Part shown: one piece after another, positions 1 through 64,000 of the stretch | How the letters are laid out: every line of letters begins with the position of its first letter | Numbering within the stretch: position 1 is the stretch's first letter | Source: a bacterium | Lineage (GTDB): Bacteria > Patescibacteriota > Saccharimonadia > Saccharimonadales > UBA4665 | NCBI GenBank assembly: GCA_021848145.1 | Contig: JAJZMX010000004.1 | Location: 1-64,000, forward strand | DNA: 64,000 nucleotides | Direction: 5' to 3' | Made by a program: the position numbers and the translations under genes | Notes under the pieces: generated by a model | What the model was told of the DNA's origin: nothing | The model's database searches: none | Seen by the model: the letters and a program-made list of their open reading frames with translations, nothing else

Positions 1-2
1 CA

Positions 3-3000
3 GCTTCTGGTGTTACTGGCAATGAGATATTCCAGATTCCCGACCAAGGAGCTTCTGGAACCTACAGCCTTTGTGTAGAAAATTCTTCCGCCTGTGGCTT
101 TGCCCCCGGAACATCTGCTAGCTACATCCAAAATACCACCACCCAACAAGCCAGCTCTAACTTCAATATCTCAGGCACTGGAGTAGCTGCCATCCTTCAA
201 GGCAATACCAGTGTGCTTACCCCAACCCTAGACACCCCTTCGGCTGGAGCTTTGAGTATTGGCACAACCAATGCTACGTCAATAACGGTTGGGGGGAGTG
301 GGATTAACACTGATATAGCGGGCACTCTGTCTGTTGGTAGCGCAACTGCTCCCACAAACGGAGTAGCTTACTTTAACGGAAATGTTGGTATAGGAGTGGC
401 AGATCCAACCCAAGCACTTGAGGTATCCAGTTCTGCACTTTTTGAAAGTGGTATTGCACTAGGAAACGGAACGCAAAATGGACCAGGAATGCATTCAGAT
501 GGCACTAATGTTTACATAGAGGCAAATAATGGAAGCATATGGCTTAGACCAGACGGGGTTGGAGTAAACTCGAATGCCGTTACTATTAGCAACACTGGCG
601 TTTTCGAGACTATTAATAGCAGCGGAACAGCAAGAAATATCTTAGATAATGGATCTGGGGCAGCGACGTTTCAGGGAGCAGTTACTGCTTCAAGTTACCA
701 GACAGCAAGCAATGGGGGTATTTTAGACACATATACTGGCCAAGTTAGGCTGTATACAAATACTAGCGGAGTTGGACTTTGGCTATATGCACCAGGCGGG
801 ACAGATATAAACACCGAAACCGCAGTGGTAGATAATTCCACAAACGCTTTCCAAGTACAGAACACGAGCGGAACAGATACACTCAATGTTGATACGTCTA
901 ATCAGGCACTGACAGTAGACGGGACATCACAGTCTAATGCCCAGCTATATGTGTCTAATGGTATGCAGAACGTCTCCACCACCACCACCGGAACTAATCC
1001 TTATTCCGTCGCCGTCTCGGGCTCCTACGCCTACGTGGCGAATGGCAGCAGCGACACCCTCGAATCCTTCTCGATTTCTAACGGCGTCCTGTCAAGCTCG
1101 CCAGTTTCCACCGTCACCACCGGATCTGGTCCTATTTCCGTCGCCGTCTCCGGCTCCTACGCCTACGTGGTGAATTACAACGGCAACACCCTGGAATCCT
1201 TCTCTATATCTAGTGGCGTACTCTCAAGCTCGCCGGCTTCCCCTGCAACCACCGGATCTGGTCCTATTTCCGTCGCCGTCTCCGGCTCCTACGCCTACGT
1301 GGTGAATGGCTACAGCAACACCCTGGAATCCTTCTCTATATCTAGTGGCGTACTCTCAAGCTCGCCGGTCTCCACGGTCACCACCGGAGCTAGCCCTAGT
1401 TCCGTCGCCGTCTCGGGCTCCTACGCCTACGTAGTGAATGGTATCGACACCCTCGAATCCTTCTCGATTTCTAACGGCGTACTCTCAAGCTCTCCGGTCT
1501 CCACCACCGCCACCGGAACTGGTCCTAGTTCCGTCGCCGTCTCCGGCTCCTACGCCTACGTGGTGAATTACGACAGCGATACCCTCGAATCCTTCTCGAT
1601 TTCTAACGGCGTCCTCTCAAGCTCTCCGGTCTCCACCACCGCCACCGGAACTGGTCCTAGTTCCGTCGCCGTCTCCGGTTCCTACGCCTACGTGGTGAAT
1701 TACAGCAGCGACACCCTCGAATCCTTCTATATTGGCGGTACCTCTGTAGAGCAAGTCAATGTTGGTAATGCTAATATAACGGGGTCTTTAAATGTGGTTA
1801 GTCAGAGTAATAATCAGCAACTTTTAAACATTGATGCTAGTGGGAATACGGTTAATATAGGAAATTATAGCCAAGGTTTGCAGATCAGTACTCTTCCGGG
1901 AACTCTTTCGACTTCGCCAGTCTCCACTATCAACACCGGATCTAGCCCTTACTCCGTCGCCGTCTCCGGCTCCTACGCCTACGTGGTGAATTACGGCAGC
2001 GACACCCTGGAATCCTTCTCAATATCTAATGGAGTAATCTCAAGTTCTCCCTTGTCCATCACTAACACTGCCAATTCTCCTGCTTCCGTCGCCGTCTCCG
2101 GCTCCTACGCCTACGTGGCAAACTATGGTAGCAACATCCTGGAATCCTTCTCTATATCTAGTGGCGTACTCTCAAGTTCGCCTTACTCAAGCATCAGTAC
2201 CCAAACAGAACCTTACTCCGTAGCTATCTCTGGCAACTTTGCCTATGTGACAATGCTTACAGGCACTCTCGACTCCTTTAAAATCTCAAATGGCGATATT
2301 TTGTCGAATGCTCAAAATGTTAGCGTCGGATCTAGCCCTTACTCCGTCGCTATCTCCGGCAACTATGCCTTCGTAGCAAACGGTGGCAGTAGCAATCTAG
2401 AATCTTTTGCTATTGAGAATTCTAATTATGGCTTCTACTCAAGCTATCCAGTTTCCACTGTCACCACCGGATCTACTCCCCATTCCGTCGCTATCTCCGG
2501 CAACTATGCCTACGTAGTGAATGTAGGCAGCAACACCCTGGAATCCTTCTTTATATTCTCCAATCTTCCCGTAAACCAGGGATCTACGACGAATCTCCAG
2601 GGCTTTACTAACCAAATTGGTGATGCCAGTGGTTTTGTGTCGACCATCCAAAATACTTCATCCGCAACTAATTCAGGTTACTATGCTTACAGTGCAGATG
2701 GACTGCTTATAGAGCTTGGTTCTTCAAAGTCTAATTGGACAACCGGTAACACTTTCATAGCATTTGGTGATACCTCAGGTAATATTCAGGGTAATATATC
2801 TGCTGTTGCCGGTGGAAACGGGGTCAGCTACAACACCACTGGAGCTGACTACGGAGAATACTTTAGCTTTAATTCTGGTACGAATCTGGAAAATAATCCA
2901 AATATGGTCTTGAGTAGTAATACAGTAACTAGTTTGGGTGGCTCTTCATCAAATACAAATGGTTTTCTGGATATTAAGCCTACGGCTGGCTACATGGTCT

Positions 3001-3926
3001 CTCTAACTACTTCAGGAGGCGTAGCTTTAAGCAACAACACTGTTCCAATGGGTATTGTATCTAATAGATCTGGCTTCATTGGTAATGGGCCAAGCTGTAA
3101 TAGTAAAGACTCAAGTTGTTTAAGTAACTACTATCAAAGTCACGTATTGGTTTCTTTGCGCGGGCAGGTACCGCTAGAAGTAACTAATAAGAACGGCGAT
3201 ATTAAAGTTGGCGATCCAATTACAGCTTCAGATTTACCTGGAGTGGGGGAGCTTGCTACATCGTCAAGCTACATAATTGGCTATGCGCTATCTTCCAGTA
3301 GTTCTACTAATGGCACTATACAAGTATTAGTTCAGCCTGGGTTCTATACACCGAGCATGGCAACTTACCTTCAAAACTCTAATCCCGTTTTTGATTCTCT
3401 GACCATTAATAATGGCGTGGACATAGGAGGATCATTGAATGTTTCTGGAAACAGCACACTTGCAAACCTAACGGTAAATGGTAAAGGAATTTTTAACAGT
3501 AATGTTGTTATCAATGGGCTTACTTATGTTCAGAGCGTAAGTATATCTGGACACATAATTACATCAGGAAACGCTCCTAATATTATTGCTCTTGAAGCGG
3601 CAGGAACGGGAGCTACTGCCACAATTACAGGTAATGATACTACGGGAACAATAACAATTACGACCGGACAAAAGTTAAGGGTTAATTCGTTTAATGGAAC
3701 AACTATATCTGGAAGTAATCCAACTAGTGGTGGGTTGGTTAAAGTTGTATTTAATAAAGCCTATGGAACTGAACCTAACGTTATTCTAACGGCGGTAGGT
3801 AACAGTTCGGCGGGGCTTGAATGCAACTTGGGAAGTTCGGATAACAATAGCTTTACTCTTAACGTAGGTCTGTCGCCACAGCCGAGCACTACATACACGT
3901 ATAAGTATTTTGTAGTTCAGCAATAA
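3..3926 (+). CDS. Large secreted/surface protein with 11 beta-propeller-like repeats (SVAVSGSYAYVVN...DTLESFSIS) and tail-fibre-like flanks; 5' end outside window
   Basis: Reading frame is open from base 3 in frame with the 213 ORF (ASGVTGNEIFQIPDQGASGTYSLCVENSS...). Repeats visible by eye; NVGIGVADPTQALEVSSSALF and GADYGEYFSF...GYMVSLT...MGIVSNRSGFIGN motifs resemble tail-fibre and Peptidase_G2-like domains. Confidence 0.8.
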   Translation, partial: ASGVTGNEIFQIPDQGASGTYSLCVENSSACGFAPGTSASYIQNTTTQQASSNFNISGTGVAAILQGNTSVLTPTLDTPSAGALSIGTTNATSITVGGSGINTDIAGTLSVGSATAPTNGVAYFNGNVGIGVADPTQALEVSSSALFESGIALGNGTQNGPGMHSDGTNVYIEANNGSIWLRPDGVGVNSNAVTISNTGVFETINSSGTARNILDNGSGAATFQGAVTASSYQTASNGGILDTYTGQVRLYTNTSGVGLWLYAPGGTDINTETAVVDNSTNAFQVQNTSGTDTLNVDTSNQALTVDGTSQSNAQLYVSNGMQNVSTTTTGTNPYSVAVSGSYAYVANGSSDTLESFSISNGVLSSSPVSTVTTGSGPISVAVSGSYAYVVNYNGNTLESFSISSGVLSSSPASPATTGSGPISVAVSGSYAYVVNGYSNTLESFSISSGVLSSSPVSTVTTGASPSSVAVSGSYAYVVNGIDTLESFSISNGVLSSSPVSTTATGTGPSSVAVSGSYAYVVNYDSDTLESFSISNGVLSSSPVSTTATGTGPSSVAVSGSYAYVVNYSSDTLESFYIGGTSVEQVNVGNANITGSLNVVSQSNNQQLLNIDASGNTVNIGNYSQGLQISTLPGTLSTSPVSTINTGSSPYSVAVSGSYAYVVNYGSDTLESFSISNGVISSSPLSITNTANSPASVAVSGSYAYVANYGSNILESFSISSGVLSSSPYSSISTQTEPYSVAISGNFAYVTMLTGTLDSFKISNGDILSNAQNVSVGSSPYSVAISGNYAFVANGGSSNLESFAIENSNYGFYSSYPVSTVTTGSTPHSVAISGNYAYVVNVGSNTLESFFIFSNLPVNQGSTTNLQGFTNQIGDASGFVSTIQNTSSATNSGYYAYSADGLLIELGSSKSNWTTGNTFIAFGDTSGNIQGNISAVAGGNGVSYNTTGADYGEYFSFNSGTNLENNPNMVLSSNTVTSLGGSSSNTNGFLDIKPTAGYMVSLTTSGGVALSNNTVPMGIVSNRSGFIGNGPSCNSKDSSCLSNYYQSHVLVSLRGQVPLEVTNKNGDIKVGDPITASDLPGVGELATSSSYIIGYALSSSSSTNGTIQVLVQPGFYTPSMATYLQNSNPVFDSLTINNGVDIGGSLNVSGNSTLANLTVNGKGIFNSNVVINGLTYVQSVSISGHIITSGNAPNIIALEAAGTGATATITGNDTTGTITITTGQKLRVNSFNGTTISGSNPTSGGLVKVVFNKAYGTEPNVILTAVGNSSAGLECNLGSSDNNSFTLNVGLSPQPSTTYTYKYFVVQQ

Positions 3927-4026
3927 TAAGTGGTCTTATATTTTTTATAGTCTTTAGCTTGTATAGTTTATAAATAGTGCAAAACTGATTTGCTTCTAGA
4001 GTATAAGCTAAGGTAAACTTACACCT

Positions 4027-4242
4027 ATGATACAGGTTACAAGAAAAGATTCTAAGGAATCCCTAGAAAACATGTTAAGGCGATTTAATCGTAAAGTGCA
4101 GCAGTCCGGCGTACTGGCGGTCGTAAAGCAAAACCAATATTTTGAAAAGCCGATCAGTAAGCGAGAGCGACGAGCTAAAGCAATTGTTAGGCAAGAGCGT
4201 AAAGAACAGAAGATTAAGCGAGCCAAATTAGGCCAGAGATAG
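4027..4242 (+). CDS. rpsU: 30S ribosomal protein S21
   Basis: 71 aa basic protein, ESLENMLRRFNRKVQQSG...EKPISKRERRAKA. Confidence 0.88.
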   Translation: MIQVTRKDSKESLENMLRRFNRKVQQSGVLAVVKQNQYFEKPISKRERRAKAIVRQERKEQKIKRAKLGQR

Positions 4243-4246
4243 GTTA

Positions 4247-4699
4247 ATGCTTGAACAGCAAATAGAGCAGGACTTAAAAGCTGCACTTCTTGATGGTGAC
4301 CGGGCTAAAGCCGACACCCTAAGGGGTCTGAAGAGTGCATTGCTGTATGTGAAAGTTGAAAAAGGCAAACGCGATAGCGGATTGAGTAACGATGAAGAGA
4401 TTGCTGTTTTAGCTAAGGAGTCCAAAAAAAGAGCTGAAAGTGCTGAGCTTTACCAAAAAGGAGGTAGTGCTGAGCGTGCAGAATCGGAGCTGTCCGAGAA
4501 GGCTATAATTGATAAGTATTTGCCAAAACAATTAAGCGAAGCTGAACTAATACCTATAGTCGAGCAAGCTGTTAAGGAACTTGGGGTTACGGATCTGTCT
4601 AAAATTGGCCAGGTTATAGCCGTAGTTAAACATAACACTGCAGGCAGTGCTGATGGTAGCTTGATTGCTAAAGTAGTGAAGGAGAGTTTGAGCAAATGA
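4247..4699 (+). CDS. GatB/YqeY domain-containing protein
   Basis: QIEQDLKAALLDGDRAKADTLRGLKSAL...ISKVVKESLSK-like YqeY pattern; follows rpsU as often seen. Confidence 0.88.
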   Translation: MLEQQIEQDLKAALLDGDRAKADTLRGLKSALLYVKVEKGKRDSGLSNDEEIAVLAKESKKRAESAELYQKGGSAERAESELSEKAIIDKYLPKQLSEAELIPIVEQAVKELGVTDLSKIGQVIAVVKHNTAGSADGSLIAKVVKESLSK

Positions 4700-5229
4700 T
4701 ACTTCTTATGGGCTTACCAGGAGCTGGTAAAGGGACTCAAGGAAAGATTATGGCAGACCAGCATGGTATGCACCTTATATCCATGGGGGAAATCATTCGT
4801 TTATATGTAACTGGTGAAAGGCGAGCCAGAATGTTGGCGGGCGAGCTATTAGAAGATGATGAAGTAATAAATATTTTAGAGAGAGTTCTCGATAGTATTC
4901 CAAACAAGGACTTGTGTGTACTTGATGGTTTTCCTAGGACAGTACATCAAGCCGATTGGCTGCTTGAAAAGTCTAAACAGGACAATTTTAGCGTAAGCCA
5001 TGTTATTCACTTAGATGCAGGGGAAGATACTGTAAGGTCTAGACTTCGTGCAAGAGGCAGGCTTGATGATAAGGAAGAGGTAATTGAGGAGCGATTTAAA
5101 GAATACAAAGAATTGACGCAACCCCTAATTGATTGGTTTAACGAGCACGACATTGACGTTATAAACATAAATGCAGAAAGATCAGTGGATGAAGTCAATA
5201 ATGACGTCACTAGATCTCTAAATTTATAA
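4696..5229 (+). CDS. adk: Adenylate kinase-like nucleoside monophosphate kinase (short form)
   Basis: P-loop GLPGAGKGTQ; VLDGFPRT motif; short LID (RLRARGRLDD). Confidence 0.85.
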   Translation: MILLMGLPGAGKGTQGKIMADQHGMHLISMGEIIRLYVTGERRARMLAGELLEDDEVINILERVLDSIPNKDLCVLDGFPRTVHQADWLLEKSKQDNFSVSHVIHLDAGEDTVRSRLRARGRLDDKEEVIEERFKEYKELTQPLIDWFNEHDIDVININAERSVDEVNNDVTRSLNL

Positions 5230-5255
5230 AAAATAGAAGTAGATTAGGCCTATAA

Positions 5256-6035
5256 ATGACTACACGTGTTAAAACAGCCACGGAGATATTAGCAATTCGT
5301 GAAAGCGGCCGAATGTTAGCTTCTATTCTTTCTAAGCTAGAAGTCATGGTAGAGGAGGGTCTATCTACTAAGGATTTGGCGGTTGTTGCGGAGCGAGAGC
5401 TAAATGTTCTTGGCGGAAGCGCCCCATTTCTTGGTTACCAAGGATTCCCGGATGTTATTTGCATTTCTTTAAATGACGAAGTAGTACATGGTATACCTAG
5501 GCCGGATAAAATAATTAAAGCTGGTGATTTAGTAAGCCTAGATTTTGGCGTTAATTATAGAGGAATGATAACGGACAGCGCCTTAACGGTTATTGCGGGA
5601 AAAACAAAAAATCGTCAACAGGAAGAATTAGTTAAGTATACCGATGTGGCACTAGACAACGGAATTAGCGTTGTTCGTGATGGAGTACGTACTGGTGATA
5701 TAGGCGCTGCCGTAGAAAAGGTCTTGAAATCTAAAGGCTATGGCATAGTGCGAGACTTGGTCGGACATGGGGTAGGTCATATGTTACACGAAGACCCCAA
5801 TATACCAAATTATGGCCGTCCGAATACTGGCCCTTGGCTTAAAGCGGGGATGACTATAGCAATTGAGCCAATGGCAACTCTTGGTGATGAAAAAGTTGTT
5901 CTCGAAGCTGATGGGTGGACGGTAAGAACACGCGACCATTCCTTGTCTGCTCATTTTGAACACACGGTTTTAATAACAGAAGAGGGATATGAGATTCTTA
6001 CGTTAAGGGAGTCCTTGCCCAACCTAAAGGGTTAG
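5256..6035 (+). CDS. map: Type I methionine aminopeptidase
   Basis: VSLDFGVNYRGMITDSALT, GHGVGHMLHEDPNIPNYG, EPMATLG metal-ligand motifs. Confidence 0.95.
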   Translation: MTTRVKTATEILAIRESGRMLASILSKLEVMVEEGLSTKDLAVVAERELNVLGGSAPFLGYQGFPDVICISLNDEVVHGIPRPDKIIKAGDLVSLDFGVNYRGMITDSALTVIAGKTKNRQQEELVKYTDVALDNGISVVRDGVRTGDIGAAVEKVLKSKGYGIVRDLVGHGVGHMLHEDPNIPNYGRPNTGPWLKAGMTIAIEPMATLGDEKVVLEADGWTVRTRDHSLSAHFEHTVLITEEGYEILTLRESLPNLKG

Positions 6036-6051
6036 CGTTATACTTACGACA

Positions 6052-7284
6052 ATGCACGAAACACAAATCAATTGTTTTATAGGGCTAGACATAGGAACGA
6101 GTGCAGTTAGATGTGTTGTTGGGATGCTCGAACATGATTCTCCAGGCAAATTATCAATTATTGGACATGGCTCTTCTAAAAATAGTGGGATGCGCAAGGG
6201 AACAGTTGTTCATGTCGATGATGTTGCCGATGCCATAGTGCAGGCCGTTACTGAAGCTGAGCGCATAAGTGGACAACAGATCAGAAGAGCAACAATAAAT
6301 GTGAATGGTTCTCATGTTCAGGGCTTTAACTCCAAAGGTGTTATTGCCATTAGCGCCGCCAACCGCGAGATTACTCCTGAGGACAGGATGAGGGTAGAAG
6401 AAGCGGCAACAGTAGTCTCATTACCCGCAAATAGGGAAATAATTCAATTTTTTGCAAAAAACTATTCACTCGACGGGCAAACTAACATTAAGGACCCCGT
6501 TGGAATGCAGGGTATTCGCCTTGAAGTAGACGCACATATAGTCACTGCAGCAACACCTAATCTACGTAACTTAAGCCAAACCCTAGAAAAGGCACAAGTA
6601 GCTACAAATAATTACACGGTCTCTAGTCTAGCCGCAGCCGAGGCGGTGTTAAGCCGCCAACAGAAGGAAGCGGGAACCTTAGTAATGGATATTGGTGCCG
6701 GTACCACTAATTTGATTGTGGTAGAGGACGGAGAAATTCAGCACGTTGCAGTTATTCCTGTCGGGGGCATTAACCTTACTAATGATCTAGCTATAGGCCT
6801 AAAGACAGATCTTGATGTGGCGGAAAGAGTAAAGCTAGAACATGCTACCCTTATTGAAGGCCAAAACAAGGCAATGGCCGACATTAGGTTAGGAAAGCAG
6901 CATTATTCATTTGACACTAACGAGATAGCAATGATTACTGAGGCTAGAATTGAGGAATTGCTTGAGCTCGTGGACAAGGAATTGAATAAAATTAAACGGT
7001 CGCGTAAGTTGCCGGGAGGCGTTGTGATAACTGGCGGTAGCGCAAAACTGCCAGGATTATCAGAGTTTACACGGGAAAAACTACAACTGCCCGCACGGTT
7101 AGGAAAAATCCAGAATGTTGGGGGACTTGTAGATACAGTAGAAGGTCCAGCTTACTGTACTGTAGTGGGCTTAATGATGCTGGACATGTTACTTTTGCCT
7201 ACGGTTATGTTGCCTACATCAGGCGGTTTAGCTCAGACTTTTACAATTGCGGATAGGTTTCTAAAGCGCTTTAAGAAGGGTTAA
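6052..7284 (+). CDS. ftsA: Cell division protein FtsA
   Basis: GLDIGTSAVRCVVG, VMDIGAGTTNLIVVEDGEIQHVAVIPVGG, VITGGSAKLPG; upstream of ftsZ. Confidence 0.95.
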   Translation: MHETQINCFIGLDIGTSAVRCVVGMLEHDSPGKLSIIGHGSSKNSGMRKGTVVHVDDVADAIVQAVTEAERISGQQIRRATINVNGSHVQGFNSKGVIAISAANREITPEDRMRVEEAATVVSLPANREIIQFFAKNYSLDGQTNIKDPVGMQGIRLEVDAHIVTAATPNLRNLSQTLEKAQVATNNYTVSSLAAAEAVLSRQQKEAGTLVMDIGAGTTNLIVVEDGEIQHVAVIPVGGINLTNDLAIGLKTDLDVAERVKLEHATLIEGQNKAMADIRLGKQHYSFDTNEIAMITEARIEELLELVDKELNKIKRSRKLPGGVVITGGSAKLPGLSEFTREKLQLPARLGKIQNVGGLVDTVEGPAYCTVVGLMMLDMLLLPTVMLPTSGGLAQTFTIADRFLKRFKKG

Positions 7285-7402
7285 ATCGTTTTTGAATAAA
7301 AAAATAGGCTATTTTAAATATGCATTTATTTGACTGCATAAACATTTAAACTAAGCCAAAAAAGTCTATATTCTCACAATTTTTTAGCGTATACATTTTT
7401 AG

Positions 7403-7430
7403 TTGACCTAAGTTACAACAAGGGTATACT
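7403..7430 (+). promoter_or_regulatory. Candidate sigma70-type promoter for ftsZ
   Basis: TTGACC (7403-7408), 16-nt spacer, TATACT (7425-7430). Confidence 0.55.
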
Positions 7431-7466
7431 TGGAGGTAGTAAATTCTTAGGGTATAAGGGGGAATC

Positions 7467-8771
7467 ATGGCCCAAGTAGTAGAGCCGGCAATTGAAACAT
7501 TCGCACAAATAAAGGTAGTAGGTGTGGGTGGGGCTGGTGGAGCTGCTATTAACCGCATGGTAGATGCGGGAGTAGAAAACGTAGAATTTGTTGCAGTTAA
7601 CACCGATGCCCAGGCGCTACATCACTCCAAAGCAAGTAAAAAGATTCATATAGGAAAAGACACTACGCGAGGTCTTGGCGCCGGTGCCGACCCAAGCGTT
7701 GGTCAACAGGCTGCTGAAGAATCGACAGATGAGATTCGTAAAGCCTTAGAGGGCGCCGATATGGTGTTTGTTACCCTAGGTGCAGGTGGTGGTACTGGTA
7801 GTGGCGCGGGACATATAGTTGCGCGTATAGCTAAGGATGAGGGTTCTTTAGTAGTAGGGTTCGCCACTAAGCCTTTTGCGTTTGAGGGAGATAAGCGACG
7901 GCGAAATGCAGACGAGGCAATAGATAAGCTGAGGCAATCCGTAGATACTCTAATAATTGTTCCGAATGATCGCTTACTTCAGACAATAGATAGACAAACA
8001 CCTCTAGTAGAGGCTTTTAAGGTAGCTGATGATGTTTTGCGACAAGGCGTACAGGGTATTTCTGATTTAATTACTGTCCACGGCTTAATTAACTTGGACT
8101 TTGCCGATGTAAAGGCAGTTATGAGTAATGCAGGAACGGCGCTAATGGGTATTGGGCGAGCGAGTGGTGATGATAGAGCAATAAAGGCAGCACAGCAAGC
8201 CATTGAATCTCCACTGCTTGAAGTTTCTATCGATGGGGCTAGGGGTATATTGTTCAACGTTATCGGTGGAGATGATCTTGCAATGCACGAGATTAATACT
8301 GCTGCTGAAGCGATAACCTCAGCAGCTGACCCCAACGCAAACATTATTTTTGGCGCAACTATAAATCCAGATATTTCTGGGGAGTTAATAATTACTGTAG
8401 TTGCTACTGGGTTTGACGCCTCTTATTTCGCCCAACGACCAAAAGAACAGGAGGAAAAGCATGAAGAACTTTTGGTGGGTTCTGATGAGACAGCCATGAG
8501 TGACATAGATACTACTTTGGAAGAGAAAGAAGATAATGACTTTGTAAGTGAAACTCCAATGCCTAATATATGGACATTGGACGAAGACAACGATGAAGGT
8601 GATGCCGAGGAAGAAAGGACGGAAACATCAGCAGACGAAGATGCTCGTGAGGAGCCAAACCATCATACGGCCATCGTTAGTAGTAAGCTAGATGAGGATT
8701 TGGAGAAGCCTTCTTTCCTTAGGAGGTTAAGTAAGAAACGCAGTCAGGAAGATAACGAGGAAAGTAAATAA
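7467..8771 (+). CDS. ftsZ: Cell division protein FtsZ
   Basis: [36 protein letters not shown]-like; acidic linker and C-terminal [11 protein letters not shown]. Confidence 0.97.
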
Positions 8772-8954
8772 TACAGCGCTTATTCTATTGCAAAGCGCTA
8801 CAGCTAGAGTTATATTGGAGTTACCAAGCGCTATATATGGGCAACAGCCAATGCGTGGCGGTGCACATTAAAGAAATAAACACCTTTCCAAAAGCAAAAA
8901 ATAGACTCCTGGACTTAATGACGGGTTTCATTTGAGACTTTTGGCGAGAAGGAG

Positions 8955-9440
8955 GTGCGCGAAGTGAAGTGCAACAAATGCCATAGCGACGACATAAAAG
9001 TTATAGAGTCGCGTGACGTGGCAGACGGCCAAGCTATTCGTCGCCGCCGAATGTGTAATGCATGCGGATATCGCTTTACTACTTACGAGCGGATTGAGCG
9101 ACCGCAACTTATCGTTATCAAGCATGACGGTACCAGGCAGCTCTTTAGTAGGGAAAAGCTTCTAGGTGGCTTGTATAAGGCCTGCGAGAAGACTCCTGTA
9201 ACGAGTGTTCAACTGGAGCAGATGGTAACCGATATTGAAGATAGTTTGTATGCTTGTGGTGAGCAAGAAGTAAGATCAGCCGTTATAGGCGACTTAGTTA
9301 TGCAGCGCCTGAGTATGCTCAATGAAGTTGCATACGTAAGGTTTGCGAGCGTTTATAGACGCTTCAAAGATATTGCCAGTTTTGAAAAAGAGCTGACACA
9401 CATTCGACAGCAGAATCGTTTGCAGAAATCTGCTAGTTAG
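8955..9440 (+). CDS. nrdR: Transcriptional repressor NrdR
   Basis: CNKCHSDDIKVIESRD...RRRRMCNACGYRFTTYERIERPQLIVIKHDGTRQLFSREKLLGG (Zn ribbon plus ATP cone). Confidence 0.96.
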   Translation: MREVKCNKCHSDDIKVIESRDVADGQAIRRRRMCNACGYRFTTYERIERPQLIVIKHDGTRQLFSREKLLGGLYKACEKTPVTSVQLEQMVTDIEDSLYACGEQEVRSAVIGDLVMQRLSMLNEVAYVRFASVYRRFKDIASFEKELTHIRQQNRLQKSAS

Positions 9441-9454
9441 ACGGATTGAAGGTT

Positions 9455-9633
9455 CCCACCGCTAAGTAACGTATTTTTATTTAGCGTAGGGAGCTTTCAG
9501 GAGTACCAAGTGGTACTCTTTGACAACTCTAACAAAAACAACTAAATATATAAAAAATAAAGAGTAGTCTTGGTTTTACTTAGGGGCAAGTGTGAGGGTC
9601 CCTAAGCCCAGACAAAACAACGAAAGGGTAAAT
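9455..9633 (+). promoter_or_regulatory. Structured leader upstream of nrdJ: three strong inverted repeats and a candidate promoter
   Basis: GTTCCCACCGCTAA...TTAGCGTAGGGAGC; GAGTACCA-AG-TGGTACTC (9501-9518); CTTAGGG (9579-9585)...CCCTAAG (9600-9606) with flanking GTCTTGG/CCAGAC; TTGACA (9520-9525), 17 nt, TAAATA (9543-9548). Confidence 0.6.
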
Positions 9634-12390
9634 ATGGGACAAGCAACCGACCTAGGGGTGGGGCGGGTATTCACCCCCGAAAAAAGCAAAGCTTATGACC
9701 TTCTAAAGTGGGAAATGAGGCATTCGCTTCTAACCAATCCTCAAACTAGCGAGGTGGTTTTTGAGCAGAAGGATATTGAATTCCCTGAGGGCTGGTCACA
9801 AAATGCAGTAAATATTGTCGCTCAAAAATATTTTAGCGGTACTCCAGGAACACCAGAGCGTGAGGATTCTCTGAGAAAGCTTATCGATAGGGTAGTAGAC
9901 ACTATAACCAGACAAGGGCTGAGCGAAGGGTATTTCAGTTCTGAAAAAATCGCCGAGGATTTTCGTGAAGAGTTAAAATACATTCTTGCAACACAGAGGG
10001 CTGCATTTAACTCTCCTGTATGGTTTAACATAGGCGTTAAGGATCGTTCCCAACAGGCTAGTGCCTGCTTTATCTTGGGCATTGAAGATACTATGACGTC
10101 TATTCTGAATTGGTATGTTGAAGAGGGTATGATCTTTAAAGGTGGGTCTGGGTCTGGGATTAACTTAAGTCCTCTTCGCTCAAGCATAGAACCCCTTGGT
10201 AAAAGTGCAGGTACTTCAAGTGGCCCCCTGAGCTTTATGCGCGGCGCAGACGCCAGTGCTGGAGCCATAAAGAGTGGCGGCAAAACTCGCCGGGCGGCAA
10301 AGATGGTCATTCTTAACGTTGACCATCCAGACATCTACGACTTTATTTGGTGTAAAGCAATAGAAGAGCGTAAAGCCAGGGATTTACAGAGTTTAGGTTG
10401 GGATATGAGTTTGGATGGTAAGGATAGCTTTTCTGTTCAGTACCAAAATGCTAACATTTCTGTTCGTGTTACAGATGAATTTATGCGTGCGGTCGAAGAT
10501 GATGAAGACTGGGATCTTAAAGCTGTTAAAAGTGGAAAAACCATCAGGACAGTAAGGGCTCGTGACCTATTTCATCAGTTTGCCGAAGCAGCATGGGAGT
10601 GTGCGGACCCTGGTATGCAGTTCGATACAGTAATTAACAAGTGGCACACCGCGCCTAAGGCAGGCAGGATCAACGGCTCAAACCCTTGTAGTGAATATAT
10701 GCATTTAGACAACTCGGCGTGTAACTTAGCAAGCCTCAATTTGTTGAAGTTCTTGAATAAGGACGGCAGTTTTATGATTGATGAGTTCAAGCATACCGTA
10801 GAGCTAATATTCACGGCTCAGGAAATTTTGGTAGGGTATAGTGAATACCCTACAGAGAAGATTACAAAGAATGCTCGTGCTTACCGCGAGCTAGGTATTG
10901 GCTATGCTAATCTAGGCGCTTTGTTAATGGCACAAGGACTACCATATGATAGCGAAGAAGGCCGTGCACAGGCAGCTGCAATAACGGCGTTGTTGACTGG
11001 TCACGCCTATTCAACTTCAGCTAAGATGGCTGCCCAAGTAGGACCATTTGCTGGCTTCAATAAAGATCGCGAAGCTATGTTACGTGTACTTAATCAACAT
11101 CGTGCAGAAGTATCCAAAATAGATCCTAGCCTTGTTAGTGAAGATTTACTCAATGCAGCTACTAACGCATGGGATGAAGCAGTAGAGCTTGGAGAAAGGT
11201 ACGGTGTCCGGAACTCTCAAGCCAGTGTGTTAGCCCCTACAGGCACAATAGGTTTAATGATGGATTGTGATACTACCGGCATTGAACCTGATCTAGGTCT
11301 AGTAAAAGTTAAGAAGTTGGTTGGTGGTGGCTCTATGAGCATTGTAAACCAAACAGTTCCTAGGGCGTTAAAAGCTCTTGGTTACAATAAGTCTCAAATC
11401 GACGATATCGTGAAGTTTATTGACGAAGAAAAGACTATTGTAGGAGCGCCACATTTTAAAGAAGAACACTTACCCGTATTCGCATGTTCAATGGGCGACA
11501 ATACCATACATTATTTAGGTCATGTTAAGATGATGGCCGCAGTACAGCCATTTATCTCAGGAGCTATATCTAAGACAGTAAATATGCCTGAGGAAGTTAC
11601 TGTTGAGGATATTGAACAACTTCACCTTGATGCCTGGAAGATGGGACTAAAGGCAATAGCTATCTACAGGGATAATTGTAAAGTTGCACAGCCTTTGTCA
11701 ATGGCTAAGAAAGATAGTGACACTAAGGACTTGTCAAAGAACGAGGAAGTCGGAAAAATAATCGTAACTGGTCCAGCTAGAAGAAAGTTGCCAAAAGTAC
11801 GAGCTAGTAAAACTTACAAGTTTCAAATTGCAGACCTTGATGGTTACTTTACGGTTGGTGAATACGAAGATGGAAAACCGGGCGAACTGTTTATTAACGT
11901 AAGCAAACAGGGTAGCACACTTCGTGGACTGATGGACTCTTTCGCTATTTCGGTTAGCTTAGGGTTGCAATATGGGGTTCCTCTAAAGCACTATGTGCGT
12001 ATCTTAAGAGGTACATCTTTTGCCCCAGCAGGAATGACTGACGATAACGAAATTAAGACCGCCAGCTCCATAACAGACTACATCCTTAGGCGTTTGGCAT
12101 TAGATTACCTAAGCTTCGATGATCGTCTCGAGCTTGGTCTAGCGGATTTGGAAGACATGGTTCAGTTAGAGACTCAAACTACTCTTATAGAGTCCGCGCA
12201 ACCAGATAAAGAAACTATTCAAGCTGCACAAGAGGAAGTTTCATTGAATGAATTAGACGAATACGGAGAGCCAAAGGTTGTTGTCAGTGACCATTCTGCT
12301 CCACTTTGCTACAACTGTGGCAATATGACCCAACGCTCAGGCAGTTGTTATGTTTGCACCTCATGTGGGAGTACGACAGGCTGCAGCTAG
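9634..12390 (+). CDS. nrdJ: Vitamin B12-dependent (class II) ribonucleotide reductase
   Basis: AAFNSPVWFNIG, GSNPCSEYMHLDNSACNLASLNL, ATNAW...APTGTIGLMMDCDTTGIEP; C-terminal CYNCGNMTQRSGSCYVCTSCGSTTGCS. ATG at 9634 (GAAAGGG RBS) preferred over GTG 9592, which lies inside a hairpin. Confidence 0.93.
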   Translation: MGQATDLGVGRVFTPEKSKAYDLLKWEMRHSLLTNPQTSEVVFEQKDIEFPEGWSQNAVNIVAQKYFSGTPGTPEREDSLRKLIDRVVDTITRQGLSEGYFSSEKIAEDFREELKYILATQRAAFNSPVWFNIGVKDRSQQASACFILGIEDTMTSILNWYVEEGMIFKGGSGSGINLSPLRSSIEPLGKSAGTSSGPLSFMRGADASAGAIKSGGKTRRAAKMVILNVDHPDIYDFIWCKAIEERKARDLQSLGWDMSLDGKDSFSVQYQNANISVRVTDEFMRAVEDDEDWDLKAVKSGKTIRTVRARDLFHQFAEAAWECADPGMQFDTVINKWHTAPKAGRINGSNPCSEYMHLDNSACNLASLNLLKFLNKDGSFMIDEFKHTVELIFTAQEILVGYSEYPTEKITKNARAYRELGIGYANLGALLMAQGLPYDSEEGRAQAAAITALLTGHAYSTSAKMAAQVGPFAGFNKDREAMLRVLNQHRAEVSKIDPSLVSEDLLNAATNAWDEAVELGERYGVRNSQASVLAPTGTIGLMMDCDTTGIEPDLGLVKVKKLVGGGSMSIVNQTVPRALKALGYNKSQIDDIVKFIDEEKTIVGAPHFKEEHLPVFACSMGDNTIHYLGHVKMMAAVQPFISGAISKTVNMPEEVTVEDIEQLHLDAWKMGLKAIAIYRDNCKVAQPLSMAKKDSDTKDLSKNEEVGKIIVTGPARRKLPKVRASKTYKFQIADLDGYFTVGEYEDGKPGELFINVSKQGSTLRGLMDSFAISVSLGLQYGVPLKHYVRILRGTSFAPAGMTDDNEIKTASSITDYILRRLALDYLSFDDRLELGLADLEDMVQLETQTTLIESAQPDKETIQAAQEEVSLNELDEYGEPKVVVSDHSAPLCYNCGNMTQRSGSCYVCTSCGSTTGCS

Positions 12391-12412
12391 TATGCTGTGC
12401 TAGACTATAGCC

Positions 12413-12688
12413 ATGAAAGTGCTTGTGCTATATAGACCACGGTCCGAACATCGGGCCGTGGTTGAGGATTTTCTACGTGCCTTTAATGGTCAGCATGCTT
12501 CTGTTAAAGTTGATGTTCTAGATGTTGATGGTATGGAGGGATCAACTATAGCATCTACATATGACTTTATGAACTTTCCGGTCATTGCAGTCATTAGGGA
12601 CGACGGAAGCATACTGCAAAGTTGGCAAGGTGTAGATAGTTTTCCAAGCCCCGGTGACGTTAGCTATTTTGCGAGTTCTCAGTTCTAA
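12413..12688 (+). CDS. Small thioredoxin-fold-like protein lacking cysteines
   Basis: 91 aa; pattern VLVLYRP...VKVDVLDVDG...TYDFMNFPVIAVIRDDGSILQSWQG resembles a thioredoxin fold (FPVIAV) with no CXXC. Confidence 0.55.
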   Translation: MKVLVLYRPRSEHRAVVEDFLRAFNGQHASVKVDVLDVDGMEGSTIASTYDFMNFPVIAVIRDDGSILQSWQGVDSFPSPGDVSYFASSQF

Positions 12689-12714
12689 GTGTTATATTAG
12701 ATAGGTTAAAATAT

Positions 12715-12902
12715 ATCCGTTTGAGCAGTTATCCGCTGCGATGGATCGGGAAGAAACATCTCTAGATGGAGTAGAACCCGTCGGGAAGGCTCCGTAACAG
12801 CCTCAAATAAAGTGCTTTTGAGACAATAACCTCAAAGGAAATCGGATGGTACCGTCCTTAATTGGATTCCGATAACCTTTGAGGTTTTATTTACTTAAGG
12901 AG
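12715..12902 (+). promoter_or_regulatory. T-box leader upstream of ileS
   Basis: T-box core TGGTACCG (12847-12854); antiterminator/antisequestrator ATCGGA[TGGTACC]GTCC-TTAATT-GGAT-TCCGAT; CTCAAA/TTTGAG stem upstream; placed directly before ileS. Confidence 0.88.
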
Positions 12903-12913
12903 AAATATAACAA

Positions 12914-15811
12914 ATGAAGTTTAAGAAAAATAGCCGCCGTCCAGCAATTGATTATGAAAAGGACATTCTTAACTACTGGAAGCAAAACCAAGTATTTGAA
13001 AAGTCTGTTGAGCAAAGGCCTAGCAAAAATGCATACGTATTTTATGACGGACCTCCTTTTATTACTGGGATTCCGCATCATGGAACGCTTCTATCCAGTA
13101 TTGTAAAGGATGCTGTACCTCGTTACTGGACAATGAAAGGCAAGCGGGTGGAGCGAGTTTGGGGCTGGGATTGCCATGGCTTACCAGCAGAAGTTTTTAC
13201 AGAAAAAAAGCTGGGCATTACTGATAAGAAAGATATTGGCACCAAGATTAGTCTAGAAGACTATATTCTTACCTGTCGGGAAAATATGGTTCAGACCGGA
13301 GACATGTGGGAAACCACCATAGAGAGGATTGGCCGCTGGGTTGATTTCAAAGGTGCCTATCGCACTATGGACAAAAACTATATGGAGTCGGTGTGGTGGG
13401 CATTTAAGAAGCTGTATGGGGATGGAAAGATCTATGAGGGAGAAAAAGTACTTTTGTACTGTATACGTGATGCTACACCTATTTCTAAGGCGGAAGTAGC
13501 ACAAGACAATTCATATCAGGAAGATACAGACCCTTCGGTTTACGTAAAGTTTAAATTAAGCAATTCAAGTGCCTATTTACTTGCTTGGACAACTACACCA
13601 TGGACACTGCCCGCGAACACTGCTGCAGCTGTTAATAGCAAGTTAGATTATGTAGAAGTATTGGTCGGCGAAGAGTTGTTTATATTAGCAGAACAGCTAG
13701 CTTCAAAAGTCTTGGTTGATGAAAAGCATAAGCCTCTCCAGTACCAAATCATAAGGAGCTTTAAGGGTTCAGAATTGGTAGGACAAAACTACGACCCGCT
13801 ATTTACAGATCAAGGTAATAATGCACATAAGATTTGGGATGCCGATTACGTTAATGTTAACGACGGTACAGGAATAGTCCACTTAGCACCAGCTTATGGC
13901 GAAGAAGACTACGAACTAGCAAAACGAAACGACATACCTATGGTTGCTAATTTAGATGATTATGGAGTATATACGGACGGAGAATGGGAGGGGTATAAGG
14001 TATGGGATGTAAATAAGACAATAGCTAGGACACTTCACGAGCGTGGGATAGTCTGGAAGATTGAATATATTACTCACTCTTACCCTCATTGTCATCGTTG
14101 TGATACTAAGCTAATATATAGAGCCCATCCAAGCTGGTTCTTGAATATTTCTTCTCAGCGCGAGCAAATGTTAGAGCTGAACAAAAATATTTACTGGTTC
14201 CCCGAACATATTAAGAACGGTCGTTTCGCCAAGACAGTGGATGTTGCGCCTGACTGGAACATTAGCCGTGATCGATTTTGGGCGACAGCTATGCCAGTAT
14301 GGAAAGGAATAGATAGTGAAGGAAATGAGCACATAAAAGTAGTTGGCAGTTACCAGGAACTTAAGGATTTATCAGGGGTAGAGCTTGAGGATTACCATCG
14401 TCCCTGGGTAGATGATATTACCTTTAAGGTTGACGGAATTGAATACAAAAGAATAGACAAGGTTTTAGATTGTTGGTTTGAGAGCGGAAGTATGCCGTTT
14501 GCTCAATTCCACTATCCTTTTGATAATGTAGAAAAGTTTGAACAAAATTTTCCCGGAGACTTTATTGCCGAGTATGTAGGTCAGGTTAGGGCATGGTTCT
14601 ATTATTTACATGCAGTTAGTGTTGGTTTGTTTAACACTCATGCTTTTAATAACGTGATTGTTACTGGTACATTGGCCGGAAACGATGGACGAAAAATGAG
14701 CAAAAGTTATGGCAACTATACTGACCCCAACGAATTAATGGACAGGTATAGTGCGGATGCATTGCGCTTTCTACTGTTAAGTTCCCCGGTATTAAATGCT
14801 GAAGATTTTTCGTTGACAGACAAAGAGGTCGCAGATATTAGTCGCAAGTTAGCAATGATTTGGAATATATATGACTTTTTCAGCCTATACGCTGACGTAG
14901 ATAGCTGGGAGTGGGATACAAAAAATACAACAGACATTCCAGAATCGGAAAATATTTTAGACAAATGGATTATTTCGAGAGTCCATCAATTAAATATTTC
15001 TATAGATAGTGGTATGCAGGCATATGATGTTCCAGGTGCACTAAAGGAGGTACTTCCTTTTATAGATGACACTTCCAATTGGTATGTCAGACGGTCGCGT
15101 AAGCGCTTTTGGAAAACCGAAAATGATAATGACAAAAACCAGGCTTACTCCACATTGCATTATGTGTTGATGCAAATAGCACAACTACTAGCTCCTTTTA
15201 CGCCATTTTTGAGCGAAGAACTGTATAGGCTTCTTAGTGGAGGTGACAGCGTGCACTTACTTGACTGGCCTGAAGCAGGACTTATTGACCAGGAGCTGAT
15301 CAAGAGCATGTCTTATGCTAGGGAGATCATTAACGAAGGACTTAGGCAAAGGGCTGAAGAAGGCGTTAAAGTAAGGCAACCGTTAAATTCGGTTAGTGTA
15401 TTAAAAACCGATATGTTAAGCGAAGAGCTAAAGGCCATTATTGCCGAAGAACTGAATGTTAAAGAAGTTAAAATAAGAGACGAAAAAGATAGCCAATTGA
15501 TTGCTGTAATGGACTTGAGAATAACTAAAGAGCTAAAAAGGGAAGGTTTGGCTCGAGAAATTATACGTAATGTTCAAAATGCTAGGAAAAATGCAGGTCT
15601 TAATATAGATGACAGAATAGAACTTCAGCTGGGCAGCAATAGTCAGGACCTTAAAGACGCCTTTGAGGGAGCTGATTTAGTGGAGATAATTAAGAAAGAG
15701 ACTCTGGCGGTAAAATTAAATGATGCTGAACTTAAATCTGCATATGCAGAAACCGTTATTATAGATGGCGCTGAACTAGGAATAAAACTAAGGGCTTCAC
15801 AAAGTAGGTAA
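12914..15811 (+). CDS. ileS: Isoleucyl-tRNA synthetase
   Basis: PPFITGIPHHGTLLSSIVKD (HIGH-like), WGWDCHGLPAEV, KMSKSYGNYTDP, WFESGSMPFAQ. Confidence 0.96.
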   Translation: MKFKKNSRRPAIDYEKDILNYWKQNQVFEKSVEQRPSKNAYVFYDGPPFITGIPHHGTLLSSIVKDAVPRYWTMKGKRVERVWGWDCHGLPAEVFTEKKLGITDKKDIGTKISLEDYILTCRENMVQTGDMWETTIERIGRWVDFKGAYRTMDKNYMESVWWAFKKLYGDGKIYEGEKVLLYCIRDATPISKAEVAQDNSYQEDTDPSVYVKFKLSNSSAYLLAWTTTPWTLPANTAAAVNSKLDYVEVLVGEELFILAEQLASKVLVDEKHKPLQYQIIRSFKGSELVGQNYDPLFTDQGNNAHKIWDADYVNVNDGTGIVHLAPAYGEEDYELAKRNDIPMVANLDDYGVYTDGEWEGYKVWDVNKTIARTLHERGIVWKIEYITHSYPHCHRCDTKLIYRAHPSWFLNISSQREQMLELNKNIYWFPEHIKNGRFAKTVDVAPDWNISRDRFWATAMPVWKGIDSEGNEHIKVVGSYQELKDLSGVELEDYHRPWVDDITFKVDGIEYKRIDKVLDCWFESGSMPFAQFHYPFDNVEKFEQNFPGDFIAEYVGQVRAWFYYLHAVSVGLFNTHAFNNVIVTGTLAGNDGRKMSKSYGNYTDPNELMDRYSADALRFLLLSSPVLNAEDFSLTDKEVADISRKLAMIWNIYDFFSLYADVDSWEWDTKNTTDIPESENILDKWIISRVHQLNISIDSGMQAYDVPGALKEVLPFIDDTSNWYVRRSRKRFWKTENDNDKNQAYSTLHYVLMQIAQLLAPFTPFLSEELYRLLSGGDSVHLLDWPEAGLIDQELIKSMSYAREIINEGLRQRAEEGVKVRQPLNSVSVLKTDMLSEELKAIIAEELNVKEVKIRDEKDSQLIAVMDLRITKELKREGLAREIIRNVQNARKNAGLNIDDRIELQLGSNSQDLKDAFEGADLVEIIKKETLAVKLNDAELKSAYAETVIIDGAELGIKLRASQSR

Positions 15812-15823
15812 GGGGTTACTCTT

Positions 15824-15853
15824 TTGACATCTGGGGTACTTCTCTGGTAGAAT
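15824..15853 (+). promoter_or_regulatory. Candidate promoter for rplU
   Basis: TTGACA (15824-15829), 18 nt, TAGAAT (15848-15853). Confidence 0.6.
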
Positions 15854-15885
15854 CTATCGGTAACTTTTAAGATTAGGAAAATGTA

Positions 15886-16194
15886 ATGAAAAAGGCGGTT
15901 ATACGAACCGGCTCTAAGCAATACTTAGTAGCTGAGGGCGACATCCTAGATATCGATAAGCTCAATTCTGACAAAAAGAAGATAGACTTTGAAGCTTTGA
16001 TGGTAATTGATGGCGAAAAAATTAGTGTTGGCACCCCAATAGTAGATGCTGCAAAGGTTTCGGCGGACATAATTGAAACAGACAAGTTAGGAGAAAAAAA
16101 GACATCTGTTCGATACAAAGCAAAGAAACGCGTTCATACGGTACACGGTCACCGTCAACACCTAACAACGATTAAGATCACTAAAATATCTTAG
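15886..16194 (+). CDS. rplU: 50S ribosomal protein L21
   Basis: AVIRTGSKQYLVAEGDILDIDKL...KKTSVRYKAKKRVHTVHGHRQHLTTIKI. Confidence 0.94.
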   Translation: MKKAVIRTGSKQYLVAEGDILDIDKLNSDKKKIDFEALMVIDGEKISVGTPIVDAAKVSADIIETDKLGEKKTSVRYKAKKRVHTVHGHRQHLTTIKITKIS

Positions 16195-16211
16195 TCTAGT
16201 AGACACAAAGC

Positions 16212-16250
16212 AATAGCCTTGGTTGTGGAAAACTTCCAAGGCTATTTTTA
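16212..16250 (+). terminator. Rho-independent terminator after rplU
   Basis: AATAGCCTTGG...CCAAGGCTATTTTTA. Confidence 0.85.
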
Positions 16251-16441
16251 GTAGTTGTTGAAATAGCAACTATATGTTTGTGTTGTGTGTATTATTTGAA
16301 GCATGATTGACTACTTAGGATTAACTTAAAATGCATTGAATAGAGCAAAAATTTCAACAAATTTTGATGAAAAAATACATTTTTTTGCACCACGTTTCGT
16401 ATATATAAATTACTCAAAAAGTCCTTGATTACACCTTATTA

Positions 16442-16525
16442 ATGGGCGATACTACGTTCATAGGATTGGATGATCCCTGGCCTTGGGAGATTCGCACCGA
16501 TCCTAAACCAACAAAAATTGGTTAA
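16442..16525 (+). CDS. Candidate small ORF, 27 aa (MGDTTFIGLDDPWPWEIRTDPKPTKIG)
   Basis: ATG to TAA read directly in the rplU-parA intergenic region; no convincing RBS. Confidence 0.25.
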   Translation: MGDTTFIGLDDPWPWEIRTDPKPTKIG

Positions 16526-16709
16526 AAATAACAAAACAGCCTTATAAATAAAACAAAGGCACAATAAAACTCAACCAAAGCGCTATTAGCGCAAAAAATA
16601 GGGTGCTAGATCTAGCTTAAAGCAAAGATTTAGCACCCTTAATTAGTCTATAGATACCTAATTTACCTCTTTGTTAAAAGGTGATAATCTTAGATTAAAG
16701 AGAGAATAC

Positions 16710-17471
16710 ATGGGACATATAATTGCAGTCTTGAATCAAAAGGGTGGCGTTGGTAAGACAACAACAGTGATAAACTTAGCAGTCTACTTAAAAAAACTAG
16801 ATAAATCAGTTCTAGTAGTAGATATTGATCCCCAGGGGAATGCAACGAGCGGTATGGGGGTAGATAAGCAATTAATTAATCTTTCAACAAAGGAGTTAAT
16901 GCTCGGTTCTCATCAACTTGAGAAGATAATCCTTCAAGTCGAGGATGGCGTTCATTTAGTCCCTACTGGACAGAACCTTGCAACATTAGAGCTAGACCTA
17001 GTTAATAAGGAAAATAGAGAATTTCGCTTAAAGCAATCCTTACAACGTAGTAGGCACGACTACACCATAATTGACTGTCCGCCTTCACTTAGCTTATTAA
17101 CAGTTAATGCGCTTACCGCTGCAGATTCAATTATTATCCCCGTACAGACAGAGTATTATGCCTTAGAGGGCTTAGGACAGTTGTTAGAAGTAGTACAATT
17201 AGTGAAACAAGGATTAAATCCAAACATTGAGCTTCTTGGTGTGCTTCTTACAATGTATGATACTCGAACAAGTTTGGCGGAGCAGGTAAAAAAAGAGGTT
17301 GAGGGTCATTTTGGGTCTAAAGTTTTTGATACTGTAGTGCCTAGAAATGTACGGTTGGCCGAGGCTCCTTCGCACGGGAAGACAATTAATAGTTATGATA
17401 AGTGGAGTAAAGGTGCGAGAGCATACAAATCTCTTGCCAAAGAAGTTCATCAACGTACTGTTTCTTTATAA
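16710..17471 (+). CDS. parA: ParA family chromosome-partitioning ATPase
   Basis: AVLNQKGGVGKTTTVINLA deviant Walker A; DIDPQGNATSGMG; followed by ParB. ATG 16710 preferred over TTG 16671. Confidence 0.94.
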   Translation: MGHIIAVLNQKGGVGKTTTVINLAVYLKKLDKSVLVVDIDPQGNATSGMGVDKQLINLSTKELMLGSHQLEKIILQVEDGVHLVPTGQNLATLELDLVNKENREFRLKQSLQRSRHDYTIIDCPPSLSLLTVNALTAADSIIIPVQTEYYALEGLGQLLEVVQLVKQGLNPNIELLGVLLTMYDTRTSLAEQVKKEVEGHFGSKVFDTVVPRNVRLAEAPSHGKTINSYDKWSKGARAYKSLAKEVHQRTVSL

Positions 17472-17513
17472 CAGGGTTAAGTAATAAAAGTATGTGCTAT
17501 AGTAGGCATTAAG

Positions 17514-18377
17514 ATGGCCAGTAAACAAAAACACGGATTAGGTAGTGGTTTATCCTCTTTAATTCCTCAAGAAATAGATAAAAATCTATTAACAGAGACT
17601 TTAGAAAAGATCCAGAAAATTGCTATAACTAACATTGAGCCTAGCAAGGATCAGCCCCGAAGACATTTTGATGAAACCGGCTTAAAGGAATTGGCTGAAT
17701 CTATAAAATCACACGGAGTGTTGCAGCCAATAGTCGTGTCTCCTAAGGCTGACGGGAAATATCAGCTAGTCGCCGGAGAGAGGCGCTGGAGGGCAGCAAA
17801 GATTGCTGGCAAAAATACAATACCTGCCATAGTGCGTACACTCAAAGAGCTTGAGAAGTTAGAAGTAGCAATGATAGAAAATGTGCAGAGAGTAGACTTG
17901 TCGCCCATAGAACAGGCTTTAAGTATAGAGCGCTTGCATCAGCAATTCAGCATGACATACGAAACAATATCCAAGAAGCTTGGTAAAGCATTATCTACAG
18001 TGAACAATATTGCGAGGCTGTTACAGTTGCCCCCTGAAGCTATAGAAGCATTGAACACAAAAATTATAACAGAAGGTCATGCGAGAGCAGTCTTAGCTTT
18101 AAAAGAATTTCCTGAGTTTCAAAATATTTTATTGAAGAATTGTATTGGCGGTTGGAGCGTTAGACAGGCCGAACGTTATGTAACTAGCGTTAAGTCGGGT
18201 ATACGTGATAAATCAGAAGTTAAGGCGAGGGTTTCTTTGAATACGCCGGAAACCAAGGCATTAGGAAAAAGACTAGGTACAAAAGTCCATATTCGCCGAA
18301 CTGCTAAAGGCGGTCGATTGGAGATATCGTTTAATAATGATGATCAGCTGAAAGAAATCCTGGACAGGATAAATTAG
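17514..18377 (+). CDS. parB: ParB/Spo0J family partition protein
   Basis: KHGLGSGLSSLIP; DQPRRHFDETGLKELAESIKSHGVLQPIVV; GERRWRAAKIAG. Confidence 0.95.
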   Translation: MASKQKHGLGSGLSSLIPQEIDKNLLTETLEKIQKIAITNIEPSKDQPRRHFDETGLKELAESIKSHGVLQPIVVSPKADGKYQLVAGERRWRAAKIAGKNTIPAIVRTLKELEKLEVAMIENVQRVDLSPIEQALSIERLHQQFSMTYETISKKLGKALSTVNNIARLLQLPPEAIEALNTKIITEGHARAVLALKEFPEFQNILLKNCIGGWSVRQAERYVTSVKSGIRDKSEVKARVSLNTPETKALGKRLGTKVHIRRTAKGGRLEISFNNDDQLKEILDRIN

Positions 18378-18431
18378 TCTTAGATTCTTGGTCTAGAATA
18401 GACTAGCCTAATATCAAAAATTGTTATGTCT

Positions 18432-19106
18432 TTAGAAAAGTTTTGCCTTGGATAAAGGTAGTATTCTTAGTACTAGTTGGCCAATTAACTGATTGGTGTT
18501 AATAGGGCCAAACCGTCTTGAGTCACATGATATGGGACGGTTGTCTCCCATAACAAACAACTGATGTGAATTTAATTGGATTGTTTCATTGGGAGTAGTT
18601 GGTTGTAGGAAATGAGATTTATTGAAACCAAGTGTTTGATCTGGTCGAAAACCTTTAGGGTGATTCTTGTCGTATACTGTCACGGTTCCGTTTTTTATAA
18701 CTATTTTGTTATTCGGCAATCCAATAACTCTTTTAATGAGTTGCTTTGTGCCCGTTTGGCCACATACTGAAAGATTGCTTTCGTTAAAGACTACTATATC
18801 CCCTCGCTTTGGTACCCATTGATTGCCAGTAATTCTGGCCCATGTTCTGGGCACTTTCCATATGATTAACTTGTCGTTATTTTGTAATGTTGGCTCCATG
18901 CTTGGTCCGTCAACCGCATAGGAACGAAAAACAAAACTTGTTATTAGAAATGCAAACAATAATGCTAGGCCAATAACCGCAGCAAATGACAGTACCTCTT
19001 TGAGACGAGAGTTATGATTATTAGTCGAATCTTTTAGTTTGTCCTTAGGATCTTGCTCTTGTAATTCCTTGTCTGGACGCTGGTTATTTTTATGCATTTC
19101 CGTCAC
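18432..19106 (-). CDS. lepB: Signal peptidase I
   Basis: N-terminal TM, YAVDGPSMEPTLQNNDKLI, KRVIGLPNNKI, VMGDNRPISCDSRRFGPI. Confidence 0.93.
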   Translation of the reverse strand: MTEMHKNNQRPDKELQEQDPKDKLKDSTNNHNSRLKEVLSFAAVIGLALLFAFLITSFVFRSYAVDGPSMEPTLQNNDKLIIWKVPRTWARITGNQWVPKRGDIVVFNESNLSVCGQTGTKQLIKRVIGLPNNKIVIKNGTVTVYDKNHPKGFRPDQTLGFNKSHFLQPTTPNETIQLNSHQLFVMGDNRPISCDSRRFGPINTNQLIGQLVLRILPLSKAKLF

Positions 19107-19172
19107 GAAGTATAACTATAGCATAAGGTTCGCAATAAGGAACTGAAGAATAGTTTATTTAATGGTTTATTA

Positions 19173-19955
19173 GTGGCCTGTAGTAATATAGGATCAATGG
19201 ATATAGTTCTTAGGAGGTTAAAGCCTACAAAAGGCTTTTCTTCTCTAGCTCATAATTCGCTCCTAGCGGCATTGCCGCTGATAATATTTGCGCTTGTGCG
19301 TCTTAATGAGAGCCAATTTACCCAGCTGGCTATAATTCTTGTGGTTCTGAGTAAGTGGCGGATGTTTGCAGTAAGGCCAAGATTTTGGCCGGCAAATATT
19401 AGAGCAAATGCAGTTGACCTTATGGTGGGAATATCTGTAGTTCTATTTATGACCCATAGTGTTAACACCTGGGAGCAACTTGGTTGGGCGGTTGTTTATG
19501 GGGTTTGGCTTATCTTTATAAAACCAGCAACTTCTGATTTTATGATTTCCGTTCAGGCAGGGTTGGGGCAACTTAGTGCCCTTACTGCTTTGTATTTGTC
19601 TTGGGCTAACGGTCCACTTTATGGCTTGACGATAGCAACAGGAGTAATTTGCTATTTGGCTGCGAGACACTTCTATGACGCTTTTGATGAGAGCTATTCC
19701 CGACTTTTGAGCTATTTGTGGGGTTATTTTGCCGCGTCGTTGTCTTGGTTATTGGCCCACTGGTTATTGTATTATGGTGTATTTGCTCAGCCGACAATAC
19801 TTTTAACAATAATAGGATATGGAATCGGTACCATATATTACTGGGACCATAACGAAAAATTAAGTAAGTCAATCCAGAGACAATTAATATTGGTTATGGT
19901 TCTTATTGTTATGATTGTCATTATTTTCTCAGATTGGGGAAGTAAAGTAGTCTAG
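19173..19955 (+). CDS. Uncharacterised multi-pass integral membrane protein
   Basis: Multiple hydrophobic segments; no recognised motif. Confidence 0.7.
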   Translation: MACSNIGSMDIVLRRLKPTKGFSSLAHNSLLAALPLIIFALVRLNESQFTQLAIILVVLSKWRMFAVRPRFWPANIRANAVDLMVGISVVLFMTHSVNTWEQLGWAVVYGVWLIFIKPATSDFMISVQAGLGQLSALTALYLSWANGPLYGLTIATGVICYLAARHFYDAFDESYSRLLSYLWGYFAASLSWLLAHWLLYYGVFAQPTILLTIIGYGIGTIYYWDHNEKLSKSIQRQLILVMVLIVMIVIIFSDWGSKVV

Positions 19956-19975
19956 ACTTAAAAATTGAAAAAATT

Positions 19976-21271
19976 ATGGCGGATATTGATAAAGATCAGG
20001 ATAAATCTAATAGCGTAAGCACAAGACCGGATAAAAAGTATCGGGGTGGTAAGACCATTACCATTAATATTCCGAGAATACCCAGGATTCAGGTTAAGAA
20101 TTTACTAACTAAAGGTCAATGGGTATTTTTATTATTGGTACTTGTGGCTGGGATTGTTGGTGGTTTCTTTGGCGGTTGGATTGAATCTGCCGGCTACAAG
20201 GGCCAGCTCATAACTGCATCAACGAGTGGAGTTAATAAATTGTCTAATACTGACAACCAACTAGTTAGTGAAATTGCACAACGCCTAAGCCCGAGTGTAG
20301 TTAGTATTAAGGCAATTACCAATACTTCAAGCTCTAACTTTTTTGGATTTTCACAACCTATTCAGCAGACTTCTGAGGGTACGGGTATTATAATTTCGAG
20401 CAACGGATTAGTACTAACAAATCGTCATGTCGTGCCGGCTGGGACTACTTCCGTAAGCATTACTTTGAGTAATGGCACTACGCTTAATGATGTGTCTGTT
20501 GTAGGTCGAACTTCTACCTCGGATACCCTGGATATAGCAATCCTAAAGATAAAGAATGCTCAAGGCCAAAAACTTACTCCAGCCGTACTAGGGGATTCAA
20601 GTGACGTTAAGGTTGGTGATGGAGTAGTTGCAATCGGGAATGCACTTGGGCAATTTCAAAACACAGTGACTAGCGGGATTATTTCTGGTTATGGGAGAAA
20701 CCTTTCAGCCAGCTCTTCTGGTGGAGGCAGCCTAGGGTTAAGTAGTGGTAGTAGTGAAAACCTAACGGATATGTTTCAGACTGACGCTGCTATCAACGAA
20801 GGCAATTCCGGAGGTCCATTAGTTAATCTTAATGGTCAGGTTATTGGAGTAAACACGGCTATAGCCAGTAATTCGCAAAATATAGGTTTTGCTATACCAA
20901 TAAATGAGGTAAAAGGCCTCATAAAAGAGGTTTTGCTGACAGGAAAGTTTGAACGCCCATTTTTAGGCGTGCGCTTTGTATTACTAAACAGTCAATTGGC
21001 TAAGCACTATAAACTGAATGTAACGCACGGGGCTTATATACCAAAAAATAGCGGTTCCAGTTCTCCAATAGTACATGGAAGTGCCGCGGCAAAAGCCGGG
21101 CTGAAACCGGGGGATGTCATCCTTTCCGTAGATAATGTCAAGATAGACCAATACCATGACCTTACTACCTTAATAGACCAGTATGAACCGGGTACAAAAA
21201 TAACCCTAAAGGTTCAAAGAGGAACACGAATAAAGACTATCAACGCTACTTTAGGCAAGATATCTTCTTAA
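19976..21271 (+). CDS. HtrA/DegP-like trypsin-family serine protease with PDZ domain
   Basis: LVLTNRHVV, DTLDIAILKI, NEGNSGGPLVNLNGQVIGVNTA, PDZ GLKPGDVILSVDN. Confidence 0.94.
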   Translation: MADIDKDQDKSNSVSTRPDKKYRGGKTITINIPRIPRIQVKNLLTKGQWVFLLLVLVAGIVGGFFGGWIESAGYKGQLITASTSGVNKLSNTDNQLVSEIAQRLSPSVVSIKAITNTSSSNFFGFSQPIQQTSEGTGIIISSNGLVLTNRHVVPAGTTSVSITLSNGTTLNDVSVVGRTSTSDTLDIAILKIKNAQGQKLTPAVLGDSSDVKVGDGVVAIGNALGQFQNTVTSGIISGYGRNLSASSSGGGSLGLSSGSSENLTDMFQTDAAINEGNSGGPLVNLNGQVIGVNTAIASNSQNIGFAIPINEVKGLIKEVLLTGKFERPFLGVRFVLLNSQLAKHYKLNVTHGAYIPKNSGSSSPIVHGSAAAKAGLKPGDVILSVDNVKIDQYHDLTTLIDQYEPGTKITLKVQRGTRIKTINATLGKISS

Positions 21272-22089
21272 GCTTTGAATATCTGGATAAAATCGTTAGT
21301 TTTAACTAATCCGTAACCTGCTGACCTTGCTAGGGCTGTTAATTTTTTGTGCTGAGGGGGCATTGATTCCGTGAGTATCCAAGAAGGTTTTCTATCTAAC
21401 TCTCTTATCTGAATAAAGAAGCGACGATAAACTGTAAGACCGTCTTTTCCACCATATATAGCTCGTTTTGGCTCTCTCATTGCTGGTGGGTTTATGTACC
21501 AATCTTGGGGTACGTAAGGTAGATTAGCAACAATAACTGCTTTACTGTTCCAGGTTTGTTTAGGAATAGGATTTATTAAATTTCCTTCAAAAAAATTGAT
21601 GTTAGTTTCATGTAGTTTTGCGTTTTTTAGGGCTACTTTAATGCTGGACTTTGAGTTATCTGTTGCATAGGCATTAATAGTTGGATTTTCAAGTTTTAGG
21701 TTAATTATTAATGCACCTGATCCAGTTCCAACATCAATAACCGAAATAATTTCAGAGTATTGCTTAATAATTGATGTTGCTTCCTCAATAATTGCTTCAC
21801 TTTCCGGTCTTGGTTCAAGTACATGGTGGTTGACTATAAAATCCCTTGCATAAAATTCTGTTTTTCCTCTTATATAAGCTAAAGGATAATGTTTTGTTCG
21901 TTGCCTAATTTGTTTCTTAAATTCTGTTAAGTTGGAAGGAGTGATTTCCTTGTCGGGATAAGTAAGTATCTGTGCTCGATCCAATCCTGTATTGTCTTCA
22001 AGCAAAACTAGCGAATCTAGACGTGCTGTGCTAATGTTATTTGCTTCAAGCAGACTCATTGCCCAGTCTAGGGCTTGTTTGTTGGTCAT
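21268..22089 (-). CDS. prmC: Peptide chain release factor N5-glutamine methyltransferase
   Basis: EPRPESEAIIEEA, VIDVGTGSGALIINL, VANLPYVP; next to prfA. Confidence 0.9.
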   Translation of the reverse strand: MTNKQALDWAMSLLEANNISTARLDSLVLLEDNTGLDRAQILTYPDKEITPSNLTEFKKQIRQRTKHYPLAYIRGKTEFYARDFIVNHHVLEPRPESEAIIEEATSIIKQYSEIISVIDVGTGSGALIINLKLENPTINAYATDNSKSSIKVALKNAKLHETNINFFEGNLINPIPKQTWNSKAVIVANLPYVPQDWYINPPAMREPKRAIYGGKDGLTVYRRFFIQIRELDRKPSWILTESMPPQHKKLTALARSAGYGLVKTNDFIQIFKA

Positions 22090-22091
22090 GC

Positions 22092-23150
22092 TTAGGATTC
22101 CTGAGTTATGAGCTCGTGTTCTGCCTGTTGCAGGCTTGAGATAAGATCGTCAATTTCACCATTCAAGGCGCCATTAATATTACTGCGTGAATAGTTAATT
22201 CGGTGGTCGGTAATCCTATCTTGCGGAAAATTATATGTTCTTATCTTTTCGCTTCGATCACCACTTCCTATAAGCTGCCTTCTAGCTTCAGACAGTTGTT
22301 TTTGCTCTTCTTCAATTTTCCGCTGCAAAAGTCTGCTCCTTAAGATGCTCATGGCCTTGGCGCGGTTCTTAATTTGTGACTTTTCGTCTTGGTTGGATAC
22401 AACAAGTCCAGTTGGTATGTGAGTGATTCGTACTGCCGAATCTGTAGTATTAACACTCTGTCCACCATGCCCACTACTCCTGTAGACGTCTATTTTAAGA
22501 TCTGAAGGGTTAATTTCGACATCTGATTCTTCTGCTTCTGGTAAAACCGCTACTGTTGTGGTTGATGTGTGGATTCTGCCTTGGCTTTCAGTAACTGGTA
22601 CACGTTGAACCCTGTGTACTCCTGCTTCATACTTAAGGTTCTTATATGCGTCTTTACCGGACACTCCAAAAACAATCTCTTTAAAACCACCTACTTCATT
22701 AGCATTTTCGTTTATTAACTCAACCTTATAGCCATGGTTTTCAGCCCATCTACTGTACATTCGGAATAAATCACCGGCGAACAGGCTAGATTCATCACCG
22801 CCGGCTGCAGCCCTTATTTCTATAATGACGTCTCGGCTATCGTTAGGGTCAGGAGGGGTAACTGCACGGGCAATTTTCAATTCAATTTTTTCTAGGTTGG
22901 GTTCTAATTCTGCTATTTCTTCCTCCGCCATTTGCTGGATGTCTTTGTCTCGGTTAACTCTTAGTTCCTTGGCTTCACTTAAGGCCTTTTGGATTCTAGA
23001 ACGTTCATCATAGAGACCGACTAGTTCAGTTAGTTCACTACGTCTTTTCGCAAGGCTAGGATATTCGCTGCTGCCGTATACATTCTGGTCAGACAGCCGT
23101 TGATCAATGAATACTAGCTCGTCCCTTAATTCTTTCTCTCTTTGATCCAT
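22092..23150 (-). CDS. prfA: Peptide chain release factor 1
   Basis: [49 protein letters not shown]. Confidence 0.96.
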
Positions 23151-23220
23151 AAACTTATTTTACCAACGAAGAATAAAAAACAGACAACCATTAGCACAAG
23201 GTTATCTGTAAAGTTAATAT

Positions 23221-23556
23221 TTACGCGTCTACTTTAGACTCTTCTTTTTTAGTAGCTTTACGCTTGGCTTGTTTTTTTGCTGCATTAACTCTTCGTTCCT
23301 TGGCTTCTTGTGCTGCAGCAGTTCGCGCCTTGAACTTGTCTACACGACCCTCAATGTCTAAAATCTTTTCTTCCCCCGTAAAGAATGGGTGAGATGCAGA
23401 ACTTACATGAACCTTGATTAACGGATATTCATTACCGTCTTCCCATTTTGTAGTGTCTTCGGTTACGGCAGTAGAACGGGTTAATATACGAAAACCATTA
23501 TTAAGGTCTTCAAAAACCACTAAGCGATAGTTTTCAGGATGTAATTCCTTCTTCAT
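23221..23556 (-). CDS. rpmE2: 50S ribosomal protein L31 (type B-like, no CXXC)
   Basis: [29 protein letters not shown]...[23 protein letters not shown]. Confidence 0.88.
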
Positions 23557-23714
23557 AACAGGTTCACAATATATATGTTTAAGTACAGATTGGCAAGTAG
23601 TTTATATATATGTTGGAAATATGCCCCTGTTTGAGATATGTGGTAGAGATGAAGTTTATCTTTGTAAAATATAAAGTTAACTGTTATTATATTGCCGTTA
23701 TTAATGAATCAAGC

Positions 23715-23800
23715 TAGTTTTGGCGGTTCTCTCCTAGGAGCGGTAGCTTTACACTCTAGAGAGCGATGCTAGCTGAAGATAAGCCAAGAACCGTGGCAAG
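23715..23800 (+). promoter_or_regulatory. Structured leader upstream of rpsB
   Basis: CGGTTCT (23724-23730) pairs with AGAACCG (23787-23793); internal CTCTAGAG palindrome. Confidence 0.4.
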
Positions 23801-23814
23801 GAAGGATTTTAAGT

Positions 23815-24549
23815 ATGTCTACAAACATTGACATGAAGCAGTTGTTGGAGGCTGGAGCTCACTTTGGGCATAAAACTAGTCGTTGGCACCCAAAGATGGC
23901 GCCATACATTCATTCAAAGCGTTCGGGGGTTCACATAATTGACCTATCTAAGACGGTAGAAAGTATAGAAATTGCATTAAATTTTATTAGCGACACTACG
24001 GCTTCTGGTAAGCAGGTTTTATTGGTTGGTACTAAACGACAGGCAAAAGACATTATTAAAGATGCTGCAATTGCAACTAAGCAGCCGTTCGTTACTGAAC
24101 GTTGGTTAGGTGGCATGCTTACCAACTGGAACACAATTGGCGGAAGGGTTAAGCACCTTAAGGATCTTGAGATGCGAATGGAAAGCGGAGAGCTTGCTAA
24201 CCGTTACAGCAAACTCGAAGTTCAACGCTACCAGGAAGAAATTGATGAGCTAAATCGGCTTTATGGCGGCATCAAGAACCTTAACGGCAAGCCTGGTGCT
24301 CTCTTTGTAGTTGACATTTTAACAGAGGCTAACGCCGTTAGGGAAGCTAATAGGATTAATGTGCCAGTCGTGGCAGTTGTCGATAGTAATGCAGACCCGA
24401 CCTTAGTAAAGTATCCAATTCCAGCGAACGACGATGCAATTAAAACTATAGAACTTTTGACGGGTTATGTTCGTCAGGCTATAGAAGAGGGTATGGCTAG
24501 AAGAGACAAGAAGCAGCAGACAGCAAAGAGCGAAGCGAAGGAGGCATAA
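23815..24549 (+). CDS. rpsB: 30S ribosomal protein S2
   Basis: LLEAGAHFGHKTSRWHPKMAPYIHSKRSGVHIIDL; WLGGMLTNW. Confidence 0.97.
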   Translation: MSTNIDMKQLLEAGAHFGHKTSRWHPKMAPYIHSKRSGVHIIDLSKTVESIEIALNFISDTTASGKQVLLVGTKRQAKDIIKDAAIATKQPFVTERWLGGMLTNWNTIGGRVKHLKDLEMRMESGELANRYSKLEVQRYQEEIDELNRLYGGIKNLNGKPGALFVVDILTEANAVREANRINVPVVAVVDSNADPTLVKYPIPANDDAIKTIELLTGYVRQAIEEGMARRDKKQQTAKSEAKEA

Positions 24550-25146
24550 GTGGCTATCGATATATCTCAAGTCAAACGACTTAAAGACTTAACTGGAGTA
24601 GGTCTTACTGATGCCAAGGCGGCACTAGAGGCTGCTGGCGGCGATTTCGACAAGGCGCTGAAAGAAATGCGAACCAAAGGTCTAACTAAGGCAGAAAAGC
24701 GAAGTGAGCGCGTTGCTACGGCAGGAGTAATCGGTACATATAATCACGACAATCGTATCGGAGTTATAGTCGAAATTAATTGTGAAACAGATTTTGTTGC
24801 CAGGAATGATATTTTTACTGGCTTAGTTAAGGACGTCGCTATGCATATTGCAGCTTCTAATCCACAGTACCTTAGCCGAGAAGATGTTCCAGAAGCTGAT
24901 GTTAAGCAGATCGAAGAAGAGTTGAAGCAAAAAGCTGAAAATGAAGGTAAACCAAAGGATATGGTTGCCAAGATTATCGGCGGACAGCTGGACAAATATT
25001 TCTCTGAACGCTGCTTAATGAGCCAACCTTTTGTTAAAAACCCGGATGTCACGGTTGAAGAGTACGTTAAGGAACATAATGCCAGGTTGGGCGAAAATAT
25101 AGTTGTAAGCAGGTTTCACCGATTAGCACTTGGCGAAGGCGTATAG
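24550..25146 (+). CDS. tsf: Elongation factor Ts
   Basis: VKRLKDLTGVGLTDAKAALEAAGGDFDKA; EINCETDFVARND; GTG start directly after rpsB stop. Confidence 0.97.
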   Translation: MAIDISQVKRLKDLTGVGLTDAKAALEAAGGDFDKALKEMRTKGLTKAEKRSERVATAGVIGTYNHDNRIGVIVEINCETDFVARNDIFTGLVKDVAMHIAASNPQYLSREDVPEADVKQIEEELKQKAENEGKPKDMVAKIIGGQLDKYFSERCLMSQPFVKNPDVTVEEYVKEHNARLGENIVVSRFHRLALGEGV

Positions 25147-25160
25147 TCTAGAATATAACT

Positions 25161-25724
25161 ATGAACCCCTCAAATGTAACTAAACAGGCAGAAACAGCTT
25201 TTGAAGCAGCCCTAGAGCATTTAAAGAATGAACTTACACGTTTAAGGACCGGTAGGGCTCATCCCGGGATGCTTGATTCAGTTATGGTTGAGGCCTATGG
25301 AACACAGATGCCGATTCATCAAGTTGGTACAGTTGCTGCCCCCGAATCTCAGTTATTACAGATCACTCCCTATGACCCAAACAATCTACAAGCAATAGCT
25401 ACAGCAATAAGAAATAACCAATCACTAGGCTTTAATCCAAGTGACGACGGTCGGGTAGTAAGAGTCCAGATACCTCCTTTGACTGAAGAAAGAAGGCGGG
25501 AAATCGCCAAACAGATTAGCGAAAAAGTTGAAGAAGCCTTAATAAGAATGCGGAATTCAAGGCATGAAGCGATTCGCCAGTTAGATAGCGCCAAGAAGGA
25601 TAAACAGATTAGTGAAGACGATGCACGCCGAAGTGAGAAATCCATAGACGAAAGTTTTAACCACTTTCGTGACCTTATGGATTCAGCAGCTAAAGCTAAA
25701 GAAAGCGAAATATTAACCATTTAA
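25161..25724 (+). CDS. frr: Ribosome recycling factor
   Basis: ALEHLKNELTRLRTGRAHPGMLD; PPLTEERRREIAKQI. Confidence 0.96.
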   Translation: MNPSNVTKQAETAFEAALEHLKNELTRLRTGRAHPGMLDSVMVEAYGTQMPIHQVGTVAAPESQLLQITPYDPNNLQAIATAIRNNQSLGFNPSDDGRVVRVQIPPLTEERRREIAKQISEKVEEALIRMRNSRHEAIRQLDSAKKDKQISEDDARRSEKSIDESFNHFRDLMDSAAKAKESEILTI

Positions 25725-25767
25725 ATTTAAGCAAAAGATCAACACTACTAAGGTATAATCTGTATAT

Positions 25768-26937
25768 ATGTCGGTCCTCATATTAATTGTTGGGATTCTC
25801 CTATTTATTGTCTTGATTATTACCCACGAATTGGGGCATTTCTTGGTGGCTCGTCGAAATGGCGTAGTGCCAGAGGAATTTGGTATCTTTTTCCCGCCAA
25901 GATTGTATAAGCGAAAAACAAAAGAGGGCTGGGTTTTCTCCATAAATTTGTTGCCTTTGGGAGGTTTCGTAAAACTAAAAGGCGAGCATGACACTGACAT
26001 AGGAGAGGGTAGTTTTGGTGCCGCTACAACTTGGGTTAAGACCAAAATAATGGTAGCGGGTGTATTCATGAATTTCATAACTGCAGTCTTCTTGCTTACG
26101 ATTTTGGCATGGATAGGCTTACCCCAATTAATTCCCGGGCAGTTTGATGTAAAGAGTGCCAGTCATATATCTAAACAAGAGGTATTGGTTACTTACGTAG
26201 AGCCTCATAGCCCAGCTTCGTCGATAGGCATTAAACCTGAAAACCAGATAGTAGCTATAGGTTTACCCGGGCATTTAGAAACGATCAAGGATACAGCGCA
26301 ACTGTTTAATGCCACTAAGGCTGATGCCGGCAAGACAGTTAGAATTGTGTATAAGGCTAATGGCAATTCTCTGACTAAAGAAGTTAAGCTGCAAACTGCT
26401 GCTGTCGTTAAAGCAAGCCAGAGCACTAAGCATCCTAAGGGGTACTTAGGGGTTTCTCCTGCGCCTTTAGTTATGAAACAATTCAGTTGGTGGGGAGGAC
26501 CCGTTGAAGCAATTGGCTTGACAGGCCAAGTGATTAAATTAACGTTTGTTGGGCTAGGTCATGCCCTTTACGGTCTAGGGAAAATTATAGTTGGCTTTGT
26601 GAGTGGAAATTCCCACGTTCGGGAACAGGGACAAAAAACTGCCTCCTCTCAAGTAACTGGACCGGTCGGTATATTTGTAATCTTAAAGGATGGGAGTGTG
26701 CTCGGTTACCAATACATGTTGTTCATTATTGCTATAGTTGCTCTAACATTAGCAATAATGAATATATTGCCGATACCGGCTCTTGATGGGGGTCGCTTAT
26801 GGATGATGCTTATTAGTCGTGGTATTGGTATGCCTATTAGTGCGGCTATTGAAGAGACTATTAACGCCATTGGTATGTTTGTACTATTGGCATTAATCGC
26901 TTTAGTAACAATGGTTGACGTACATCGTTTCCTGTAA
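25768..26937 (+). CDS. rseP: RIP metalloprotease (M50, RseP-like)
   Basis: THELGHFLVARRNGV, PDZ-like region, NILPIPALDGGRL. Confidence 0.92.
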   Translation: MSVLILIVGILLFIVLIITHELGHFLVARRNGVVPEEFGIFFPPRLYKRKTKEGWVFSINLLPLGGFVKLKGEHDTDIGEGSFGAATTWVKTKIMVAGVFMNFITAVFLLTILAWIGLPQLIPGQFDVKSASHISKQEVLVTYVEPHSPASSIGIKPENQIVAIGLPGHLETIKDTAQLFNATKADAGKTVRIVYKANGNSLTKEVKLQTAAVVKASQSTKHPKGYLGVSPAPLVMKQFSWWGGPVEAIGLTGQVIKLTFVGLGHALYGLGKIIVGFVSGNSHVREQGQKTASSQVTGPVGIFVILKDGSVLGYQYMLFIIAIVALTLAIMNILPIPALDGGRLWMMLISRGIGMPISAAIEETINAIGMFVLLALIALVTMVDVHRFL

Positions 26938-26940
26938 ATT

Positions 26941-27741
26941 ATGGCTAACAAAACTCCTACAAAAACAAAAAAAAACGATTTATCTCCAAAACCATGGGAA
27001 CGCTTGCCGAAATGGTTATTGCCTTTTGCGCTGATACTTGTTGTTGCTCTGATTTATTTCATTAGCCAATATGCCGCCGACATATTGCTGTCAATTTATG
27101 CAGCTCTTATGGGGTGGAGTGCGGCGCATGCCAACCAGTGGCTAGCAAGTTCTATTACCGCTCAATTTTTTTATATTCTTCTATTTGAGGTTTTTACTGT
27201 CGGCCTGCTCTACCTGATATTTAAACACTATAACAAGTCACTGAAATCAATCGGCTTAAAGCGTCCGAGATTGAAAGATCCACTTTACGCTATCATAGCT
27301 TATCCGGTTTATTTAATTATTTACTTAATTGTTATAGGTATAGTTACTCATTTAATTCCGAGCTTTAACGTAAGCCAATCACAGAATATTGGATTTAACT
27401 CTGTGCATGGTGTTTACCAGCTGGTATTAACATTTATTAGTCTAGTTATATTGCCGCCGATTGCTGAAGAGATACTTTTTAGGGGTTTTCTATTTGAGGG
27501 CTTAAAGAAATCTATGCCGGTAGCCTATGCAGGAATTTTGACTAGTGCAATATTCGCCGCAGCTCATTTGCCGGAAGGAGTGTCGTCGCTTTTTTGGATA
27601 GGCGCTATAGATGTGTTTATATTGAGCTTGGTATTAGTATATTTGAAGCAGAAGACTAAAAGCCTTATCCCTGGCATGATCTTGCACGCAATAAAGAACC
27701 TAGTGGCATTCATTAGTCTGTTTTTACTGACAAACCGTTAA
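26941..27741 (+). CDS. CPBP-family intramembrane metalloprotease
   Basis: PPIAEEILFRGFLFEGLKK (EExxxR), SAIFAAAHLPEG, GMILHAIKNLVAF. Confidence 0.9.
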   Translation: MANKTPTKTKKNDLSPKPWERLPKWLLPFALILVVALIYFISQYAADILLSIYAALMGWSAAHANQWLASSITAQFFYILLFEVFTVGLLYLIFKHYNKSLKSIGLKRPRLKDPLYAIIAYPVYLIIYLIVIGIVTHLIPSFNVSQSQNIGFNSVHGVYQLVLTFISLVILPPIAEEILFRGFLFEGLKKSMPVAYAGILTSAIFAAAHLPEGVSSLFWIGAIDVFILSLVLVYLKQKTKSLIPGMILHAIKNLVAFISLFLLTNR

Positions 27742-27760
27742 TGTACAATAATCTTAATCT

Positions 27761-29002
27761 ATGCGTTTAAGCCAATCATTATTCAAAACAACAAAAACTA
27801 TCCCTGGAGACGAACAAGCTAAGAATGCCAAATTGCTTATACAGGCAGGCTTTGTGTATAAGGAGATGGCCGGAGTTTACGCATACCTACCGCTAGGACT
27901 AAGGGTTTTGGAAAATATCAAAGAAGTTATTAGGTCAGAGATGAATGACCTTGGAGCTAGTGAATTGTTAATGACTTCTTTGCAGCCAAAAGATACTTGG
28001 GAAATGACCGGTCGCTGGGATGACGAGACCGTGGATGTCTGGTTCAAGAGCAAGCTGAAAAACGGAACAGAAATAGGTTTTGGTTGGAGCCATGAAGAGG
28101 CACTAATGCTACTTATTAGTAAATTTGTGCACAGTTATCGTGATTTACCTGGGGGAGTTTACCAATTCCAGACTAAGTTAAGAAATGAACTTAGATCAAA
28201 AAGTGGGCTTCTGAGAGGCAGGGAATTTTTAATGAAGGATATGTACCACTTTTCCCGAAGCCAAGAAGAGCTTGATGAGTTTTATGAGAGGGCGAAACAA
28301 GCATATCTTAATGTATATGCAAAGCTTGGGTTGGGGGAGAATACATTTCTTACTTTTGCCTCTGGCGGCGCGTTTACACAATTTAGCCATGAATTTCAAA
28401 CTGTTCTTAGGGATGGTGAGGATACAATTTATCTAGACAGAGCAAAAAAACTAGCTATAAACCAAGAGGTTTATACGGATGAAGTAATAGCACAACTTGG
28501 ATTGAAAAAAGAAGATTTAGAGGAAGTTCGTGCTTCTGAGGTTGGAAATATTTTTAACTTTGGTAGCGTTAAGGGTGAACAAATGAGTGTTCAATTTAGC
28601 GATGAATCCGGAAATCGTAAGCCGGTGTTCCTTAGTTCGTACGGGATAGGAGTTAGCCGTTTAATGGGTGTTATGGCAGAGCTATTCAATGATAATCGTG
28701 GCTTAGTTTGGCCAAAGCAAATTGCACCTGCAAAGGTATATTTAATAGCGATTGGTGACGAAAAAGCCACAAATGCCGCTGAGGATCTGTATAATATATT
28801 GACAGAGCGGGGAGTTGCGGTAATATATGATGACCGTGATGTTCGTGCGGGAGAAAAGTTCGCAGATGCTGATCTGATGGGTATACCCTGGCGGGTAGTC
28901 GCAAACAATCAAGCCCAAGCGGACGGATACGAAATTAAAGATCGAATTGAAAATACTCCTAAGCATATGAATGCCCAGGCCTTAGTAAAACTTGTGGCCT
29001 AG
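27761..29002 (+). CDS. proS: Prolyl-tRNA synthetase, short form without INS domain
   Basis: LLIQAGFVYKEMAGVYAYLPLGLRV; REFLMKDMYHF; YGIGVSRLMGVMAE; 413 aa. Confidence 0.93.
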   Translation: MRLSQSLFKTTKTIPGDEQAKNAKLLIQAGFVYKEMAGVYAYLPLGLRVLENIKEVIRSEMNDLGASELLMTSLQPKDTWEMTGRWDDETVDVWFKSKLKNGTEIGFGWSHEEALMLLISKFVHSYRDLPGGVYQFQTKLRNELRSKSGLLRGREFLMKDMYHFSRSQEELDEFYERAKQAYLNVYAKLGLGENTFLTFASGGAFTQFSHEFQTVLRDGEDTIYLDRAKKLAINQEVYTDEVIAQLGLKKEDLEEVRASEVGNIFNFGSVKGEQMSVQFSDESGNRKPVFLSSYGIGVSRLMGVMAELFNDNRGLVWPKQIAPAKVYLIAIGDEKATNAAEDLYNILTERGVAVIYDDRDVRAGEKFADADLMGIPWRVVANNQAQADGYEIKDRIENTPKHMNAQALVKLVA

Positions 29003-29048
29003 GAGTGTAACAGTCCTCAAATTAAACGGGCTAGAAAGGTATAAGTCT

Positions 29049-29516
29049 ATGGTAGTAAAGAAGACGTTTCGGCTTACTAAAGATGGAATAGCAGAATTAG
29101 AAAAGGAATTAGAAGATCTAATTGCTGAACGTGCTGAAATTGCTGAGAGTATTAAAGCTGCCCGAGAATTTGGCGATCTAGCAGAGAATAGTGAATACCA
29201 GTCTGCTCGTGCCGCCCAAGAGCGTAATGAATCGCGCATAGCTGAAATTGAACATATTCTACAGAACGTTGAAGTTATTAAAGCCCCTAAGGGATCTGCA
29301 AAGGTACAGCTAGGATCAAGGGTGAAACTGAAATGTGATGATGGTAGTTTTAAAGAATTCCAGATCGTCGGCACAGTAGAGGCTGACCCTTTGAATGGCA
29401 AAATAAGCGACGAATCACCAATTGGTCGTGCTCTTCTTGGCAGACATGAAAACGATGAAGTAGAGATTAAATCAGGACCCGAGAACCTGAAATATAAAAT
29501 CGTTGACGTGGCTTAA
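29049..29516 (+). CDS. greA: Transcription elongation factor GreA
   Basis: FRLTKDGIAELEKELEDL...AREFGDLAENSEYQSAR; ATG 29049 preferred over upstream in-frame start. Confidence 0.94.
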   Translation: MVVKKTFRLTKDGIAELEKELEDLIAERAEIAESIKAAREFGDLAENSEYQSARAAQERNESRIAEIEHILQNVEVIKAPKGSAKVQLGSRVKLKCDDGSFKEFQIVGTVEADPLNGKISDESPIGRALLGRHENDEVEIKSGPENLKYKIVDVA

Positions 29517-29571
29517 GCTAGCGCTTAAGTAACATCTAAGGCTATACTATTAGCTGTTAGTTTTAAATTTC

Positions 29572-31083
29572 ATGGCAACACTTACTGAATTACGCAAAGA
29601 ACGGCTACGTAAGCTTGAAGAGCTTAAACAACTAGGCATTAATCCATATCCTGCTCACTCGGGTAGATCAAATAAGCTTAGTGAAATAACCGAGCAGTTT
29701 TCGGATTTAGAGAATAAAGAAGTTAGTGTAGTGGGGCGGATTTTAACAATTAGGAAACTAGGCAAAATAGCTTTCATTGTCATCGGCGACCAGACTGGAA
29801 AAGTACAACTCTTTTTAAGTGCAACTAACATGGAAGAACTAAATGCAACTGATTCGCAGATAGGGTTTAAGCAATTGCCCCTTTTGGATAGCGGGGACTT
29901 CGTGCAAGCCTCGGGTAAGGTTATTCGTACGCAAACAGGAGAAATATCTGTCGATGTAAGGCGTTTAAGGCTGTTAGCAAAGAGCTTACGGCCTCTGCCT
30001 TTAAGCAGAGAGGGTTTCACAAATAAAGAGGAACGCTTGCGGCGGAGATATGTAGACATGAATGTCAATCCGGAAGTAAGAGAGCGCTTTATAAAAAGGA
30101 GCAACTTCTGGAGAAGTACAAGGGAATTTCTGGATAAGAACGGTTTTAACGAAATAAATATACCGGTATTGGAACATACGACTGGTGGTGCTGATGCTAA
30201 ACCGTTCGTGACTCATATGGATGCTTTAGACCAGGACTTTTATTTACGAATAAGCCATGAACTGCCTCTAAAAAGGCTATTGGGCGCTGGTTTTGAAAAG
30301 GTTTATGACATCGGACCTCGCTTTCGTAACGAAAACTATAGCGATGAACATCTGCCCGAGCACGTGGCTATGGAGTGGTACTGGGCTTTTGCAGATTGGC
30401 GTGATGGTATTGATTTTCAAACAGAACTATTCAAGCATATATTGCAACAAAGCTTCGGAAGCCTGAGTTTTAAAGTAAAGGACTTTGAAGTAGATCTTAA
30501 TAGGCAATGGGAAGAATGGGATTACGCCGAGACAATAGCTAAGTATTACGACGGTTTGGACATATTCAACTGTTCCCTGGAAGACGTTAAACAGCAGTTA
30601 AGTAAGCACAAACTAGAGGTTGCCAAGAGTGACAATATGGCTCGTGGCATAGACAAGTTATGGAAAAATATACGCTCCCAAATTGCCGGGCCAATATGGC
30701 TAGTGAATACGCCCACTTTTATTAGCCCTTTAGCTAAAACCAATCCCGAGAGGCCTCTAACGACACAAAGGTTCCAAGCTGTTGTAGCAGGTACTGAGAT
30801 TTGCAACGGTTTCTCGGAACTTAATGACCCGATTGAGCAATTTGAACGCTTTCTGGAGCAGCAAAAAATGCGTTCACAGGGTGATGAAGAAGCGATGATG
30901 TTGGATATAGATTTTGTTGAAATGCTGGAGTATGGCATGCCTCCGGCCTGCGGATTGGGGTTTAGTGAACGGGTATTTTGGCTTTTTGAAGGTGTTAGTG
31001 CCCGTGAAGGCGTCCCGTTCCCACAGTTGCGCTATGAAGTTGATTCCATTACTAGAGAAACCTATCCAGAGGCAAAGTTTTAG
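29572..31083 (+). CDS. lysS: Lysyl-tRNA synthetase (class II)
   Basis: RRRYVDMNVNPEVRERFIKRS; FRNENYSDEHLPEHVAMEWYWA; GLGFSERVFWLFEG. Confidence 0.95.
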   Translation: MATLTELRKERLRKLEELKQLGINPYPAHSGRSNKLSEITEQFSDLENKEVSVVGRILTIRKLGKIAFIVIGDQTGKVQLFLSATNMEELNATDSQIGFKQLPLLDSGDFVQASGKVIRTQTGEISVDVRRLRLLAKSLRPLPLSREGFTNKEERLRRRYVDMNVNPEVRERFIKRSNFWRSTREFLDKNGFNEINIPVLEHTTGGADAKPFVTHMDALDQDFYLRISHELPLKRLLGAGFEKVYDIGPRFRNENYSDEHLPEHVAMEWYWAFADWRDGIDFQTELFKHILQQSFGSLSFKVKDFEVDLNRQWEEWDYAETIAKYYDGLDIFNCSLEDVKQQLSKHKLEVAKSDNMARGIDKLWKNIRSQIAGPIWLVNTPTFISPLAKTNPERPLTTQRFQAVVAGTEICNGFSELNDPIEQFERFLEQQKMRSQGDEEAMMLDIDFVEMLEYGMPPACGLGFSERVFWLFEGVSAREGVPFPQLRYEVDSITRETYPEAKF

Positions 31084-31089
31084 TTAGCT

Positions 31090-31467
31090 ATGGTTAGTGT
31101 TAGTGATGAGACATTTCAAGCTTTAATTAATCAGGCACTAGAAAGTCTACCCGGTATTCATGCAAAAAATATTGCCAACATAGCAATACTATACGAGGAT
31201 GAGCCCAGTCCAAATCAAAGGGAAAGCTTGATGTTGAGGCACGACCAGACACTATTTGGATTATATGAAGGGGTGCCTCTACCACAACGACAAGGGCAGA
31301 CTAGGATCTTTCCGGATAAGATAACCCTTTTTAAATTACCGTTGTCCTATGCCTCTAAAGATGTTGATGATCTTAAGGAACATATTAGGCATACATTGTG
31401 GCACGAAATTGGGCATTACTACGGCCTCGATCATGATAAAATCCATGAACTCGAAGGTAACTCATAA
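31090..31467 (+). CDS. Zincin-like metallopeptidase
   Basis: HTLWHEIGHYYGLDHDKIHELE (HExxHxxGxxH). Confidence 0.88.
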   Translation: MVSVSDETFQALINQALESLPGIHAKNIANIAILYEDEPSPNQRESLMLRHDQTLFGLYEGVPLPQRQGQTRIFPDKITLFKLPLSYASKDVDDLKEHIRHTLWHEIGHYYGLDHDKIHELEGNS

Positions 31468-31540
31468 TATGAGAGAACACTGAGAACTAAATACGCAGTG
31501 TTTCGCTAATTTAGATCTTCGGCTGTATAGTATTTTCTGA

Positions 31541-32224
31541 ATGATACAGATAGCTCATTTAACTAAGATTTATGGCAAGAAAGGGAATACTTCTTCTGCT
31601 ATTAACGACATTAACTTAGAGCTTCCAGATTCTAAGATAATTGCAATTGTTGGTAAAAGCGGATCAGGAAAGTCTACTCTTCTTCACTTAATAGGTGGAC
31701 TGGATCGTCCAACCTCCGGAGAAATATCCATACTCAATAAAGATCTTACGCAGTTGAGCAAAAAAGAGATGGATCATTATAGAAGCCACGAATTGGGCTT
31801 CGTTTTTCAATCTTTTTTTGTTGAAGCCAACCAGTCATGCTATCAGAACGTTGCATTGCCTCTTGAAATTAACCGTATACCAGTCGCGAAACGCAAAGCT
31901 TTAGTAGAAAAGGCCTTGGATCAAGTTGAACTCGGGCAAAAAACAAAGGTTCGGGCAGGAACGCTTTCTGGTGGCGAGAAACAGCGTCTTGCTATAGCCA
32001 GGGCAATAGTTAACGGACCAAAAGTCATTTTAGCCGATGAGCCGACTGGCAACCTTGATAGTGTTACTGGCGATAAGGTTATAGACCTTTTGTTCGGCTT
32101 ACACAAGAAGAACAAAGCAACACTGGTTATAGTTACACATGATCAAGACATAGCCAACAGATGCGATATACGTGTTTTTATAAAAGATGGGAAGATTGAA
32201 AGAGTCGAGGGATTAGCAAAATGA
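31541..32224 (+). CDS. ABC transporter ATP-binding protein (LolD/MacB-like)
   Basis: VGKSGSGKSTLLHLIGGLDRPTSGE; LSGGEKQRLAIARAIVNGPKVILADEPTGNLDS. Confidence 0.94.
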   Translation: MIQIAHLTKIYGKKGNTSSAINDINLELPDSKIIAIVGKSGSGKSTLLHLIGGLDRPTSGEISILNKDLTQLSKKEMDHYRSHELGFVFQSFFVEANQSCYQNVALPLEINRIPVAKRKALVEKALDQVELGQKTKVRAGTLSGGEKQRLAIARAIVNGPKVILADEPTGNLDSVTGDKVIDLLFGLHKKNKATLVIVTHDQDIANRCDIRVFIKDGKIERVEGLAK

Positions 32225-33510
32225 CATGGCGCGATACCCTTGCAAGAAGCGCAAGGACTCTAAGGCAAGCGAAGGTTAGGACCTTACTGACGGCGGCTGC
32301 TCTTGCAGTCGGTGGATTCACCCTTACTGCTACTTTAGCTGCGGCCAATGGGGCCAAGGATTACGGTAACAAATTGGTAAATACTAATTTTGATCCCAGC
32401 TCCCTAATCGTGACTAAAAGCCAGAACACTTTTGGTAGAGGCGGATCCAATAAGCCTCAACCATATAGCAGTTCATACACATCAGTTGGTAGAAATTCGC
32501 TGGTTAAGGAATTAAGTTCTAGTGATTTGAAACGCTTGGCGAAGTTTCCGGGAGTATCAAGCGTATTTGAAGACTACCAGACTAGCATTCTTTATGTAAC
32601 CGCCCAAAACGGAGCTAAGTATACTGGTTCTACCCAGGCATATGACCCAAACATTAGTCACCAGCTTGTTGGCGGATATGTTAATGGGCAACTTAAGACT
32701 GGCGAAGTTGTATTACCCCAAGATTATCTTAGTCTATTGAATCTAGGAACCGCCAAATCTGCTATAGGAAAGACGGTTACGGTTCAAGTGAGGCAAACTT
32801 TAGGGGGACAAGAGACACTTCAGTTTAAGATTGCCGGTATAATTGCTGCTCCCTCAACCCTTATTAACCCTGGAAATGTAAATACGACCTTACTTCTAAA
32901 TCCGACTGATGCCCAAAACATATATAATTTCGTAAATTACGGCACCATTAATTACGACCGTTTTCTATCTGCTACCGTTAGAGTGACAGACGGTACAAAC
33001 CAATCAAAACTACTTAAGGTGCAGAACGAAATTAAAAGTGCTGGCTATGGAGCAGAGAGCGCAAAGGATTTTGAGGCTACTATTACACAAATAGTTAATG
33101 TGCTTCAGATTATTATATTAGTATTTGGTTTGATTGCTTTGATTGCTTCCTTCTTCGGTGTTGTTAATACCCAATACATAAGTGTACTGGAAAGAACAAG
33201 GGAGATAGGTCTCATGAAGGCGCTTGGGATGAGTAGCCGTGTTGTAAGCCGACTGTTTATTATAGAGGCAGCCTGGATAGGAGTGATAGGTGCATTAATC
33301 GGTAGCTTGACGGCTATTATAGCCGGACTGCTGCTCAATCCCTGGATTTCACAACAGATAGACTTTGGGTCTAATAGGTTACTAGTTTTTCATCCATCTC
33401 AGGTTATAGCTTTAATAATTTTCCTAACTTTAGTTGCAACAATAGCTGGGCTGCTACCAGCAAGAAAGGCTTCAAAGCTTGATCCAATAGAGGCCTTGCG
33501 AACTGAGTAA
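32221..33510 (+). CDS. ABC transporter permease (FtsX/MacB family)
   Basis: N-terminal TM, large extracytoplasmic domain, SVLERTREIGLMKALGMS, LLPARKASKLDPIEALR; overlaps ATPase gene by 4 nt. Confidence 0.92.
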   Translation: MTWRDTLARSARTLRQAKVRTLLTAAALAVGGFTLTATLAAANGAKDYGNKLVNTNFDPSSLIVTKSQNTFGRGGSNKPQPYSSSYTSVGRNSLVKELSSSDLKRLAKFPGVSSVFEDYQTSILYVTAQNGAKYTGSTQAYDPNISHQLVGGYVNGQLKTGEVVLPQDYLSLLNLGTAKSAIGKTVTVQVRQTLGGQETLQFKIAGIIAAPSTLINPGNVNTTLLLNPTDAQNIYNFVNYGTINYDRFLSATVRVTDGTNQSKLLKVQNEIKSAGYGAESAKDFEATITQIVNVLQIIILVFGLIALIASFFGVVNTQYISVLERTREIGLMKALGMSSRVVSRLFIIEAAWIGVIGALIGSLTAIIAGLLLNPWISQQIDFGSNRLLVFHPSQVIALIIFLTLVATIAGLLPARKASKLDPIEALRTE

Positions 33511-33534
33511 ATTATACTTATTCTCTAAATAGTT

Positions 33535-34176
33535 ATGCGAGCAGTTATTTTTGACTTTGACGGTACATTAGCAGATAGCTTTGAGGCTGTTATGGCGATT
33601 GCCTATAAACTTACCAGACATGAGCAGCTGGCAGATATTAACCACGTAACTTCAATGCGGGATAACAACATGGGCCTAAGGCAAGCGATTAAGATTCTTG
33701 AAATTCCACGTTGGCAATGGCCGTGGCTTCTAAAGCGAGGCCGCCAAATCATGAGCCAAGAAGTTGAGCGGATTCCTTTATTCCCTGATATAAAGAAGAC
33801 ACTTAATGAGCTGCATAAGAAAGGTTTCGAGCTTTTTATAATAAGCAGTAATAGCCGTGCTAATGTAGATAAGTTCTTAAAAGACAAAGAAATAATCCAG
33901 TATTTTAAAAAGGTCTATGGTGGAGTTGGCCTCTTCGACAAGTCACGTGTGATAAAACGTGTCTTAAGGGAAAATAAACTGCCGGCGTCCAATGCAATCT
34001 ATGTGGGTGACGAAGTAAGGGATATTGAAGCAGCAAAAAAAACAAGTATTCCTATAATTGCCGTAACTTGGGGTTACAATAGCGAAAAGCTATTGGACAA
34101 GCATAGCCCAACTATTATTGCCCGATCGCCTTCTCAGCTTGGAAAAGCGATAACTGAATGGGGAAATACCACCTGA
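33535..34176 (+). CDS. HAD superfamily hydrolase (phosphoglycolate phosphatase-like)
   Basis: VIFDFDGTLADSFE, IISSNSRANV, YVGDEVRDIEAAKK. Confidence 0.92.
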   Translation: MRAVIFDFDGTLADSFEAVMAIAYKLTRHEQLADINHVTSMRDNNMGLRQAIKILEIPRWQWPWLLKRGRQIMSQEVERIPLFPDIKKTLNELHKKGFELFIISSNSRANVDKFLKDKEIIQYFKKVYGGVGLFDKSRVIKRVLRENKLPASNAIYVGDEVRDIEAAKKTSIPIIAVTWGYNSEKLLDKHSPTIIARSPSQLGKAITEWGNTT

Positions 34177-34297
34177 TAGTTGATGTTTTTCTCAAAGACT
34201 AGATAAACCCCCGTAAAATCGGGTTAAGGAGTTTTTCCAACGAACGTTTAATTACAAAACCTTGCTCTATTGACATTTAAATAGCAATACGGCCAAA

Positions 34298-34420
34298 TTA
34301 TTTAGCCGAGGGCAATGGTGCATCTACGGGCTCTTCATTTAAAATACCAGAAATAACCGCCGCTCTTTGCAAATTTAAAGGGTCATTTGGTTGACGCAGT
34401 TTATTACTTAGCCACTCCAT
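34298..34420 (-). CDS. Candidate small ORF, 40 aa (MEWLSNKLRQPNDPLNLQRAAVISGILNEEPVDAPLPSAK)
   Basis: Reverse-strand ATG to TAA read directly; below the length cutoff of the supplied track. Confidence 0.4.
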   Translation of the reverse strand: MEWLSNKLRQPNDPLNLQRAAVISGILNEEPVDAPLPSAK

Positions 34421-34481
34421 AGTCGTAACTAATACTTTAATAAATACTTAACAATACAACCTGATACAATTAAGACAAGTT

Positions 34482-35282
34482 ATGACAGCAAAATACACAC
34501 GGCGAGCAAACTATGAACCCGGACAGAAGGTTCCTTATCGAGTTTCAAGAAGTAAGATTGAGCTGTTTATGCAATGCAAGCGTTGCTTTTGGCTTGATGC
34601 CAGGCTGCATATTGTTAGGCCAAATGGGCCACCGTTTAATATAAATAAAGCTATCGATGAACTCTTTAAGAGGGAATTTGATCAATACCGGGCAAAGGAA
34701 AAGCCCCACCCACTTATGGTTGAGTTTGAAGTAGATGCTATACCTATGCAGCATGATCAACTAGACATCTGGAGGGAAAATTTTACGGGGGTTTCCGCTT
34801 TACATGAACCAACTAATTTGATGGTCTTTGGGGCTATAGATGATTTATGGGTTGATTCTATGGGTCAAGCTGTCGTGGTTGACTACAAAGCTACCGCTAA
34901 AGAGCAGGAAGTATCTATAGACAGCGCCTGGCAAGTCAGCTATAAGAGGCAGCTAGAGGTATACCAGTGGTTACTCAGACAAAATGGACTTAAGGTGGCG
35001 AAAGTTGGCTATTTTGTATACACAAACGCCCAAGTTAATGCTGATGGTTTTCATGATAAAGTCGATTTTCAGACAAAACTGATACCCTACGAGGGTGATG
35101 ATAGCTGGGTAGAACCAACATTGCAAAAAATGAAGGCATGTCTTGAAGATGACAAAATGCCACCTGTAGGTGTTGCTGCTATGGGGGGAGATTGTGAATT
35201 TTGTACTTATGCTAGGGAGCGCACAGAGTTAACCTTGGCTGCCATTGAGCCAAAGCCAAACCGACAACTATCCATGTCATAG
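34482..35282 (+). CDS. PD-(D/E)XK (Cas4/RecB-like) nuclease with putative Fe-S cysteines
   Basis: GAIDDLWVDSMGQAVVVDYKAT (D...DYK), RQLEVYQWLL (QxxxY), CKRC near N-terminus and CEFC near C-terminus. Confidence 0.8.
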   Translation: MTAKYTRRANYEPGQKVPYRVSRSKIELFMQCKRCFWLDARLHIVRPNGPPFNINKAIDELFKREFDQYRAKEKPHPLMVEFEVDAIPMQHDQLDIWRENFTGVSALHEPTNLMVFGAIDDLWVDSMGQAVVVDYKATAKEQEVSIDSAWQVSYKRQLEVYQWLLRQNGLKVAKVGYFVYTNAQVNADGFHDKVDFQTKLIPYEGDDSWVEPTLQKMKACLEDDKMPPVGVAAMGGDCEFCTYARERTELTLAAIEPKPNRQLSMS

Positions 35283-35290
35283 AGATTAAG

Positions 35291-36589
35291 ATGCTAGATA
35301 TAAATTTCATTAGAGAAAATTCCGAGCTTGTTGTCACCAAGTCGAAACAGAAGGGCTACGACGTAGATATAGCCAAACTACTTCAGATAGACAGTAAGAG
35401 GAGGCAGTTACAGACAGAAGCTGATAACTTAAGAAAAGAGCGCAACCAATTATCTGCAGCTTTAAAAGGGCGTAGACCATCCGAAGAAGAGCAATTAAAA
35501 GGCCGTAAGCTTAAAGAAGATCTTGCTGTTATAGAGGATCAACTAAAACCGATTGAAGGGGAATACATGACCCTATTAAAAAGCGTTCCAAACCTGCCTC
35601 TTGAAGATGTTCCGGTGGGTTATAGCGAAGATGAGAATGTTGTTTCTAAAGTTGTAGGCTCACCTAGGAAATTTGATTTTCAACCCAAAACTCACCATGA
35701 GATTGGAGAAAAACTGGGTCTTATAGATAAAACTCGAGCTGCTAAGATATCTGGGAGCAGGTTTGTCTATTTAAAGGGTGATTTGGTAAGACTGCAGCTG
35801 GCATTAATGAATTTTGTGATGGGTCAACTTACAGATACGTCGTTAATCGAGAAGCTTATTTCGGAAAATAATCTAAATATACCCATTAAGCCTTTTACTC
35901 CCGTTCTACCGCCGGCTCTTATTAAAACCGAGCCATACCAGGCAAGTTCACGCTTAAATGCGGAAGAGATGACCTATAGATTGGCTCAGGATGACTTATG
36001 GCTTAATGCTAGTGCCGAACATAGCTTATGCACTATGTATTGGGATGAAATAATTGCAGAAGCTGATTTACCGATTAGATATATTGGTTATTCCACAAGC
36101 TTCCGGAGGGAAGCAGGAAGTTACGGGAAAGACGTTGAAGGCATATTTCGAATGCACCAATTTGATAAATTGGAGATGGAAGTCTTTTCGATTCCGGAAA
36201 AAGGCCTGGCTGAGCATAAATTACTGGTTGCAATCCAGGAGCATCTTGTTAGTAGTTTGGGCTTGCCCTACCAATTGATCAAAAAATGCACATTTGATAT
36301 TGGTAAACCAAATGCAGGAGGAATCGATATAAACACATGGTTTCCAGCTCAATCTAACTACCGGGAAACACATACTGCTGATTATATGACTGACTACCAA
36401 GCGCGTGATTTGTCCATTAGGGTTAAGCGTTTGGAAGGCCCTCTTGAATTAGTTCATACTAATGACGCAACGGCGTTTGCTATGGGACGTATACTAGCTG
36501 CCATTATTGAGAATTACCAAGACAAAAACGGACACATAGAGGTGCCTCATGTGCTTGTTCCGTACATGAATGGGCAGTCACATATTTGA
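35291..36589 (+). CDS. serS: Seryl-tRNA synthetase
   Basis: MLDINFIRENSELV; YSTSFRREAGSYGKDVEGIFRMHQFDKLEM; TNDATAFAMGRILAAIIENYQ. Confidence 0.96.
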   Translation: MLDINFIRENSELVVTKSKQKGYDVDIAKLLQIDSKRRQLQTEADNLRKERNQLSAALKGRRPSEEEQLKGRKLKEDLAVIEDQLKPIEGEYMTLLKSVPNLPLEDVPVGYSEDENVVSKVVGSPRKFDFQPKTHHEIGEKLGLIDKTRAAKISGSRFVYLKGDLVRLQLALMNFVMGQLTDTSLIEKLISENNLNIPIKPFTPVLPPALIKTEPYQASSRLNAEEMTYRLAQDDLWLNASAEHSLCTMYWDEIIAEADLPIRYIGYSTSFRREAGSYGKDVEGIFRMHQFDKLEMEVFSIPEKGLAEHKLLVAIQEHLVSSLGLPYQLIKKCTFDIGKPNAGGIDINTWFPAQSNYRETHTADYMTDYQARDLSIRVKRLEGPLELVHTNDATAFAMGRILAAIIENYQDKNGHIEVPHVLVPYMNGQSHI

Positions 36590-36644
36590 TCTAAAAAGCG
36601 TAAAATAGAAAGTATACCGAAGAATTCAAATTAAAGGAGGGGAT

Positions 36645-36998
36645 ATGATAAAACTGGATATTCATGGAGTGCACGTAACCGTAGACGAAAGCTTAAAGAA
36701 ATATATTACCAAGAAGATTAATAAGCTAGAGAAATACGTGCCAATGATTTCCAGGGAAAGTTTTCATGTTGAGGTTTACTTAGAGGAAATCAAGTCTCGT
36801 GAAGGTAAACAATGTGAGTGTGAAGTGGTTGTCTATCTTCCAAAGGAAGTTATACGAATCAGAGAAGGTACCATGAACATGTATGCTGCCGTAGATATTG
36901 TGGAGGAAAAACTAAATCGTGCTTTAGTAAGATATAAAGAAATCCATTCAGTTAAGTTGCAGCATCATTTATCACGCGAATTACCGACAGAATCTTGA
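36645..36998 (+). CDS. hpf: Ribosome hibernation promoting factor / RaiA family
   Basis: LDIHGVHVTVDESLKKYITKKINKLEKYVP...MYAAVDIVEEKLNRALVRYKE. Confidence 0.9.
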   Translation: MIKLDIHGVHVTVDESLKKYITKKINKLEKYVPMISRESFHVEVYLEEIKSREGKQCECEVVVYLPKEVIRIREGTMNMYAAVDIVEEKLNRALVRYKEIHSVKLQHHLSRELPTES

Positions 36999-37048
36999 AA
37001 AATCTTATCTATAACCTATTAGGTAGGGTATAATTATTTCGAGTAAAA

Positions 37049-37064
37049 TACTGCAAGTGCAGTA
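37049..37064. repeat. Perfect palindrome in secA 5' UTR
   Basis: TACTGCA-AG-TGCAGTA, downstream of TATAAT (37029-37034). Confidence 0.6.
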
Positions 37065-37090
37065 ATTGGGTAAACAAGAAGTTAATTGTT

Positions 37091-39736
37091 ATGCATGTTG
37101 TTTTTAAAAAAGTATTAGGTGATCCACAGGCCAAGACGTTAAAGCGTTTAAGGAAGCGCGTTGCTGAGATAAACGCTTTGTCGGATAAGTATTCTAAGCT
37201 TAATGACAAACAGTTGAAGGCACAGACTCAAGTACTTAAAAAACGTCTGGCCAAGGAAACTTTAGACAGCATCTTGCCAGATGCATTTGCTGTAGTGAGG
37301 GAGGCTGCTACGCGTACATTGGGTCAGAGGCACTTTGATGTTCAGTTAGTGGGCGGGATAGTGCTACATGAAGGTAATGTTGCCGAGATGAAAACCGGTG
37401 AAGGCAAGACCTTAGTGGCAACGCTGCCAGTTTATCTGAATGCATTAACGGGCAAAGGCGTGCATGTTGTTACAGTGAACGATTACCTTGCTCAAAGAGA
37501 TGCTGGATGGATGGGCCAGGTTTACGATTTTCTTGGCCTTAAAGCCGGGGTAATAATTGCCGACCATTCATACGTATATGACCCGGAGTATGAAAACAAG
37601 GAGCATGCTGATCCTCGGATGCATCACCTCAAGGAGGTTAGTCGTCAAGAGGCTTATAACGCCGATGTGACTTATGGAATTAACAACGAATTTGGTTTTG
37701 ATTATCTAAGGGACAATATGGTTCGAGAAGTGGATCAGCTTAGGCAGCGAGATCTTAACTATGCCATAGTCGACGAGGTCGACTCTATACTTATTGATGA
37801 AGCGAGAACTCCACTGATAATTAGCGCACCTAGCGTAACTAGCGGTACGGCTTATGCACAATTCGCAAAGATTGTCCGACCACTAAAGAAGGACAAAGAT
37901 TATGAAACAGACGAAAAGCGCAAACAGGTAATACTTACCGACAAGGGCGTAGATAAGCTCGAAAAAGCCTTAGGCATTAATAATCTATATGCCAGCGAAA
38001 ATATACGTACTATTTACCACTTGCAGCAGGCTTTAAGAGCTCAAGCCCTGTTTAAGCGTGATAAGGACTATGTAGTTACTAATGATGGAGAAGTTGTCAT
38101 TGTTGATGAATTTACTGGTCGTTTGCTTCACGGTCGTCGATACAATGAAGGTTTGCACCAGGCAATTGAGGCAAAAGAGGGCGTTGAAGTACAAGAGGAG
38201 TCGATGACACTGGCCAGCATATCCTTCCAAAACTATTTCCGCCTCTATAATAAGTTAGCCGGAATGACGGGTACTGCTTCTACGGAAAGTGAAGAATTTC
38301 ATCAGATATATAAACTTGATGTGGTTGAAATACCGACCAATAGGCCACTAGCCAGAGATGACCGAGCAGACCGTATATACCGTAGCGAAGAGTCAAAGTT
38401 CAAAGCTATAGTTCGTGAAGTGACGATGCTCCACGAGAAAGGTCAGCCTGTATTGATCGGCACAGCCTCGATTGAGAAAAATGAAATCCTCAGCTCTGCT
38501 CTTAGGAAATCAAAAATCCCGCACCAGGTACTTAATGCTAAGAACAATGAACGAGAAGCTACTATTATAGCTAAGGCTGGCGAAAAAGGTGCAGTTACCT
38601 TAGCAACAAACATTGCAGGTAGGGGTACCGATATAGTATTGAGCGATGATGTAAAAAAACTTGGTGGACTATTCGTGCTCGGATCCGAGAGACATGAATC
38701 TCGGCGTATAGATAATCAGTTAAGGGGACGATCAGGGCGACAGGGTGATCCTGGTGTTACTCAATTTTTCGTCAGTACTGAAGATGACCTTATGCGAATA
38801 TTTGGGGGTGAACGTATAGGTTCTATTATGAGTAGGCTTGGTGCGGATGCTGACACGCCGATCGAGAACAGGGTTATATCTAGATCGTTAGAGAAAGCCC
38901 AGGAAAGGGTAGAAGGATATAACTTCGACCAGCGAAAAACAGTTGTCCAGTACGACGATGTCATGAACCGCCATAGAAAGGCTGTTTACAGTATGCGACG
39001 GGAAATACTTAAGGCAACTGATATAAGTAAGCGTATACAGACCCTAATCGAGGATGAAGTAAATGCGATTGCCAAGTCCCCGGATATCATGTCAGATAAT
39101 TTCGATGATTTCGTTAAAAGTGTTTTTCCGTTTGATGAACCCACGCTAGACCGTCTATTTGATACGGAGGCAGATAAGTTTGGTGGTGTTCTTATGTCTG
39201 AGGCAAAAGAACTTTATGACTCAAAAGAAGCTTCATTTGGCGAAGAATTTATGCGAAGACTCGAAAGAGACGTTTACCTTCAGGTATTAGATGATTTATG
39301 GATGCAGCACTTGGAAAACATGGATCACCTTCGGGAGGGTATTCACTGGATGGGCGTGGGTCAACAAGATCCTTTGGTTGAATATCGACGCCAAGGACAA
39401 ATGCTCTTTGATAGCATGCAGGAAACTATAAGAGACATGATAATAAGAATTATATTCAATACCTATCCAGTAGACGTAGGTCAAATGGATAAGCCTGTAG
39501 AGACCAATTTGACTCGCGCTGCGCGTAGTTCTATAGAAAACGCTGGAGACATAATGAGTAACCAGGAGGAATTCCATGAGGAGGATTTTTCTGTCTCATC
39601 AACTTCTAACGGAGATGACAATATAACAAGCAAGCGAAGCGCAGGTACGAAACATGTCACATCAAGTAACGATCGAAAAAAGGCACGAAAGAACGAACGT
39701 AAGCGTAAAACTGTTGCTAAGAGAAGGAAGCATTAG
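37091..39736 (+). CDS. secA: Preprotein translocase subunit SecA
   Basis: AEMKTGEGKTLVATLPVYLNAL, HVVTVNDYLAQRD, IVDEVDSILIDEARTPLIIS, TNIAGRGTDI; no obvious C-terminal zinc motif. Confidence 0.97.
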   Translation: MHVVFKKVLGDPQAKTLKRLRKRVAEINALSDKYSKLNDKQLKAQTQVLKKRLAKETLDSILPDAFAVVREAATRTLGQRHFDVQLVGGIVLHEGNVAEMKTGEGKTLVATLPVYLNALTGKGVHVVTVNDYLAQRDAGWMGQVYDFLGLKAGVIIADHSYVYDPEYENKEHADPRMHHLKEVSRQEAYNADVTYGINNEFGFDYLRDNMVREVDQLRQRDLNYAIVDEVDSILIDEARTPLIISAPSVTSGTAYAQFAKIVRPLKKDKDYETDEKRKQVILTDKGVDKLEKALGINNLYASENIRTIYHLQQALRAQALFKRDKDYVVTNDGEVVIVDEFTGRLLHGRRYNEGLHQAIEAKEGVEVQEESMTLASISFQNYFRLYNKLAGMTGTASTESEEFHQIYKLDVVEIPTNRPLARDDRADRIYRSEESKFKAIVREVTMLHEKGQPVLIGTASIEKNEILSSALRKSKIPHQVLNAKNNEREATIIAKAGEKGAVTLATNIAGRGTDIVLSDDVKKLGGLFVLGSERHESRRIDNQLRGRSGRQGDPGVTQFFVSTEDDLMRIFGGERIGSIMSRLGADADTPIENRVISRSLEKAQERVEGYNFDQRKTVVQYDDVMNRHRKAVYSMRREILKATDISKRIQTLIEDEVNAIAKSPDIMSDNFDDFVKSVFPFDEPTLDRLFDTEADKFGGVLMSEAKELYDSKEASFGEEFMRRLERDVYLQVLDDLWMQHLENMDHLREGIHWMGVGQQDPLVEYRRQGQMLFDSMQETIRDMIIRIIFNTYPVDVGQMDKPVETNLTRAARSSIENAGDIMSNQEEFHEEDFSVSSTSNGDDNITSKRSAGTKHVTSSNDRKKARKNERKRKTVAKRRKH

Positions 39737-39750
39737 AATAAGATAGCTTT

Positions 39751-41046
39751 ATGAAACATACCGTTTCCGAGATTACTTTGGGTAATGGTGGGAAGGGGTT
39801 GCTAATTCATGTCCCTAACGCCTCAGTAATGTCCTTTGACATCAACTTTAGAGCTGGTGAATTTTTAGTCGAACCGAATAAATGGGAAGTCCCGCATTTA
39901 ATGGAACATGTAGTACTGGGAGCAAATGAACTTATACCAAGGGCAAGGGATTTTCAGGCTGAACTTGAACGTAATGGAGCGTATTCCAATGCCTCTACTA
40001 GTGTATATGACATTACCTACGAAGCTGAATGCGCAGACTTTGAATGGGATAGAGTTTTCGATCTTCTACTAGTTGCAATCACCAAGCCTTTGTTCTTAGA
40101 AGAAGAATTTAAGGCTGAATACGGGAACGTACAAGAAGAAATGGCTGCAAGGGCGAATAATCATTTTAGGCGTCTAAGCCTAGAAATGCGCAAACAGCTT
40201 GGATTATTAGTTAAAACGGATGCCGAAAGACTCAGGTTAATGCCTAATGTTACCGTGAATGACGTTAAGCAGCATTATATTAAGACCCATACAGCTAAAA
40301 ATTTAAGATTTGTTATTGCAGGCGATATAACTCCTAAAAGACGGGACCATATAAAGAACGTCTTAGAAATGATTGAATTACCCAGAAGTGGTCGTCGTTA
40401 TCAATTGCCACATGAACGTCCCAGAAAGCAAGAAAGCGCAACTTACATTCGTAATAGGGCTGTAGAGAACTTATATTTCTATATTGATACTTTCATGAAG
40501 CGACGATTAAGCGATCCTGAAGCGGATGCCCTTAATATAGTGAATACTATGTTAACGGAAACCCTATATTCTAAAATTTTAGGAACGGCTCGAGAGCGTG
40601 GTTTGGTTTATGGAATGAGTTCTGGCTTATCTCAGACAAAACAAGTCAGTAATTGGTGGTTTGGGGCACAAGTCTCAGATAAAAATGCTCCTGCTCTAAT
40701 GAATATTATTTCGTCTGAACTCAAAAAGGTTATGGATGGAAATATTGCCGAAGATGATATAGCAGTTACAAAGCAATACTCATTAGGACGATTCCAGCGT
40801 TCAGCTCAAACTGTAGGAGGTACTGCAGCAGGTTATACAGGGCGTTATTTTTTTGATGAAGTCATAGAGGACTATTACAATATTCCCTCGCGCATACAAG
40901 CTGTGACCAAGCAGGCTATTGTAGATATTGCAAGATGCATGTTTGCGGATAATATATGGGGTTTTGGTGTTCTTGGGGACTGCGGTAAGCAATATGCCGA
41001 ACAGCTTAGGGATCAAATATCTCAACTCTGGAATATACAAGAATAG
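39751..41046 (+). CDS. M16 family zinc peptidase
   Basis: VPHLMEHVVLGANE (HxxEH), long alpha/beta peptidase with RERGLVYGMSSGLS. Confidence 0.88.
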   Translation: MKHTVSEITLGNGGKGLLIHVPNASVMSFDINFRAGEFLVEPNKWEVPHLMEHVVLGANELIPRARDFQAELERNGAYSNASTSVYDITYEAECADFEWDRVFDLLLVAITKPLFLEEEFKAEYGNVQEEMAARANNHFRRLSLEMRKQLGLLVKTDAERLRLMPNVTVNDVKQHYIKTHTAKNLRFVIAGDITPKRRDHIKNVLEMIELPRSGRRYQLPHERPRKQESATYIRNRAVENLYFYIDTFMKRRLSDPEADALNIVNTMLTETLYSKILGTARERGLVYGMSSGLSQTKQVSNWWFGAQVSDKNAPALMNIISSELKKVMDGNIAEDDIAVTKQYSLGRFQRSAQTVGGTAAGYTGRYFFDEVIEDYYNIPSRIQAVTKQAIVDIARCMFADNIWGFGVLGDCGKQYAEQLRDQISQLWNIQE

Positions 41047-41056
41047 AGGTGTAGTT

Positions 41057-42133
41057 ATGGAAGCTGATGCCATTAAGTTTAGCGAGGAAGTTAATAAAAC
41101 TTGTAATGATCTTGGCATAATGTCCTTAACGAAAAGGATAAATGAATTAAAGAAAGCCAGTGAACAAGAAGATTTCTGGCAAGATAGCGCTAGCGCACAA
41201 CATACAATGCAGGAAATCTCTAAACTCGAAAAAAGGGTAGAGCCTTGGCTGGAGATGCAAAGGACGGCCAATGACCTACTTGAGTTATCTAAATTGAATG
41301 ATCCTAAGCTAGAAGCGGAGCTTAGAAATAACATGACTATTGCACTCTCTCAGTTTAGCCAGCTTAAAGAGCATTTAAGCCTTTCGGGGCCATATGATGA
41401 CCATGGCGCACTACTTTCTATAACTTCTGGAGCAGGAGGGACAGATGCCCAAGATTGGACACAAATGTTATTCAGAATGTATACTCGCTACTTTGACAAA
41501 AAAGACTGGAAATACAGGGTAGATGATGATTCTCCAGGCGAAGAGGCTGGCCTAAAGAGTGTAGTAATTGAGGTTGATGGAAATGATTTTGTTTATGGCA
41601 AGTTAAAAGGCGAACATGGTGTACATCGTTTAGTTAGGTTGAGTCCTTTTAATGCAGACCATTTAAGACAGACAAGTTTTGCTAAGGTTGAAATAGCTCC
41701 AAAGATAGATTCTCCCGGCGAAGTCAATATTGATGACAAGGATCTTAAAATAGACGTATATAGAAGTGGAGGTCACGGTGGTCAATCTGTAAATACTACT
41801 GATTCGGCAGTTAGGGTTACTCATTTACCTAGCGGCATTTCAGTTGCAATACAAAATGAAAGAAGTCAACTACAGAACAGGGAAACAGCTCTAAAGATCC
41901 TTCGATCTAAATTAACCCAGATTCAGCTCGAGCAGCACGCCCAGACATTTAGAGACCTAAAAGGTCCTAATCAGTCTGCAGAATGGGGAAGCCAGATAAG
42001 GAATTATGTCCTCCATCCCTACAAACAAGTTAAGGACCTACGTTCTAATTATGAATCCCGGAACGTGGATGATGTTCTAGATGGAGATTTAGATTCATTA
42101 ATTGATGCGTTTATTAAGATGAGTTCAAGCTAA
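41057..42133 (+). CDS. prfB: Peptide chain release factor 2
   Basis: EEDFW-like [60 protein letters not shown] 41057 preferred start. Confidence 0.95.
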   Translation: MEADAIKFSEEVNKTCNDLGIMSLTKRINELKKASEQEDFWQDSASAQHTMQEISKLEKRVEPWLEMQRTANDLLELSKLNDPKLEAELRNNMTIALSQFSQLKEHLSLSGPYDDHGALLSITSGAGGTDAQDWTQMLFRMYTRYFDKKDWKYRVDDDSPGEEAGLKSVVIEVDGNDFVYGKLKGEHGVHRLVRLSPFNADHLRQTSFAKVEIAPKIDSPGEVNIDDKDLKIDVYRSGGHGGQSVNTTDSAVRVTHLPSGISVAIQNERSQLQNRETALKILRSKLTQIQLEQHAQTFRDLKGPNQSAEWGSQIRNYVLHPYKQVKDLRSNYESRNVDDVLDGDLDSLIDAFIKMSSS

Positions 42134-42166
42134 TTAACAGGGTAGAACGTGTTATAATGGAAGCAA

Positions 42167-42850
42167 ATGATATTACTTGATAGGGTAAGCAAATCTTACT
42201 CTAGGGGGGGCAAGCCTTCGCTAGATCGTATTAGCTTACATGTTGAGCCGAAGGAATTTGTTATAGTTGTTGGTCAAAGTGGAGCCGGTAAAACCACTTT
42301 AATGCGTTTGTTGACACGAGAAGAGAGGCAAACTTCTGGCAAAATAATCGTTGGTGGTATTGATTATGACAAGTTGAAAGATAGGGAAATCCCACTCTTG
42401 AGGAGAAAGATAGGAGTAGTGTTTCAGGATTTCAAACTACTCCCAAACAAAACAATTTTTGAAAACGTATCTTTTGCGCTTGAAATGGTTGGTATGGGCA
42501 ACCAAGAAATTAAAAATACGGTTCCCCGTGTTTTGGAAATAGTAAATTTGACTGGGAAAGAAGATAATATGCCCTATGAACTGTCTGGAGGCGAGAGGCA
42601 ACGTGTAGCGATTGCTCGAGCCATTGTGCGCCAACCTAAGATATTAATAGCTGATGAGCCTACCGGTAATCTGGATCCGAAGCATGCTTGGGATGTTATA
42701 AAAATTCTTGAGAAGATTAACCGCTATGGCACCACAGTATTACTGACTACGCATAACCAAGAGATAGTTAATAAGCTTAAGAGGCGAGTGGTAACAATTA
42801 AGGATGGTAAGATCGTTAGTGACCGGGCAAATGCAGGTTATAAGATTTAG
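42167..42850 (+). CDS. ftsE: Cell division ATP-binding protein FtsE
   Basis: VGQSGAGKTTLMRLLTREERQTSG, FQDFKLLPNKT, LSGGERQRVAIARAIVRQPKILIADEPTGNLDP; followed by ftsX. Confidence 0.95.
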   Translation: MILLDRVSKSYSRGGKPSLDRISLHVEPKEFVIVVGQSGAGKTTLMRLLTREERQTSGKIIVGGIDYDKLKDREIPLLRRKIGVVFQDFKLLPNKTIFENVSFALEMVGMGNQEIKNTVPRVLEIVNLTGKEDNMPYELSGGERQRVAIARAIVRQPKILIADEPTGNLDPKHAWDVIKILEKINRYGTTVLLTTHNQEIVNKLKRRVVTIKDGKIVSDRANAGYKI

Positions 42851-42858
42851 AGATTTAA

Positions 42859-43806
42859 ATGAGTGGTAAAAGACGTTTAATAACCGTTTGGCGCATCATA
42901 AATAATGGTGTCGTTAACTTTATACGAAACATTTCGTTGGCTATAGCAGCAATGGCCATTATGGTTGTTACTTTAACGATCGTACTGTTTTCATTAATAG
43001 TTAATTACACTTTTTCACATACAATTTACCAAATCACGAACAAGATTGATGTTTCCGTTTACTTAAAGAACAGGGTTACAAGTGCCGAAACCACTAAACT
43101 AATTGGCGAAATTCGTAATCTATCCAATGTCCAAAGTGTTCAATATTTATCCAAAGAACAGGCGCTTAAGGCATATGAACAGCAAAACTCTAATAACCAG
43201 CAACTAATCCAAGCGGCGACTGAAACTAACAATCCTTTGCCGCCTACGATAATTATTAAACCCGTTAACTTGAATAATTTGGGACAGATCAAATCGTTTT
43301 TAAACGAGCCTAACATTGCAGCCTTACAGACAGATCCTCCAAGTTATAGCGGGCAGGAAAAAGAGGCGATTGACCGAATTACTCACGCGACTAATGTCCT
43401 ACAGGAAATTGGGGTTATAGCAGTGATTGTTTTTGCGGTAGTTAGTGTACTAATAATCTTTAATACTATCCAGATGGCAATATTTAACAGAAGAGATGAA
43501 ATTCAAATTATGCGATTACTTGGTGCGGGAAGGGGTTATATTAGAGGGCCGTTCATCGTTGAAAGTATAATTTACGGAATACTGTCTGCGGTAATATCTG
43601 TGATCATTATAAATGCAGCTTTTCAGGCTAGTAGTGGAACTTTGCAAGCTAGTAGCTTAGGGTTATTGGATATAGGCTATGCAAACAACTATTTTGATAG
43701 TCATTTCATTGTATTGTTGACCGTAGAGCTTGCTCTTGGTATTGTTATAGGAGCCGTTTCATCTATGATAGCGACCAGGCGGTATCTAAAATTTAAAACT
43801 AGATAA
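42859..43806 (+). CDS. ftsX: Cell division protein FtsX
   Basis: RNISLAIAAMAIMVVTLTIVLF; DEIQIMRLLGAGRGYIRGPFIVESIIYG; next to ftsE. Confidence 0.94.
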   Translation: MSGKRRLITVWRIINNGVVNFIRNISLAIAAMAIMVVTLTIVLFSLIVNYTFSHTIYQITNKIDVSVYLKNRVTSAETTKLIGEIRNLSNVQSVQYLSKEQALKAYEQQNSNNQQLIQAATETNNPLPPTIIIKPVNLNNLGQIKSFLNEPNIAALQTDPPSYSGQEKEAIDRITHATNVLQEIGVIAVIVFAVVSVLIIFNTIQMAIFNRRDEIQIMRLLGAGRGYIRGPFIVESIIYGILSAVISVIIINAAFQASSGTLQASSLGLLDIGYANNYFDSHFIVLLTVELALGIVIGAVSSMIATRRYLKFKTR

Positions 43807-43837
43807 ATCAAGAACAATTTAAATGACTATAAAGAAG

Positions 43838-43915
43838 GTGACAGGCATCAGTTTTTTAAAGATCTAGTTTATAGCAGGCTAGGTCTTTCTTAATGTCACA
43901 TTTTTGGGGGTGCCT
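43838..43915 (+). ncRNA. Structured intergenic element (nested hairpin with possible pseudoknot) downstream of ftsX
   Basis: GTGACA (43838-43843)/TGTCAC (43894-43899); AAAGATCTAG/CTAGGTCTTT; AGGCATC (43843-43849)/GGTGCCT (43909-43915). Confidence 0.45.
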
Positions 43916-44019
43916 ATGTAAAGACTATCCATGTACAAGTTTCAAAGGGTAAGAAAGGTGTTAATTTTTTGACAAAACGTGGTATAGTTAACTTACAAAT
44001 TCAAGACAAAAAGAACAAA

Positions 44020-45192
44020 ATGAAAAGTAAGCCTCACAGATTTAGTCGTATTCGCCCCGGCTTAGCGGCGATGGCACTTAGTGTATTGGTTTTAGGGTTC
44101 GCTATGGCACCTGATGCCCAAGCCGTTAATTACCAGGCGCAAATAAACGCCCTAAATAGCGCTAACGCTAATGCGCAGGCTTCAATAAACAACTTGCAGG
44201 TTCAGGCAGGAAGCTATCAGCAAGCTATATCTAATTACCAGGCACAAATTAATGCTATACAGAATAGCATTAATAATAACCAAGCTAAATTAGTTGCAGA
44301 CCAACAAGAAATTATTGCCGATAATGCCAAGATTGCTCTAAATAAAGGCTATTTAGCAAATGATCTAAAGACCATGTATGTCCAAGGATCAATGTCGACA
44401 ATTGAAGAATTAGCAACAAGTCAAAATCTCAGTACTTTTGTGAATAAGCAAGAGGACAACTTAAAGATACAGAACCAACTTAATAGCCTACTAACTACAA
44501 TTAAAAACCTACAGCGACAGACACAGGCAAACAAGAACCAAATAATAATCTTAATGAACCTTGAGCAATCACAAAAAAACCAGGTGGCTGCCGATGAGAA
44601 CCAAGTTAACCAGTTATTGGCGATGAACCAGCAACAACAGGCTAGTTATAATGCTAAAATAGCTTCTAATAAGAGCCAAATAGCGACTCTCGTAGCAGAG
44701 CAAATTGCTGCAAACAAAAAGCTAGTTAGTACTGGCAAAGTAGACTACAGCGGTTCTTGCGGTGGCACTTATCCGGCAGCGGCACAAGGTCCTTATGGCC
44801 CTTGGGGTTGCAATTACGCTCATTCAAGCGATTTTCAAGCAGGCTGCACATATATGGACAGCTGGGGAATGTGCAACAGGGAATGCGTTAGCTACACCGC
44901 CTGGATGGTTTACAAAAACTATGGCATAGACGTAACCGGCTTTGGCAATGCCAACCAATGGCCGGCAAATGCTCAGGCTGTTGGTATTCCAATTGGTACA
45001 ACCCCTAAAGTAGGAGCAGTAGCTATCTATATGGGTGGTTATAGTGACCCCTACGGGCATGCTATGTGGGTAAAAAGCGTAAACGGCAACGGCACGATAA
45101 CTGTTGACCAATATAACCTTTACTATGATGGTAATTTTTACGAGACTACTATTAGTGACACTGGTCTAACATACATTTACTTTGGTGGCTAA
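44020..45192 (+). CDS. Secreted PcsB-like coiled-coil CHAP-domain peptidoglycan hydrolase
   Basis: Signal peptide GLAAMALSVLVLGFAMAPDAQA; Gln/Asn-rich coiled coil; CHAP-like NRECVSYTAWMVYKN...VGAVAIYMGGYSDPYGHAMWVKSV; follows ftsEX. Confidence 0.88.
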   Translation: MKSKPHRFSRIRPGLAAMALSVLVLGFAMAPDAQAVNYQAQINALNSANANAQASINNLQVQAGSYQQAISNYQAQINAIQNSINNNQAKLVADQQEIIADNAKIALNKGYLANDLKTMYVQGSMSTIEELATSQNLSTFVNKQEDNLKIQNQLNSLLTTIKNLQRQTQANKNQIIILMNLEQSQKNQVAADENQVNQLLAMNQQQQASYNAKIASNKSQIATLVAEQIAANKKLVSTGKVDYSGSCGGTYPAAAQGPYGPWGCNYAHSSDFQAGCTYMDSWGMCNRECVSYTAWMVYKNYGIDVTGFGNANQWPANAQAVGIPIGTTPKVGAVAIYMGGYSDPYGHAMWVKSVNGNGTITVDQYNLYYDGNFYETTISDTGLTYIYFGG

Positions 45193-45283
45193 TACACAAA
45201 ACCGCTACTTTGCATTACAATAGTTTCAAGTAGTTCTAAGGCTCTTGCTGTAAAAAGTCATAAAAGGGAAGCGTAGTTAGAAG

Positions 45284-46471
45284 TTGTTGAGATTAACAAA
45301 GAAAGCAAAAAATTTCACGATATCTATTGCCGGCATTGTGTTGCTGATCGGTGTTTATTTCCTTGGTGTCAATGTAGGTAATGGGAACTTAGCATTTGGT
45401 GGTTCAAGTCTAAATTCAAATCTACCCAACGTTCTTAACTATTCAACTGTTAACCAAGAATACAGGGCTTTAATTGATAATTATGATGGAAAGTTAAGCT
45501 CAACACAACTGCTTAATGGCATTAAGCATGGGTTGGCTAACGCCGTTGGCGATCCTTATACCGAATATTTTACCGCTAAGGAAGCAAAGCAGTTTAATAG
45601 CGAGCTTAATAATTCGTTTAGTGGCATTGGCGCCGAGCTAAGCGCAAATTCACAAAAGGAGATAATTATAATGGCTCCACTTAAGGGGTCACCTGCATCT
45701 AAGGCTGGTCTACAGCCAAACGATATCATAGCTGATATAAACGGTAATTCCACGGCAGGAATGACAGTTACTCAGGCTGCAGACAAAATTAGAGGAAAAG
45801 CTGGCACTAAAGTCACTCTAACTATTATCCACAATAAGAAACAGTATGATGTAGTTATTACACGTGCTACCATAACTGTCCCAAGTGTTAGTTATAAGAT
45901 TCTCAGCGGCAATATAGGTTATATATCAATCATTACTTTTGCTAACGATACCGCTAACCTCATTCAAAAGGCAGCAAATAGCATGGTTAGTCATCATGTT
46001 AAGGGCATTATCTTGGATTTAAGAGATAACCCCGGAGGGTTAGTTAGTGCAGCTGTAGCGGTTTCGAGCGAATGGCTAAGACCGGGTCAGGAAGTGATGC
46101 AAGAAAGGCGTGGTAATACCGTACTCCAGACTTATACGGCTACAGGAGGCGACATCCTACATGGTATACCAACAGTCGTACTGGTTGATGGAGGGTCTGC
46201 TTCAGCTAGCGAAATTACTGCTGGTGCATTGCATGACCACCACGATGCTTATCTGATAGGTACTAAGACTTTTGGCAAGGGTATAGTTCAACAACTTATC
46301 AACTTGAATGACGGATCAGTTTTAAAAGTAACCATAGCTTCGTGGTATCGACCTGATGGTAAAAATATAGAGCATAAAGGAATTATTCCTGATGAGGTGG
46401 TTAAGCTTGGAAATAATGCTACAACGGACACCCAATTGCAGGCAGCTGAGAAATATCTAGCGAGTCACTAA
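45284..46471 (+). CDS. S41 family C-terminal processing peptidase
   Basis: DPYTEYFTAKEAKQFNSEL, PDZ, LDLRDNPGGLVSAAVAV, VDGGSASASEITAGALHDH, TFGKGIVQ. Confidence 0.95.
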   Translation: MLRLTKKAKNFTISIAGIVLLIGVYFLGVNVGNGNLAFGGSSLNSNLPNVLNYSTVNQEYRALIDNYDGKLSSTQLLNGIKHGLANAVGDPYTEYFTAKEAKQFNSELNNSFSGIGAELSANSQKEIIIMAPLKGSPASKAGLQPNDIIADINGNSTAGMTVTQAADKIRGKAGTKVTLTIIHNKKQYDVVITRATITVPSVSYKILSGNIGYISIITFANDTANLIQKAANSMVSHHVKGIILDLRDNPGGLVSAAVAVSSEWLRPGQEVMQERRGNTVLQTYTATGGDILHGIPTVVLVDGGSASASEITAGALHDHHDAYLIGTKTFGKGIVQQLINLNDGSVLKVTIASWYRPDGKNIEHKGIIPDEVVKLGNNATTDTQLQAAEKYLASH

Positions 46472-46552
46472 TAATAATTAGACCCCCAGAACCAACTAAC
46501 CTTTTGAAAAGAGTCATAATGTGGTAACATGCCACTAGAATTAAGAGGTTAA

Positions 46553-48172
46553 GTGGCGGTGGCGAAAAGCCAGACCAAGTACATATTTGTTACTGGTGGA
46601 GTACTTTCCGGATTAGGAAAGGGTATAACGGCCGCCTCAATTGGTAACCTTTTACGCGCAAGGTCTTTGAGTGTAAATCTTCAAAAATGTGATCCTTACC
46701 TAAATGTAGATGCAGGATTACTTAATCCCCGAGAACATGGTGAGTGCTTCGTTACTAGGGATGGAGCTGAAACGGATTTAGACCTTGGCCACTATGAGAG
46801 GTTTACGGGGTCAGAGATGACCAAGTCTAGCTCTTTAATGTCTGGAAGGGTTTTAGAGAAACTCATTCAAGACGAGAGATCTGGTAAATATGATGGCAGT
46901 AGCGTACAGATTGTCCCCCACCTGACAGCAGCGATCCAAGGTTATATCGAGGCTGCAGGTAACGGCTATGATGTGCATATTGTAGAGATTGGCGGCACAG
47001 TCGGAGACTATGAGTCCTTAAGCTTTATCGAGGCCATTAGAGAGTTTGCTTTGCTAGTTGGTCGTGAAAACTGTCTTTATGTACATGTCGTATACTTGCC
47101 TTACTTGTCGGCTTCAGAGGAAACTAAAACTAAGCCAGCCCAGAACTCAGTCCGTGAATTAAGGGGGCTTGGTATTACGCCAGATATTTTAGTTGCCAGA
47201 AGCGAAAAACCGACTAAAGACTCGGTTAGGAAGAAGTTAAGCCTGTTTTCTGGTGTTAGCGAGGACTCAATTGCCTTATTACCGAACGCTGATAGTATTT
47301 ATGAAGTGCCATTAACTCTTGAGGATAGTGGAATAGCTAATACAATCACAAAAAAGCTAGGCATTGCCGTTAATAAAGAAGCTCGTTTAAGCGAGTGGAG
47401 AACGATGGTAGAAAGGGCAAAAAAGGATTATGGAAGGGAAGTCACAGTTGGATTGATTGCTAAATACCTAGACAATTCCGATACATATATGTCAGTCGTA
47501 GAAGCTGTTCGCTCGGCCTGTTGGTGGAATGAAACAAACTTAAACTTTGTATGGATTGACGCAGTAAAACTCGAAGATGAAGATGTGGTTGAAAAATTAG
47601 CTAATTTTGATGCTGTGATTGTTCCAGGTGGATTTGGGTCCAGGGGTGTAGAAGGAAAAATAAAAGCAGCTGCTTGCGCTTTAAAACACGACGTGCCTTA
47701 TCTAGGACTGTGTTACGGCTTACATATGGCTGTTGTTGCTGCCGCTCGCCAATATGGAATAAAAGATGCCAATACCACAGAGGTAGACCCAAACACGAAA
47801 CACCCAGTCATAGATACAATGAAAGACCAAAGAGGAAAAGAAAATACTGGTGGAACGATGCGTCTTGGAAACTACCAATGCAAGTTAGCGAAGGGCAGCC
47901 TGTCGGCTAGTCTATACAAAGAATCTAACATCGTTGAACGGCATAGACACCGTTATGAATGTAACCCCAAATACGTTAAGGATTATGAAAGTTGGGGTAT
48001 AAGGGCAGTTGGCACAAACCCTGGTACGGGGTTAGTGGAGATCATCGAGGCAATAGATCATCCTTTCTTTGTAGCTAGCCAATTTCATCCGGAATTTAAG
48101 TCTAGACCGACCAAACCTCATCCCCTGTTTGATGGATTTATTAAGGCGGCCTTGCAAAAAAAGTCAACTTAA
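46553..48172 (+). CDS. pyrG: CTP synthase
   Basis: KYIFVTGGVLSGLGKGITAASIGNLL, DPYLNVDAGLLNPREHGECFV, GFGSRGVEGKI, LGLCYGLH, SQFHPEFKSRP. Confidence 0.97.
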   Translation: MAVAKSQTKYIFVTGGVLSGLGKGITAASIGNLLRARSLSVNLQKCDPYLNVDAGLLNPREHGECFVTRDGAETDLDLGHYERFTGSEMTKSSSLMSGRVLEKLIQDERSGKYDGSSVQIVPHLTAAIQGYIEAAGNGYDVHIVEIGGTVGDYESLSFIEAIREFALLVGRENCLYVHVVYLPYLSASEETKTKPAQNSVRELRGLGITPDILVARSEKPTKDSVRKKLSLFSGVSEDSIALLPNADSIYEVPLTLEDSGIANTITKKLGIAVNKEARLSEWRTMVERAKKDYGREVTVGLIAKYLDNSDTYMSVVEAVRSACWWNETNLNFVWIDAVKLEDEDVVEKLANFDAVIVPGGFGSRGVEGKIKAAACALKHDVPYLGLCYGLHMAVVAAARQYGIKDANTTEVDPNTKHPVIDTMKDQRGKENTGGTMRLGNYQCKLAKGSLSASLYKESNIVERHRHRYECNPKYVKDYESWGIRAVGTNPGTGLVEIIEAIDHPFFVASQFHPEFKSRPTKPHPLFDGFIKAALQKKST

Positions 48173-48187
48173 GGTAGCTTAAGCAGT

Positions 48188-48583
48188 ATGGATGAACCTC
48201 AAAACTCGGGTTCCAAGCGGATATTGCTCGTTGAAGACGATGACGGCTTGGCAACTGTATATGTTACTCGATTACAAGCAGAAGGCTTTGATGTCCGTAG
48301 GGTAGCCGATGGCGAAGATGCACTGGCATCAGCCATAAGTTACCACCCAGATTTGGTACTATTGGATGTAATGATGCCTAAAGTAAGCGGATTTGATGTC
48401 TTGGATATCTTAAGGAATACACCAGAGACAGCTAACTTAAAAATTATTATGCTGACTGCACTAAGCCAAGAAAGCGATAAGCAAAGAGCAGAGAGCCTTG
48501 GGGTTGATGATTATCTAGTTAAATCCCAAGTTGTTATCGCGGATGTGATTGACCGCATCAAACATCATCTAGGAATTAATTAA
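48188..48583 (+). CDS. Single-domain response regulator (canonical receiver)
   Basis: LLVEDDDGLATVYVTRL, DLVLLDVMMPKVSGFDVL, IMLTALSQ, DDYLVKS. Confidence 0.93.
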   Translation: MDEPQNSGSKRILLVEDDDGLATVYVTRLQAEGFDVRRVADGEDALASAISYHPDLVLLDVMMPKVSGFDVLDILRNTPETANLKIIMLTALSQESDKQRAESLGVDDYLVKSQVVIADVIDRIKHHLGIN

Positions 48584-48848
48584 CGCTAACTTCAGTACGG
48601 CGCACAGATTTACCCGAAAAGAGACGAACCTTACGTGACTTAAACGTAACTACACCATCTCTTGCAGCGTGGATGGTAAAGTTTCGGCTCATCTTAGTAC
48701 CGGGGCCGGGTCTTTTTGTCATCCCTACCTGACGGACTATTACTTGGCCAACCTTAACTTTTTGGCCACCAAATAGCTTGACTCCTAGACGTTGACCAGG
48801 TGAATCATGAACATTTTTGGCGGTACCGCCGGCTTTAACGTGTGACAT
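48576..48848 (-). CDS. rpmA: 50S ribosomal protein L27
   Basis: VKAGGTAKNVHDSPGQRLGVKLFGGQKVKVGQVIVRQVGMTKRPGPGTKMSRNFTIHAARDGVVTF. Confidence 0.93.
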   Translation of the reverse strand: MSHVKAGGTAKNVHDSPGQRLGVKLFGGQKVKVGQVIVRQVGMTKRPGPGTKMSRNFTIHAARDGVVTFKSRKVRLFSGKSVRRTEVSVN

Positions 48849-48851
48849 GCT

Positions 48852-50108
48852 TTAATCCTTAGCTTTAGTTATTACTAACAGTTCTCGGGCAACCGCCTGA
48901 TTTTGGCGATAATAGATTAAATCCTTACTCCGAACGTTTTTAAAACTCACACGATTATAGCCAATAACCCCTATAGAGTCAAGAAGCGGTAAGTGCACAA
49001 ACTGGCCTGGTTTTATCTGCCAAGCAGGTACGGCAAGGCAAATTCTGGTACCAGTTTGTAGCTGAGGGCCGATGTTCTTTAAAAATTCCAGAATTATTTT
49101 ATTAACGTTATTTATTGTGGTCTTTAAATCTTTTTGGCTGCGGATATTAGATAATGGTGGTCCTAGATATGCCTCGCTAGCTATGAATGTGGGTTTTTGT
49201 TCCCATTTGTATATCCTTGCATCTGCTTGATATAGGCTGATTCTAACTTTGCTTGAAATGGGTTTGTTGCTGGCTTTGGAAAGCCATTCTAGGTTTTCTT
49301 TAGCGAAATCTACCATGCGCTCATCTAAATCAGTTCCTGTACAGTCGTAGCCCATTATTGCTGCCTCCTGGATAATGACGCCACTGCCACAAAAAGGATC
49401 CAAAATTAAGCTGTCGCTGAAATGTGTTTGGGGTATTGGTTGGTCTGGAGGAACTTCACATATAGATTGAATAGATTCAGGCGGGAGCTTTCCTACGCTC
49501 AAGTTAATAATTATCTGTGCAAGTTTTGGAGGAAGCATGCCAACTTTTGTGTCACGCCTAGGCCTTGCTTGGTCTCTTTTGGAGTAAGCAGAGATGTTTT
49601 GAACTTTTACAGTTTGAGCGATTATAGTCCTGGAGCCGTCTTTTACTAATAACAACTCCCATCCATTTGGGCTCGTAAGACGGCCATGGAAAACTTGAGC
49701 ACTGGATAGGGTCGGTTCATTGTTAGGAATTACCCTAACACTACGACCGGTATTTTTGACTGCCTTTTTTATCTCTATTGCTAAAGCCTGAACTTGTCTA
49801 TTGGAAGTTTTATGTCCGTAACTACTAATACCCAGTAGCATTTTACCTTTTGGCATTGACTTAGAATGCTCTGGGCCGCTTTTTATTAGAAAATCGGAGA
49901 TCTGTTCCCAATTGGTAGTGTCGAGAATGGTTAAAATTTTGCCAAATTTAACAGCTCCACCTAGACGGCTAAAGGTTAAAAGACAAGGATCAACATCAAC
50001 TTCAGCGGCCTGATTCCCAGCGAAACGCACCTTGTCTGGTCCATATAAACTTTCCAGTTCTGCAATTCCGAGAGCTGGCTGTCGGCCTAAAATAATAAGA
50101 CTTTTCAT
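48852..50108 (-). CDS. Trm11/THUMP-type RNA methyltransferase-like protein
   Basis: LILDPFCGSGVIIQEAAIMGYDCTGTDLDERMVDFAKENLEWL. Confidence 0.8.
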   Translation of the reverse strand: MKSLIILGRQPALGIAELESLYGPDKVRFAGNQAAEVDVDPCLLTFSRLGGAVKFGKILTILDTTNWEQISDFLIKSGPEHSKSMPKGKMLLGISSYGHKTSNRQVQALAIEIKKAVKNTGRSVRVIPNNEPTLSSAQVFHGRLTSPNGWELLLVKDGSRTIIAQTVKVQNISAYSKRDQARPRRDTKVGMLPPKLAQIIINLSVGKLPPESIQSICEVPPDQPIPQTHFSDSLILDPFCGSGVIIQEAAIMGYDCTGTDLDERMVDFAKENLEWLSKASNKPISSKVRISLYQADARIYKWEQKPTFIASEAYLGPPLSNIRSQKDLKTTINNVNKIILEFLKNIGPQLQTGTRICLAVPAWQIKPGQFVHLPLLDSIGVIGYNRVSFKNVRSKDLIYYRQNQAVARELLVITKAKD

Positions 50109-50179
50109 AGTTATATATTACCTGTAGGAATACAAATAGATAGTATAAGCTTATTTTCAGTTATAATGGTCACTAACTT

Positions 50180-51244
50180 ATGGGCAGATTTTCTAGCTTC
50201 GTCGCTACAAGATGGAAGCTCCTTCTAAACGTTGGCACTATCGTAGCGTTAATTATAACCCTATATGTTATTCGTCACGATCTTGTGACTACTTTTAGAG
50301 ATTTATTGAGGGTTAATGCATGGGCATTGGTCTTAATGGTGCCCTTAGAGGCCTTAAATTACCACGCACAGACACGTTTATACCAACATTTGTTTCGTCG
50401 GGTAGGCAACGAAATTAAATACAAACATCTACTTCTAGCCTCATTAGAACTTAATTTTGTTAACCATGTATTTCCGAGTGGTGGAGCGGCAGGGATTTCT
50501 TATTTCGGAATAAGATTAAAGAATGACGAAATAACAGGTGCCAAAGCAACTGTTGTCCAATTTATGAAGTTAGTTTTAACATTCTTGTCTTTTGAGATCT
50601 TAATCATCTTAAGTTTGTTTTTCTTAGCTATAGGCGGAAAAGTAAATGACCTAACAATATTGGTATCCGCAATTCTTTCAACTCTTTTAATAGTTTTGTC
50701 TGTGTTATTTATCTACATAATAGGTGACAAGAAAAGAATAAATTCTTTCCTGGGCTATATAGCGAAACAAGTTAATAGTTTAATGCAGCTAATTCGCCCA
50801 TCTGAAAAAGATGTTATTAACAAGGACCGAGCCCGGATAGTATTTGATGATTTACACGAAACGTACATAAAAATGCGTCAGGACCGCAAAGAGTTGCGTG
50901 CGCCTCTAATGTATGCACTTTTAGCCAACTTAACAGAGGTTGCGGTTATTTACGTAGTATTTCTGGCTTTTGGAAAGTTCGTTAACCCTGGAGCCGTGAT
51001 ACTTGCTTATGGAATTGCGAATTTTGCAGGTTTTGTTTCTGTAATGCCTGGTGGAGTAGGGATTTACGAAACCCTTATGGTGGCAGTTTTATTAACTACC
51101 GGTATTTCTCCTGACCTGAGTCTGCCGGTAATAATTATGTACCGAGTTCTTAATACTTTGCTCCAGTTACCACCTGGATATTATTTGTATCAAAAGTACA
51201 TATCGCAACATGGAAAGCCGCCTAAGATGGAAGAGGTAATATGA
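50180..51244 (+). CDS. Lysylphosphatidylglycerol synthase TM-region / UPF0104-like membrane protein
   Basis: Multi-TM; FPSGGAAGISYFGIRLKN; FAGFVSVMPGGVGIYETLMVAVL. Confidence 0.85.
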   Translation: MGRFSSFVATRWKLLLNVGTIVALIITLYVIRHDLVTTFRDLLRVNAWALVLMVPLEALNYHAQTRLYQHLFRRVGNEIKYKHLLLASLELNFVNHVFPSGGAAGISYFGIRLKNDEITGAKATVVQFMKLVLTFLSFEILIILSLFFLAIGGKVNDLTILVSAILSTLLIVLSVLFIYIIGDKKRINSFLGYIAKQVNSLMQLIRPSEKDVINKDRARIVFDDLHETYIKMRQDRKELRAPLMYALLANLTEVAVIYVVFLAFGKFVNPGAVILAYGIANFAGFVSVMPGGVGIYETLMVAVLLTTGISPDLSLPVIIMYRVLNTLLQLPPGYYLYQKYISQHGKPPKMEEVI

Positions 51245-52377
51245 ATGGTAGCGACCCCGAGTTTTCGGTAAGTGAATTTATCGCTGCTTTTAATCAAACA
51301 GTTGAATATGCTTTTGGTTCGGTAGTAATACATGGTGAGTTGGCGAACTTTAGGGTTAGCCGTAATCAATGGGTGTACTTTGATTTAAAAGATGAAGCTT
51401 CCAAAGTCGAGTTTTTTGGTTCTGTGTATGCCTTGCCAGGCCCACTCGAGGAGGGGATGATATTAAAGGTTAGAGGAGTGCCCAGGCTTCATGAGCGTTA
51501 TGGTTTTAATGTGGTTTTCAACTCCATTTCACCAACCGGGACGGGATCAATAAAGAGGGCTAATGAGTTATTGGCGGCTAAGCTAGATGCCGAGGGATTA
51601 TTTGCCTTAGAACGTAAACGTTCATTACCGTACCCCCCTAATAAAGTGGGTCTTATAACATCATATCAGTCTGCTGCATATGCAGATTTTGAACGAATTA
51701 TTAACAATCGTTGGTCGGGTGTTTCGGTTGACTGTTTGGATGTAAATGTCCAAGGAGATCAGGCACCAGGCGACATAATTCGTGCTATAGAATTCTTTTC
51801 ATCACTATCGGTTCCACCTGATGTACTTGTGGTTATTAGGGGTGGAGGCAGTCCCGAAGATCTTGCGGCTTTTAATAATGAACAGGTAATTAGAGCTGTA
51901 GCAGCTAGTCGCGTGCCTACATTAGTGGCAATTGGCCATGAAAGCGACATTAGTTTAGCAGAACTTGCCGCTGACGCAAGAGCTTCAACTCCAAGTAACG
52001 CAGCTGAACTATTGGTTCCAGATAAAAAAGCGGTTATTCTCCAACTGCACAAGTTACCGGAGCAATTATCCGCCAGCGTAGTGCGAAAGATGGTGCAGAT
52101 CTCGAGCAGTCTAGACACTTCAAGAATAAAAATGGCAGAAATCATAAAAAATAGGCTTGATCGAGAACTGGTTAGCCTTGATACCCGGATCGGGTTAATA
52201 AATGCCTTAAGTCCCAAGGATATCTTAAAGAGAGGGTTTGCAATTGTCAGGAGCGATAATAAGGTTAGCAATGGCTATGGTCTTAAATCGGGTAGTATAG
52301 TAACAGTTGAACTTTATAGGTCTAGTTTTGAAGCTACAATCACAAAAAAGCTAAAGGATTTACATAATGCCAAGTAA
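51241..52377 (+). CDS. xseA: Exodeoxyribonuclease VII large subunit
   Basis: VIHGELANFRVSRNQWVYFDLKD; PNKVGLITSYQSAAYADF; VVIRGGGSPEDLAAFNNEQVIRAVAASRVPTLVAIGHESDISLAELAADARASTPS. Confidence 0.95.
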   Translation: MNGSDPEFSVSEFIAAFNQTVEYAFGSVVIHGELANFRVSRNQWVYFDLKDEASKVEFFGSVYALPGPLEEGMILKVRGVPRLHERYGFNVVFNSISPTGTGSIKRANELLAAKLDAEGLFALERKRSLPYPPNKVGLITSYQSAAYADFERIINNRWSGVSVDCLDVNVQGDQAPGDIIRAIEFFSSLSVPPDVLVVIRGGGSPEDLAAFNNEQVIRAVAASRVPTLVAIGHESDISLAELAADARASTPSNAAELLVPDKKAVILQLHKLPEQLSASVVRKMVQISSSLDTSRIKMAEIIKNRLDRELVSLDTRIGLINALSPKDILKRGFAIVRSDNKVSNGYGLKSGSIVTVELYRSSFEATITKKLKDLHNAK

Positions 52378-52570
52378 GAACAATGACTACAAATCAATGA
52401 GCAATCGATTGGACGAGATAGTTTTGCAAATGCAAAATGATGAAACGTCAATTGATGAGATGATCAAACTTTATGAAGAAGGTATACATTTGAGTCGTGA
52501 CATCGAGGTTTATCTTAAAAGCGCGGAAAATAAACTAAAAAAGATAACCGATATTGTTAAGGATAACTAG
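52367..52570 (+). CDS. xseB: Exodeoxyribonuclease VII small subunit
   Basis: RLDEIVLQMQNDETSIDEMIKLYEEGIHLSRDIEVYLKSAENKLKKI; overlaps xseA. Confidence 0.88.
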   Translation: MPSKNNDYKSMSNRLDEIVLQMQNDETSIDEMIKLYEEGIHLSRDIEVYLKSAENKLKKITDIVKDN

Positions 52571-53067
52571 TGTGGGGGCAAATTATAATAGCGGTGCTTG
52601 CAGTCATCGCAGTTTGCTTTGCGTTCGTTTTAATTAATGGTGCCCCTTATTTGCCAACTTTGCGTAAGCAAATAGATGCAGCTTTTGATTTAGCAGAACT
52701 AATGCCTAATGATATGGTAATTGAACTTGGCTGTGGTGATGGCAGGGTGCTAATTGCGGCGGCGAAACTGGGATATAAAGCGGTTGGATACGAGTTAAAT
52801 CCAATACTCTTCATTATTTGTTGGCTTAGGACTTGGCGCTGGAGACGAAAAAAAATGATAAAAGTTATCCTAGGTGATTTTTGGCGTCATGACTGGCCTC
52901 ATGCTAGTGCTGTATATGTATTTTTATTGCCCAGATTGATGGAGCGATTAGAGAAGAAGATCAGAGAGCAGTATCCTAGGGGCATTAAGGTTATTAGTTT
53001 TGCTTTTCAATTTCCCGGACTGAAACCAGAAAGACAGAAAGACGGAGTAGATTTGTATAATTTTTAG
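52570..53067 (+). CDS. Membrane-anchored class I SAM-dependent methyltransferase
   Basis: N-terminal TM; LMPNDMVIELGCGDGRVLIAAAKLGYKAVGYELNPIL. Confidence 0.82.
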   Translation: MWGQIIIAVLAVIAVCFAFVLINGAPYLPTLRKQIDAAFDLAELMPNDMVIELGCGDGRVLIAAAKLGYKAVGYELNPILFIICWLRTWRWRRKKMIKVILGDFWRHDWPHASAVYVFLLPRLMERLEKKIREQYPRGIKVISFAFQFPGLKPERQKDGVDLYNF

Positions 53068-53106
53068 CGTTGCGGCAGTTATGAATGTGGGTTAACATTA
53101 GCAGTA

Positions 53107-53766
53107 ATGACAAAAACTCAAGAAGACGGTTCTATTAGCGGTTTAGCGATTGGTTTCATTGCCGTGTGCGTAGCGTTGGTAGTGGCTGTTGTTTTGGCTA
53201 TTAGCGCTTATTCTGGGGAAGAAAAGTACAAAAATAACGATCAAGTCTTAATAAACCAAGCAGTCAATACCGCCGAAGCTAAACAGGCCACGCAACTTGC
53301 TCATAAATATAAAATAGAAAGCGAAAACCCATTCACTTCCTACACAGGCCCCTCGCAGTATGGCAGTGTTCATATAGCTTACCCAAAGAACTGGAGCGGT
53401 TATGTAGACACTTCGGGAGGTAATCCGCTCGAGGGATACTTCAGCCCAGGTATAGTACCTTCAATAAGTGGTTCAGGTAGTATCTTTCCTCTAAGGGTTG
53501 AGATAAGCAGCAACTCATATAGCAGTCAATTGTCGCAGTATACTGGAGAGCAGACGAGCCTAAAGCTTAATATAACACCTTATGTCCTAAAGAAAGTACC
53601 TTCAGTAACTGGCGTCATAATAAAGGGAGCATTTAAGCCTAACGAGCAGGGCATAATGGTAATGTTTCCTCTCAGGACGGATACCTTGTCAATTTGGACT
53701 GAATCCATGCAGTATGCAAACATTTTTACAAACCAAATTCTTCCAAACGTGAGTTTCAGTCCATAA
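53107..53766 (+). CDS. Uncharacterised single-TM anchored extracytoplasmic protein
   Basis: GLAIGFIAVCVALVVAVVLAISAY TM; extracytoplasmic HIAYPKNWSGYVDT region. Confidence 0.65.
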   Translation: MTKTQEDGSISGLAIGFIAVCVALVVAVVLAISAYSGEEKYKNNDQVLINQAVNTAEAKQATQLAHKYKIESENPFTSYTGPSQYGSVHIAYPKNWSGYVDTSGGNPLEGYFSPGIVPSISGSGSIFPLRVEISSNSYSSQLSQYTGEQTSLKLNITPYVLKKVPSVTGVIIKGAFKPNEQGIMVMFPLRTDTLSIWTESMQYANIFTNQILPNVSFSP

Positions 53767-53840
53767 ATGATTTTGTGAGGCATTAAGTCAAAGAGTATAA
53801 TTTGACCTAAAGATTTAGGGCAAAGGGTTTTCTAGACATA

Positions 53841-54557
53841 GTGATTTCGCTGCTTAAACCAGAGTCAAAAATAACGCAGCAATTATTGTTGTCTATTGCC
53901 GAACAAATGAAACTGCCGCTAGTGCAGATCGCACGACAGACAGAACTAGCTGAACTTGGAATAAATCCTGACCTAAATCAAATTCGTTCCATTGCAGAAA
54001 ACGGCCTTAGGTTGCTTGACGGATATAGCTTAGGTTTACAGCTATCCAACCAGGGGATGTATGAATTGGCGCCTGAGGCGGTTTCGATCGCTTCAATCTT
54101 ATATGACGCGATCCAGCAGCTAGATAGTTTCGCAAGGCTATATAATGTTGAGCTTAAACTGAACATCTCAGGCAAATATGGTCCGGTGCTAGCACACCGA
54201 CAGGGTTTACAGTCGGCTATCGTAGGGTTGGCCAGCGCATTTATAGAAGCTTTGCCTTCTCATGAAGAAGAGCGCTCGTTCCTCCAATTAGCTACCCACC
54301 GATGTCGCTATGGTATAGTAGCCGGCGTATACGCCAATATACCTACATTAAGCAGTGAAACACTAAGGCAAGGTCGAAGGCTTTACGGTTTATCCAGGCA
54401 ACCGCTTGTTGGCGTAAGTCATAGTAGTGGGTCTGGTATATTTGTGGCTGATGCTATTTTTAAGGCAATGAATTTAAAGATGCATGTTTCGAGACACCAA
54501 AATCTATATGGTTTGGGCGTGGTACTACATCCGTCGCCACAATTATCCTTAGTTTAA
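53841..54557 (+). CDS. Degenerate histidine-kinase-like protein (no phospho-accepting His recognised)
   Basis: AEQMKLPLVQIARQTEL where HisKA has SHELRTPL; SHSSGSGIFVADAIFKAMNLKMHVSRHQNLYGLGVVLHP resembles HATPase C-terminus. GTG start. Confidence 0.55.
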   Translation: MISLLKPESKITQQLLLSIAEQMKLPLVQIARQTELAELGINPDLNQIRSIAENGLRLLDGYSLGLQLSNQGMYELAPEAVSIASILYDAIQQLDSFARLYNVELKLNISGKYGPVLAHRQGLQSAIVGLASAFIEALPSHEEERSFLQLATHRCRYGIVAGVYANIPTLSSETLRQGRRLYGLSRQPLVGVSHSSGSGIFVADAIFKAMNLKMHVSRHQNLYGLGVVLHPSPQLSLV

Positions 54558-54558
54558 T

Positions 54559-54963
54559 ATGAGCAAAAAGAAAATATTATTAATTGAACCAGATAACATA
54601 ATAGGTGGAGTCGTGTCATCAGGGTTAAGAGAATCGGGCTACATTATTACTCACTGCCGGACAGCCCAAAGCGCAATTAATGCTGCCGACAAAGAGAATT
54701 ATGATCTTGTTATTTGTGAACTGTTGCTTGTTAGTCATAGTGGCATTGAGTTTCTGTATGAGTTCAGATCGTATAAGGACTGGCAGGATGTACCTGTCAT
54801 GATTTACTCATCAGTTCCAGCATCTGAGTTTGGTAGTAAAAGCAAAGGTTTAACATCGGAGCTATCTATTGGCGCCTACTTGTATAAGCCTAATACTTCA
54901 CTGGAACAACTGATAAAAAACGTTGATTCCTTGCTGGCGGTACCGAAACATGAAAACTCTTAA
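54559..54963 (+). CDS. Receiver-like protein with Glu at the phospho-acceptor position
   Basis: ILLIEPDNIIGGVVSSGLRESGYIITHC; YDLVICELLLVSHSGIEFLYEFR; MIYSSVP; AYLYKP. Confidence 0.8.
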   Translation: MSKKKILLIEPDNIIGGVVSSGLRESGYIITHCRTAQSAINAADKENYDLVICELLLVSHSGIEFLYEFRSYKDWQDVPVMIYSSVPASEFGSKSKGLTSELSIGAYLYKPNTSLEQLIKNVDSLLAVPKHENS

Positions 54964-55642
54964 AACGAAAGCCATAGTACTTTCCAGAGTGAATTATGGA
55001 GAAACTGACCGCATATTAACTGTAATAACGCCGGACTTGGGTAAATTAAGGCTAATTGCGCGGGGGGTTAGGGTAATAAAAAGTAAGTTGGCCGGTGGAA
55101 TAGAGTTATTTAGCGTAAACGATATTTCATTTATAAAAGGTAGGAGTGACGTTTACACGTTGACCTCGTCACGATTAAGCCAAAACTATGGACATATCAT
55201 AAAAGATATAAATAGAGTTCAATTTGGTTATGAAATTTTAAAGACTATACATAAAACTACCGAAGATGTAACAGATAAAGAATTCTTTAACCTGCTTGAG
55301 TTTAGTCTTAGTACCTTAAATGACGTTAGGATTCCCTTAGATCTGAGTCGTATAGTTTTCATGTCACGTTTGCTTGCTGTGTCTGGGCATGCTCCAAATC
55401 TAAACAAAGACAATTCCGGGAAGATACTTAGTGAATCTAGTAAGTATAAGTTTGATATTGAAACTATGGCTTTTTATCCAGAGGAAAGTGGAAATTATAC
55501 CGCTAACGATATTAAATTTTTGCGTATAGTTTTCTCTGTTGAGGACATTAGATTATTATCTAAAATAGCAGATGCAGAATCTTATGCAGTAAGATTAATT
55601 CCGCTAGTAAATTCAATGCACTTAAATCATCTATCTAGATAG
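54950..55642 (+). CDS. recO: DNA repair protein RecO
   Basis: KTKAIVLSRVNYGETDRILTVITPDLGKLRLIARGVRVIKSKLAGGIELF; ATG 54950 overlaps preceding gene. Confidence 0.88.
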   Translation: MKTLKTKAIVLSRVNYGETDRILTVITPDLGKLRLIARGVRVIKSKLAGGIELFSVNDISFIKGRSDVYTLTSSRLSQNYGHIIKDINRVQFGYEILKTIHKTTEDVTDKEFFNLLEFSLSTLNDVRIPLDLSRIVFMSRLLAVSGHAPNLNKDNSGKILSESSKYKFDIETMAFYPEESGNYTANDIKFLRIVFSVEDIRLLSKIADAESYAVRLIPLVNSMHLNHLSR

Positions 55643-55696
55643 AGATAACTAAAGTAGGTATAATCCAACAATAACCTTAAAGGATAGAATCAAAGT

Positions 55697-57049
55697 ATGA
55701 CTAAACCTACTATGGAAGAAATTGTAAGCCTATCAAAACGAAGGGGTTTTGTTTTTCAGTCTAGTGAAATATATGGCGGGCTAGCTGGATTTTATGACTA
55801 TGGTCCTTTAGGCGTTGAACTAGTAAACAACTTGAAGTCGCTTTGGTGGCAAGCTTGCGTGAGGGATAATGACAACATATTCGGTGTCGACGGTTCAATT
55901 ATCCAAAATCCCTTGCTCTGGCAAGCTAGTGGTCATATAGCAGGGTTTAGTGATCCTATGGTAGAGGACACAGTAACCCACAAGCGATATAGGGCTGACC
56001 AATTGGCGGGAGTTGATACAAACGACCTTAAGGAGTTGGCGGAGTTACTTAGAGATAAGAAATCACCTGAAGGCAATAAACTTGGTGAACCGCGGCAATT
56101 CAATATGATGATGCAAACTTGGGTCGGTCCGGTTGAGGATGATGCCGCAAAGGTATATTTACGACCAGAAACTGCAGGATCTATTTTTACTAATTTCTTG
56201 AATGTTAAGGATACGATGAGAGCTAAGCTGCCTTTTGGTATTGCTCAAATAGGTAAAGCCTTCCGTAACGAGATATCTCCTAGAGATTTTATATTTAGAG
56301 TTCGTGAGCTCGAACAGATGGAAATGCAATATTTTATTTCGGCAAGTGATCAAGACGAAGCGTACGAACGTTGGCGTGACTTCGCTTGGCGATTCTTAAC
56401 CGAACGTTGTGGCATAAAAGAAGATTCGCTAAGCTGGCATGAACATGGCCCTAATGAAAGAGCACATTACGCAAAAGCGGCTCACGACATATATTTTGAT
56501 TATCCTCAGGGACCAAAAGAGCTTTGGGGTACCCATAACAGGACTGATTTCGATTTATTGAACCATGCACGAGTTAGCGGTAAGGATTTAAGTTACATCG
56601 ATGAATCCAGCGGTGAACGATTTACGCCAAATGTCATTGAGTCTTCTGTCGGTGTCGGAAGGTTATTGTTGGCAGTATTAACCGAAGCATATGACCGCGA
56701 CACAATAGATAAAGAAGAGAGGGTTGTGCTTAGGCTAAAACCGTCTCTGGCTCCATATAAAGTTGCAGTTAGCCCTTTGTTAAAGAACAAGCCTGAATTA
56801 GTGAGTTTTGCTAGAGAGGTTTATGCTGATCTTAAAAAGGAATTTGGCATGGTTATGTGGGATGATAACGGTAATATTGGCAAACGTTATCGTCGCCAGG
56901 ATGAGATAGGCACACCTTACTGCATTACTATTGATTTTGAATCTTTAGAAAATAAATCAGTTACAATACGTGACCGTGACAGCACCAAGCAGTCACGGTT
57001 CCAATTAGACAAGTTAGTAGAAACTTTAAGGCCAAAATTTTTACAATGA
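55697..57049 (+). CDS. glyS: Glycyl-tRNA synthetase (single-chain type)
   Basis: LSKRRGFVFQSSEIYGGLAGFYDYGPLGVELVNN; RPETAGSIFTNF; IAQIGKAFRNEISPRDFIFRVREL; PNVIESSVGVGRLLLAVL. Confidence 0.95.
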   Translation: MTKPTMEEIVSLSKRRGFVFQSSEIYGGLAGFYDYGPLGVELVNNLKSLWWQACVRDNDNIFGVDGSIIQNPLLWQASGHIAGFSDPMVEDTVTHKRYRADQLAGVDTNDLKELAELLRDKKSPEGNKLGEPRQFNMMMQTWVGPVEDDAAKVYLRPETAGSIFTNFLNVKDTMRAKLPFGIAQIGKAFRNEISPRDFIFRVRELEQMEMQYFISASDQDEAYERWRDFAWRFLTERCGIKEDSLSWHEHGPNERAHYAKAAHDIYFDYPQGPKELWGTHNRTDFDLLNHARVSGKDLSYIDESSGERFTPNVIESSVGVGRLLLAVLTEAYDRDTIDKEERVVLRLKPSLAPYKVAVSPLLKNKPELVSFAREVYADLKKEFGMVMWDDNGNIGKRYRRQDEIGTPYCITIDFESLENKSVTIRDRDSTKQSRFQLDKLVETLRPKFLQ

Positions 57050-57615
57050 GTGTACTAAAACGCCGCCCCAAAAATCGACAGCCCAAAGTGTATGCCTTTA
57101 TAGATAGCCAGAATCTCAACTTAGGGGTACAAAAAGTTGGCTGGAAGATGAACTGGAGGGTATTTAGAGAGTACCTAGAAAAAGAATTTAATGTTGCCAA
57201 AGCCTTCATGTTCATTGGTTATATGGCAGAAAACGAATCGCTTTATGAGCATATGCATGAACTTGGTTACTTAATTGCGCTGAAACAAACAGTTGATCTA
57301 TCTGCAGCTGATAAGGAAAATGACGAGCACAAGCCAACAATAAAAGGCAATATTGACGCTGATTTAGTACTATATGCAATGAAAGAAATGCCTAATTACG
57401 ATAAGGCAATAATAGTATCCGGTGATGGGGACTTCGTTAGTCTAATTGAATATCTGGAACAACAGGGTAAGTTGCTCCATATAATGACCCCAAATTGGCA
57501 ATATTCTAGTCTGCTTAAGCCTTGGGAAAAATATATTATCCGAATCGATCAAATGCGTTCAAAGCTAGCCTATAAAGATCGACCTAGACGAAACAAAAAT
57601 CCCAAGAAAAACTAA
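57046..57615 (+). CDS. NYN domain (LabA/DUF88-like) protein
   Basis: YAFIDSQNLNLGV; KGNIDADLVLYAMKEMPNYDKAIIVSGDGDFVSLIEYLEQQGK. Confidence 0.88.
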   Translation: MSVLKRRPKNRQPKVYAFIDSQNLNLGVQKVGWKMNWRVFREYLEKEFNVAKAFMFIGYMAENESLYEHMHELGYLIALKQTVDLSAADKENDEHKPTIKGNIDADLVLYAMKEMPNYDKAIIVSGDGDFVSLIEYLEQQGKLLHIMTPNWQYSSLLKPWEKYIIRIDQMRSKLAYKDRPRRNKNPKKN

Positions 57616-57656
57616 CATTCCTAGCGTATAATCCAGACCACTAAAGAAGGGGTATT

Positions 57657-58877
57657 ATGACACAGTCTCAGGCATTGAAAGTCATGCTAAGTGGGGCAAA
57701 TGTTTTTTTGAGCGGAGCTCCAGGGTCGGGCAAAAGCTTCTTGCTTGAGGAGTTTATACGGATCGCATCAAGAAAAGGTAAAACTATCGCCACTACAGCT
57801 ACTACTGGGATTTCGGCAAATCTAATTCACGGCATGACTATACATTCATGGTCTGGTCTTGGAACAATAAAGGTTATTTCAAAAAGCGATCTAAAAAAGC
57901 TATTTAAGAGGCCAGGCCTAGAGGATAGGTTATGTGCAGCACAAATCTTAATAATAGATGAAATATCGATGCTGGATGCCCAGGTTTTAGATTGCTTAAA
58001 TACTCTGCTCAAGCATTTTAGAGGCAACGGGGAAGCCTTCGGGGGGTTACAGGTTATTCTTTGTGGTGACTTTTTTCAGCTACCTCCTGTAAGTCTAGAT
58101 TTAGTTCCTTACGCTTTTTTAGCTAAGAGCTGGCAAGAGTTAGGATTAGAGATTTGCTATCTGAATGAGCAGCACAGACAAGAGGATGCAGGTCTGTATG
58201 AGGTCTTGGTTGCTCTTAGGGAACGGAGGCTTATGAAACGGCATGTTGATCTTCTATTGGATAGACAAAACGTAAAACATGGCCAAACCACAATACTATT
58301 GACACATAACAGTGAAGTTGACAGATTAAATACTTCACGGCTAGAGCTATTAAGTAGTAAAAGCATGAGCTTTGAGATGGTAATGCGCGGCAACTTAAAA
58401 GAATCGGAATTAATAGCTAAGTCTGTCTTGGCACCAAAAGTTCTGGTTCTTAAAGTAGGAGCATTGGTAATGTTTGTCGCTAACAGTCCTAGGGAAGGTT
58501 TTTTTAATGGTACACAGGGTAAAGTTATTGGCTTTAAAAAAGGACTACCAATTGTTGAAATAGATGGAAGCGGCCAAAGAATCTCTGTTAATGCATATAG
58601 TTGGAGGAGGGAAGATAAAGGAAGGGTTATTGCGGAGGCGATCCAGTTGCCACTTAAGTTAGCTTGGGCGATAACAATTCATAAAAGCCAGGGAATGAGT
58701 TTAAGTAGTGCAGAGATCGACCTAAGTAGAAGTTTTACATACGGAATGGGCTATGTAGCTTTAAGTAGATTAAGAACTATGGATGGACTTTATCTGAGAG
58801 GGATTAATAGCAGATCCTTACAACTAGACCCAAAAGTATACGAGTTCTATGGAAGTTTAGGTGTAATAAATAAGTAA
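57657..58877 (+). CDS. PIF1-like helicase
   Basis: LSGAPGSGKSFLLEEFIR, ATTGISANLIHGMTIHSWSGLG, LIIDEISMLDAQVLD, VILCGDFFQLPPV, AITIHKSQGMSL. Confidence 0.9.
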   Translation: MTQSQALKVMLSGANVFLSGAPGSGKSFLLEEFIRIASRKGKTIATTATTGISANLIHGMTIHSWSGLGTIKVISKSDLKKLFKRPGLEDRLCAAQILIIDEISMLDAQVLDCLNTLLKHFRGNGEAFGGLQVILCGDFFQLPPVSLDLVPYAFLAKSWQELGLEICYLNEQHRQEDAGLYEVLVALRERRLMKRHVDLLLDRQNVKHGQTTILLTHNSEVDRLNTSRLELLSSKSMSFEMVMRGNLKESELIAKSVLAPKVLVLKVGALVMFVANSPREGFFNGTQGKVIGFKKGLPIVEIDGSGQRISVNAYSWRREDKGRVIAEAIQLPLKLAWAITIHKSQGMSLSSAEIDLSRSFTYGMGYVALSRLRTMDGLYLRGINSRSLQLDPKVYEFYGSLGVINK

Positions 58878-59015
58878 ACATGGCACAACAAATGAGTAAT
58901 AAAATTGTTCAAAGTAATATTTTTCATAGGTGATTTTAAACAGATAGTTCTTACTGTACCTAAACAAAAGAAGTAGGGGTGCAGTTGATTACTTAGGTTT
59001 CTAAGGAGATGCTTA

Positions 59016-59891
59016 ATGGTAGAAGCAGAGGTGAACGCAGAACTAGCCGGCCGGATAAGGGCAGGTGATTATTTAGTTAATCGGATTGGCTTTGGAAGCA
59101 TGCGTATCACTGGCGAAGGAGTTTGGGGACCTCCAAAAGATATTAACAAAGCAAAAGTATTATTAAGAAGCGCTGTAGAATATGGCGTTAATTTTATAGA
59201 CACAGCAGATTCGTACGGGCCCGAGGTAAGTGAAACGCTTATAGCTGACGCACTATTTCCTTATCATGGGATAGTCGTGGCTACCAAGGGTGGTTTAATT
59301 AGGGGTGGCCCAGGCAAATGGAGTCCAGATTGTTCTCCTAAGCATTTAAGAGAAAGTTGCGAAAAAAGCCTGAAGAGGCTTAAGGTAGATACGATTGACA
59401 TATACCAGCTTCATACTGTTGATCCGAAAGTTCCGTTTGAAGATTCATTTAGGACCTTGCTTGATCTACAGAAAGAAGGAAAAATACGCCACATAGGGCT
59501 TTCGAATATTGAACCTGAACATTTCATGAAAGCATTGAACATGGGAAGTTTTGTATCTGTCCAGAACAATTACAATGTCTTAAACAGGGAGCATGAAGAC
59601 GTACTAAGGCTGTGTGAGCAGCACAGGATAGCCTTTATACCTTATTTTCCGATAGGTGGTGGCATGCAGCCTCTCAGTGCAAGCAGAAGTATAGGCGATA
59701 TAGCACAAAGCAAGCATGTTAGTGTTTACCAAGTTGCACTATCTTGGCTTTTGTACCACTCGAATATGATCTTACCCATACCCGGTACTAGCTCATTAGT
59801 TCATCTTCAGGAGAATATTGCTAGTGCAGATATTGAGCTTGATGAAGCGGAAATTAAGACGCTTGATGCACTTGTTACTAAATTTACATAA
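59016..59891 (+). CDS. Aldo/keto reductase
   Basis: GFGSMRITG, VNFIDTADSYG, DIYQLHTVDP, GLSNIEPEHF, LPIPGTSS. Confidence 0.93.
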   Translation: MVEAEVNAELAGRIRAGDYLVNRIGFGSMRITGEGVWGPPKDINKAKVLLRSAVEYGVNFIDTADSYGPEVSETLIADALFPYHGIVVATKGGLIRGGPGKWSPDCSPKHLRESCEKSLKRLKVDTIDIYQLHTVDPKVPFEDSFRTLLDLQKEGKIRHIGLSNIEPEHFMKALNMGSFVSVQNNYNVLNREHEDVLRLCEQHRIAFIPYFPIGGGMQPLSASRSIGDIAQSKHVSVYQVALSWLLYHSNMILPIPGTSSLVHLQENIASADIELDEAEIKTLDALVTKFT

Positions 59892-60009
59892 GAACGCTTA
59901 TTGACATATATACAAGTAACTGATATCATACTATAACTGTACAAAAACATTAAGTTAGTAACAGATAAAACGAATTGACAAAAATAAGATAAAGAGTTAA
60001 AATATAGTA

Positions 60010-60420
60010 ATGAATAATACTCCAGAATCGAAAAAAAGTAGGACTACGTTAACGCCTTTGGGCAAGAGAGTCCTAGGTGGACTTGCCGCATCTGCTGTAG
60101 TAATAGGTCTAGGTATACCGTTTGGAAATGATATAACCCACGGCGCTAAAGTTACAGCAGAAAGAATCATAGATGGCGGAACATCTCCAACTCAACATCA
60201 GTTGGATGCCGAGCCCCAAAGTGAAGTTGTAGTTAAGTCAGGGGATACTATTTGGAGCATGGTTAATAAAGTTGACCCTACCGTAAACGCTCCTACGAAT
60301 GAGGCAATAGTACAATTTGTAATAAATGAAAATCACGGTTCAGCTATATTATCCCCAGGTCAACAGTTAGGCGTGCCAATAGTAGACGCTAAAACTCCTA
60401 ATAGCCCTAATAACCGTTAA
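60010..60420 (+). CDS. LysM-domain-containing membrane-anchored protein
   Basis: N-terminal hydrophobic segment; VVKSGDTIWSMVNKVDPTVN...NENHGSAILSPGQQLGVP. Confidence 0.8.
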   Translation: MNNTPESKKSRTTLTPLGKRVLGGLAASAVVIGLGIPFGNDITHGAKVTAERIIDGGTSPTQHQLDAEPQSEVVVKSGDTIWSMVNKVDPTVNAPTNEAIVQFVINENHGSAILSPGQQLGVPIVDAKTPNSPNNR

Positions 60421-60441
60421 ACTAATAAAGCCATAACAGAG

Positions 60442-60469
60442 AAGTGGTGTCAAAAACACCACTTTTTTT
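60442..60469 (+). terminator. Rho-independent terminator after LysM gene
   Basis: AAGTGGTGT-CAAAA-ACACCACTT followed by Ts. Confidence 0.92.
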
Positions 60470-60477
60470 GTATAAAA

Positions 60478-60510
60478 TGGGTTGCAGTGGGTAAGAGTGG
60501 GTAGTATAGT
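60478..60510 (+). promoter_or_regulatory. mraZ promoter with three TGGG repeats (candidate MraZ box)
   Basis: TGGG at 60478, 60488 and 60498 (10-nt period); -35 TTGCAG (60482-60487), 17 nt, -10 TATAGT (60505-60510). Confidence 0.82.
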
Positions 60511-60591
60511 CTGCTTAGTGGCTAATATGGATAAACACCAAAATAGTGTCACTCCATCAAAAATAAAAACCACTGTATAAGCGCAAAAGGG

Positions 60592-60951
60592 ATGGCGACA
60601 ATAGACTACTTCGAACGAAAGCTCGACGAGAAGAAGCGGCTCACAATACCCGCTGAGCTCCGGGACGAGTTTGTAAGCGGTGTTGTTGTTACCCGCGGTT
60701 ATAAAAAATACCTGCACCTCTATTCTAAGACGGTATGGGATGAACAGGTGGAACCGGCTCTTAAGGGAAATATTCTCGATGAGCAGACGGCAGACATTAA
60801 CGTTCAATTCCGTATGGGAAAGATAGAGAGTCCATTGGACGCTAAACAAGGAAGAGTACTCCTTGAGAAGCACCTTCTGGATTACGCAGGCATAGATAAA
60901 GAAGTAACCGCAGTGCGCGCCGGTCAATACTGGCGGCTAATGGCAAAGTAA
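60592..60951 (+). CDS. mraZ: Transcriptional regulator MraZ
   Basis: ERKLDEKKRLTIPAELRDEF, two SpoVT/AbrB-like halves, RMGKIESPLDAKQGRVLLEKHLLDYAGIDKEVTAVRAGQYWRLM. Confidence 0.92.
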   Translation: MATIDYFERKLDEKKRLTIPAELRDEFVSGVVVTRGYKKYLHLYSKTVWDEQVEPALKGNILDEQTADINVQFRMGKIESPLDAKQGRVLLEKHLLDYAGIDKEVTAVRAGQYWRLMAK

Positions 60952-61254
60952 TGGTCTTTGCTTTCTGTCTTAGGAGTTCTTTAACAAATTGGTAAAAGCA
61001 AATAACTAACCTCGAGGTCAGCTATTTGGCAGTCAACAAGTGGAAAAAGGGCACCACTATAAAAAGTCCTCGTTCTTTTCTCAAAACACCTCCCAAAACT
61101 CCACCTCACACATAAGTCTCTCAATCTTTCGTGAAACGCAGTAAGAAGCTCGCTTTTTACATAAATGCACTTCATGAACCACAAAAACAAAAATCATAAA
61201 ACAAAAAGTTGGCTGCTGATTAGGTGACCTTGCAAAAACAAAAACAAGAAAAAA

Positions 61255-62196
61255 ATGCATCAAAATCCTCACACTAATATTCACCAACCGGTTATGCTGG
61301 CTGAAGTCATAAGGTATTTGAATCCCCAAAAGGGAGAGAATTATCTAGACGTTACGGCCGGTTATGGCGGGCATGCCAAGGTAATACTAGAACTAACTCA
61401 AAATTATAAAGGGTCGGTTTTAGTAGACCGGGACATTAACGCAATTAAGGCTCTAGAGGTCTTATTCAAGAAAACAGGAATTGAGCTTAAGCACCAGGAT
61501 TTCCTTGGAGCGAGCAAAAGCCTGCTTGAAGATAATCGGCGGTTTGATTTAATAGTTGCGGATCTGGGTGTATCGTCACCGCACCTTAACGAGGTTAGCC
61601 GAGGCTTTAGCTTCAACAAGTCAGGGCCATTAGACATGCGTATGGATCAAAGCCAAGTAACAAGTGCTTTGGACATCGTTAATAAGTCTAGCGAGAAAGA
61701 TTTGGCAAAAATTTTAAGGGAATACGGCGAAGAGCCGCACTACCGAAAAATAGCTAATCTAATCGTGAAAAGTCGTCCTCTTAATACTACTGCTGAATTA
61801 GCAGAAGTTGTTAAGAGGGCGTGGCCTGGCTATAGTCGAACGCATCCTGCAACGAGGACGTTCCAAGCAATTCGTATAGCAGTAAATGACGAATTAGGAC
61901 AGCTAAGCCAAGCTTTGCCAATCTGGCTCGAACTTCTTAATGAGGGTGGCCGAATAGGGGTCATCAGCTTCCATAGCCTGGAAGATAGGATCGTTAAGAG
62001 ATTCTTTGCCAGTGAGTCGGGGAATAGATATGATGCTTCCCTGACTCTGTTAACCAAACATCCGGTAGCGCCGGGCCCTCACGAAACAGCCAATAATCCG
62101 CGGGCGAGTAGTGCAAAACTAAGGTCCGCAGCGAAACAAAAACAGAAGGGAAATGCGAATGCCTATTCAGGTAAAAAGCAACTCCCGGGCATATAA
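61255..62196 (+). CDS. rsmH: 16S rRNA (cytosine1402-N4)-methyltransferase
   Basis: HQPVMLAEVIRYLNPQKGENYLDVTAGYGGHAKVIL; DLGVSSPHLNEVSRGFSFNKSGPLDMRMD; SFHSLEDRIVKRFF. Confidence 0.95.
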   Translation: MHQNPHTNIHQPVMLAEVIRYLNPQKGENYLDVTAGYGGHAKVILELTQNYKGSVLVDRDINAIKALEVLFKKTGIELKHQDFLGASKSLLEDNRRFDLIVADLGVSSPHLNEVSRGFSFNKSGPLDMRMDQSQVTSALDIVNKSSEKDLAKILREYGEEPHYRKIANLIVKSRPLNTTAELAEVVKRAWPGYSRTHPATRTFQAIRIAVNDELGQLSQALPIWLELLNEGGRIGVISFHSLEDRIVKRFFASESGNRYDASLTLLTKHPVAPGPHETANNPRASSAKLRSAAKQKQKGNANAYSGKKQLPGI

Positions 62197-62279
62197 GATC
62201 CACGTACGCGTGCTCTAATGCCTAAGAACCAGCTCTGCTCTTAAACAGGGCGGGGCTGGTAAAAAAAGGAAAAACAAAA

Positions 62280-62627
62280 ATGACATATTCGAGCTCTTTG
62301 GCTCTGAGTCGTGCGCAATTCTCTGAACGTAATCGTAACTCGGTAAGCTTCAGGGCAAGCACTAAAACTCTCGGTCCAGTAAGTAACACAATTATCTTAA
62401 TTGTATTGGCATGCCTTTTGGGATTATTCTATCTATCCCAGGTTACCAAGACAAACGCTTATGGATTTAGTCTTAATACCCTCCAACAACAACAAACAAA
62501 GCTAAAAAACGAGTATGCTAACCTGCAGGTGTCATCCGCTCAATTGCAATCAGTGTCCAGAGCCCAAAATAGCTCAGTTGCTAAGAGTATGGTGCCATTA
62601 ACTCCTTCAGCATCAGCGACTAATTAG
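62280..62627 (+). CDS. FtsL-like small membrane protein
   Basis: Single TM (TIILIVLACLLGLFYLSQV) followed by a short coiled coil (LQQQQTKLKNEYANLQ); lies between rsmH and a PBP gene. Confidence 0.65.
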   Translation: MTYSSSLALSRAQFSERNRNSVSFRASTKTLGPVSNTIILIVLACLLGLFYLSQVTKTNAYGFSLNTLQQQQTKLKNEYANLQVSSAQLQSVSRAQNSSVAKSMVPLTPSASATN

Positions 62628-62642
62628 CTACAATAGCATGGT

Positions 62643-64000
62643 ATGTGGGAATCGATCCGTCCCAATTTGTCTACGGTATCGGGCAGGATAAGATTCTGGT
62701 CGGTTATATTGATACTTATTTTTATTGGCTTCGGCTTAAGACTATTTTATCTCCAAGTCATTCGTTACTCACACTATAAGCAGGCAGCCCTTAACGATCA
62801 GCTAAAACAATACCAGATACCTGCAACCCGGGGAATTATTGAGGCTGAGGACGGCAACACAGATGTGCCGATAGTATTAAACCAGCGTTTGTATACATTA
62901 TTTGCTGATCCTCCATTTATTAAGCACCCGGATAAAGTTGCTAATCAAATTAGTCATATTATAGGAGGTAACCCTTCAAGCTACTTGCCGGCACTAAAAA
63001 TAAAGGGTACTCAATATTCAGTTATAGCCAGAAAGATTACCCAATCTCAAAGTAACGAAATTAGAAAATTACAAGATCCAGGATTGGGCACAAAAGGCCA
63101 GGATTATAGGGTTTATCCTGATGGCAACTTGGCTTCTCAGGTATTGGGATTCGTAAACAGTAAAGGTGTTGGTGAATATGGTATCGAGCAAGCGCTAAAT
63201 CCGATCCTAGCCGGTAAACCGGGAATCCTCAAGGCCATTACAGATGTTAATGGAGTGCCTTTAGCAGCAAGTAAGCAAAATACACAGATAGCGCCAGTTC
63301 CTGGAAAAAACGTAGTCCTTACGCTGGATTTGGGTATTCAACAACAGGTCCAAAATATATTAGCTAAGGAATACAAGAAAACTAAATCACAGGGTTTAAG
63401 TGCAATTGTCATCAATCCATATAACGGGCATATAAAAGCAATGGCAAACTATCCAACATATAACCCAGCTAACTATGCTAATGTTACAAACCCTTCGCTT
63501 TTTCAGAATGCTGCTGTGGATTATCCCATAGAACCTGGGTCAGTAATGAAGACATTAACTACATCAGCTGCTTTGAATACTAATGCAATTACTCCTAACG
63601 AGTCCTTCTATGACCCTGCTCATTGGGTCATAAACGGTTTCAATATTCACGACATTAAGATTGACGGTGGGCCTAGGCAACAAAATATACAGAGCATTTT
63701 GTCTTTGTCCCTAAATACCGGGGCGACCTGGATGCTTATGCAGATGGGGGATAAGGGTGGAACCCAGATAACTGCTAAGGGCATTAAGACTTGGCATGAC
63801 TATATGGTTAAACATTACTTACTGGGTCAACCTACAGGAATCCAACAAGGCTATGAAGCATCAGGCTATGTACCACCAGCAAATCTTAGGGATCCAAGTA
63901 TAGACTTACGCTATGCAAACACTGCTTTTGGCCAGGGCGTTAGTATTACGGCTTTGCAGCTTGTTTCAGCTCTATCAAGTGTTATTAATGGCGGAACATA
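62643..64000 (+). CDS. Penicillin-binding protein 2/FtsI-like transpeptidase, 3' truncated by window
   Basis: Not in ORF track. MWESIRPNLSTVSGRIRFWSVILILIFIGFGLRLFYLQVI...PATRGIIEAEDG...EPGSVMKTLTTSAAL (SxxK). Confidence 0.9.
   Translation, partial: MWESIRPNLSTVSGRIRFWSVILILIFIGFGLRLFYLQVIRYSHYKQAALNDQLKQYQIPATRGIIEAEDGNTDVPIVLNQRLYTLFADPPFIKHPDKVANQISHIIGGNPSSYLPALKIKGTQYSVIARKITQSQSNEIRKLQDPGLGTKGQDYRVYPDGNLASQVLGFVNSKGVGEYGIEQALNPILAGKPGILKAITDVNGVPLAASKQNTQIAPVPGKNVVLTLDLGIQQQVQNILAKEYKKTKSQGLSAIVINPYNGHIKAMANYPTYNPANYANVTNPSLFQNAAVDYPIEPGSVMKTLTTSAALNTNAITPNESFYDPAHWVINGFNIHDIKIDGGPRQQNIQSILSLSLNTGATWMLMQMGDKGGTQITAKGIKTWHDYMVKHYLLGQPTGIQQGYEASGYVPPANLRDPSIDLRYANTAFGQGVSITALQLVSALSSVINGGT

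Follow-up and report, generated by a model that had tools for sequence, protein, structure and literature searches.

The window, by which we mean the whole stretch of 64,000 nucleotides analysed here, belongs to the genome of a Saccharibacterium and carries on its forward strand the isoleucine-tRNA ligase gene ileS (Table 1), which is 57-79% identical to the ileS of 80 relatives, most of them labelled Saccharibacteria. The genomes compared are mostly metagenome assemblies, and that of the window (G000) is 97.8% complete. Directly upstream of the ileS leader lie nrdR and then a vitamin B12-dependent ribonucleotide reductase gene (8955-12390). A frame of 91 aa (12413-12688) is found between the reductase gene and the leader; searches of Pfam and NCBIfam gave no match to it, and it appears thioredoxin/glutaredoxin-like, judged by eye only. 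A weak promoter-like site would place the transcript start just 5' of the leader's first stem, 1.3 such sites being expected by chance in the region.

Table 1. Features of the ileS leader in the window (helix names as published: A1, basal, and A2, apical helix of the antiterminator)
Feature	Positions	Strand	Basis or remark
Promoter-like TTGCGA-18-TATATT, TG before second hexamer	12669-12698	+	9/12 matches; weak
Stem I, ultrashort	12715-12746	+	sequence
Stem I base helix, AUCC/GGAU	12715-12718/12743-12746	+	sequence
Stem I K-turn-like GA/GA	12723-12724/12740-12741	+	sequence
Stem I upper helix, 4 bp, GCAG/CUGC	12725-12728/12736-12739	+	sequence and covariation
Specifier codon AUC (Ile), apical loop of Stem I	12731-12733	+	invariant, 45 aligned leaders
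Stem II	12747-12780	+	CGGG 12747-12750/CCCG 12777-12780; S-turn strands AAGAA 12751-12755, AGUAGA 12770-12775
Stem IIA/B H-type pseudoknot	12781-12802	+	CGG 12782-12784/CCG 12792-12794; GGCU 12788-12791/AGCC 12799-12802
Purine string AAGUG, RRRxG motif 5' of Stem III	12810-12814	+	motif as in PMC7583486
Stem III (antitermination state)	12815-12838	+	CUUUUGAG 12815-12822 with CUCAAAGG 12831-12838
Terminator 5' strand AACCUCAAAGG	12828-12838	+	12831-12838 common to Stem III 3' strand
3' flank of Stem III, AA	12839-12840	+	
Antiterminator ATCGGA-[UGGUACC]-GUCC-UUAAUU-GGAU-UCCGAU	12841-12873	+	pairing perfect
Antiterminator helix A1	12841-12846/12868-12873	+	
T-box bulge UGGUACC between A1 and A2	12847-12853	+	
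Antiterminator helix A2	12854-12857/12864-12867	+	bulge-side G-U pair 12854/12867
Anti-SD strand UCCUUAA	12855-12861	+	present; not conserved, most likely chance
Terminator 3' strand CCUUUGAGGUU	12876-12886	+	perfect 11-bp complement of 12828-12838
U-run UUUUAUUU	12885-12892	+	closes predicted intrinsic terminator
Shine-Dalgarno AAGGAG of ileS	12897-12902	+	sequence
ileS, isoleucine-tRNA ligase, 965 aa	12914-15811	+	TIGR00392, 800 bits (cut-off 621)

Anatomy of the leader

Judged from its sequence, the leader 5' of ileS is a T-box with a class III layout and isoleucine specificity. An earlier note on this DNA had recognised an ileS T-box with the core TGGTACC, a well-formed antisequestrator and a Stem I unlike the long form; core and antiterminator are found exactly where that note had placed them, and Stem I is indeed short, as in Actinobacteria. 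Two ATC triplets, at about 12730 and 12743, had been offered as candidate specifiers. The first holds as the AUC within the 7-nt apical loop (UUAUCCG) of a Stem I without an IDTM, whereas the second, an AUC at about 12745, falls in the strand of the Stem I base and Stem II, outside any loop, and was discarded.

The alignment of 45 leaders supports this anatomy. No leader departs from A, T and C at the specifier or from UGG in the bulge, 33 of the 37 pairs in the T-box helices show changes on both sides, and 84% of the helix cells are paired compared with 69% in shuffles and 31-51% in slid controls. The upper helix of Stem I is paired in 99.4% of cases with double-sided changes at 4/4 pairs, and helix IIA in 97.8%; furthermore, the IIA/B pseudoknot of relatives outscores shuffles by a clear margin, ranking first of 21 in 18 of the 45 leaders (2 expected). 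The window holds an additional copy of CCUCAAA upstream of Stem III (12801-12807), similar in L001 and absent from most relatives, which in the minimum-energy fold could pair with the Stem III 5' strand when this is released in the OFF state.

The Rfam check that the note recommended gave a divided answer: RF00230 matches 12711-12874 with an E-value of 8.6e-7, but the score of 37.3 bits lies far under the gathering cut-off of 93 bits, and thus a standard annotation scan reports nothing at the ileS leader. This cut-off is a curation threshold suiting members with a long Stem I and corresponds to no structural feature. An ileS T-box of class III fetched from Actinobacteria scores just 31.9 bits, and fetched Firmicutes ileS leaders reach 107-146 bits versus 37 bits in the window. 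The features that mark a T-box, a UGGN bulge between A1 and A2 and a specifier matching the gene, are both present, and the leader is the sole T-box match in a scan of the whole genome.

The expected partner, tRNA-Ile(GAU), was not found in the window assembly among the best 30 of 43 tRNA matches and three more, the rest being mostly of Leu/Ser/Tyr length. Neither the 16S gene nor tRNA-Ala(UGC) was found in this assembly, tRNA-Ala having been sought among the tRNA loci scanned; thus the assembly probably lacks the rRNA region. A search of relatives with a tRNA-Ile word of guessed sequence, an approximate query, gave no match. In the related single-contig genome G465, tRNA-Ile(GAU) ends in A-CCA, the exact partner of the bulge UGGU.

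Stem III and the predicted terminator

An 11-bp helix, absent from the earlier note, pairs 12828-12838 with 12876-12886, encloses the antiterminator and is followed by the U-run. Its 5' strand is made of the Stem III 3' strand together with part of the Stem III loop. In 77 leaders the terminator duplex has a mean energy of -17.5 kcal/mol with the leader's own strands and -10.0 kcal/mol with swapped ones (z -19.5), and in a 30-sequence alignment 94.7% of this helix is paired, 12 of its 13 pairs have changed on both sides, and slid controls give 44-64%; Stem III covaries less strongly than the terminator. TTTT occurs within 45 nt of A1 in 75/77 leaders compared with 17% of random stretches.

Folding the leaders as RNAs of increasing length indicates an exchange of strands. 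When the RNA ends at A1, Stem III is formed in 72/77 leaders; when the 3' strand is included, the terminator forms in 70/77, with A1 retained in every one of these 70. Thus, by these predictions, Stem III and the terminator appear to be mutually exclusive, while the antiterminator and the terminator appear compatible. The window RNA up to 12873 folds into Stem III and the antiterminator at -18.0 kcal/mol, and 15 bases more, up to 12888, yield the terminator with the antiterminator intact inside it at -27.9 kcal/mol.

In many relatives the terminator stem is A/U-rich, and its "loop" of 37 nt holds the whole antiterminator, features that count against the predicted termination. Hairpin-plus-U sites of the simple kind show no enrichment in this part of the window, with 17 versus 15 expected. 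At intergenic U-runs of the clade, hairpins are found upstream in 52 cases versus 13 downstream, and therefore intrinsic termination seems to be used in the clade. A few leaders (L007, L049, L053 and L006) do not have the Stem III-terminator design. The T-box of L007 (1784-2001) is one without a terminator; it has TCCGGC close to the antiterminator, a possible partner of GCCGGA immediately ahead of the Shine-Dalgarno sequence (SD), and from its sequence it may be translational.

Published transcriptional T-boxes use the 3' strands of both antiterminator helices, A1 and A2, as the terminator 5' strand, which makes terminator and antiterminator exclusive (PMC10907184). The same arrangement is seen in the fetched ileS leaders of Sutcliffiella, Acetoanaerobium and Paenibacillus; topology was assigned by eye there, since automatic detection had put the A1 3' strand in the wrong place in two Firmicutes controls. 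This classical arrangement also gives the stronger signal in the wider set of other Patescibacteria (own -13.3 versus -10.8, z -8.1, compared with z -2.5 for Stem III), and a few Saccharibacteria, for example L058 and L080, resemble it. As an explanation of the saccharibacterial leaders we nevertheless regard it as unlikely: there the pairing of the antiterminator with downstream sequence gives a slight signal (z -2.9) against z -19.5 for that of Stem III, and in the window the two amount to -7.4 and -16.9 kcal/mol, respectively.

Proposed pairing with the Shine-Dalgarno sequence

The earlier note had proposed control of translation, in which the OFF state would pair UCCUUAA (12855-12861) with UUAAGGA (12895-12901) and hide the SD, and a tRNA-stabilised antisequestrator would free it. 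The complementarity is exact, with the coordinates and the overlap with AAGGAG that the note had given, and both pairings do share the GUCC strand of A2, as it had stated. Furthermore, translational T-boxes typically have a short Stem I (PMC7583486), and the class III ileS leaders fetched from the actinobacteria Tsukamurella and Microbacterium, whose T-boxes are also detected by the model built here, show no U-run. In 54 leaders having the T-box near ileS, we paired the loop/A2 region in turn with the SD region of the same leader and with SD regions taken from the other leaders. The mean energy is -5.85 kcal/mol for own pairs and -5.80 kcal/mol for swapped ones, and the anti-SD strand is therefore not conserved, the very outcome that the note had named as refuting its proposal; a perfect loop/SD run of at least 7 occurs in 2.5% of swapped pairs and in 2/54 leaders, the window among them. 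Thus, the complementarity of TCCTTAA and TTAAGGA in the window is most plausibly a chance match, made easier by the plain SD motif.

The position of the T-box points the same way. At about 25 of the 79 ileS loci with a match it lies 240-1200 nt upstream of ileS, most of them with other reading frames between, and thus it cannot touch the ileS SD; such distant T-boxes fit transcription control of an operon better than control of one SD. The Stem III-terminator arrangement is also present where other frames separate T-box and gene. Where tested, these frames encode methyladenine glycosylase, GNAT acetyltransferases, short-chain dehydrogenase, weak cupin matches or nothing recognised; in L036, L063, L057, L029, L075, L049, L032 and L044 the small genes between T-box and ileS differ, as if the site takes up passengers.

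In the full-length fold of the window the UCCUUAA strand stays within A2, and a strong predicted terminator with a conserved U-run is found in place of SD-hiding, which we consider very improbable indeed. A combination of both levels, in which the leader would terminate transcription and the chance anti-SD pairing would add some translational control on the read-through RNA of this species only, has in its favour that the 7-nt complementarity is present in the window genome and that only A2 would need opening. With an anti-SD pairing that is not conserved and A2 folded in both predicted states, this combination is very improbable too.

Distribution in Patescibacteria

The model built here places a T-box before ileS in 79/80 of the relatives' loci; two loci not labelled Saccharibacteria score weakly (L079, 37.6 bits; L077, 23.8 bits). 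It finds a match in at least 261 of 393 genomes of the order and in at least 102 of 287 genomes of the phylum, in which RF00230 reaches an E-value of 0.001 in 94 genomes and its cut-off in 9. We further collected 70 loci (L102-L171) from the phylum-wide hits beyond the strongest saccharibacterial ones, a few of which (L105, L128) fall in the window's own order or class. The main downstream frame is a synthetase in all but two (35 ileS, 24 valS, 5 aspS, and tyrS, lysS, thrS and leuS once each), the first gene in the two exceptions being one for an NAD(P)H-hydrate dehydratase, and most of these T-boxes stay under Rfam's cut-off.

The specifiers match the genes in these other Patescibacteria, with GUC before valS, GAC before aspS, UAC before tyrS and ACC before thrS; a crude hairpin finder locates AUC in the loop of 24 ileS leaders and, for valS, GUC in the loop of 17 leaders, with a single cross-over in each direction. 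In two Patescibacteria (L127, L165) genes for NAD(P)H-hydrate dehydratase (yjeF C-terminal) stand directly behind T-boxes. The valS or ileS T-boxes of L113, L121, L123, L124, L126 and L154 are directly followed by a small self-contained hairpin and a U-run.

Discussion

In the present study we have analysed the ileS leader of a Saccharibacterium, which very likely acts as a transcription-attenuating T-box of class III with Stem III as its switch helix. Comparison and folding provide the parts of this switch, their conservation and covariation, and their mutual exclusion in silico.

The aptamer resembles the class III ileS T-boxes of Actinobacteria (Nocardia farcinica, Mycobacterium), sharing with them a short Stem I without the elbow-binding module, AUC in the apical loop, an S-turn Stem II, a IIA/B pseudoknot, the purine string at Stem III, an antiterminator-type discriminator and the ileS target (PMC10482949). 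By sequence it thus has the structural marks of this class, although not its output, since the actinobacterial members are published as translational and the saccharibacterial leaders carry a conserved predicted terminator. With the transcriptional class I/II T-boxes of Firmicutes (RF00230) they share a tRNA-gated intrinsic terminator before a synthetase gene, which in Saccharibacteria is predicted; however, the Firmicutes members have a long Stem I with an IDTM and take the terminator 5' strand from A1/A2 (PMC10907184, PMC7583486), whereas here Stem I is ultrashort and that strand comes from Stem III. The ileS T-box of Mycobacterium tuberculosis likewise has a pre-formed antisequestrator before the decision, and charged tRNA loosens its linker; its output is SD sequestration, and the sections of PMC10907184 available to us describe no strand exchange with Stem III.

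We propose that Stem I, through AUC, would capture tRNA-Ile(GAU) together with Stem II and the pseudoknot, and that Stem III and the antiterminator would fold once transcribed. With uncharged tRNA, the ACCA end would pair with UGGU of the bulge and Stem III would be locked closed by means of the flanking purine strings (PMC7583486); the late strand could then not invade it, and RNA polymerase would read through into ileS. With charged or absent tRNA, the newly made strand 12876-12886 would invade Stem III from its loop and capture the Stem III 3' strand, with formation of a long terminator hairpin around the still-folded antiterminator and ending in the U-run. In this mechanism the switch helix would be Stem III and not A1/A2. 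We infer the binding of tRNA, the sensing of its charge, the toehold-like invasion and termination itself from this arrangement of parts. Since stability favours the terminator by about 10 kcal/mol, the choice between ON and OFF must be kinetic. Furthermore, both A1 and A2 persist in the OFF form and might bind uncharged tRNA there too, so that either kinetics or the contacts of Stem III must set the decision.

This probably represents a new switch design, in which Stem III acts as the antiterminator helix and its 3' strand is common to a terminator enclosing intact A1/A2, placed on a class III aptamer hitherto known as translational; it would be the standard control of ileS in Saccharibacteria and belong to a broader set of patescibacterial synthetase T-boxes, most of it unannotated. 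In the open literature searched, many subscription papers being outside its scope, a Stem III strand-exchange terminator is not described for T-boxes, and no relevant paper joins T-boxes with Saccharibacteria, CPR, Patescibacteria or Parcubacteria. Annotation misses these RNAs because their Rfam score is far below the cut-off and because simple hairpin scanners skip a terminator loop of 37 structured nucleotides.

According to reviews, transcriptional T-boxes need a long Stem I for timely capture of the tRNA, and short ones act on translation (PMC7583486). The saccharibacterial set appears to break this rule, and a short aptamer in a transcriptional switch that would be decided kinetically is an interesting case. 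The role of Stem III has been called unclear (PMC6197855), and it would here gain a direct part as the switching helix. Finally, little is known of the control of expression in Patescibacteria, for which inducible systems are wanted (PMC11665869), and the leader described here would supply a natural, predicted amino-acid-responsive switch in these bacteria.
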